DNA from: Thermoplasmata archaeon
GTDB lineage: Archaea; Thermoplasmatota; Thermoplasmata; Thermoplasmatales; Thermoplasmataceae
Reading direction: 5' to 3'
Assembly: GCA_021797735.1 (NCBI GenBank)
Contig: JAJZZE010000008.1
Location: forward strand, 1 to 33,379
DNA: 33,379 bases
The notes below the pieces were generated by a model. It was not told where the DNA came from and searched no databases. It worked only from the letters and a program-made list of their open reading frames with translations. This document shows, piece after piece, positions 1-33,379 of this stretch. Numbering within the stretch: the first letter of the stretch is position 1; every line of letters begins with the position of its first letter. The position numbers and the translations under genes are program-made.

Positions 1-71
1 CTGTAATCCCTCTCAACAAGATCGACAAGTGCCAGCCCACCCAACGAATATGTTACACTTTCCTTTGGCAT
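1..71 (-). CDS. Start of an unidentified protein, cut by the left window edge
   Basis: On the minus strand an ATG at 71 opens a frame reading MPKESVTYSLGGLALVDLVE and continuing off the window. Only about 23 codons are visible, so no family can be assigned. The start is supported by an AT-rich TATA box centred 26 nt upstream, the same spacing as at most genes here, which suggests a leaderless transcript. A short, similar peptide start lies head to head on the plus strand at 111. Confidence 0.6.
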   Translation of the reverse strand, partial: MPKESVTYSLGGLALVDLVERDY

Positions 72-91
72 AGTGTATTAAGGCTTTTAAT

Positions 92-102
92 CTATATATT
101 TT
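92..102 (-). promoter_or_regulatory. TATA box of the left-edge gene
   Basis: Read on the minus strand this is AAAATATATAG, centred 26 nt upstream of the ATG at 71. That is the usual distance between an archaeal TATA box and the transcription start, so the transcript probably begins at or next to the start codon. Confidence 0.5.
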
Positions 103-110
103 CTTTCAAA

Positions 111-149
111 ATGGCGAAGTCAAGTTATTCACTGGGTGGGCGTAATTAA
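111..149 (+). pseudogene. Short remnant resembling the start of the left-edge gene, in mirror orientation
   Basis: ATG at 111 reads MAKSSYSLGGRN and stops at 149. The leftward gene starting at 71 begins MPKESVTYSLGG. Allowing one two-codon gap, the two starts share about 24 of 30 nt. They face away from each other across a shared AT-rich centre. This may be a decayed, divergently oriented paralogue or an inverted duplication of the gene start. The match is short, so chance is possible. Confidence 0.3.
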
Positions 150-248
150 ATATGCTATAAGCCGGTAAAGATTTTCATGAAACCGTTTCTCTGCACCGTT
201 AAGCACAGAGGCACCAGTTTTATCAGGGAATTATTCAGGAAAATTAAA

Positions 249-818
249 TTAATTCTGGCTACTTACCCTTAAAGTAAAATTATAATGAAAGTGCTGTTCC
301 TTTCCATTGAAGTGGTATATGTACATATTATATACAGGTACGATACTGAATGAAACTGATATTGAACTATTGCCAGAAGAACAGAAGGATACTGGTGGAA
401 AACCGGCAAATATACTATCATTATAATACTGCGTTTTACATATACCGCCTACATAACCATTCCTGATACCATCCTTGGTTATGTTAATATTAACATTTTT
501 TATTTCTACTGCTATTCCTGTTACGGGAAAATCTGTTTTCTGGTTTAATTTGTATATATATACACTTCCAGTATAATACGGTTCATCTACGGGGTACACC
601 TCCGGATTATAATAAACATGTAGAACATATTCAGCCCGGGAATTACCGTATGTTAAATTAACATATTTTAATGGAAACGTATAATTATAATTATGTATAG
701 ATGATCTTTTTATTACTTTAATGTTGTGTGGTTCTGTATCTAAATTATAACCTGTAAATGAGATTATGGTAATAATTATAACGAATATTACTAAATATTT
801 AATTATTGATTTTTTCAT
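249..818 (-). CDS. Exported signal-anchored protein, unknown function (operon gene 3)
   Basis: Protein of about 189 aa starting MKKSIIKYLVIFVIIITIIS, a basic N-terminus followed by one hydrophobic segment (about residues 5-24), so a signal peptide or membrane anchor with the rest outside the cell. The exterior part is rich in Tyr and Asn, has several N-glycosylation sequons, and holds two cysteines about 20 residues apart (GGICKT and SFCSSG) that could form a disulfide. The start at 818 is preferred over GTG at 836 because a GGGGGA purine tract sits just upstream of it. It is the last gene of a leftward three-gene operon. No known family recognised. Confidence 0.7.
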   Translation of the reverse strand: MKKSIIKYLVIFVIIITIISFTGYNLDTEPHNIKVIKRSSIHNYNYTFPLKYVNLTYGNSRAEYVLHVYYNPEVYPVDEPYYTGSVYIYKLNQKTDFPVTGIAVEIKNVNINITKDGIRNGYVGGICKTQYYNDSIFAGFPPVSFCSSGNSSISVSFSIVPVYNMYIYHFNGKEQHFHYNFTLRVSSQN

Positions 819-878
819 CTTTCCCCCTGTAATCACTTACTGTTTGTTTCTATAACTACCATCTACAGATTAATACAA

Positions 879-1520
879 TTAATTCCAGTGTAGTAAGAAA
901 TAATTATTATTTTTAATACTGTATATCTCCATTTTTAATAATGTTAGTATTCTATTGTGCATATTCTGTGTATAAAAATGAAAGGTGTTCAGTATAAAAT
1001 CGTAGAATTGATGAGAAACTGTGGAATTGCAGGGACGTGTACCCTGAATACCCATTTCAAAATATATATTAACGAATATATACCTATTTCCATCCTTTAT
1101 GAAGCCATTAACTAGTGGTGAAAATGTGAAGGAGTTATTATTATAGGCATATACATATGTTAAATTGCCAGAATGTTGAATTTTCCCTTTAATGAAAAAT
1201 TTATGAATTACATTTATTGAACTATTATAAATAAACCCATTTATTTCCAGATGTAGGGATGGCATATATCCCTTTGGGAATTTTGAAAAGTTGCTGATTG
1301 TATACTTCGATCTAGTGTATTTGCATAATATAGCTTGGCTTCCATGGTGAGTTTCCGGTTTTCCACACCCCTTCCAGCTCTCATTAAGCTCTGCGTTGAC
1401 GGCGTTTGTACTTAATAATTTTAAGGAATTATTCTGGCGATAACCAATTACTGAAACTCCGGCGAGTATGATTAATGCTGAGATAGTTATTGCAATAACC
1501 ATTTTTGATATTTTTTTCAT
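879..1520 (-). CDS. Exported signal-anchored protein, unknown function (operon gene 2)
   Basis: 213-aa protein with an N-terminal lysine pair and a hydrophobic stretch (about residues 7-27) followed by an extracellular domain. Three cysteines lie in the exterior part (GCGKPE, AILCKY, RPCNST), with many sequons. A GAGGGAT ribosome-binding site overlaps the TGA stop of the preceding gene, and only 9 nt separate the two, so translation is probably coupled. Architecture is like its neighbours at 249 and 1530. I recognise no family; a cell-surface or secreted role is inferred only from the anchor and composition. Confidence 0.7.
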   Translation of the reverse strand: MKKISKMVIAITISALIILAGVSVIGYRQNNSLKLLSTNAVNAELNESWKGCGKPETHHGSQAILCKYTRSKYTISNFSKFPKGYMPSLHLEINGFIYNSSINVIHKFFIKGKIQHSGNLTYVYAYNNNSFTFSPLVNGFIKDGNRYIFVNIYFEMGIQGTRPCNSTVSHQFYDFILNTFHFYTQNMHNRILTLLKMEIYSIKNNNYFLLHWN

Positions 1521-1529
1521 ATTTATCCC

Positions 1530-3371
1530 TCATTTGGTATTTATCACTACTACTGCCACAGGTACAGCACTACTGGCTGAATAGTAGGAATATGTGCCAC
1601 CATTATTGGGCTTTAGTAATGTTACTGAAGTATGATATTCTATGAATTCTGTGTAATTGGTTCCATTTTCATGTGGTGGCTCATGCTGTATATAATCTCC
1701 AGTTGTATTAATTGCCCACAGATGTTCTGGATTTGAACCCAAACCAGAAGAATATTCAAATATACCTGGCGGATAATATACATTATTAGATTCATGTGCA
1801 GGCAGTGAACAGTTAAACCATACCTGTGATGCAATATCAGTTTTTGAGAACTGGCCATTAGAATTAAACCATGCTGGATTTGGAATTAATCCATGTAGAT
1901 ATGAATTGGCTATACCTATTATGTATTGCGCTACATTGCACATAAAAGTATTTTGTTTTCCATACTGTGTTATGTCATCCACGGCTCCATAATGCAACCC
2001 TCCTTTATCTCCAAGACACAGAGCCGGTATGCTCTCTGTGTAACTTGAATTTGAATGGAATGTAATACCCTGTGAAATTGAGTTAACTCCAGTGACCCCC
2101 GAACTATTGTTCCAGCCTACTGCAGTTGCAAAATCTAAAGCCTTACCTGGCAATCCACTACAGTACAGGTAGCTTATTCCATAAACACTGGGTGTACTTA
2201 TGCCTGAAGAGAATCCCCCAACAGCAACACCATTTGAATTATATATTGTTGTATTTCTGCTTGCAGGTATATACGAATAGCCATTTATGCTTATTGCACT
2301 GCCATATCCCTTTCCAAAGCTATTTGATGCCATAACCCTTACAGCATTTACATGGTTTTCTGATAGATAGCCGGAGTCAAGGGTATATGAAATACAGTGG
2401 GTTCCGCTAACATATGTGGAATGATAATTATTCCATGTATCCCCATTATAGTACTGGAAGTAAATATCCGTTGTCCCCACATCATAACTGGGAAATGTAT
2501 CTATTTTAGCAGTTAATGTTAACTTCTGGCCTGGAAGTATTGTATTGCTGTTTACATGTTCATTGGAAATGCCGGGTGGAGGATAACAACTTCCCCCGCC
2601 TCCTCCACCACCTGGCAATCTCATGGGCTTTATAACAGGATCTATTGTATACGTTTCATTCTTCGTCAGGGTTATGTGGTACTGCATGTTTAAAACTGCA
2701 TAGTTGCTGTCCTTTACTATCACTGTTGATGATGGTATTGAGTTCAATGGGTTTACCATGACATTGCCAAATAGTAATGGGTTGTATGTCCTTTTTATAT
2801 TCATAACATTCATTCCATTGATGTAGTTGAAATGTTTATTTATGCTATGATTGTTTGATATTTCCATAACATTATTAGATGGCAGTATTACATTCAACTG
2901 CACTGTATAATTTGCTGTTGAATTATTTAAATTCTTTATTGCAACACTTGCATGGACACCACTGCCATAAAATGAATATATGTATGCCACACTGATATTA
3001 TTATTTTTGAGTGTTTCAACAGCAGAGTTCTGTACCCTGTTATTTATGCTCCTGCTGTTCAGTGTGTTTAATCTCTCCCTATTGGAGTTTTTATTCAGTA
3101 CTGACCACTGTGATGGGTAATACTGGTTATTTAACTTTATATATGGATCATTTCCTGAAAATACCACACCGTTGTTATTAGAATTATATGCCATGCCTGA
3201 GGGTTTTATATTAAATATGGATGTTTTATGGTGTAGTTTACTGCTTATAGCCGGAATATATAATGAATTATTTGAATTATTTAAATTATTTAAATTATCA
3301 GCCAGGGGAACAAATGCAGCTGCCATAAAAATTGATACCATTATTACACCTATTATCTTCCTTTTATTCAT
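1530..3371 (-). CDS. Large exported multidomain protein with poly-Gly linker, unknown function (operon gene 1)
   Basis: 613-aa protein with a cleavable-looking signal peptide (about residues 4-24, ending near AAAFVPLADN). An Asn/Ser-rich N-terminal region (about 25-250) is followed by a run of seven glycines and CYPPPGIS. Next is a roughly 100-residue beta-rich, Ig-like segment (PGQKLTLTAK to NAVRVMASNS), then a C-terminal domain of about 250 residues with most of the cysteines (YLYCSG, PALCLG, FMCNVA, FNCSLP). Six cysteines are visible and all lie outside the signal, which suits disulfides in a protein exposed to acid. There is no C-terminal membrane anchor, so it may be released. It is the first gene of the leftward operon, with a TATA box 24 nt upstream. 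Function unknown. Confidence 0.8.
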   Translation of the reverse strand: MNKRKIIGVIMVSIFMAAAFVPLADNLNNLNNSNNSLYIPAISSKLHHKTSIFNIKPSGMAYNSNNNGVVFSGNDPYIKLNNQYYPSQWSVLNKNSNRERLNTLNSRSINNRVQNSAVETLKNNNISVAYIYSFYGSGVHASVAIKNLNNSTANYTVQLNVILPSNNVMEISNNHSINKHFNYINGMNVMNIKRTYNPLLFGNVMVNPLNSIPSSTVIVKDSNYAVLNMQYHITLTKNETYTIDPVIKPMRLPGGGGGGGSCYPPPGISNEHVNSNTILPGQKLTLTAKIDTFPSYDVGTTDIYFQYYNGDTWNNYHSTYVSGTHCISYTLDSGYLSENHVNAVRVMASNSFGKGYGSAISINGYSYIPASRNTTIYNSNGVAVGGFSSGISTPSVYGISYLYCSGLPGKALDFATAVGWNNSSGVTGVNSISQGITFHSNSSYTESIPALCLGDKGGLHYGAVDDITQYGKQNTFMCNVAQYIIGIANSYLHGLIPNPAWFNSNGQFSKTDIASQVWFNCSLPAHESNNVYYPPGIFEYSSGLGSNPEHLWAINTTGDYIQHEPPHENGTNYTEFIEYHTSVTLLKPNNGGTYSYYSASSAVPVAVVVINTK

Positions 3372-3389
3372 AGAAAGTTTAACATATGA

Positions 3390-3400
3390 CTATATAAAAA
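3390..3400 (-). promoter_or_regulatory. TATA box for the exported-protein operon
   Basis: On the minus strand the sequence is TTTTTATATAG, centred about 24 nt upstream of the ATG at 3371. It predicts a leaderless transcript covering the three exported-protein genes at 3371-249. Confidence 0.6.
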
Positions 3401-3402
3401 TG

Positions 3403-3494
3403 TTTGTATAATGTCCGCCCTTCACAGGCGTAGGGAATTATACCAAATTTCTGCTTATACCCGTTGTTTCGTCGGACTACAAAGAGTTATCCGA
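3403..3494. repeat. Pair of adjacent hairpins in the intergenic region
   Basis: First hairpin: TTTGTATAAT (3403-3412) pairs with ATTATACCAAA (3437-3447) with one bulge, and encloses a smaller stem CGCC (3416-3419) / GGCG (3427-3430). Second hairpin: TCGGA (3472-3476) pairs with TCCGA (3490-3494). The segment has more G+C than its surroundings. It lies upstream of the leftward TATA box, so it is not in that leader. It could be a small structured RNA, a protein-binding region or the end of a lost insertion element. Confidence 0.45.
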
Positions 3495-3892
3495 ATGAGA
3501 ATAGTTTTCCATATAGCTTTATCAAATACTGTACTTATCATTTTTTATTGTATATTGTGTAGCCGGATAGTGGTAAAAGCAATATGTGTTGAGAGATTTA
3601 GATACGATTCTGAGATGGTCTATTGATGAAATCCAGTGGATACTAACATATCCTGTTTACAGCATTCTTTATAGTTTTGTGTAAATATCATAAAATAATG
3701 ATTTCATGTCTCTGCCCTTATCTGCAGGCATTCTCCAGTTATTCCAGAACACTGCAGTTATTTACATTTTAAAGAATTATACCACTCACAGGAACGATTC
3801 TTTATAATTTATTTCCTGCTGCATAAAGACAAAATTCGTTTGTAGAATCTGTGAGAGACAGTGCCTATCACGTAATTTACAGTGCAAACATT
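3495..3892. other. Intergenic stretch without a convincing gene
   Basis: About 400 nt between the hairpin pair and the iorA promoter. Open frames here are short, Cys/Ile-rich and lack a ribosome-binding site or correctly spaced TATA box, so I do not call a gene. CTGCAG occurs twice about 30 nt apart (near 3724 and 3752), without further symmetry. Confidence 0.5.
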
Positions 3893-3904
3893 ATTATACT
3901 ATAT
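3893..3904 (+). promoter_or_regulatory. TATA box of iorA
   Basis: ATTATACTATAT is centred 25 nt upstream of the ATG at 3923 and supports a leaderless start there. A second AT-rich motif at 3911-3919 is too close to the start codon. Confidence 0.5.
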
Positions 3905-3922
3905 GGGGATATTTATATAGTG

Positions 3923-5812
3923 ATGATCATGAGTTTGGTTGATCATATATTGTCTACAGGACCCGGTGAGAAACTTTTTCTTCTTGGCAATGAAGCCATA
4001 GCTCGCGGGTTGCTGGAGTCTGGAGTTAATGTGGCCACCACCTATCCCGGAACCCCGTCAAGTGAGGTTGGTGATGTCCTTTCAAATATAGCGCAGAAGG
4101 CAGGAATGTATTTTGAATTTTCTACCAATGAAAAGGTTGCACTTGAGATTGCCTTTGCTGCAAGTATCTCGGGCCTCAGGTCATTTGTTTTCATGAAACA
4201 TGTTGGGCTTAATGTGGCCGCTGATTCATTTGTTAGTACTGTGTATTCCGGGGTAAGGGGAGGAATGGTGGTAATGACGGCAGATGATCCATCCATGTTC
4301 TCCTCACAGAATGAACAGGATAACAGGGAATATTCTGCACTGGCACATGTTCCAATGTTCGAGCCATCAAATCCACAGGAAGCAAAGGATTTCCTGGTCA
4401 AGGCATATGAATTATCAGAGCTATTTCACATACCGGTGCTGTTCAGAACCACGACAAGGGTGAACCATCAGAGGGGTGATGTGGTTACTGCTGAGATTAA
4501 ACCGTCTAAGAAGAAGGGAGTTTTTACATCCAATCCATCCTTCTATGTTGACCTGCCCTCGAATTCATATACCCTGAAACAGAAATTAATAGAAAAAATG
4601 GGTGATATCCAGAAATATATAGAGGATCTGGGCATTAATAAAATCATATCAAACGGTTCAGAAGAATACGGTATAATTACTTCTGGTGAGGGTTTTAACA
4701 CTGTAATGGATGCGGTTCTTGACCATAATCTGAAATCTGATATTTTAAAACCCGGTGTTACCAACCCCCTACCTGTCAAAACAATAGAAACATTTCTCAG
4801 GGGGCACAGTAAAATAATAATAGCAGAAGAACTGGACGACTTCCTGGAGCAGAGAATACGTTCTATAGCCCAGCTTCTCTCAATAAATGTAAAAATCTAT
4901 GGCAAGATGGACGGCTATTTTCCCTACAGCCATGAATTTTCTGTGGATACGGTTTCCTCTTCACTTTCTAAGATTATGGGATTTGACTTTGTTCTGCCAG
5001 GCGACCCGGTGGATATGTCCAGTATTCCCCAGAGGCCTCCAGTTTTCTGCCCGGGCTGTCCACACAGGGCAACGTTTTATGCTGTGAAGAGGGCGGTAAA
5101 TATGGCAAAAATTAAGGATGTTATATATCCCTCAGATATCGGATGCTATTCACTTGGGTGTTATCCACCGTTTAACACTGGAGACAGCATGATATCCATG
5201 GGTGCATCCATTGGCCTTGCCACAGGGTTTGCAAAGGTTACAGGCCAGCATGTGGTTGCTTTCATAGGGGATTCTACATTCTTCCATGCCGGCATACCTG
5301 CCTTCATAAACGCTGTCAGAAATAATTCAACCATGACCGTGGTTATACTTGATAACCGCACTACTGCCATGACAGGGCAGCAGACGAATCCCGGCGTACC
5401 TGTGAATGCCTTTGGTGAAAATGCCTACGAGGAATCTATAGAGGCTATACTCCGTTCAACAGGCATCTCCAATATTAAAACCGTAGATCCGTACAGTATC
5501 AAGGAAACACTGATTGCAGTATCCTCGGCAATAAGGTCTGAGGGCATTTCCATTGTAATAGCCAGACGGGAATGTGCTATTCTCAGGGATAATGAGATGA
5601 GAAAGGAGAAGAGATGGGAGATGTACGATGTGAATCAGGATAGGTGTACCCAGTGTTTGCGCTGTGTGGAGAATTTTGCCTGCCCTGCTATATACATAGA
5701 TCATGAAAAAGTGAAAATAAATCCTACCATATGTGATGGCTGTGGTGTCTGTGCCGAACCATATGTATGCCCTTACCGTGCTATTGAGAAGGTGGTGCCT
5801 GTTGCAGACTAA
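3923..5812 (+). CDS. iorA: Indolepyruvate:ferredoxin oxidoreductase, alpha subunit
   Basis: The large subunit of IOR, which oxidatively decarboxylates aryl-pyruvates (from Trp, Phe, Tyr) to aryl-acyl-CoA and passes electrons to ferredoxin in the cytoplasm. The 629-aa protein has the family order: an N-terminal pyrimidine-binding domain (LLGNEAIARG, TTYPGTPSSE), a TPP domain with FCPGCPHR (residues about 375-382) and GDSTFFHAG (from 449), then a C-terminal ferredoxin domain. Two 4Fe-4S motifs are complete: CTQCLRC...CP (from 575) and CDGCGVC...CP (from 604). ATG at 3923 fits the TATA spacing; ATG at 3929 is a close alternative. The frame is open upstream to 3851, but that part is not IOR-like. 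It is translationally coupled to iorB. Confidence 0.96.
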   Translation: MIMSLVDHILSTGPGEKLFLLGNEAIARGLLESGVNVATTYPGTPSSEVGDVLSNIAQKAGMYFEFSTNEKVALEIAFAASISGLRSFVFMKHVGLNVAADSFVSTVYSGVRGGMVVMTADDPSMFSSQNEQDNREYSALAHVPMFEPSNPQEAKDFLVKAYELSELFHIPVLFRTTTRVNHQRGDVVTAEIKPSKKKGVFTSNPSFYVDLPSNSYTLKQKLIEKMGDIQKYIEDLGINKIISNGSEEYGIITSGEGFNTVMDAVLDHNLKSDILKPGVTNPLPVKTIETFLRGHSKIIIAEELDDFLEQRIRSIAQLLSINVKIYGKMDGYFPYSHEFSVDTVSSSLSKIMGFDFVLPGDPVDMSSIPQRPPVFCPGCPHRATFYAVKRAVNMAKIKDVIYPSDIGCYSLGCYPPFNTGDSMISMGASIGLATGFAKVTGQHVVAFIGDSTFFHAGIPAFINAVRNNSTMTVVILDNRTTAMTGQQTNPGVPVNAFGENAYEESIEAILRSTGISNIKTVDPYSIKETLIAVSSAIRSEGISIVIARRECAILRDNEMRKEKRWEMYDVNQDRCTQCLRCVENFACPAIYIDHEKVKINPTICDGCGVCAEPYVCPYRAIEKVVPVAD

Positions 5813-6431
5813 CCTTATTGTTGCCGGTGTAGGGGGGCAGGGAGTAATAACAGCAGGATTCATGATTGCCGAAACCATGTCAGTTATGGGTAAGAATGTG
5901 GTTATGTCGGAAATTCACGGCCTTGCCCAGAGAGGTGGTGCAGTAACAGTTGAGATCAGGGTAGGTGATGTTTATAGTCCGATTATACCTAAGGGAAGGG
6001 CTGATATCATACTCGGCTTTGAGCCAATAGAAACGATCCGTGCAGCTGATAAGGCAAATCCTGAAACGTTTATTCTCATGAACTCTGAGAAGCAGACACC
6101 TGTTTCCCTGAGTATGGAGGGGCGTGAATATTTACCGGATGATGATATATCCAGACTGCTGAAGCCATTCAAACATGTGGTAAAAATAAACGCAACCGGG
6201 CTTGCACTTGAAGCGGGAAACACCAGAACAATAAATACCGTTATGGTTGGTGCCGCAATTGCTACCTCGGTACTTCCAATTACACCCGGTGAGTTAAAGC
6301 TAACACTCCGGAAAAGATTCAATAAATCCCTCTATGATGTAAACGAGAGAGCCCTCAATCTGGGCATTAACTATGTGAAAAATGACATAATACAGAATGA
6401 TGATGGAGAAATAAAGAATCTTCACAGCTGA
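5802..6431 (+). CDS. iorB: Indolepyruvate:ferredoxin oxidoreductase, beta subunit
   Basis: The small subunit, of the pyruvate/ketoisovalerate oxidoreductase gamma-domain family, and partner of IorA. The protein begins LQTNLIVAGVGGQGVITAG, the usual Gly-rich start of IorB, and carries the typical SEIHGLAQRGGAV motif at about residues 39-51. I place the start at TTG 5802, which overlaps the iorA stop by 11 nt and has AAGGTGGTG immediately upstream (5789-5797); upstream codons in the same frame lie inside the iorA ferredoxin domain. The resulting 209 aa is close to the usual family length of about 200. There is no sign of damage. Confidence 0.94.
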   Translation: MQTNLIVAGVGGQGVITAGFMIAETMSVMGKNVVMSEIHGLAQRGGAVTVEIRVGDVYSPIIPKGRADIILGFEPIETIRAADKANPETFILMNSEKQTPVSLSMEGREYLPDDDISRLLKPFKHVVKINATGLALEAGNTRTINTVMVGAAIATSVLPITPGELKLTLRKRFNKSLYDVNERALNLGINYVKNDIIQNDDGEIKNLHS

Positions 6432-6532
6432 GGCTATACCTTATGCTTCAGTAGTGCCATTATATTTTTATTACCGGGCAGGACTTATAGCCGCAGAAAA
6501 ATATTTTATAAAATCTGGAACTGGGGGGTACA

Positions 6533-6554
6533 TAATATTATATACGTAATATTA
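6533..6554. repeat. 22-bp palindrome in front of the integrase remnant
   Basis: TAATATTA (6533-6540), spacer TATACG, TAATATTA (6547-6554). The arm is its own reverse complement, so it is at once a direct and an inverted repeat. It ends exactly at the TTG where the integrase frame opens. It may serve as TATA element or operator, or be what remains of an element end. Confidence 0.5.
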
Positions 6555-7109
6555 TTGGAATATAATATGGCCAGTGAAAATAACAGTAAGGATAACCAGA
6601 GAAAGTATGTGAAATATGAGAGAGATCACAGTAATTCGCTATGGCATGCAGGCTGGACAAAATACAGCGATAATGAAAGGTTAATAATAATTGAGGATGA
6701 TGCTTCAAGGTTTATTGTAGGTTTTGGAGTATACAATGAGGAGACTGTAGATAATACAGTAGAAACACTGGCACGTGCCATAGAGCTGTACGGTAAGCCG
6801 GAAGAGATCCTTACTTACGGTACACAGTTATCTTCCAGTGATGGGAATAAGTTTCGGCAATATCTGGATGATAATAATATAAAATATATATTGGGAAGTG
6901 CAGGCCATACACAGAGAAGTGGAAAATTGAAGAGATTAAACTATACAGTAAAATCATTAAGGCCTTATTTCTCCACATGGGAGGAGGTAGTATACCATTA
7001 TAATTATGAGAGAATGCACGCTTCATTATCCATAGATGACAGGCCTGTTGTAACACCTGCAATGGCATATGAGGAAAAGGGAGGTAAATTAAATGTTAAG
7101 GAACAATAA
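6555..7109 (+). CDS. Integrase core (rve) protein lacking the DDE triad, probably a transposase remnant
   Basis: 184-aa frame matching the catalytic core of IS481/IS3-type transposases: YERDHSNSLWH, IIIEDDASRFIVGFGV, ELYGKPEEIL, GHTQRSGKL, YNYERMHASL and the C-terminal RPVVTPAMAY. The N-terminal helix-turn-helix half of such a transposase is missing, and no remnant of it lies in the 123 nt before the gene. All three catalytic residues are gone: WH-x-DW has become WHAGW (6642-6656), LTDHGTQ has become LTYGTQ (near 6810-6827), and GK-x-E has become GKLK (6921-6932). The frame is otherwise intact. Start may be TTG 6555 or ATG 6567. It cannot be an active transposase by known chemistry; it is a recent pseudogene or a domesticated fold. 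Confidence 0.75.
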   Translation: MEYNMASENNSKDNQRKYVKYERDHSNSLWHAGWTKYSDNERLIIIEDDASRFIVGFGVYNEETVDNTVETLARAIELYGKPEEILTYGTQLSSSDGNKFRQYLDDNNIKYILGSAGHTQRSGKLKRLNYTVKSLRPYFSTWEEVVYHYNYERMHASLSIDDRPVVTPAMAYEEKGGKLNVKEQ

Positions 7110-7160
7110 GTATATATGGGAACTAATTACAGGATATCACATAATTTTTTATCAGGTAAA

Positions 7161-7172
7161 TATTTAAATATA
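7161..7172 (+). promoter_or_regulatory. TATA box of the first HEPN/MNT pair
   Basis: TATTTAAATATA is centred about 27 nt upstream of the ATG at 7194, which fits leaderless transcription of the two-gene module. Confidence 0.5.
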
Positions 7173-7193
7173 CTTATTATATAGATTTTATAA

Positions 7194-7580
7194 ATGTCAT
7201 TTAATGAGGCTTCAATATTAAAAAAGCGTGCTATGGATTTTCTTGATGAGGCAGGGCATTTAATTGATGTGAAAAAATATGACCTTGCTGTCTTTAATAT
7301 GGAACAGTACTGTGAATTAATTCTAAAATATAAGATGCTAATTAGACTGGGTTATTATTCAGGTACCAGCTCATTAAAAGAATTGCTCAATAAATTATCA
7401 GAGCTTGAAAGTAATTTAAATAATTTTCTTAATGATGAAAAAAATATATTATATTTAGGAAGGCTACCCGATGCAGATATATCTACCAGATGTGTGGCAG
7501 TTGAATTTGATGAGGCTGAAACAGAAAACATTTATAATTTTGTAATGGGGGCATTTAATAAATATGTCAATAAATTATGA
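7194..7580 (+). CDS. HEPN domain protein (toxin-like partner of an MNT nucleotidyltransferase)
   Basis: 128-aa, mostly helical protein with the HEPN pattern: an N-terminal helix with ILKKRAMDFLDEAGHLI, a second helix YDLAVFNMEQYCELILKYKM, and the C-terminal GRLPDADIS stretch that corresponds to the RYPDA segment of the family. In HEPN/MNT modules the HEPN protein is usually the RNase toxin and the MNT partner its antitoxin. Here the conserved histidine after the second helix (normally G-x-x-P-x-x-H) is not visible; the position reads GTSSLKELL, so RNase activity is doubtful. It overlaps the following MNT gene by 17 nt. Confidence 0.8.
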   Translation: MSFNEASILKKRAMDFLDEAGHLIDVKKYDLAVFNMEQYCELILKYKMLIRLGYYSGTSSLKELLNKLSELESNLNNFLNDEKNILYLGRLPDADISTRCVAVEFDEAETENIYNFVMGAFNKYVNKL

Positions 7581-7881
7581 GTTAAAAAAGATGAATTATC
7601 TTAAAAATTATGAGGAAGTATGCAGCTCGGTTTATAAAATAGTTAAATCAGTTGATAATTATGCGCGGATATTCGTTTTCGGATCTGTTTTATCAGGAAA
7701 AATTACTGCCTCAAGCGATATCGACATACTGATTTTATTGAGCAATAAATCATTCAAGGATACCATATATGTTTCAATTTTTAAAAATATAGATGCACCT
7801 GTAGAAATACATTTTATTGATAATAATGGATATTCATGGTATAAACGTTTTTCAGACAACATTACTGAAATTTTATCATAA
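7564..7881 (+). CDS. MNT-type minimal nucleotidyltransferase (antitoxin-like)
   Basis: 105-aa protein of the pol-beta-like minimal nucleotidyltransferase family. It has the GS...D-x-D signature, FGSVLSGK followed by SSDIDILIL (around residues 39-58), and a later acidic strand VEIHFID. In characterised HEPN/MNT pairs this protein blocks the HEPN RNase by transferring nucleotides onto it. It starts inside the HEPN gene (17-nt overlap); ATG at 7591 is a second possible start. Lysine replaces the usual arginine in the GS-x-x-x-G-R segment. Confidence 0.82.
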   Translation: MSINYELKKMNYLKNYEEVCSSVYKIVKSVDNYARIFVFGSVLSGKITASSDIDILILLSNKSFKDTIYVSIFKNIDAPVEIHFIDNNGYSWYKRFSDNITEILS

Positions 7882-7976
7882 ACGCATACTTATTTTTTAT
7901 AAATTTAACATTATTAGATGATTAAGTATAATAATAATTTTTTAACAGACTTATTAAGCATGCCAGGACATGAAGG

Positions 7977-9075
7977 CTGAAACCTGGGATTCCCATCATC
8001 TATAAAATCAATAGCTGTGTTTTCTGACTTTTCAATATTTGATTCTGACCAGAGGCCTGTTCCAGATTTTTTTCTGAGGATATTTCATTATTTTAATGAT
8101 AAAAATATTGCCTTTGTGCAGGTACCGCAGTCATATACTGAAATAAAAACCCCAATTTCACAGGGTGCAGCAGCACAGCAGATTCCATTTCTGCATATAG
8201 TAATGAGGGGTAGAAATAAAACATCAGCATTTAGCCTGGGTTCCGGGACAGTTTATAAAATAGATGCACTGCTGGAGGTTGGTGGCCTCAGGGATGATAC
8301 GGTTACAGAGGACATTGCAACGTCTGTAATGCTCCATGACCGTGGATATGAATCGGTATATGCAGATTTTTTTGGCATATGGTATGGAGAGCCCCCGCAG
8401 GATGCTTTATCATATGTAAAACAGCAGGGACGCTGGTCTCTTGGAGGATTCCAGCTGCTTCCGACACTGCTGAAAAGCAATTTAAAATTAAGGCAGTTTA
8501 ATGATTATTTATCAGGATATTTATACTGGCTTAAATCAGGCCCTGTAATGCTTATGATGCTGATTGCCCCGGTGGTTTTTCTGCTTTTCAGAATTCCATT
8601 TTTAGGCATAAATTTATACATGTATATATTAATTTATTACCCCATACTTCTGATAACAGTTATAACATTTATTTACGCAATGAAAAATACAGATAAATAC
8701 AGCATAAAATCATTTTATATGCACCAGTGCGTGGAAATACTGGCATTTCCATATATACTCGTGTCGTTTATTAATGCTGTTTCTGGAAAAAAGAAGCCAT
8801 TTAATGTTACACCCAAGGGAGAGGGCAGAGGCTATGCAAAAATAGCGGCACCACACATTATTATATCTATATTTGAAATTCTGGCAATCATTTCTGGCAT
8901 TTTATGGTATTACAGCATCCATGATTATATGTTAAGGCTTGCCATAATACTGAACATTGTATGGTCGGTATATTTTATTATTTTCCTTGCAGGATCAATA
9001 GTAATGGCAGTTAGGTCAAATGCCCGGAAATCAGTAAATTTAATAGATCATGAAAACATCTATGCAGTTAAGTAA
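7977..9075 (+). pseudogene. GT2 family membrane glycosyltransferase, 5'-truncated and probably frameshifted
   Basis: The long intact frame (GTG 8017 to 9075, 352 aa) begins in the middle of a processive GT2 (cellulose/hyaluronan-synthase-like) domain. It keeps the DxD site (IFDSDQRPVPDF), the TED site (TVTEDIATS) and the QxxRW site (QQGRW), followed by about six membrane segments. The N-terminal membrane helices and first nucleotide-binding Asp region are absent. Just upstream, the sequence around 7971-8016 reads as KA then NLGFPSSIKSIAVFSDF if one base is added near 7978, which would restore the family motif KAGNL. That suggests a frameshift plus a 5' deletion. If translated from GTG 8017 it could only make a partial enzyme. 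It sits between two HEPN/MNT pairs. Confidence 0.7.
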
Positions 9076-9190
9076 GGATTATATACGGCTCTGGGACAAA
9101 AATTTATGGCTGGTGACGATAATCCCTGGCAGATAAAATGTATAAGCAAAAATTTTATTAATTAAGCACAATGTAGTTTATGAAGTAAAA

Positions 9191-9598
9191 ATGATTGATT
9201 TTCTTGATAATGATGAATATAATAGATGGATAAAACATGCGGAAAAAACATTGGAATCAGCGATTAGTGATTCGTCATCGGGATTTTATAACTGGGCGTG
9301 CTTTAAGGCACAGCATGCAGCGGAATATGCTGTAAAGGCATATCTGCGTGGAACTGGAATAAATCCATCTGGACATGCTGTTTCACTTCTATTAAAAAAT
9401 GCGGGTTTTAATGAAAATATTATAGATATTGCCAGAATTATTGACAAACTATACATTCCCACAAGATATACTGATGTGTGGAGCGAGGGCATACCTGATG
9501 ATTATTATGCCTTAAGTGATGCAGAGAATGCAATAGAAGCGGCAGAATCAATACTGGAAGAGGTAAGGTCAAAATGGAAATCATTGAAAAAAGGATAA
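9191..9598 (+). CDS. HEPN domain protein, second HEPN/MNT pair
   Basis: 135-aa helical HEPN protein with better conserved features than the first one: FYNWACFKAQHAAEYAVKAY, then GINPSGHAVSLLL with the conserved histidine, and RYTDVWSEGIPDDYYALSDA, the typical C-terminal HEPN block. It is probably the toxin half of a HEPN/MNT module and overlaps the downstream nucleotidyltransferase by 25 nt. The two pairs in this window are too different in sequence to be a recent tandem duplication. Confidence 0.87.
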   Translation: MIDFLDNDEYNRWIKHAEKTLESAISDSSSGFYNWACFKAQHAAEYAVKAYLRGTGINPSGHAVSLLLKNAGFNENIIDIARIIDKLYIPTRYTDVWSEGIPDDYYALSDAENAIEAAESILEEVRSKWKSLKKG

Positions 9599-9921
9599 AA
9601 GAGAGGAATAAAATAATTAACGATGCTAAAAAGTATGCCCTATCATTAAAATTTAAATGTTCTGCTATTTTAATAGGATCATACGCCAGGGGTGATTTTA
9701 ATTTATGGAGCGACATAGATATACTTATTGTTGGCAATTTTTCTGGAAACCCACTGAAGAGGCTTAAAAGCATAGATTTTCCTCCAGGATATGAGGTAAT
9801 ACCGATAAACATGGAAGAGTTAAATCAAAAACTAATAAAAAAAGACCGGTTTATCCTGGATTCATTCAGAGATGGTGTAATTTTAAGGGATGATTTTAAT
9901 ATTGAAGACCTAAAACCCTGA
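9574..9921 (+). CDS. MNT-type nucleotidyltransferase, second HEPN/MNT pair
   Basis: 115-aa minimal nucleotidyltransferase with a canonical active site: LIGSYARGDFNLWSDIDILIV at about residues 34-54 supplies the GS motif and the two metal-binding Asp. The third acidic position is less clear (YEVIPINM). The start lies within the 3' end of the HEPN gene, so translation is likely coupled. By analogy with studied pairs it would modify and silence the HEPN partner. Confidence 0.88.
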   Translation: MEIIEKRIKERNKIINDAKKYALSLKFKCSAILIGSYARGDFNLWSDIDILIVGNFSGNPLKRLKSIDFPPGYEVIPINMEELNQKLIKKDRFILDSFRDGVILRDDFNIEDLKP

Positions 9922-10025
9922 TTTACGATCATGTTGTGGAGGGGATGAAAATTCACCCTATAATTATTGAATATATCTGCAAATGCAGTGGAATGTTTTA
10001 TATTAAAATTATTATGGTGCTGCAC

Positions 10026-10580
10026 TCACTTTTTCATGTATAAAACTGCACTGAACTGAAATGCCCAGATTATATTTGGAATAAGTATCATCCTCTCCAT
10101 GCCACCCATGCCCAGCCCCAGATAAGTGCCCGAAGCAAAAAGAACTAAGGCCACAATTGCAATGGTACCCATAACGCCCCACTCAATCCCGAGCAGGTTC
10201 CTGTACTTTTCCATTGCAAAGTACGATAATATTGCAGGAGATAGAAAGGCAAGAATTGCAAATAAAAGATGAATCATGCCAAAATGTTCATTGAATATTC
10301 CAACACCCGCAGCCCCGATTCCCCCTATTACCAGCAGTATGGTAAATATTTTAGAGTAACCTTTTAAGAACAACCCAGAAATAATTTCACATATGCCGAG
10401 TATTATTATAGATATGTTAAAAATATAGGGTGTGCTGTCTATCCCAAGATGGCTAATTGAATTATTTGAAATGCTGTATCCCTTATCCACAAATGCCGAT
10501 ATATTTAAAAAAATAAAGAATTCCAGGATGCCAAGAAGAAGAACAGATGCCCCTGCCTTTTCTGGTGTATAATTTTTCAT
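10026..10580 (-). CDS. DUF998 family membrane protein
   Basis: 184-aa hydrophobic protein with about six membrane segments. SISNNSISHLG early in the protein and the glycine-rich later helices match DUF998, a family of predicted integral membrane proteins without an established function. It ends FSAVLYMKK with a short charged tail. It runs opposite to the flanking genes and has no operon partner; its ATG at 10580 lies about 190 nt from the divergent gene at 10768. Confidence 0.75.
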   Translation of the reverse strand: MKNYTPEKAGASVLLLGILEFFIFLNISAFVDKGYSISNNSISHLGIDSTPYIFNISIIILGICEIISGLFLKGYSKIFTILLVIGGIGAAGVGIFNEHFGMIHLLFAILAFLSPAILSYFAMEKYRNLLGIEWGVMGTIAIVALVLFASGTYLGLGMGGMERMILIPNIIWAFQFSAVLYMKK

Positions 10581-10741
10581 AAAATGTTACAGCGGGGATA
10601 TATATAAATTTACTGCATGGTAAATAATACCGTACTGTACATATATTTTCATGATGCATCCAGTGTATCATGATTGCTATATAGACCTTTTATTAATGCC
10701 ATTCATGCGGGAATTAGTATTAAACAACAGTTAATTAAGGT

Positions 10742-10749
10742 TTTATACA
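10742..10749 (+). promoter_or_regulatory. TATA box of the DUF77-like gene
   Basis: TTTATACA is centred about 23 nt upstream of the ATG at 10768, as expected for a leaderless transcript. Confidence 0.5.
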
Positions 10750-10767
10750 GGTACGGAATATACAGTC

Positions 10768-11058
10768 ATGATAGTTGCTGATGTTACATTTTATCCTATT
10801 GGTGAGGGTGTTTCTGTTGGGCCTGCAATAAAAAGTGTAATAAATAAAATGAGAGAGAACAAAAATATAACCGTGTATCCGAATAGCATGGCAACAGTAA
10901 TTGAGTGTAATAGCCTTGATATTTTAATGGATACAGTGAAGGATGCGGAAAAATTTCTTGAATCCCGGGGATTTCCGAGAATAGAGACAATACTGCGGAT
11001 AGATAATAGAATTGATGTGGAAAATTCTGTTAAAAGAAAGATGGATGCAATAAAATAA
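10768..11058 (+). CDS. MTH1187/DUF77 family thiamine-binding protein
   Basis: 96-aa protein of the small YkoF-like/MTH1187 family. The start MIVADVTFYPIGEGVSVGP, the middle YPNSMATVIECN and the end RIETILRIDNR are characteristic. Family members are small ferredoxin-fold proteins that form oligomers and bind thiamine or related pyrimidines; the exact role is unsettled. It stands alone with its own TATA box and no thiamine genes nearby. Confidence 0.85.
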   Translation: MIVADVTFYPIGEGVSVGPAIKSVINKMRENKNITVYPNSMATVIECNSLDILMDTVKDAEKFLESRGFPRIETILRIDNRIDVENSVKRKMDAIK

Positions 11059-11120
11059 GATTTTTATTTATATATTTACCTGAAATACTATTAAATTATT
11101 TCTGCAGGTTAAAATACCAA

Positions 11121-11130
11121 AATTTATATA
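11121..11130 (+). promoter_or_regulatory. TATA box of the M48-like gene
   Basis: AATTTATATA is centred 25 nt upstream of the ATG at 11151. Confidence 0.55.
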
Positions 11131-11150
11131 TTGACATAAATTAAACATTC

Positions 11151-12113
11151 ATGAAATTCCTATCGAGAACACGTTTCGCCACTATATTAGCTATTACAGC
11201 TATACTTTCATTTTCAATAACCCTGTTAATACTATTTGTTTCATCAACCTATAGCAAATTTTCATTTTATGTTATTGCACCGGTTTTATCCGCAGCAATA
11301 ACCCTGATTTTATATGCACTAATCAAAAATACAGCAAAAAGACGCAATGCTGCAATAAATTTCGATAAAAAGCATTTTATTTATTCTTTTATATTTTTAT
11401 ATATATCAATAGAATCGATTGCAACTGTAATGTATTACCACACCATTCTATCATTTGCAATACTAATTCCACTTGACCTCTCAATACTGGCACTGACACG
11501 CATATTTAGAAAAACCGGAATTGTTTTTGATAAAAATTATAGTGAGGAATATACATCAAGGCTCAGGCATATTGTTGGTGATAATACACCTGATGTCTAT
11601 ATATACAGTACATATAAAATATTTCCACTGGCATACAGAATTAATGAGAAAAATATCATTGCAATAAATTCTATATTCCTGGAAACACTAAACAGTAAAG
11701 AAATTGATTCGTTTCTTCTTCAAATATATTACAATACGAAATTCCGTAAACGTACATCCAATATCAGTAAGGGTGCAATAATAACTATGACATATACAGA
11801 TATTTACCTGTTACTCAATGTATTTGTGGTAAACATAAATTCTGTAATGCTTTTATATATAGATATTGCAGTGATTGTATCTATGTATGTTCTTATTATT
11901 TTTAATTTAAAAGCCCGCCATATATACAGTGATAAAATCAACAGGGCAACTTTATCCAGAACAGGGGATATTGAATCGTTAAAATCCCTCCTGTTAAAGG
12001 AAATAATGTATCTGCCAGTTCCATTGTCAACAAAAAACCAGTATGGCAAAATTATGTTAAAAAGGCAGAGAGTGGTAGAAAAAACAATTAAAAGGTTATA
12101 TAATAGCCAGTAA
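11151..12113 (+). CDS. Membrane protein resembling an M48 (HtpX-type) peptidase without the zinc site
   Basis: 320 aa with two N-terminal membrane helices (about residues 11-57), two more near 78-113 and two near 215-250, the layout of membrane-bound M48 peptidases. The soluble part resembles them: PDVYIYSTYKIFPLAYRINE and IIAINSIFLETLNSKEID (residues about 143-184) fit the strands before the active helix. The helix itself reads FLLQIYYNTKFRKR where HExxH would be, and the later R-E-x-x-A-D segment reads KARHIYSDKIN, with His in place of the zinc-binding Glu. So this looks like an inactive M48 fold. The relationship is based on pattern only and is distant. Confidence 0.5.
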   Translation: MKFLSRTRFATILAITAILSFSITLLILFVSSTYSKFSFYVIAPVLSAAITLILYALIKNTAKRRNAAINFDKKHFIYSFIFLYISIESIATVMYYHTILSFAILIPLDLSILALTRIFRKTGIVFDKNYSEEYTSRLRHIVGDNTPDVYIYSTYKIFPLAYRINEKNIIAINSIFLETLNSKEIDSFLLQIYYNTKFRKRTSNISKGAIITMTYTDIYLLLNVFVVNINSVMLLYIDIAVIVSMYVLIIFNLKARHIYSDKINRATLSRTGDIESLKSLLLKEIMYLPVPLSTKNQYGKIMLKRQRVVEKTIKRLYNSQ

Positions 12114-12201
12114 ATTTTATTAAAATATAATAGGGAGTTGTTATTCTCTTTATACGACGGTTATGTTTTATATTTAATGACTGCAGTGCCCGGACTATGC
12201 C

Positions 12202-12468
12202 ATGATACATAATGTATTAATGATGGTACGGAAAATGACTGCCAGTTTAAATAAAATATTTAATAATAGCAGTATTATATCAGTTTATATGGAATATCTT
12301 ACCTACCACAGAGGTGAAATATCCGGAAACAATATTTCATTAATTATTAAAAAGACAGGCAATAATATTAATATCTCCGGCACTATAAATCTTAAAATTG
12401 TTAAAAAAACACATTTAATATTGATCCCATGGATTAAAAGACCTGAAGGCACAGAAAATAAATCCTGA
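12202..12468 (+). CDS. Unidentified small protein, possibly the first part of a frameshifted gene
   Basis: 88 aa, starting MIHNVLMMVRKMTASLNKIF, rich in Ile and Asn, with no recognised domain. From about 12425 a second frame (+1) becomes open and reads SHGLKDLKAQKINPDILSWE into the gene that ends at 12766, although that frame has no start codon before GTG 12521. The two may be one protein of about 190 aa broken by a frameshift near 12425-12440. The tail of this frame after that point (IKRPEGTENKS) would then be non-native. Confidence 0.45.
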   Translation: MIHNVLMMVRKMTASLNKIFNNSSIISVYMEYLTYHRGEISGNNISLIIKKTGNNINISGTINLKIVKKTHLILIPWIKRPEGTENKS

Positions 12469-12520
12469 TATATTATCCTGGGAAAAAACTATAGCACACA
12501 TCCACAGATTAAAGGAAAAT

Positions 12521-12766
12521 GTGGACATAGAGATATATGATATTGGATATATAATTCCTGTTGTAATATATGCCTCAATACCATCATTAATGGTTAAGAA
12601 ATACACTATAGACCGTATTATTCTCCCGATCTATATACCGGTGGTAACAGGCATCCTGGAATTTTATGGAATTATAGGCCTTAATAATCCGGTAGAATAT
12701 TTTGGGGTTATTTCATCCACAGTATTGGTGTACATAGCATTTATAGGATTAAGAAGACCATTTTAA
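12521..12766 (+). CDS. Small membrane protein, unidentified; possibly the second part of a frameshifted gene
   Basis: 81 aa from GTG 12521 with about three short membrane segments (IGYIIPVVIYASIPSL, IILPIYIPVVTGILEF, VISSTVLVYIAFIGL). The same frame stays open upstream to 12425 and looks coding there, but contains no ATG, GTG or TTG. No ribosome-binding site precedes 12521. It is better explained as the C-terminal half of the gene beginning at 12202. Confidence 0.45.
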   Translation: MDIEIYDIGYIIPVVIYASIPSLMVKKYTIDRIILPIYIPVVTGILEFYGIIGLNNPVEYFGVISSTVLVYIAFIGLRRPF

Positions 12767-12896
12767 CTATATCTGCACCGGTCATTAACCACCGGGATCT
12801 CACATTTTTTTATCTTGCAGAGTTTTAAATTCGTGGCATTTCCGGATCAGATACGTATATTTTTATAGTTTATGGGTATGCTGGGTAGGTGATAGC

Positions 12897-13520
12897 ATAA
12901 ATAACGATAGAGAAGCAGAGGAATACGCATCAGGCCAGAATGAAAATGAAGGAATAACGGTTACGAAAACGGCAGTAAATAAACTGTTCACCAGATTGTG
13001 TTACCTGGGCGCCGGTATAGGTCTGATTTATTCTATTCTTTTATTAGTCAACGCTCTGGGCGTGGATTTCAACTTTCCCTACTTTAACACCTCAATGGAT
13101 GGCCATATTTTAGACAGCTCAATGACTTATTCGGGCTATTTATTAAATATATTCTTTGCTGCGATGATTGGCTCAATTTTTGCACTTGTCCTTGTTAACC
13201 GTCTTAATAGCACCGTGGTTAATTATAATAATTTTCCAGGCCTAAGCCGTACCAATACCTTCGTTACATATACCAATTTACCCCTTAATAAAATAAAAAA
13301 CAAAAAAAGGGCAGTATGTTATGGATTAATCACCATAGGGGCGCTTGAATTGATTCTGGTATGGTACGTTTTGGTTAGTACATCACATTACGTATCTACA
13401 GTTAGTATAGGAGCTTCACTGCTTTATATCCCGTATGTGTTAGCTGCAGTTACTGGATTCTTGGGATTTGCCCTCCTTATCATATCCTCCATGCTTATTA
13501 TGGTGTCAAAGGCTGAGTAG
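12897..13520 (+). CDS. Four-TM membrane protein, unidentified, apparent ATA start
   Basis: Membrane protein with helices near LCYLGAGIGLIYSILLLV, GYLLNIFFAAMIGSIFALVL, ICYGLITIGALELILVWYVL-like and YIPYVLAAVTGFLGFALLII segments. The usual start codon nearest in frame is TTG 12996, but it lies inside the first helix. The frame continues upstream with a convincing hydrophilic N-terminus (NNDREAEEYASGQNENEG...). At 12887-12893 there is a strong AGGTGAT ribosome-binding site, and four bases past its GGTGA lies ATA (12897). An ATA start, or a start codon mutated from ATG, is the best reading. From ATA the protein is 207 aa; from TTG 12996, 174 aa. No family recognised. Confidence 0.6.
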   Translation: MNNDREAEEYASGQNENEGITVTKTAVNKLFTRLCYLGAGIGLIYSILLLVNALGVDFNFPYFNTSMDGHILDSSMTYSGYLLNIFFAAMIGSIFALVLVNRLNSTVVNYNNFPGLSRTNTFVTYTNLPLNKIKNKKRAVCYGLITIGALELILVWYVLVSTSHYVSTVSIGASLLYIPYVLAAVTGFLGFALLIISSMLIMVSKAE

Positions 13521-13621
13521 TGGCAATATTGTGGTATTTAATTCCATTTTCACATATTTAAATGAACCCCACATATACCATGGTTATTTATTTTCCGAAT
13601 ATCTTTAGAGGTTCCCTGATA

Positions 13622-14722
13622 TTATTTCCCTCCAGACATAAACCTTAATTTCAGCAGAGGATCCTCGAAGGAATATTTATCCTCAGATTTTTTGATAAAT
13701 CCATACTTTAAAAGTTTTGTTAGATGGTTATTTAATATTGTTCCAGAAATATATCCTGTTTTCGCTGCAACATAGGATTTTATTGAAGACCAGTTATTAA
13801 GGCCAGATGCAATAGCTTCCAGTATTGCTATATACCTGTCCCGCGAATTTGATATTAATTTGCCTATTTCCAGGTCAATTAACTTTCTGCTGTATTCTAT
13901 CACATTATTTATCGAGCCACTATTATCTATTTTCCTGATTGCCCTATTATAACCATAATATGTAAGCCACCCGGGAATGCCATCAAGGGTATTTACTGCA
14001 CTGTTAATATCATTATCATTTACCCTTATTTTTAATTCCCTGAACCCCTTTTTTAAAAAATTATACGATGTTTCTCTGTCAAAATGATCTAATTTAATAT
14101 CATTTAGCATCCTTCCAAATAGTGGGCTTTCCGGATTTTCAATATCGATGAAATCATCAAGCATGCCGATTTCACTTCCGGTTATTATTATGTGTAAATT
14201 TTTTAAACTGTCATATGCCCATGCAAGAATATTGCTGTATCTTCTGCCTCCATATTTTAAATACTGGGCCTCATCTACCGCAAGAATAAATATACTACTG
14301 GTTTTAAATGCAATTTCATTTATTAATTCAAGTATATTATTTAATTTATATCTTCTTGATGTATCGATATTCATCTTAAAATTATTTATTTCAATGCCAT
14401 TTATTCTGGAAATCATATCGTTAAATAAAAATTTAAGTTTCTGCAGCAATTTAACGTTTTTTTTCAGTTCATTTAAAATTTTTATTGAAACCTCATTTTC
14501 CCGTATAGAGCCGGATTCATTAAACAGTTCCCTGATGTCTATGATTATATACGGTGTTTCCAATGAATTTAGCACACTCTTCAATAAACTTGTTTTTCCT
14601 GTTCTTCTAATGCCGTATATAACCGTTAATGGCTCCTTAATAGAATTTTTCAATAGGTTTATTTCTTTTTCCCTGCCGAATAAATCTTTAACGTCATTCT
14701 TTGGTGTTATGTCAAACAACAT
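13622..14722 (-). CDS. Archaeal STAND-like ATPase with C-terminal winged helix (SSO1545-type)
   Basis: 366 aa. N-terminal P-loop domain with DLFGREKEI, Walker A GIRRTGKTS (about residues 37-45), Walker B FILAVDEAQYL (about 144-154) and a sensor strand IIITGSEIGML. The C-terminal part (from about 285) resembles a winged helix (AILEAIASGL, GTILNNHLTKLLKYGFIKKS). Such archaeal ATPases are abundant in Thermoplasmata and Sulfolobales; their roles are mostly unknown, with defence, signalling or mobile-element control proposed. It is monocistronic. Two identical-core palindromes lie immediately upstream of its start and probably regulate it. Confidence 0.85.
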   Translation of the reverse strand: MLFDITPKNDVKDLFGREKEINLLKNSIKEPLTVIYGIRRTGKTSLLKSVLNSLETPYIIIDIRELFNESGSIRENEVSIKILNELKKNVKLLQKLKFLFNDMISRINGIEINNFKMNIDTSRRYKLNNILELINEIAFKTSSIFILAVDEAQYLKYGGRRYSNILAWAYDSLKNLHIIITGSEIGMLDDFIDIENPESPLFGRMLNDIKLDHFDRETSYNFLKKGFRELKIRVNDNDINSAVNTLDGIPGWLTYYGYNRAIRKIDNSGSINNVIEYSRKLIDLEIGKLISNSRDRYIAILEAIASGLNNWSSIKSYVAAKTGYISGTILNNHLTKLLKYGFIKKSEDKYSFEDPLLKLRFMSGGK

Positions 14723-14723
14723 T

Positions 14724-14763
14724 AGTAATACCCCCTATTATTAAGTAATACCCCCTATTACTT
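14724..14763. promoter_or_regulatory. Tandem 20-bp palindromic repeat at the ATPase promoter, candidate operator
   Basis: Two copies of a 20-bp unit (14724-14743 and 14744-14763) each contain TAATACCCCCTATTA. Each core is an inverted repeat, TAATA and TATTA around CCCCC. The pair ends two bases from the ATG at 14722 on the minus strand, so it covers the region where TATA box and transcription start must lie. A bound repressor, perhaps the encoded winged-helix ATPase, would block transcription. Confidence 0.6.
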
Positions 14764-14936
14764 AAATCTACCCATTATATCACAGTAAATTATAGGTATG
14801 GTTTTAAGGCATTTATTAAAAAGAACAGGTTAAAGATATCAGGCCAATTGCTGCCTGCCAGTAATAAGTTTTTCAGGCCAGTAAATCAGTGTGATCCAAA
14901 TAGCAGGATAATTTAATCTGGCATGAGATAGGCACT

Positions 14937-15377
14937 TTATTGTTCTGCCGTCATTTTATTAATAAATTCCATTATAGTGGTGTATTTATTTCCTGCAAAA
15001 AAAGCTACTTTTTTATTACTGTATGAAATTGAAATTTTTATAGAATTCATGCTATATACCTTATAATTAATAATAAACATAATGCCCAATAACGCATAAA
15101 AAATGAACTGAAGGATGCTATTAAAAACTAATAAAAAGATTACTGATATAGCAAGCACTGTTATACCCACATAAAGCTGAGTGTAAAAGATTTTTGACTT
15201 TTCTTTCTGAATATGTTTTATATCCCCATAATTAAATGCCTCATAATATTTATGAAAAAATCTTGAAAATATTATTCTTTCATCTGTAAAATAAAACAGA
15301 CTGTGTTTCATTATTATCCTTTCATCGGGTTTTAACAACTGTTCTATATTATAGTATTTATTTAATGGGTACTCCAT
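14937..15377 (-). CDS. PH-like domain membrane protein
   Basis: 146 aa. The N-terminal part (LLKPDERIIMKHSLFYFTDE) resembles the bacterial/archaeal PH-like (bPH/YdbS-type) domains, in which D-E-R-I-I strands alternate with T-D-x-R-I. Two membrane helices follow (about residues 67-104: YVGITVLAISVIFLLVF and ILQFIFYALLGIMFII), then a second small soluble part ending YTTIMEFINKMTAEQ. The role is unknown. A TATA box lies 26 nt upstream. Confidence 0.55.
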   Translation of the reverse strand: MEYPLNKYYNIEQLLKPDERIIMKHSLFYFTDERIIFSRFFHKYYEAFNYGDIKHIQKEKSKIFYTQLYVGITVLAISVIFLLVFNSILQFIFYALLGIMFIINYKVYSMNSIKISISYSNKKVAFFAGNKYTTIMEFINKMTAEQ

Positions 15378-15397
15378 TAAATAGAGATAAGGTTATA

Positions 15398-15408
15398 CAA
15401 TATATTTA
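15398..15408 (-). promoter_or_regulatory. TATA box of the PH-like gene
   Basis: On the minus strand TAAATATATTG, centred about 26 nt upstream of the ATG at 15377. Confidence 0.5.
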
Positions 15409-15470
15409 TTTCCATTATTAAAACATGCTTCCCATTTGATTGCGTTATAAACTCCATTTTCCACCATAGT

Positions 15471-15566
15471 CTATACTGTTTTTAACCAGTTTTCTACGGT
15501 ATCAATCACTTCTTCTGCTATCTCTATTCCCACAATATAATACCCACCGTATTCGTATTTATCCGC
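15471..15566 (-). pseudogene. Coding-like fragment between genes
   Basis: One minus-strand frame between two stops reads ADKYEYGGYYIVGIEIAEEV then IDTVENWLKTV and stop. It has regular amphipathic composition, no start codon and about 31 codons, so it looks like the end of a lost gene. It lies directly downstream of the ABC-winged-helix chimera and may derive from the same rearranged locus. Family not recognised. Confidence 0.35.
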
Positions 15567-15587
15567 CTATGTTTTATCATTGCAGTT

Positions 15588-16229
15588 CTATTTAAGGCTC
15601 CGGTCAAAAGTCCTGATTAGATTGATATATGTCCTGTACATTTTTAAGCCATCATCTGTAATTGTGACAAACAGACGTGGACCCTTTAATGTAAAGGCAT
15701 TTTGAAACTTTATCAGTTTGCCCTCCTCGAGTTTTGACAGGTTATTATTCAGGCTTCCCTTTCCACCACCAGTAAGGTTCAACAGCTGGGTAAATGTTAG
15801 TCTCTTATTTGTTGCCAGTGCCGCAAGTATATTGCATAAAAGTTTTTCCTGGCCTGTGCTAAGTTCATCAATATTCTTATCCAGGATTCCACTCAGGTTG
15901 AATTCGTCCAGCACTGTATATACAGCTGAAACATCCTTTCCCTTCAGCCCTGAATAAATAGTTATTATATCCTTTACATTGCGTGCTAATCTATATATCT
16001 CAGGCAGATTAAAGGATATATCCACTATATTTTTAATATATCTGCTTTTATTTCCATTTATTTCGCAGTTTCCAGTATAATCCACCAGCCCGAGCATACC
16101 CTTTAACAGCATTGTTTTTCCAGCACCATTTGGCCCAATAATTACATTGTTTCCACTAAAACTCGCTGTAATATTATCTACCACGTGTTTTTTTCCCAGT
16201 GCAATATTGAAATTTTTCAGTTCAATCAT
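15588..16229 (-). CDS. Chimeric protein: N-terminal half of an ABC ATPase fused to a winged helix
   Basis: 213 aa. Residues 1-127 are an ABC transporter ATP-binding domain: IELKNFNIALG, Walker A GPNGAGKT (32-39) and signature LSTGQ (123-127). The protein then passes without a linker into a winged-helix DNA-binding domain of the MarR/ArsR-like type (NILAALATNKRLTFTQLLNL, GSLNNNLSKLEEGKLI, then the wing PRLFVTITDDGLKMY). Walker B, the D-loop and the H-loop, which follow the signature in any working ABC ATPase, are missing, and the Q-loop glutamine is not seen (ISFNLPE). The junction is at about 15845-15850. It probably arose by deletion between an ABC gene and a regulator gene, which may now yield an ATP-responsive or dead regulator. 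No permease is adjacent. Confidence 0.8.
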   Translation of the reverse strand: MIELKNFNIALGKKHVVDNITASFSGNNVIIGPNGAGKTMLLKGMLGLVDYTGNCEINGNKSRYIKNIVDISFNLPEIYRLARNVKDIITIYSGLKGKDVSAVYTVLDEFNLSGILDKNIDELSTGQEKLLCNILAALATNKRLTFTQLLNLTGGGKGSLNNNLSKLEEGKLIKFQNAFTLKGPRLFVTITDDGLKMYRTYINLIRTFDRSLK

Positions 16230-16248
16230 AATTATTGTATTGGTAAAA

Positions 16249-16260
16249 CATATAAAATAG
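16249..16260 (-). promoter_or_regulatory. TATA box of the ABC-winged-helix gene
   Basis: On the minus strand CTATTTTATATG, centred 25 nt upstream of the ATG at 16229. An intact promoter argues that the chimera is expressed. Confidence 0.55.
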
Positions 16261-16381
16261 GGAATTAAAGTTCAGGTTTTGAACTGCAAAATATATAGAT
16301 TAGGTTTTTTTAATGGCGGTAAATTAAATAAAATATAATATTTATTATGGATTTAATCAAATAAAAAATATAAAAATAAAG

Positions 16382-16996
16382 TTATGGTGGTGCCAGAAGA
16401 TGCTGTGGAACTGCCTCAATTGCGGTAAAGGCTGCAAGCACGGCAGATACTATCAACCCGATCCAGAATATTACCAGTATAGCCGTCCATAATGTAGAGG
16501 ATTTATTCTTTGCTGGGAACTCATCGTAAATTAGAGTTGTTGGAAATGTGAAAATTCCGGTTAATCCAAAAGCAATATACAGTCCAAGCATGGCTATTGG
16601 TGTTTTTGTCATTCCATCTATATATGCATTGGCACCATAATAAATGGCAATTATGCCAGAAAAAAAGGCAACAATGCCCACATACTGTAATTTCTGTCTG
16701 AATATTATAGCTATAGCCATTAACATAACTACAATGCCGAATATTAAATACGGGTCATAAAACAGGATGTTGTAGCTGCCGGGCAGTGGCCATTTCATTT
16801 CACCATAGAGGGCCATTATGATTATTATAACTCCAAACGCCAGAAGTGGGAATGCTCCGGGTCTCAGGTTATTCTCAATATCCTTTGTGCCAGTTTTCTT
16901 ATACTGGAAAAATACGAGGGCTGTCATATAAACGGCTATTACCCCTACTAGAGAGAGAAGAAATAGCTCCAATGCAAGGTCATCAATAAAGGCCAT
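16382..16996 (-). CDS. DUF981 family membrane protein
   Basis: 204-aa integral membrane protein with about six to seven helices, beginning MAFIDDLALELFLLSLVGVI. Helices alternate with short loops such as GEMKWPLPGSYN and NAYIDGMTKTP. The pattern fits DUF981, archaeal predicted membrane proteins of unknown role. The start is well supported by a GAGGTGA ribosome-binding site (17001-17007) four bases before the ATG, and a TATATATA run lies just upstream of that. Confidence 0.7.
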   Translation of the reverse strand: MAFIDDLALELFLLSLVGVIAVYMTALVFFQYKKTGTKDIENNLRPGAFPLLAFGVIIIIMALYGEMKWPLPGSYNILFYDPYLIFGIVVMLMAIAIIFRQKLQYVGIVAFFSGIIAIYYGANAYIDGMTKTPIAMLGLYIAFGLTGIFTFPTTLIYDEFPAKNKSSTLWTAILVIFWIGLIVSAVLAAFTAIEAVPQHLLAPP

Positions 16997-17049
16997 TTTG
17001 TCACCTCTTATATATATTTTTTGTTACTAAAAACTTTGTGTTGAGGAAA

Positions 17050-17745
17050 TTAATCCCGTTTTTTTCCTGAAAAAATGTATACAGTACCGAATGCTTTTTC
17101 CTCAAACATTTCAAGTTCGAGATATTTTTCAGCTATTTTTCTTACCTCAGAATTTAATGGTATTCTCTTATAAATATCATAAATAAACTTATAATCCGAG
17201 GGTTTTTCGCCACCAAAAATAGCGATATATGGCTGTACATAACGCAGATAAAAACCAGAAATAAACCGGTAAAACCTGTTGTCTGATTTTCCCATGGCTA
17301 TTACACTAACAGAATTGCCCGCAACTCTGGTGAATTCCCTTACTACTGTCTCAATATTATCTGCGGCATGAAGGGCAAAAGTACTTATTACTGCATCAAA
17401 TGAATTATCCTTAAATGGCAGATTATCAAATGATGCCAGAATCATATCATTCTCAACAATAGCATTTCTTAACATATTTTCAGAATAATCTGTCATAACT
17501 ATGTATGCCTCTGAAATTTTTTTTATAATAAATGACAGTTCCCCCTTTCCACATGCCGCATCCAGAATTTTCGATGGGTTGTGGTTTACAACTACCTGCT
17601 TTGCAATAAAGGTTCGCCATTTGATATCCTGAAAAAATGATATATAGGCATTTGCACGGTCATATCCAACTGGAATTTTATTATATATCTCATTTAGTTC
17701 CCTATCGGTGATTCCTGCAGCTTTTTTGAGGTTTTTGCTCACCAT
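17050..17745 (-). CDS. UbiE/MenG-like SAM-dependent methyltransferase
   Basis: 231 aa class I methyltransferase. The N-terminal segment YDRANAYISFFQDIKWRTFI resembles the YD-x-x-N-x-x-x-S-F-x-x-D-x-x-W-R block of UbiE/Coq5/MenG, which methylates demethylmenaquinone or related quinones. Motif I is ILDAACGKGELSF (about residues 60-72), followed by MTDYSENML and DNSFDAVISTFALH. Archaea of this group use menaquinones, so a quinone methyltransferase is plausible, but no other quinone genes are present here. It diverges from a Trm112-like gene at 17840. Confidence 0.75.
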   Translation of the reverse strand: MVSKNLKKAAGITDRELNEIYNKIPVGYDRANAYISFFQDIKWRTFIAKQVVVNHNPSKILDAACGKGELSFIIKKISEAYIVMTDYSENMLRNAIVENDMILASFDNLPFKDNSFDAVISTFALHAADNIETVVREFTRVAGNSVSVIAMGKSDNRFYRFISGFYLRYVQPYIAIFGGEKPSDYKFIYDIYKRIPLNSEVRKIAEKYLELEMFEEKAFGTVYIFSGKKRD

Positions 17746-17808
17746 AATAATATAAATAAAAAATACTTAATACTTTCGATGTTTTGTAAACTTTTGATAT
17801 TTTCATTA

Positions 17809-17821
17809 AATATTTATATTA
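17809..17821 (+). promoter_or_regulatory. TATA box of the Trm112-like gene
   Basis: AATATTTATATTA is centred 25 nt upstream of the ATG at 17840. The divergent methyltransferase gene starts only 64 nt away, so both promoters share this region. Confidence 0.5.
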
Positions 17822-17839
17822 TAGAAGATTATAATTTAT

Positions 17840-18166
17840 ATGGAAACGGGCCTGAGGAATATCCTAAGGTGCCCTGTGTGTTTCAGTTCCAGCCTTCGGG
17901 TTATGTCATTTTCCGGTGATGGAACAGATGCACCGGGCAGTGAGGAAGATTATAAAATTATTGAACTGGATACCAGAGAAATAGATAATGGCATTATTTT
18001 CTGTGCAAACTGCAAACACTGGTTTCCCATAATTAAAAAAATTCCGGTGCTGCTTAATGATGAATCGGGTGATAGGAGCAGGAATATGGAATTTTTGGAA
18101 AAATATAAACATATTATACCGAAAGAATTTATAGATACATATCTGGCAAAAAATAAACAGCCATAA
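17840..18166 (+). CDS. Trm112-like zinc-binding protein
   Basis: 108-aa protein with two CxxC pairs, CPVC (residues 11-14) and CANC (55-58), and the ending motif HWFPIIKKIPVLL. These are features of Trm112, a small protein that binds and activates several SAM methyltransferases acting on tRNA, rRNA and release factor. An insert of about 20 residues lies between the two zinc knuckles. It is flanked by two methyltransferase genes, at 17050 (divergent) and 18391 (same strand), which are obvious candidate partners. Other short CPVC proteins have similar folds, so partner specificity is inference. Confidence 0.8.
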   Translation: METGLRNILRCPVCFSSSLRVMSFSGDGTDAPGSEEDYKIIELDTREIDNGIIFCANCKHWFPIIKKIPVLLNDESGDRSRNMEFLEKYKHIIPKEFIDTYLAKNKQP

Positions 18167-18390
18167 TAATCTATATCCTGTATTTTATTCATGCAGGCTA
18201 TTACTATAAAAGGCCTCTATACAGCGGTTCTTAATGCTTTACTGTAATATGGAATAATGGGCAGTTACCCTGAAAAATGCCATGCTGGAGAAAACCGGTA
18301 TAATAACGTTAAATACGATATATAAAGGGATCTAACAGATATAATAATAGCTGGAGAAAGTTTAATTATGGTTATTGTACTGAGTTTATC

Positions 18391-19017
18391 ATGTCTGGTC
18401 CAGAGTTTGGGGTATATCATCACTCTACTAAAGAGCAGTCCGAAAACTTAAGAAAAACTGCGAGGGGAATGTTTGAAGAGGCCTTTAAAAAAATAGGAAT
18501 TCCGGATGATGCTAAAATAAATATACTCGATGCCGGTGCTGGATCTGGATTTCTTACATATATAACTGCTTCATACTTTCAGAATGCCCACGTTACAGCT
18601 ATTGATAATTTTGCAGATGAATCATTGAAGGAGAATTCAGTGGATAGAATAAAAGAAAACCTGAAAACGCTGGGAATTCTGGATAGAGTAACAGTACTGG
18701 AAGAGGATCTCAGAAAACCCATTAACACGGGCAGGATTTTTGATCTTGCCATATCTAACATTGTACTGCACAACCTTGGAAGAGCGAGGTTTTTGGCATA
18801 TAGCAATATAGGCAAAGCAATCAAATGCAATGGTTATTTCCTGAACGCTGACGGTTTTATAAGGAAGAACATCTTTACAGACCCATTCAGAAAGGATATG
18901 GCCAGAATTGCCCGTTCATTCTCTCCAGATTTTGCTATGGAACCCAGTTACCAGAAGAAAAAGTCAGCATGGAGATATATACTTGTTGGATTAAAAACAT
19001 TATGTGTGGAAAAATAA
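18391..19017 (+). CDS. Class I SAM-dependent methyltransferase
   Basis: 208 aa with motif I ILDAGAGSGFLT (residues 45-56), an acidic motif II (VTAIDNFADES), and LAISNIVLHNLGRARF in the region of motif IV-V. The substrate cannot be deduced. A hydrophilic N-terminus begins MSGPEFGVYHHSTKEQ; ATG 18391 is the first in frame with domain-like sequence. It lies 225 nt downstream of the Trm112-like gene, with its own AT-rich region, so cotranscription is uncertain. Confidence 0.8.
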   Translation: MSGPEFGVYHHSTKEQSENLRKTARGMFEEAFKKIGIPDDAKINILDAGAGSGFLTYITASYFQNAHVTAIDNFADESLKENSVDRIKENLKTLGILDRVTVLEEDLRKPINTGRIFDLAISNIVLHNLGRARFLAYSNIGKAIKCNGYFLNADGFIRKNIFTDPFRKDMARIARSFSPDFAMEPSYQKKKSAWRYILVGLKTLCVEK

Positions 19018-19107
19018 ATAACTATGAGGAATACAGTAACTGCATAAATTTAAATAGAATCTATAGCCCAGCACATGTATTTTTACGCATAATATACAGA
19101 ATCATAT

Positions 19108-19140
19108 AGAGTGATTACTCTAAGTTAAATTAGTCTAATT
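19108..19140. promoter_or_regulatory. Two palindromes upstream of the DUF234 ATPase, candidate operators
   Basis: AGAGT-GATT-ACTCT (19108-19121) and the perfect palindrome AATTAG-T-CTAATT (19128-19140) lie side by side about 40-75 nt before the ATG at 19182. The second is followed by AGAATTAGA, a partial direct repeat. The position just upstream of the expected TATA region suits a regulator binding site. Confidence 0.4.
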
Positions 19141-19181
19141 AGAATTAGAAAGTTATTTTAATTATGACAGTATAAATAATA

Positions 19182-20585
19182 ATGCTTATTGACCGTGATT
19201 ATGAATTAAACTTCCTTGAGGAACAGTATAAAAATAAAACTGGAAGTTTTATCATTGTATATGGACGGAGAAGAATAGGAAAAACCTTTCTTATAAATGA
19301 ATTCACCAAAAATAAGCCAAATATATATTTGCTGGGAACACGGGAAATCAGAATAGAACTAATAAAAAAATTTTCAATGAAAATATCTGAATTTTTCAAC
19401 GATGAAATTATATCAAAGAACCCTTTAACCTCGTGGGATTCCATTTTTGAATACATTATTGATAAAACAGTGAATATAAAAAATAGATTATTAATAATTA
19501 TAGATGAGATAACTTATATAATATCTGTTGATAAATCTTTTTTATCGATATTTCAAAAATATTATGATACAGAACTTAAGAACCGGAACTTAATGTTCAT
19601 ATTGAGTGGGTCATTAATAAATATAGTTTATAATGATATATTATCGTATTCGTCTCCCTTATATGGTAGGAGAACCGGAAATATAAAACTTGAGGAATTT
19701 AAATTCAGCAATGTTTACCGATACTTTAATTACATGGATATGAAAAAGACCATAGAAATATATTCAATATTCGGTGGAATGCCATATTATTTATCATTGA
19801 TAAATTCAAAAAAGAGCATAATAAATCAGTATATATGTCCAGGAAATATATTTTATAATGATGCTGAATTTATCCTGCGTGAAGAATTATCAAATCCTGA
19901 AAGGTATTTTACAATTTTAAAATTAATAGCATCAGGAAAAAACAGTATATCTGAAATGGCAAATATAATGGAATACAGAACAAATGAATTATCGCCATAC
20001 CTGGATAAACTGGCATCCATGGGCACAATCAAAAAGGAATATCCGGCATATGCAAAAAAAAGAAATAATGGCGTTTATAAAATAAACAGTAATTATTTTA
20101 ATTTTTACTTTAAATTCATTTTTGAAAACCAGGAATATATAAACGAATTTAAGAAAAATATAATAATAAACATTATAAATAAAAATCTAAATAAATATGT
20201 ATCCAAAATATTTGAGGATATTTGCAGGGAATTCCTCATGGAAAATTCAGGGAAAATCATTAATTCTGATATAATAGAAATGGGTAAATGGTGGGGAAAA
20301 AACAGAAATAAGGAAAAAGGTTACGATAATGAGGAGATCGACATTCTTGGCAGGGATTTATTGAATAGATACATCTTCGGGGAGGTAAAATATAAAAATA
20401 AAAAAGCTGATATCAATATACTCAATGAATTAAAAAGAAAATCCAGTATTTTTGATTTTGACAATAAATTATACATAATTTTTTCATACAGTGGTTTCAA
20501 TAACGATTTAATAACAGTATCCAGTATAGAAAAAAATGTTATACTTATAGATGGCAAAAAAATGGAAAATTTACTAAAAAAATAG
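19182..20585 (+). CDS. Archaeal ATPase with C-terminal DUF234 nuclease-like domain
   Basis: 467 aa. N-terminal P-loop domain: Walker A YGRRRIGKT (about 27-35), Walker B LLIIIDEITYI, sensor strand MFILSGSLINI and YGRRTG. A helix-turn-helix region follows (ILKLIASGKNSISEMANIME, around 245-265). The C-terminal DUF234 domain contains FEDICREFL, GKWWGKNRN and EEIDILGRDLLNRYIFGEVK, where E-I-D...G-E-V-K matches the PD-(D/E)xK nuclease-like core noted for this family. DUF234 ATPases are common in archaea and of unknown role; a link to mobile elements or defence has been suggested. Codon use is more AT-rich than in its neighbours. Confidence 0.88.
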   Translation: MLIDRDYELNFLEEQYKNKTGSFIIVYGRRRIGKTFLINEFTKNKPNIYLLGTREIRIELIKKFSMKISEFFNDEIISKNPLTSWDSIFEYIIDKTVNIKNRLLIIIDEITYIISVDKSFLSIFQKYYDTELKNRNLMFILSGSLINIVYNDILSYSSPLYGRRTGNIKLEEFKFSNVYRYFNYMDMKKTIEIYSIFGGMPYYLSLINSKKSIINQYICPGNIFYNDAEFILREELSNPERYFTILKLIASGKNSISEMANIMEYRTNELSPYLDKLASMGTIKKEYPAYAKKRNNGVYKINSNYFNFYFKFIFENQEYINEFKKNIIINIINKNLNKYVSKIFEDICREFLMENSGKIINSDIIEMGKWWGKNRNKEKGYDNEEIDILGRDLLNRYIFGEVKYKNKKADINILNELKRKSSIFDFDNKLYIIFSYSGFNNDLITVSSIEKNVILIDGKKMENLLKK

Positions 20586-20618
20586 TATTTATATAGCTCC
20601 ATTAGTATAGTATGGCCG

Positions 20619-22706
20619 TTACTTCCTTCTCCTCACCATCACCAGTCCTAAAACAGCTATGACAGCCACTGCGACCACTGCTATGGCTACAATCTGAAGA
20701 ATGCCCAGCGTAAAGGGATGTGCCGGAGCTACTGGAGCCGAGGGCAGGGCAGATGGGGTATATGCCCAGTAAAGTGTTGGATCCTTGGGTAGATTATATA
20801 CATACAGAATCACCGTAAAGTTTGATGTGAATGTAATACTGAAATTCTTATCCTTTACATTGTTAATATAGACAGAGCTATTAAGTATCTCAGCAATAGT
20901 GGCATTTTTCATGCTGCTGTATGGTATCATGATTGTTAATGTTCCCTTATTTGTGGCAGTGAAATTTACAGTTACAGACCCTTTTCCATTTATTACCTTT
21001 GCAATTGTAACGTTATATCCAGTGGCATTTGTTCCATTTGTTACCCTGAGTGATGTGTATTTCGGTTCCTTTACAAGGACAAAGTTCACAGTCTGCGAGG
21101 TTGTTACATTAATATTCCTGGATACCGGGAAATAGCCAAAGCTGTAGGCCGAGACTGTATAATCTCCCTTAGCAACGGTTGTACTGTAATTGCCTGTTGC
21201 TGGATTAACATATACAGGATTTCCCCCTACAAAGACGGCCGATCCGAATGATGGGGTAACCTTTCCTGAAATTGTTACAGAATTTGTTATGGCTGAAAGC
21301 ACAATATTCTGTGTTGTGGTTTTTCCAGAAGCTATAATAACTGTATAGGTTTTGCTCTGGTATCCTGAATGTGTAGCAGAAAGATAGTATTTCCCTGGTG
21401 TCAGTGATATATTATATTTCCCATTTACTACAGTTACAGACATTCCATTTAAAAGAAGTGTGGTTCCAGATGGGGAAACCGTGCCACTGAGATAGCCACT
21501 GCTTGCTACCATTGGGATGTTTGTACTGCTAAGTGTCATATTTTCACTCATGGAGTAATTGTAACCTTCCATCGACACACTGTAGCCTATGTTAAATTTT
21601 ACCATGATGCCAGAATATGCATCAACATACATATTGACATTCATATGAGTTTCAGATATATTCTGCCCGAAAATCTCATAAGTTGAAAAAGTCCCGGCAG
21701 CTGTTGTAACCGTAACATTTTTAACATTGAGATGCGTGGACTCAAAGAATGTGGGGACCTTCCCATTCTTTAACATTAATAAATTTGTCGAATTTAAAGC
21801 CATAAAATTGTCTGTGTTAGTAATGTTAGCGGTGTAGTTGCCCGATTTCCCAAAGAAAGAATGACTGTTGCTGGAAGTAACATTAAAAGCAAAATTCCCA
21901 TTTGACCCAACAGATGTAATTTTATATTGCGAAGTGCCGGATGATACAGTTGTTCTCATACCAGTGCTAAATGGGGGATGCCCCGTGATTGGAATGTTTG
22001 TCGAATTTGCTTTCAGATATACATATACGCCAGAACTATTAGCATATGCTTTGAGAACCAGTCCATTGTTATACGAAAGATAGGACGTTAGATTTCCAGA
22101 TGTTTCATTGGCTATAACCTTGTCTGCCCTTATTGACCGACCAGATATACTATAGCTTACATTGTTATGCACCATTATACTGCCATAGATTTCTGGAAAA
22201 TGCCCAGAATCCAAAAAGTACAGTAACGGTGTTGAAAGGGCTGGAAAAACTGAGTCAATAGCACTAAAACTTACCTGAGAAATAGAACCTATTCCCGCTC
22301 CTGTAATATTGAGATTATCTCTGAAGCTGGTAGTTGCTTTGCCATTTTCAAAAACAACAAATTTTATGGAATATGATGTACTGTTTACCTTAAATATAGA
22401 GGCATTATAGGTACCCTTAATATGGCCTGAAGAAGTGGCGTAAATGAAAGTGTAATTCACATAAGCCCCATTAAAAAGCCATGAAGGGGTTGTTGATGAC
22501 AGGTTAGTAGGTGGACTATTTGTTTTCACTGAACTAATATATGAATAATTAGCATATGCACCCTTGAAAAACCAGGGAGGAGAGCTTGAAGATGAGACCG
22601 ATGGAGTAGTTGTTCCTGTCTGGATAACAGGACCCACACTGGCAAGCAACATTATTACTACCATTATAAATGCGAATATAACAGAAACGCTATATTTTTT
22701 TATCAT
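20619..22706 (-). CDS. PEGA-domain surface protein with C-terminal membrane anchor
   Basis: About 695 aa from ATG 22706. Signal peptide (about residues 1-28), then two copies of a tryptophan motif (PPWFFKGAYANYSYI and PSWLFNGAYVNYTFI) about 36 residues apart. A long Ser/Thr/Asn-rich extracellular region follows, with two PEGA/carboxypeptidase-regulatory-like repeats (SGTVSPSGTTLLLNG...TPGKYYLSATHSGYQSK and SGKVTPSFGSAVFVGG...KGDYTVSAYSFGY). The C-terminus is a membrane helix ending GLVMVRRRK. This is a typical glycosylated cell-surface protein of a wall-less or S-layer archaeon. GTG 22769 also lies in frame but adds a hydrophilic leader before the signal, so I prefer 22706. Confidence 0.8.
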   Translation of the reverse strand: MIKKYSVSVIFAFIMVVIMLLASVGPVIQTGTTTPSVSSSSSPPWFFKGAYANYSYISSVKTNSPPTNLSSTTPSWLFNGAYVNYTFIYATSSGHIKGTYNASIFKVNSTSYSIKFVVFENGKATTSFRDNLNITGAGIGSISQVSFSAIDSVFPALSTPLLYFLDSGHFPEIYGSIMVHNNVSYSISGRSIRADKVIANETSGNLTSYLSYNNGLVLKAYANSSGVYVYLKANSTNIPITGHPPFSTGMRTTVSSGTSQYKITSVGSNGNFAFNVTSSNSHSFFGKSGNYTANITNTDNFMALNSTNLLMLKNGKVPTFFESTHLNVKNVTVTTAAGTFSTYEIFGQNISETHMNVNMYVDAYSGIMVKFNIGYSVSMEGYNYSMSENMTLSSTNIPMVASSGYLSGTVSPSGTTLLLNGMSVTVVNGKYNISLTPGKYYLSATHSGYQSKTYTVIIASGKTTTQNIVLSAITNSVTISGKVTPSFGSAVFVGGNPVYVNPATGNYSTTVAKGDYTVSAYSFGYFPVSRNINVTTSQTVNFVLVKEPKYTSLRVTNGTNATGYNVTIAKVINGKGSVTVNFTATNKGTLTIMIPYSSMKNATIAEILNSSVYINNVKDKNFSITFTSNFTVILYVYNLPKDPTLYWAYTPSALPSAPVAPAHPFTLGILQIVAIAVVAVAVIAVLGLVMVRRRK

Positions 22707-22865
22707 AATAATATATTCACTGCGTAGTATTTTAAGTAGTATGACACCTAAAGTGCTGTGCTGTGACACAACCCGGGAGAATTAGCATGATTCGCATTAT
22801 CAATGGGTTGTTAAATACTGCATGGAAAGCACAGGGAACGGGATTACAATTATTCTGCAGTGGTA

Positions 22866-23813
22866 TCAGCACTCTCTTACAGGATAATCAATATAGGAAT
22901 TATTGTATGAACTATGCCTGTATGTGACTATAACATCCTGGTCGAAGTCTTTCATTTTTTCAGTAATGTCTTCCAGAACAAGAAAATTTTCTGTATAAAA
23001 TACAAATATTGAGAAATCCGCAAAATTCTTGTAGAGAATAAGCCTGTCATTTAAAGATTTGAGTAGCAATATTCCGGGCAACCATTTGTGGACATCACCT
23101 CTCAGTATAAAGCTGCTCATTAACATTCCACTGGCTTTGCTGGTGTCCAGAAATACCTCTTCATAAATTACCTTCTCCTTCAGAAGATGTTCTATCTTCC
23201 TCCTGAGTGTCCTTGATGGAATTTCGAGTTTTTTTGCAATTTTGTTTATATTAATCCTGAATGGGTCCTGATATATAATTTCATGTACAATTGCCATGTC
23301 TATCCCACTCAACTCAATGAGTTTTGTGCTGGAAGATGGCATGGTTTCAACATCCTCTAACGGTACTTTTATTAAATTACCAATAATGTTTATCTTGTTT
23401 TTCAAATCAGCATCATTCCGTGCAATTATGGAAATGCCTGTGATCCCTATTTCTTCCACAATATCGGAATATGGAGGCGTGGGATTTGGGATGCACAGTA
23501 CAGCGAAAAGCACTCTCTCAACAAAGGTAAGTTCCTTAAACCTATCAATTATAGCCTGCTGGAGTCCCCTTACACTTCTTTTAAGGATAAAATACCTGTT
23601 CCAGCACATATAACTATCATCTGCATAAAATTTAACACCGGTGATTATGCCAGACTGAAACATTTCTGCAATTCTGGATTTCACTACAGCCGGATGTACA
23701 TGCAAATCCTTTGCCATACGGTATACTGATGGTCTGCTTGCATACCTGTCAGTGTCACCATTTGGCCACTGGAATTTTCGAATAATATCCACAGATATTT
23801 TATCAAACGGCAT
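22866..23813 (-). CDS. Transcriptional regulator with two winged-helix segments
   Basis: 315 aa with two helix-turn-helix segments: RPSVYRMAKDLHVHPAVVKS (about residues 27-46) and INKIAKKLEIPSRTLRRKIE (about 189-208). Each is followed by a beta-rich region of about 100 residues, so it looks like a tandem duplication of a one-HTH Lrp/AsnC-like regulator. A ligand or target is not evident. It lies between a surface protein gene and a small unknown gene on the same strand; a TATA box 23 nt upstream suggests its own transcript. Confidence 0.75.
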   Translation of the reverse strand: MPFDKISVDIIRKFQWPNGDTDRYASRPSVYRMAKDLHVHPAVVKSRIAEMFQSGIITGVKFYADDSYMCWNRYFILKRSVRGLQQAIIDRFKELTFVERVLFAVLCIPNPTPPYSDIVEEIGITGISIIARNDADLKNKINIIGNLIKVPLEDVETMPSSSTKLIELSGIDMAIVHEIIYQDPFRININKIAKKLEIPSRTLRRKIEHLLKEKVIYEEVFLDTSKASGMLMSSFILRGDVHKWLPGILLLKSLNDRLILYKNFADFSIFVFYTENFLVLEDITEKMKDFDQDVIVTYRHSSYNNSYIDYPVREC

Positions 23814-23830
23814 TCTTTAATAACCCCTTC

Positions 23831-23840
23831 TTTTATAACT
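23831..23840 (-). promoter_or_regulatory. TATA box of the two-HTH regulator
   Basis: On the minus strand AGTTATAAAA, centred about 23 nt upstream of the ATG at 23813. Confidence 0.5.
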
Positions 23841-23933
23841 GTTCAGGATTTATTGACCCCTGGCAATTTTCCTAAACTATAGCCTGTTATCCGACCCATA
23901 TTCCATGTTTCTCCTATCATACTTTTAATTATT

Positions 23934-24221
23934 TTATATGGCTACTGACCATGTACTGTATTTCCCATCCATATCTGTATATAGCCCACTGTATACAGTA
24001 TATACTTGAATACCGGGGAGCCTCAATATATTAAACATGACTAATGCATTGTTCAACTCTGATAAACCATTTTTAGCACCTTCAAAGAATTGCCCCCTCA
24101 ATCTGTAATATACTTGTGATTCCGTGCCATATTTGTGGTGGTGTTCTATAACTGTAATATCTGTATTAATGGCTCCTGTTATAATAGTAAACTTTTCACC
24201 ACTACTCCTGTAATTTTTCAT
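23934..24221 (-). CDS. Small unidentified protein
   Basis: 95 aa, MKNYRSSGEKFTIITGAINT at the start, with VIEHHHKYGTES and a long middle helix (FFEGAKNGLSELNNALVMFN). It is soluble and no motif is recognised. The clean frame, starting codon and intergenic AT-rich upstream region support a real gene, though the evidence is modest. Confidence 0.5.
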   Translation of the reverse strand: MKNYRSSGEKFTIITGAINTDITVIEHHHKYGTESQVYYRLRGQFFEGAKNGLSELNNALVMFNILRLPGIQVYTVYSGLYTDMDGKYSTWSVAI

Positions 24222-24397
24222 AATACCACATATCTATATGGATAATAATATTCCATAATATTTATATATTTCTTTATGCACGTATTACAATTTAAAGTAA
24301 TTCACACCAGGGGAAAGGAGGTTGTTCAACAAAAACCGGCATATTACATACTGTAGCAAATATCATAAAAAAATAATAAATAAAGGTTAAACAAAAA

Positions 24398-24405
24398 TTT
24401 ATATA
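24398..24405 (+). promoter_or_regulatory. TATA box of the PH-like gene at 24427
   Basis: TTTATATA is centred about 25 nt upstream of the GTG at 24427, which favours that codon over TTG 24439. Confidence 0.45.
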
Positions 24406-24426
24406 TTTTTAACATTATGCTTACAG

Positions 24427-25029
24427 GTGGATAATACATTGAACCAGTACAATATTGAGGGCGAATTTAAACCATCGAAAAAGGCGTATAAATCAGCAAA
24501 AAGTTCTATAAATGCAGGAATAATTACTGCAATGGGGTCTGTAACTACCTTTGGAATCGATATACTGGGATCTGGATACTTTTTCATATATATAGCGATA
24601 TGTGTCGCTTTAGGTTTATCATACACTGTTCTATATTTATTTAATGTAAAATATACATTAAAACTCCAGTACATAATCACAGATTCTGATGTTGGTATTC
24701 TACATAAAAACAAAATAATAGAATCAATACCATTATACACTATAGAAAAACCGGTTATCATCAGAAAAATGCCAAAAAATCATAGGATGCATGACAGTTT
24801 TTCCATATTTTTTATGCCACATAATTTTCTGGATTTAAATGAGATAACTGTAAATAAGGCGCAGGATAGGCATACGTTATATAAATTATATAAGAAGGAT
24901 AAGGGTAAAAATTACGAAAGTTATAATTTCAATAAAACTATAAGAAAAAGGTCCTTTAACTACCTTGACCGTGATACTGTAATTGATGTATTGAAGGTAT
25001 ATAATAAAAATAATAATATCCGGGTTTAA
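24427..25029 (+). CDS. PH-like domain membrane protein
   Basis: 200 aa. A hydrophilic N-terminus (MDNTLNQYNIEGEFKPSKKA) is followed by two membrane helices (about residues 28-72) and a soluble part with YIITDSDVGILHKNKIIES, which resembles the YdbS/bPH-like strand pattern. The C-terminus is very basic. GTG 24427 fits the TATA spacing; TTG 24439, with AGGTGG eight bases before it, is an alternative. The domain assignment is tentative. Confidence 0.5.
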   Translation: MDNTLNQYNIEGEFKPSKKAYKSAKSSINAGIITAMGSVTTFGIDILGSGYFFIYIAICVALGLSYTVLYLFNVKYTLKLQYIITDSDVGILHKNKIIESIPLYTIEKPVIIRKMPKNHRMHDSFSIFFMPHNFLDLNEITVNKAQDRHTLYKLYKKDKGKNYESYNFNKTIRKRSFNYLDRDTVIDVLKVYNKNNNIRV

Positions 25030-25097
25030 TTAACCATTAAATATTAAAAATAAATATATAAAATTCATAAACATCAAAAATCAATACTGTGGGAAAG

Positions 25098-25110
25098 CTT
25101 TTATATAAAT
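25098..25110 (+). promoter_or_regulatory. TATA box of the MFS gene
   Basis: CTTTTATATAAAT is centred 26 nt upstream of the ATG at 25130. Confidence 0.6.
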
Positions 25111-25129
25111 TTCATATCCATGCTATTAC

Positions 25130-26338
25130 ATGTCAAACAAATGGATAATGTTATTGCCCTACTGGTTTCTATTATTCACAATAGGGTTTGGATGGTTTTT
25201 GCTTGCACCGCTGATACCTGCGCTGATAGGCTCATTCCACGTAAGTATCGGATCGATATTGCTTTTGATATCGGCATATGGTTATACCATGGTAATCCTC
25301 GGGCTACTGGCAGGGTATATATCTGCAAAATTTACGGTTAAAACTGCAATTTATGCTTCTGCACTAATATCCGTTGTAGGGTTATTTGGCAGGGCTATTT
25401 CACCTAATTATACAGTATTCCTTGTAACTGGTATAATTGCCGCAATAGCATATCCCATGGCAATGGCACCGGTTGGCAGCATCGCTAAATCGTTATTTCC
25501 AGTGAAATCGAACACTGTTATAGGCATAAGTGTTGGCATACTTTTCCTTGGCCTGGCATCCGGTTCATTTCTCGGGCCATATGCATTCAGTTCGTTTGGC
25601 CTGTCCGGTGCACTATGGCTTACGGCAATCCTTTCAGTAATTGCCGCAGTATTTGTTTTTACTGGCACAAAGGGATATCCTGTGTACTATAAGGGCAAAT
25701 CATTAAAGGGAGTTTTCAAAACCGGAATGGTAAAGAACTGGTATGTTGGCCTTGCCATATCCTCAATGTCGGTAATGTTCGGTTCAATAGGTTCAACCGT
25801 GTTACTGCTGCATAAAATTTCATTAAATTACGCACTGGCATACGGTGGTATTTTTGGCGGACTTGTATTTCTTGGTTCAGCAATAGGTGCTATAATTATA
25901 CCCCCAGTTTTTGAGAGGTATAAAATACTGCACAGGGGTTTTATAATTACCGGCACGTTGATGTTTATATCCATAGCTATTGTGGCTATAAGTTTATCAT
26001 ATTCGGTTTTAATAATAGTTATAGCTACGGGCTATTTCTTATTCGGCATATTCGGAAATGCATACTGGTCCATGGCAATGACATCCACAACAAATTATGT
26101 AAATGATCCAGCACAGGCAGGATTTGCTACCTCCATGTACAGTGTGTTCACAAATCTTGGAGTTGCATTTATACCGGTATTCCTTGGTGTAGATTTTGCA
26201 TCATTATCAACTATAACTACGGGTGTTATCATAGTGCTTGTAATTGAATTAATTGCAATGGCCCTATCACCATTATTAAAAATTGAAAGGGAATCTGAAA
26301 CTGGTAATGGGGCTCATTATGAGGCATCCTCTAAATAA
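25130..26338 (+). CDS. Major facilitator superfamily permease
   Basis: 402 aa with about twelve hydrophobic segments. The N-terminal half carries the usual MFS pattern: WFLLAPLIPALIGSFHVS in helix 1, and GYTMVILGLLAGYISAKFTV matching the loop 2-3 motif. It is cytoplasmic-membrane located. Family members with this N-terminus (CynX/NarK-like and sugar or organic anion carriers) differ in substrate, and no transport substrate can be read here. The charged tail (LKIERESETGNGAHYEASSK) is cytoplasmic. It has its own promoter. Confidence 0.85.
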   Translation: MSNKWIMLLPYWFLLFTIGFGWFLLAPLIPALIGSFHVSIGSILLLISAYGYTMVILGLLAGYISAKFTVKTAIYASALISVVGLFGRAISPNYTVFLVTGIIAAIAYPMAMAPVGSIAKSLFPVKSNTVIGISVGILFLGLASGSFLGPYAFSSFGLSGALWLTAILSVIAAVFVFTGTKGYPVYYKGKSLKGVFKTGMVKNWYVGLAISSMSVMFGSIGSTVLLLHKISLNYALAYGGIFGGLVFLGSAIGAIIIPPVFERYKILHRGFIITGTLMFISIAIVAISLSYSVLIIVIATGYFLFGIFGNAYWSMAMTSTTNYVNDPAQAGFATSMYSVFTNLGVAFIPVFLGVDFASLSTITTGVIIVLVIELIAMALSPLLKIERESETGNGAHYEASSK

Positions 26339-26605
26339 ATTTTTACAGAAATATCTGGACTGTAAATCATTTGCAGGATTACATTAATGCCTCACCGGAT
26401 GGATTATTTTCATTCCGGAATTTATCAAAATAACTATCTACAGATTCCTTTAGCATGGCTGATTTAACTTATTTTAATCCGTAAAGTAATTATTATAGAA
26501 ATAGTATCCCTATTTACTACATACTGTAGGGTTATGTATGGTTTTCTTTATTGTTTACCATATTCCATGGTTTTAGACGATGAATATGATGTATAAATAT
26601 AAATT

Positions 26606-27268
26606 TTAAGATCTGGTAACCATCTTTGCAGCCAGCTGGAATAGCGATATTGAATGCATCCATACCCTTCCAGGACCCCTCATTCTGGCAAAGAACATAC
26701 CTTCACCCTCAAGTCCACCGAGAATCATAGTTTTCAATCCACCTATTCTGGCAACATTATATTCCATGCTATTATCAAAGGCCAGAACATGGCTCAACTC
26801 AACATTTATTTCTTCACCGGGTTTAAGTTCTCTCTCAACAACCTGTCCATGCCCGTGCAGGAAGATTGACCCGTTTCCCGAAAAATTCTCAAGGAAAAGG
26901 CCTTCCCCTCCAAAAATTCCCTGCCACATGCCCGCAAATTTGCTTGAATAACTTATAGACGAATCCATGCATAAAAATGCGTTAAATTCCGCTATAATTC
27001 CATTACCATTAAGGTCTATTTTCACAATTTTCCCGGGTAAAAATCCGGCAGAGCCTATTTCTCCGGGACCATCAACCTTTAACAGGAATACAGCAGAGCC
27101 AGCAAGCATGTGCGAAAACATTCCTTTGAGTCCGCCTGCCCTTACATCAAGTTTCGATGCTGCGTCTTTGTATATTAAATGCCCCGGTTCAATCATTACC
27201 GATTCGCCGCTGGATAAAACAGTTTTAAGGTACTGCACATCTTCACCAATAACATCATAGTCTACCAT
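26606..27268 (-). CDS. AIM24/TIGR00266 family protein
   Basis: 220 aa, all-beta protein with the AIM24 pattern: SGESVMIEPGHLIY (about residues 18-31), GGLKGMFSHMLAGSAVFLLK, VDGPGEIGSAGFLPGKI, then FLCMDSSISYS and the glycine-rich GIFGGEGLFLENFSGNG. Members occur widely in bacteria and archaea, assemble into trimers of double beta-helix type, and lack a settled role. TATA box 26 nt upstream. Confidence 0.85.
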   Translation of the reverse strand: MVDYDVIGEDVQYLKTVLSSGESVMIEPGHLIYKDAASKLDVRAGGLKGMFSHMLAGSAVFLLKVDGPGEIGSAGFLPGKIVKIDLNGNGIIAEFNAFLCMDSSISYSSKFAGMWQGIFGGEGLFLENFSGNGSIFLHGHGQVVERELKPGEEINVELSHVLAFDNSMEYNVARIGGLKTMILGGLEGEGMFFARMRGPGRVWMHSISLFQLAAKMVTRS

Positions 27269-27288
27269 ATTGAGTGTAACTTAAGTTT

Positions 27289-27300
27289 GTATAAATATTT
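27289..27300 (-). promoter_or_regulatory. TATA box of the AIM24-family gene
   Basis: On the minus strand AAATATTTATAC, centred 26 nt upstream of the ATG at 27268. Confidence 0.55.
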
Positions 27301-27403
27301 TTATATTCCAGTAATGTTAATATTTAATTTGAAGCCTGTAAAATGGAATTAGAATCCATATGGGCCTTTTGGGGATGGAAAAAAACCAACAATAGCCCAA
27401 TTA

Positions 27404-27621
27404 AGGGGATACCCCTATATAAATGATTGAACAGGCCTGTGATCTAAATAAATCAAATATATATAATGAGAACCCTCTGATGCGTTAAAATATCAATGGG
27501 TTTTTCCTGTATAACCTTAAAAACAGATAAAATAAGCATAACAATAAAAACACTGTGTATGAATCTAAGGTGTTAATGCCCTTAAATGTGTATTATTCCC
27601 TATGAGGGGGTGCGGCATTAA
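27404..27621. other. Intergenic region with several inverted repeats upstream of the lipid operon
   Basis: The 405-nt gap before 27674 has no gene. It contains AGGGG-ATA-CCCCT (27404-27416), the perfect ACAGGCCTGT (27431-27440), and a longer inverted repeat TTAATGCC (27573-27580) / GGCATTAA (27614-27621), with an inner CCCT-ATG-AGGG. All lie upstream of the TATA box, so they are more likely DNA-level sites than a leader RNA. Confidence 0.4.
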
Positions 27622-27641
27622 ATAATAACAGGGCATTCATA

Positions 27642-27655
27642 ATATTTATATATAC
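27642..27655 (+). promoter_or_regulatory. TATA box of the AGPS-like/GlpD/DAGK operon
   Basis: ATATTTATATATAC is centred 26 nt upstream of the GTG at 27674 and predicts a leaderless first gene. Confidence 0.55.
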
Positions 27656-27673
27656 AGAACCTGTATAATATAT

Positions 27674-29176
27674 GTGAAAAAAATTCCAGTACTCTATGGG
27701 TATAACATTGACCGTGACTTTTCACGGGAATTTTCCTACATTGAGGATATTTTCGGGATAAAGTCTGATGAGATATGGGATGGTACCATTGGTATAGATG
27801 ATAAGGAATATATGAATATACCTGATGGGGCTAACAGTTATTTTGACAGGGCATATACCACTTTTGACCTGGAAAACAGATTCATTCATTCAACCGGAAA
27901 ATCTTCTGTTGAGGTTCTTAAATGGAGGCTTGGAATTAAACCGCACATAGTTGATGCTGTTCTGGAGCCGGATTATTCTAACGTATCTGATATAATAAAA
28001 AACCTGAAAGATTCTGGTTACAGGGCACTTATATATGGTGGCGGTACATCTGTTAACGGGTCCTTTATCATGGAAGATTCAGAAAAATTTGTATCAATGG
28101 ATACCTCCAGGTTAAATAAAATAAAAATAAATGGGTCTATGGTTACAGCCGGTGCCGGAGTAAGGGGTGCTGAACTTGAGGAGTACCTGAATACATATGG
28201 GCTGACATGCGGGCAGTTTCCGGAATCATTCAGATACTCCACAGTTGGTGGATGGATAGCCACAAAGGCAATAGGCCAGGAATCAAACCTGTATGGTGGG
28301 ATTGAAGATATGGTGATATCACTTAAAGCAGCAACATCCAGTGGAATATATAAGGATAATTGTGTACCCAGGGAATCGGCAGGCACAGAGGTAAAATCAA
28401 TTTTTACCGGAAGTGAGGGAAATTATGGAATCATAATGGAGGCAACATTAAAGGCTTTCAAAATGCCGGCACAGCGGTATTATAAATCTTACATATTCGG
28501 GGACTTTATTTCCGGAATTGAGTATATAAGGTCATTAAAAAATGTACCCACAGTACTGAGGTTTTCTGATGCAACTGAAACGGAAATAGCCATAAAGAGT
28601 TCTGGTGATACATTGCTTAAAAGGGTTTTCTTAAACTACCTGAAGATAAGACATGCTGATAGTGGGTGTATTATGGTAATGGTCAATAATGATAATAAAA
28701 ATGAGTATAGAGTGAAAAATGCTGTTTATACGGGCAAATATCCTGCGGTCCAGTGGTTCAGGGATAGGTATTCCAGGCCAGGAATTGCCAGTATTCTATG
28801 GAAACATGGCTATATCCCGGATACACTTGAAACATCTGCAGCGTGGGATGACCTCAAACCACTGTATGAAAGTACCATTGCAGTTTTTAATTCTATAAAA
28901 ACAGAACTAAAATTTTCTGGCATAATCATGGCACATATATCACATGTATACCTGACCGGTGCATGCATATATTTTACCATAATAATCAGATCTGACAGAC
29001 CCATGGAGCACCTGATGGAAATAAGGCATAAGATGGTAAATAATTTCCTGAAAAACCATGCAGCAATTACAGACCACCATGGAATCGGCACACTCTTCAG
29101 GGAATATTTAAGTGAGGAGGAACTATCCCTGCAGTCCAGGCTATACGATCCGGTTTTTTCGAGGTGGTATACATAG
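27674..29176 (+). CDS. FAD-linked oxidase resembling alkyldihydroxyacetone-phosphate synthase (AGPS)
   Basis: 500 aa FAD_binding_4-type protein. It has the FAD loop YGGGTSVNG (about 119-127), then PESFRYSTVGGWIATKAIGQ (from about 182), DTLETSAAWDDL (about 382), SHVYLTGACIYFT (about 421) and DHHGIG (about 467). These blocks match AGPS, which replaces the acyl group of acyl-DHAP with an alcohol to form an ether. AGPS has HHH where this has DHH, the tyrosine of the T-x-Y block is present, and the protein ends early (DPVFSRWYT), so the last family block is missing. Related FAD enzymes oxidise glycolate or lactate, so the reaction is open. First gene of the operon; GTG 27674 suits the TATA box. 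Confidence 0.85.
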   Translation: MKKIPVLYGYNIDRDFSREFSYIEDIFGIKSDEIWDGTIGIDDKEYMNIPDGANSYFDRAYTTFDLENRFIHSTGKSSVEVLKWRLGIKPHIVDAVLEPDYSNVSDIIKNLKDSGYRALIYGGGTSVNGSFIMEDSEKFVSMDTSRLNKIKINGSMVTAGAGVRGAELEEYLNTYGLTCGQFPESFRYSTVGGWIATKAIGQESNLYGGIEDMVISLKAATSSGIYKDNCVPRESAGTEVKSIFTGSEGNYGIIMEATLKAFKMPAQRYYKSYIFGDFISGIEYIRSLKNVPTVLRFSDATETEIAIKSSGDTLLKRVFLNYLKIRHADSGCIMVMVNNDNKNEYRVKNAVYTGKYPAVQWFRDRYSRPGIASILWKHGYIPDTLETSAAWDDLKPLYESTIAVFNSIKTELKFSGIIMAHISHVYLTGACIYFTIIIRSDRPMEHLMEIRHKMVNNFLKNHAAITDHHGIGTLFREYLSEEELSLQSRLYDPVFSRWYT

Positions 29177-30507
29177 ATTTTGAATTTTCATGGCATACAA
29201 GAAATAACATTCTCAGGGATATAGATGGGACAAAATTTGATGTTGCCATTATTGGTGGTGGAATTACAGGTGCGGGCATAGCGAATATACTTGCGGAAAA
29301 CGGAATCAGTACAGTTCTCATTGACCAGAATGACTTTGCCTCGGGTACCAGTTCCGGCTCCTCAAAACTTATCCATGGTGGACTGCGTTATCTACAGCAG
29401 GGAAGAATTTTAGAGGTTTACCATCTGTTAAAGGAGAGAAATTATCTACTCAAAAATACAGATATAGTTAAGAAGTTAAACTTCCGCATACTTACAGGAA
29501 AAAATATGTGGAATACATCAGAGATCAGGTTTGGATTATTTTTATATAATATTATGTCAGGTTACCTGCATTTACCACATTTTGTAAAAAATAATGGTGA
29601 ATATAAATCTAATATTTCTGGGTATTTTAACTATTATGATGGCGTAACCGTAGATTCAGAACTTGTAATATATAATATTGTGTCGGCTTTCAGGCACGGT
29701 GCGGCATGCCTTAATTATTGCAAACTTATAGGTGCATCAAAACATAGTGGAAATTACAGCCTTGAGATTGAAAATGTTATTACCGGGAAGAATTTTAAGG
29801 TTCATTCATTTATTGTTATAAATGCTGCAGGCCCATGGGGAAATACTGTATCATATATACTTGGTGCCGGCACAGTTAAGAATTTCCACCTGAGCCGTGG
29901 AATTCATATAGTGTTTCCATCAGAACTGTGGAATGACCAGAACGCTGTTGTTGTGAAGTCAGCAGTTTATGGGAGGCAGCTATTCATAATACCTGCTGGA
30001 AAGGTTGTATATACAGGAACCACCGATAATTTTGTGGATGCACCGGATAGTTTTTCCGTACCGGAAGGGGATATTAAATACCTGATTAATAGCATCAAAC
30101 CTTTATTTCCGCAATTCACAGAGGATAAAATAATTTACTCCTTCGCAGGCATCCGTGTACTCATTGGCAGTGGCAGCAACCCGGGCAAAATAACACGTGA
30201 TTTCAGCATTGGTGAATCGGATAGAATTATTACTGTTCTTGGCGGAAAGATTACAGACTATAGAATTGCAGCAAGGAAAACCGCAAAAATAGTGGGAAAT
30301 CTGATGGGTAAAAAACTGAAAATAAAAAATATGCCATATACTGATTATTCAAGGAATAAGGAGGATGTAATGGATAATATTTTAATGCATGAATGCCCAG
30401 TAAAAATAGAGGACGTAATACGCAGGCGGATTGCTGCGAGCATATATGATCCAGAGCAACTTCCGGCAATTATAAACAGGCTTGCTGATACATTTGATGG
30501 TGAATGA
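29164..30507 (+). CDS. GlpA/GlpD-type FAD-dependent glycerol-3-phosphate dehydrogenase
   Basis: Oxidises sn-glycerol 3-phosphate to DHAP, passing electrons to the quinone pool. Up to 447 aa, with the FAD motif DVAIIGGGITGAGIA (about 27-41), the family signature SSGSSKLIHGGLRYL and a late GGKITDYRIAARKTAK. It overlaps the upstream oxidase gene by 13 nt. GTG 29164 is the ordinary start candidate, but it lies inside the ribosome-binding site GAGGTGG (29161-29167); ATA at 29173 sits five bases past it, so the true start may be ATA. The C-terminal domain is shorter than in bacterial GlpD. No membrane-anchor subunit is encoded next to it. Confidence 0.88.
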   Translation: MVYIDFEFSWHTRNNILRDIDGTKFDVAIIGGGITGAGIANILAENGISTVLIDQNDFASGTSSGSSKLIHGGLRYLQQGRILEVYHLLKERNYLLKNTDIVKKLNFRILTGKNMWNTSEIRFGLFLYNIMSGYLHLPHFVKNNGEYKSNISGYFNYYDGVTVDSELVIYNIVSAFRHGAACLNYCKLIGASKHSGNYSLEIENVITGKNFKVHSFIVINAAGPWGNTVSYILGAGTVKNFHLSRGIHIVFPSELWNDQNAVVVKSAVYGRQLFIIPAGKVVYTGTTDNFVDAPDSFSVPEGDIKYLINSIKPLFPQFTEDKIIYSFAGIRVLIGSGSNPGKITRDFSIGESDRIITVLGGKITDYRIAARKTAKIVGNLMGKKLKIKNMPYTDYSRNKEDVMDNILMHECPVKIEDVIRRRIAASIYDPEQLPAIINRLADTFDGE

Positions 30508-30509
30508 AT

Positions 30510-31382
30510 ATGAGGGTACATATCATTGTAAATAAATATGCGGGGAAAGGAAACGGGGAACAGATGATGGATGAAATAAAAACAATGCTAACAGGTGTTA
30601 ATATTTCCTCGTCATTTACAGAAAGAACTCCCGATGCCCTTATAAAATACATAAAGGAAAACCAGGATATAACCCATCTTATTGCCATAGGCGGTGATGG
30701 TACAATGAATCAGTGTGCCCAGGCCCTTGCCTGGAGCAATATTATACTTATCCCGGTTCCCGCCGGGACTGGAACAGATTTTGTTAGAACTGTGGGAAAA
30801 TTATCACCGGAAATAATTATGGATGTTATTAAAAATGATAATTTCCGGTACTGTGACCTTGGTAAAATTACCTCGGACATATTTTCCGGATTTTTTATAA
30901 ATGTTATGGAGGCGGGGATGGGGGGAGCAGTTATGAAACGTGTGAATTCAACCGGTGCAAGAAGTGGATTAACCATATCATCTTCCATATTAAAGGAGGT
31001 ATTAAGGGGCAATAAATACAGGCTTATCATGAAATCTGAAGAGAGAGATTACAGTGGGAATATTATGGATGTGGTTATTGCAAATGGCCAGTACTACGGC
31101 AAAGGAATTCATATATCCCCTGAATCAATACTGGATGATGGTTTTCTGGATGTACATATTATTAAATATATGCCGCGCCTTAAAACGCTATCAAAACTGA
31201 GGACATTAAAAAATGGGACATATATAAGGGATGAAAATGTGGTTAACCTGAAAATCCGTGAAGTATCCATTGATTCTGATGGCCCTGTAGAGATAGACGG
31301 TGAAAGTTTTGGTCCGGGAAAAATGAAAATAAGGGTGTGCCACAACGCATTGAAAATTTTCAGTCAGGATTTCAAACCCTGA
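30510..31382 (+). CDS. DAGK-family lipid kinase (YegS/DgkB-like)
   Basis: 290 aa of the diacylglycerol kinase catalytic family, which includes YegS, DgkB and sphingosine kinases. It has VNKYAGKGNG at the N-terminus, the ATP-site motif GGDGTMN (about 61-67), PAGTGTDFVRTVG (about 84-96) and ISPESILDDGFLDV (about 195-208). It should phosphorylate a lipid alcohol with ATP; an NAD kinase is less likely because the C-terminal part has the DAGK pattern. ATG 30510 is chosen because GGTGA (30499-30503) lies six bases before it; ATG 30504 would overlap the glpD stop but abuts that site. Last gene of the operon. Confidence 0.85.
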   Translation: MRVHIIVNKYAGKGNGEQMMDEIKTMLTGVNISSSFTERTPDALIKYIKENQDITHLIAIGGDGTMNQCAQALAWSNIILIPVPAGTGTDFVRTVGKLSPEIIMDVIKNDNFRYCDLGKITSDIFSGFFINVMEAGMGGAVMKRVNSTGARSGLTISSSILKEVLRGNKYRLIMKSEERDYSGNIMDVVIANGQYYGKGIHISPESILDDGFLDVHIIKYMPRLKTLSKLRTLKNGTYIRDENVVNLKIREVSIDSDGPVEIDGESFGPGKMKIRVCHNALKIFSQDFKP

Positions 31383-31442
31383 TAGGGAGCCTGTGTAATA
31401 TAAAAAGTTTTTATATATATTCATCAGTGTAATTCCTGCCCA

Positions 31443-31553
31443 CTAATTCTCTGTTATTGGGAAATTTTTATAGCCCACAACCTTTTTTGGTGCTTCTTCT
31501 TCTAACTCCATGGAATTAAGATTTGAACGGTAATTCCTGAAAAAATTATCTGT
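31443..31553 (-). pseudogene. Coding-like fragment, minus strand
   Basis: The frame is open for 37 codons between two stops and reads NFFRNYRSNLNSMELEEEA followed by PKKVVGYKNFPITEN and stop. The composition is protein-like, with an ATG inside but no TATA box or ribosome-binding site. It may be the 3' end of a lost gene, possibly a transposase. No family is recognised. The rest of the 274-nt gap (31383-31656) shows only AT-rich promoter sequence. Confidence 0.3.
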
Positions 31554-31656
31554 TCAGTTATATCCGGCACTCACTGTCATATAAGTGTCAGAAGTTATGA
31601 GATCAAGATAACATACTTATGGAAATATTTCTATATTATATTATATTAAAGCGTTT

Positions 31657-32883
31657 ATGAATAAGATAATGGTTATTGTTATAACATGGATAGTGATAAT
31701 ATCTGGATTTGCATCTGTTTTATATATAAGTAACGATACAAACAATAAAAACGGTAATAACCATAATAACACACCATATTATATTAAAAATGGCACTGGA
31801 CCTGCAGGGGCAGCAGGGTTCTATCCTGCAGGCATGCCCTTATCCCAGAAATCATCCTTACATAACTTTGCAATGTTCTCCTATAACAGGTATGGCATGA
31901 ATATGAGTTCAAACGCACTTGATCACCTTCAGTATACATCGGACCTTAATTTTATGCGGTGGTATGAATCAAATTATTATTTCATATCCCCGGGGCACAG
32001 GGGAATAACTAGAGCCAATGCCTCAGCACTTATTGGAATGCGGGAAAGGAGTAGCCAGTCTGCAAAAAGATCTGTGAATGCAGTTGTACAGTATGAGATG
32101 AACCAGCATTCAACAAAAAATAAGATCAATGCAATGTCTATTGCAGAACACCGTAAGGGTACTCTGGTATCAGAGAAAACCATAAGTTATGATAACCATA
32201 CAGCAGATATGCTAACCTACAGGTATTCACACAACAACCAGACCATAATGTACAACCTGGTTAGATATAATGGAAAGTTTATACTGACAGACCCTACATT
32301 CCGTCTCAACTCATTCACCATACACTGGGGATGGGACGGTATTATATCAGGAACCAGCTATAACCTCTATTTAAATTTTTACAATTATAACAGTGCAAAT
32401 GCCTTTAAGAATTTTGTTTGGGGTGCATTGACATTAACAGCAATTATAAGTGATATTATAGATGCTGCATTCTGGATTATTGTGGGTGCTGCCACTGCCG
32501 GTGCCTCTGTTGTTGCTGGTGTGCTTCTTGGTATAGTTACCGGGGTTGGTGGAGATTTACTTGGAACAACACCCCCAAATCAGATATACAACAACGTGAA
32601 TACATTATTCAAAAATGAATGGGGCTATTCCGGTAATTTCAGGCTAGTTTTTACTGCCAATCTCTGGGAGGGGGGGCTACTTCCAGAATTTGCTGTCTGG
32701 GGCAGGATCAATCCCGGGAATTCATTATACGAGGTATTTCAATCATTTCAGTATTTGACAGCACATGAAGCGGATAGTTTTGTTACAGGTTACTATAATG
32801 TCCTGACAAAGGAATATGGAACAAACAAATATAATTACATAGGCTCCCCCTCAGTATGGGAAAACTGGTTAAATAATTATTAG
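31657..32883 (+). CDS. Exported protein with a long hydrophobic hairpin, unidentified
   Basis: 408 aa. N-terminal signal anchor (about residues 4-24), then a hydrophilic Asn/Tyr-rich exterior region. From about residue 250 a long apolar stretch rich in Gly and Ala (FVWGALTLTAIISDIIDAAF and WIIVGAATAGASVVAGVLLG) forms a plausible helical hairpin. The tail (about 306-408) is again hydrophilic. There is no cysteine, unlike the exported proteins at the left end. The hairpin in a secreted protein recalls pore-forming toxins such as archaeocins, but no sequence family is recognised. A small three-TM gene follows closely. Confidence 0.65.
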   Translation: MNKIMVIVITWIVIISGFASVLYISNDTNNKNGNNHNNTPYYIKNGTGPAGAAGFYPAGMPLSQKSSLHNFAMFSYNRYGMNMSSNALDHLQYTSDLNFMRWYESNYYFISPGHRGITRANASALIGMRERSSQSAKRSVNAVVQYEMNQHSTKNKINAMSIAEHRKGTLVSEKTISYDNHTADMLTYRYSHNNQTIMYNLVRYNGKFILTDPTFRLNSFTIHWGWDGIISGTSYNLYLNFYNYNSANAFKNFVWGALTLTAIISDIIDAAFWIIVGAATAGASVVAGVLLGIVTGVGGDLLGTTPPNQIYNNVNTLFKNEWGYSGNFRLVFTANLWEGGLLPEFAVWGRINPGNSLYEVFQSFQYLTAHEADSFVTGYYNVLTKEYGTNKYNYIGSPSVWENWLNNY

Positions 32884-32887
32884 GTGG
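32883..32887 (+). promoter_or_regulatory. Ribosome-binding site for the small membrane protein gene
   Basis: GGTGG overlaps the last base of the TAG stop of the upstream gene and lies four bases before ATG 32892. That spacing equals the one at 16996. It shows that the following gene is meant to be translated from 32892, although that frame closes after seven codons. Confidence 0.5.
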
Positions 32888-32940
32888 CAAAATGAAAAAG
32901 GTGATGTATTATTAATTATTATTCCCTCTTTATTGATTCC

Positions 32941-33258
32941 GTGTGGTATATAGTTTTAATCGCCATGCTAATTATTATTATATTTAGTTGTTTTCTTATA
33001 ATTATGCAGGACGAGATGGAGAGACAATTACAGTATAAAATTTTTATAATTCCATTATCTCTTGCAATAACAGCCATGATACTGCCTGTTGCTGCCATGA
33101 TAGATGGTTATCTTCCAGAGTCTGAGTATAATGGTATATACCCGGCAATAGTTGCGTACATTTTTGGCTCTATTGTAATATATGGCTTTTTCCTTTTTTT
33201 GATGCTATTGATTTTTAGAAATCAGATTAGGCAACATATTAAAGAGAAGTATTCGTGA
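32941..33258 (+). CDS. Small three-TM membrane protein, N-terminus possibly frameshifted
   Basis: 105 aa from GTG 32941 with three membrane helices (YIVLIAMLIIIIFSCFLIIM, FIIPLSLAITAMILPVAAM, AIVAYIFGSIVIYGFFLFLM) and a basic tail RNQIRQHIKEKYS. The best ribosome-binding site points to ATG 32892, which reads MKKVMYY and stops. The frame of this gene is open from 32905 (CIINYYSLFIDSVWYIV), so one lost or extra base near 32895-32905 would join the two. It follows the exported hairpin protein in the same transcription unit. An immunity-like role is only a guess from context. Confidence 0.55.
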   Translation: MWYIVLIAMLIIIIFSCFLIIMQDEMERQLQYKIFIIPLSLAITAMILPVAAMIDGYLPESEYNGIYPAIVAYIFGSIVIYGFFLFLMLLIFRNQIRQHIKEKYS

Positions 33259-33379
33259 CTTTACATCCATTTTCCCTTAATCTCTCTGAAACCCTTCAAT
33301 TAAACTAAATTTCTACTGTTTAATTGTGGGTACACAGATAATTTATTATTTGATGTATATGGACTTATTTATTTTACTA

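Follow-up and report, generated by a model that had tools for sequence, protein, structure and literature searches.

An operon joining an alkyl-DHAP synthase homologue to a GlpD-type dehydrogenase and a lipid kinase in Thermoplasmatota: a candidate route for ether-lipid salvage

Alkylglycerol monooxygenase (AGMO), a tetrahydrobiopterin-dependent membrane monooxygenase, has been presented as the sole known enzyme for cleavage of the glycerol ether bond (PMC7911779; PMC3617469). Alkyl-DHAP synthase (AGPS) operates by a covalent ping-pong mechanism, and its catalytic residues have been listed together with their roles, including those of Arg419 and Tyr578 (PMC3509576). AGPS homologues in metagenomes are currently read as a sign that ether lipids are made (e.g., PMC11868695), and Agps matches in archaeal MAGs were noted earlier, without an interpretation in terms of ether degradation (PMC11868695). 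In the literature that we searched, mostly non-subscription journals, we found neither a described bacterial or archaeal AGPS-GlpD-DAGK cluster for ether degradation nor a demonstration of AGPS cleavage with water.

The stretch of DNA analyzed here (the window; 33,379 nt, contig JAJZZE010000008.1 of assembly GCA_021797735.1, to whose positions all coordinates refer) carries the following features.

27645 to 27654, plus strand: TATA-like element tttatatata (from a reading of the sequence)
27674 to 29176, plus strand: AGPS-like FAD enzyme (GTG start, 500 aa)
29164 to 30507, plus strand: GlpD-like FAD dehydrogenase (GTG start, 447 aa)
30504 to 31382, plus strand: DAGK-like lipid kinase of the YegS/DgkB type (ATG start, 292 aa, GGDGT motif)

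An earlier note, made from the sequence alone, had described these genes as overlapping or nearly touching, and the ORF listing shows that they overlap: the AGPS-like and GlpD-like genes share 13 nt, and the GlpD-like and DAGK-like genes share 4 nt. Given these overlaps and a TATA-like element 20-29 nt upstream of the GTG start of the AGPS-like gene, a single promoter for all three genes is plausible; a transcript from this putative element would be near-leaderless. The host of the operon is an acid-loving archaeon.

By sequence, fold, and phylogeny, the first gene encodes an AGPS homologue. Its Pfam domains FAD_binding_4 (5.5e-24) and FAD-oxidase_C (5.5e-12) both score over their cut-offs, and a sequence search of the PDB returned AGPS (2uuu) with 6e-51, while the best glycolate oxidase reached 4e-9. 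The top 37 matches of a fold search were all AGPS (E down to 4e-36), the first non-AGPS match being a D-lactate dehydrogenase (2e-22). The 30 archaeal AGPS-like sequences form one clade in the tree (SH-aLRT 100), which is distant from the GlcD-type paralogues of the host. The PDB search, the fold search, and the tree rule out that the protein is a glycolate or lactate oxidase; contrary to the outcome against which the earlier note had set its reading, the protein groups with AGPS rather than with lactate or glycolate dehydrogenases, and the gene order is kept. The presence of an AGPS-like enzyme in an archaeon is less unexpected than had been thought, since matches in archaeal MAGs were already known and the family is distributed across Thermoplasmatota.

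With the AGPS of Dictyostelium (2uuu) and guinea pig (4bby) the protein shares the two domains, the fold, and several active-site residues (guinea-pig numbering; R419, Y578, and R515 correspond to Dictyostelium R352, Y508, and R447). Retained are R296 (equivalent to R419), Y433 (Y578), and the second and third His of the HHH motif (H468 and H469), and the alignment contains the R419 and Y578 equivalents in all 30 archaeal sequences. In contrast, D303, R515, and H615 are replaced by E184, A372, and D467, respectively, and the C-terminal tail is absent. The position of the catalytic Arg515, which is reported to be important for AGPS catalysis, is occupied by G, A, Y, or S in 30/30 sequences; with this Arg gone from the Thermoplasmatales clade altogether, the enzyme could catalyze a reaction other than that of AGPS. 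R368, four residues before A372, is an invariant Arg in the same 30 sequences of this clade and may or may not stand in for the lost R515. The replacement of HHH by DHH had been recognized correctly and taken as a hint at a changed reaction; it occurs in 3 of the 30 sequences, all from the genus of the window, whereas the other 27 possess HHH, so that this genus-level detail is ruled out as the key change. The lack of the last family block had also been read correctly; this C-terminal truncation is common to one Thermoplasmatales branch, while the other (L036-L040) retains the tail.

The second protein (Pfam DAO, 2e-35) has the DAO fold and the G3P-site residues of the GlpD proteins from E. 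coli (2qcu) and Bacillus (3da1). E. coli R54, Y55, R317, R332, and K354, which we take from the 2qcu work to be the G3P-binding residues, are all retained (R75, Y76, R331, R345, and K362). It differs from these proteins in that the GlpD C-terminal domain is missing from its 447 aa and in that the aromatic residue at E. coli Y59 is replaced by Gly80, as is the case in most GlpDs of the trio; its score of 232 bits lies below the NCBIfam GlpD cut-off of 360 bits. In the tree, GlpDs encoded next to AGPS are interspersed with those that are not, and no specialized AGPS-tied GlpD clade is seen. Since nine relatives moreover possess GlpD without AGPS, GlpD may simply oxidize G3P. Glycerol use in Sulfolobus relies on GlpK, a GlpA-like protein, and CoxG (PMC11962113), and the host genome likewise encodes GlpK and a GlpA-like/CoxG-like pair elsewhere; the operon is separate from these genes, has no CoxG, and combines its GlpD with the lipid kinase and the AGPS-like enzyme. 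The operon GlpD should hence be dispensable for free glycerol, and a role as sole G3P dehydrogenase for glycerol is ruled out. The third protein (YegS_C, 1.6e-26; DAGK_cat, 1.7e-16) carries the GGDGT motif as IGGDGTMNQ and is the only DAGK_cat protein found in the host genome; we propose that it phosphorylates alkylglycerol.

The co-occurrence of these genes in other archaea, suggested as a check, was followed in 61 relatives, 32 with AGPS and 29 without. The kinase is present in all 32 AGPS genomes, and 27 of the others possess neither AGPS nor kinase; in the two relatives of the 61 with a kinase but no AGPS, a GlpD remnant adjoins the DAGK gene as a trace of the operon. Losses of AGPS and DAGK are concordant within three genera, and the order AGPS-GlpD-DAGK recurs across Thermoplasmatota. 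An iron alcohol dehydrogenase (Fe-ADH) is encoded by 29/32 AGPS genomes vs. 6/29 of the others, and in 18 of 21 same-contig cases it lies within 10 kb of the operon. Genes for Fe-ADH, aldehyde dehydrogenase (ALDH), an SCP2 carrier, and phospholipase-C-like proteins, and also AOR, often stand beside the operon in relatives, but the SCP2/Fe-ADH/ALDH set of the window's own genome is located on two other contigs. The AGPS-like gene of one Thermoplasmatota group is accompanied by GlpA, a CCG protein, and GlpK, and that of most others by GlpD; the type of G3P dehydrogenase beside AGPS is exchangeable.

The trio is also found in several bacterial phyla, and Rv2249c, Rv2251, and Rv2252 of Mycobacterium, for which the literature consulted gave no usable function, may be a counterpart. 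Among the best 68 of more than 560 bacterial matches by score, same-strand GlpD/DAGK genes lie within 3 kb of 22/30 AGPS genes in the group that contains the archaeal sequences and of 0/38 outside it, while the corresponding figures for an SDR are 0/30 and 21/38 (Fisher values ignore relatedness). Within the same best 68, acyltransferases and fatty-acyl reductases (FAR) are top neighbor families only of the SDR-type AGPS, and FadR-type regulators are neighbors of the GlpD-type. The archaeal clade falls with the GlpD/DAGK-linked set and not with the SDR/acyltransferase/FAR-linked one, and the window's operon has GlpD and a lipid kinase in place of the acyltransferase and SDR reductase that partner AGPS. 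Judged by its neighbors, the SDR-type branch would be biosynthetic, and we presume the GlpD-type set to be catabolic. A single alignment position, that of D303, tracks this split by gene partners: it is Asp in 40/40 sequences of the presumed biosynthetic side, Gln in 29/30 of the bacterial GlpD-type, and Glu in 30/30 from Thermoplasmatales.

We consider it somewhat more probable than not that the operon encodes the central steps in the catabolism of scavenged sn-1 alkyl-ether glycerolipids. Of the options raised by the earlier note, gene order, co-occurrence, neighbors, and the split among AGPS proteins favor the one in which ether lipids are degraded or recycled. We infer the lipid source, the substrate of GlpD, and the direction of the AGPS-like reaction; lipids of lysed cells have been proposed as food of acid-mine 'plasma' archaea (PMC3750248). 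A phospholipase-C-like phosphoesterase, an operon neighbor in several relatives, would release alkylglycerol together with other lipases, and the DAGK/YegS-type kinase, judged by its family, would convert it to 1-alkyl-glycerol-3-phosphate. The GlpD-type flavoenzyme, with its G3P core site intact, could then oxidize C2 of this product to yield alkyl-DHAP, and/or act on G3P itself. On alkyl-DHAP the AGPS-like flavoenzyme may run the covalent ping-pong chemistry toward cleavage. With its C1 proton acidified by the C2 ketone, the substrate would bond through C1 to flavin N5 and lose its alkoxy group, which would be released as the free long-chain alcohol; water (or a fatty acid) would then fill the vacant position to give DHAP (or acyl-DHAP). 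DHAP would enter central metabolism, and the SCP2/Fe-ADH/ALDH set might oxidize the alcohol to a fatty acid. Such a route would serve the same purpose as AGMO, but it would be flavin-based and O2-free at the cleavage step, and would act on a phosphorylated ketone.

In an unlikely but not negligible alternative, the AGPS-like protein works in the catabolism of G3P lipids or glycerol as an ordinary VAO-superfamily dehydrogenase that oxidizes, e.g., a glycerol-phosphate, glycerol, or hydroxy-lipid derivative without ether cleavage; GlpD and DAGK would then feed, or draw on, one glycerol-phosphate pool together with it. The loss of R515, the changes at E184, A372, and D467, the plain G3P site retained by GlpD, and the abundance of dehydrogenases in the wider superfamily are in keeping with it, as is the redox/glycerol setting of the group with the CCG Fe-S protein, GlpA, and GlpK; the CCG protein may, however, be the GlpC subunit of GlpA and no partner of the AGPS-like enzyme. 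Against it stand fold and tree, the invariance of two residues important for AGPS chemistry (the R419 and Y578 equivalents), and the adjoining alcohol- and aldehyde-oxidizing enzymes, SCP2, and lipid kinase, which point to a lipid alcohol as product.

It appears very improbable that the operon makes alkyl-ether lipids or ethers based on DHAP, the way eukaryotic and myxobacterial AGPS do. AGPS homology as such, the link of agps to alkenyl-ether lipids in M. xanthus (PMC11868695), and the SDR that three genomes of the window's genus have close to the operon or to its remnant speak for it. The idea of an unusual ether lipid is nevertheless disfavored because the host genome has no PF01553 acyltransferase, and hence no known acyl-DHAP source, and because biosynthetic partners occur only beside the other AGPS set; in addition, D303 is replaced, and oxidation toward DHAP by GlpD is the wrong direction for a last step. 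We regard it as equally improbable that the operon is a loose assembly in which GlpD serves ordinary G3P use, the kinase recycles lipids, and the AGPS-like enzyme is unrelated to both. The host does have a glycerol kinase, and in two relatives (L148 and L150) a GlpD without AGPS adjoins a glycerophosphodiester phosphodiesterase; yet the pairing of AGPS and DAGK with their concordant losses, the same trio in several bacterial phyla, and the separate GlpA/CoxG-like pair for glycerol argue against such a loose grouping.

If this salvage route is real, the operon and its bacterial counterparts would provide named, testable ether-cleavage genes, also in culturable bacteria such as Brevibacterium, which carries GlpD-AGPS-DAGK. 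AGPS homologues in metagenomes belong to sets with distinct gene partners and distinct residues at D303, and one of these sets may mark the consumption of ether lipids rather than their production. More tentatively, and with somewhat less confidence than doubt, we envisage a dedicated O2-independent flavin pathway for breaking glycerol ether bonds, common to many bacteria and Thermoplasmatota, that would lead from a lipid kinase through a G3P-type dehydrogenase to a 'reverse AGPS' and end in the oxidation of the alcohol and the aldehyde. In its strongest form, which is much less likely, this pathway would also handle the isoprenoid chains of archaeal lipids, against which the G1P stereochemistry of these lipids argues. 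A linked operon encodes a D-2-hydroxyacid dehydrogenase, a benzoylformate-decarboxylase-like enzyme, SCP2, Fe-ADH, and ALDH; given a 2-hydroxylase, this set would fit an alpha-oxidation of 3-methyl-branched phytanyl chains.

The operon consists of three overlapping open reading frames (ORFs), sharing 13 nt between the AGPS-like and GlpD-like genes and 4 nt between the GlpD-like and DAGK-like genes; the coordinates agree with the earlier note's placement of three genes that overlap or nearly touch.

27674-29176, + strand: AGPS-like ORF, FAD_binding_4 and FAD-oxidase_C domains
29164-30507, + strand: GlpD-like ORF, DAO domain
30504-31382, + strand: DAGK-like ORF, DAGK_cat and YegS_C domains
20-29 nt 5' of the first GTG of the AGPS-like ORF: TATA-like tttatatata, recognized from the sequence

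Directly upstream of the operon lies a gene for an AIM24-family protein (PF01987, 6e-55; 26606-27268, - strand), which is kept in the close relative G007. Downstream, an ORF on the + strand (31657-32883) specifies a protein of 408 aa that has a hydrophobic N-terminus and lacks Pfam matches; in a relative, a similar gene occupies this position (L137:12898-14136).

The first operon protein is an AGPS homologue. In phmmer searches against the PDB it matched the Dictyostelium (6e-51) and guinea-pig (7e-42) AGPS, with the best glycolate oxidase at 4e-9. An AlphaFold2 model computed with 18 archaeal orthologues (mean pLDDT 89) retrieved only AGPS chains as Foldseek hits 1-37 against the PDB (E to 4e-36), followed by D-lactate dehydrogenases (2e-22). 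The earlier note had suggested checking the phylogeny of this oxidase: in a tree of 110 rows, the 30 sequences from the Thermoplasmatales, the order of the host, form a single clade within the AGPS family (SH-aLRT 100; two pairs are identical copies of one record), and the GlcD-type paralogues of the host form a distant clade.

Catalysis by AGPS follows a ping-pong mechanism in which a Tyr base yields a C1 carbanion that forms a covalent adduct with flavin N5, after which the acyl chain leaves and the alcohol enters; R352, Y508, and R447 of the Dictyostelium enzyme were named as important (PMC3509576). We equated these residues with guinea-pig R419, Y578, and R515, the numbering of our alignment running three below that of the cited review. 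The equivalents of R419 and Y578 are invariant (R296 and Y433 in the window). At the R515 position, all 30 Thermoplasmatales rows have A, G, Y, or S (A372 in the window); 69 of the 70 other rows have R. Since this catalytic residue is replaced, we treat the protein as an AGPS-family variant in the proposed pathway and do not file it as an AGPS enzyme. Four residues N-terminal of this position, about one helical turn, all 30 Thermoplasmatales carry an invariant Arg (R368), and residues 368-377 are modeled as a helix; as a guess, R368 may take over the function of R515. The DHH for HHH reported in the earlier note is real but confined to three rows of the host's genus, and the missing C-terminal block is likewise real but represents a truncation of one branch.

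The order AGPS-GlpD-DAGK, or AGPS-DAGK with GlpD elsewhere, is repeated across the family and order. The co-occurrence that the earlier note had proposed to examine was found: among 61 relatives, AGPS and DAGK are both present in 32 and both missing in 27, with joint loss in at least one genome each of the genera g1, g11, and g25. Only G003 and G009 possess DAGK without AGPS, and a C-terminal GlpD remnant sits just upstream of each DAGK; these loci are operon scars. At L151:6632-8944 in G003, and at the corresponding position of G009, the remnant and an intact DAGK are followed by SDR and Fe-ADH genes, with AGPS gone, and in G003 a transposase-like gene adjoins the remnant. In 21 of 31 cases, GlpD and AGPS are no more than 3 kb apart, and nine of the 61 genomes have GlpD but no AGPS. 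An SCP2-associated Fe-ADH was present in 29 of 32 AGPS genomes vs. 6 of 29 others; where this gene and AGPS share a contig, they lie no more than 10 kb apart in 18 of 21 cases. Fisher tests over the 61 relatives, which ignore kinship, gave 2.6e-15 (DAGK), 2.7e-8 (GlpD), and 2.0e-8 (Fe-ADH). Recurrent Pfam neighbors are Fe-ADH, SCP2, ALDH, aldehyde:ferredoxin oxidoreductase, SDR, D-2-hydroxyacid dehydrogenase, a benzoylformate-decarboxylase-like TPP enzyme, and PF04185 phosphoesterase, a relative of acid phosphatase and phospholipase C.

The 80 best of 578 confirmed hits in a scan of named genomes comprise 12 loci from Thermoplasmatota and 68 from bacteria. The archaeal clade and 30 bacterial rows form a 60-row group (SH-aLRT 99, 110-row tree), outside of which stand the remaining 38 bacterial rows together with the eukaryotic AGPS. 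Among these best 80 of 578 hits, a same-strand GlpD or DAGK within 3 kb accompanies 22 of 30 bacterial rows inside the group vs. 0 of 38 outside; for a same-strand SDR the counts are 0 of 30 vs. 21 of 38. Pfam neighbors in this sample are GlpD (19 DAO matches), DAGK (9), and FadR-type GntR regulators (6) inside, and SDR, PF01553 acyltransferases, and fatty-acyl reductases outside. Ether-lipid synthesis needs acyl-DHAP, a fatty alcohol, and reduction of alkyl-DHAP, and the outside neighbors match these needs. The guinea-pig D303 position holds D in 40 of 40 AGPS rows outside the archaea-holding group and Q in 29 of 30 rows of the bacterial set joined to the archaea (the bacterial rows of both come from the best 80 of 578 hits). 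Of 20 further Thermoplasmatota rows, 19 also have Q, while E is found in 30 of 30 Thermoplasmatales and one more row. In verrucomicrobial and related SDR-type loci (L079, L082, L085, L089, L092, L098, and similar), the AGPS, SDR, and acyltransferase genes often have HMG-CoA reductase in their vicinity (10 loci from the best 80 of 578 gave 7 matches).

Our phylum survey found the AGPS family in 46 of 391 genomes. Since one further Thermoplasmatota group repeats AGPS-GlpD-DAGK and another combines AGPS with a CCG Fe-S protein, BFD-type GlpA, and GlpK, the types of G3P dehydrogenase and kinase are exchangeable, with the AGPS association holding. The clusters of the latter kind (L153-L163) also encode a Pyr_redox_2 protein and a protein of about 120 aa; the Arg at the R515 position is lost (A/S) in their AGPS-like genes as well.

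AGPS chemistry requires a C2 ketone. Cleavage of an alkylglycerol by this chemistry would need prior phosphorylation, for which a lipid kinase would be the matching activity, and C2 oxidation, for which a G3P-type dehydrogenase would be; the reaction would release a long-chain alcohol, which Fe-ADH/ALDH could take up, and DHAP, which could enter glycolysis. Judged from gene context, such an ether-cleavage route is the most likely function. Its weakest links are GlpD, whose site resembles that of a plain G3P dehydrogenase, and the lost R515. The stereochemistry of GlpD favors sn-1 alkyl G3P lipids of bacteria or eukaryotes over archaeal G1P lipids as substrate. Lipids of lysed neighbors, proposed as food for acid-mine Thermoplasmatales (PMC3750248), could feed the host. 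Agps hits in archaeal MAGs have been noted before, under lipid production (PMC11868695). We found no description of a catabolic AGPS-GlpD-DAGK cluster in the open-access literature searched; what appears to be new is an AGPS-family variant in a proposed catabolic pathway.

The window's DAGK_cat gene is the only one found in the host, and PF01553 acyltransferases were not found there by a search positive in 10 of 14 control genomes. For free glycerol the host does not need the window GlpD, because it has GlpK and, elsewhere, a pair of GlpA-like and CoxG-like genes in this order. The CoxG-like label was given from sequence and position (the family search gave no match); this set resembles the glycerol system of Sulfolobus (PMC11962113). 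The alcohol-oxidizing neighbor types of the relatives are placed on other host contigs.

C25, L131:5901-11486: HADH-TPP-SCP2-FeADH-ALDH operon
C53, L132:47-4123: HADH-TPP-SCP2-FeADH operon, with a PF04185-type gene on the contig

These operons are paralogous (D-2-hydroxyacid dehydrogenase, benzoylformate-decarboxylase-like protein, SCP2, Fe-ADH) and would fit alpha-oxidation of branched chains; the literature covered yielded no description of such a D-2-hydroxyacid dehydrogenase/SCP2/Fe-ADH operon. In two relatives without AGPS, GlpD lies next to a glycerophosphodiester phosphodiesterase (L148:5140-7288, L150:4133-6294), which suggests an archaeon using G3P from bacterial-type phospholipids.
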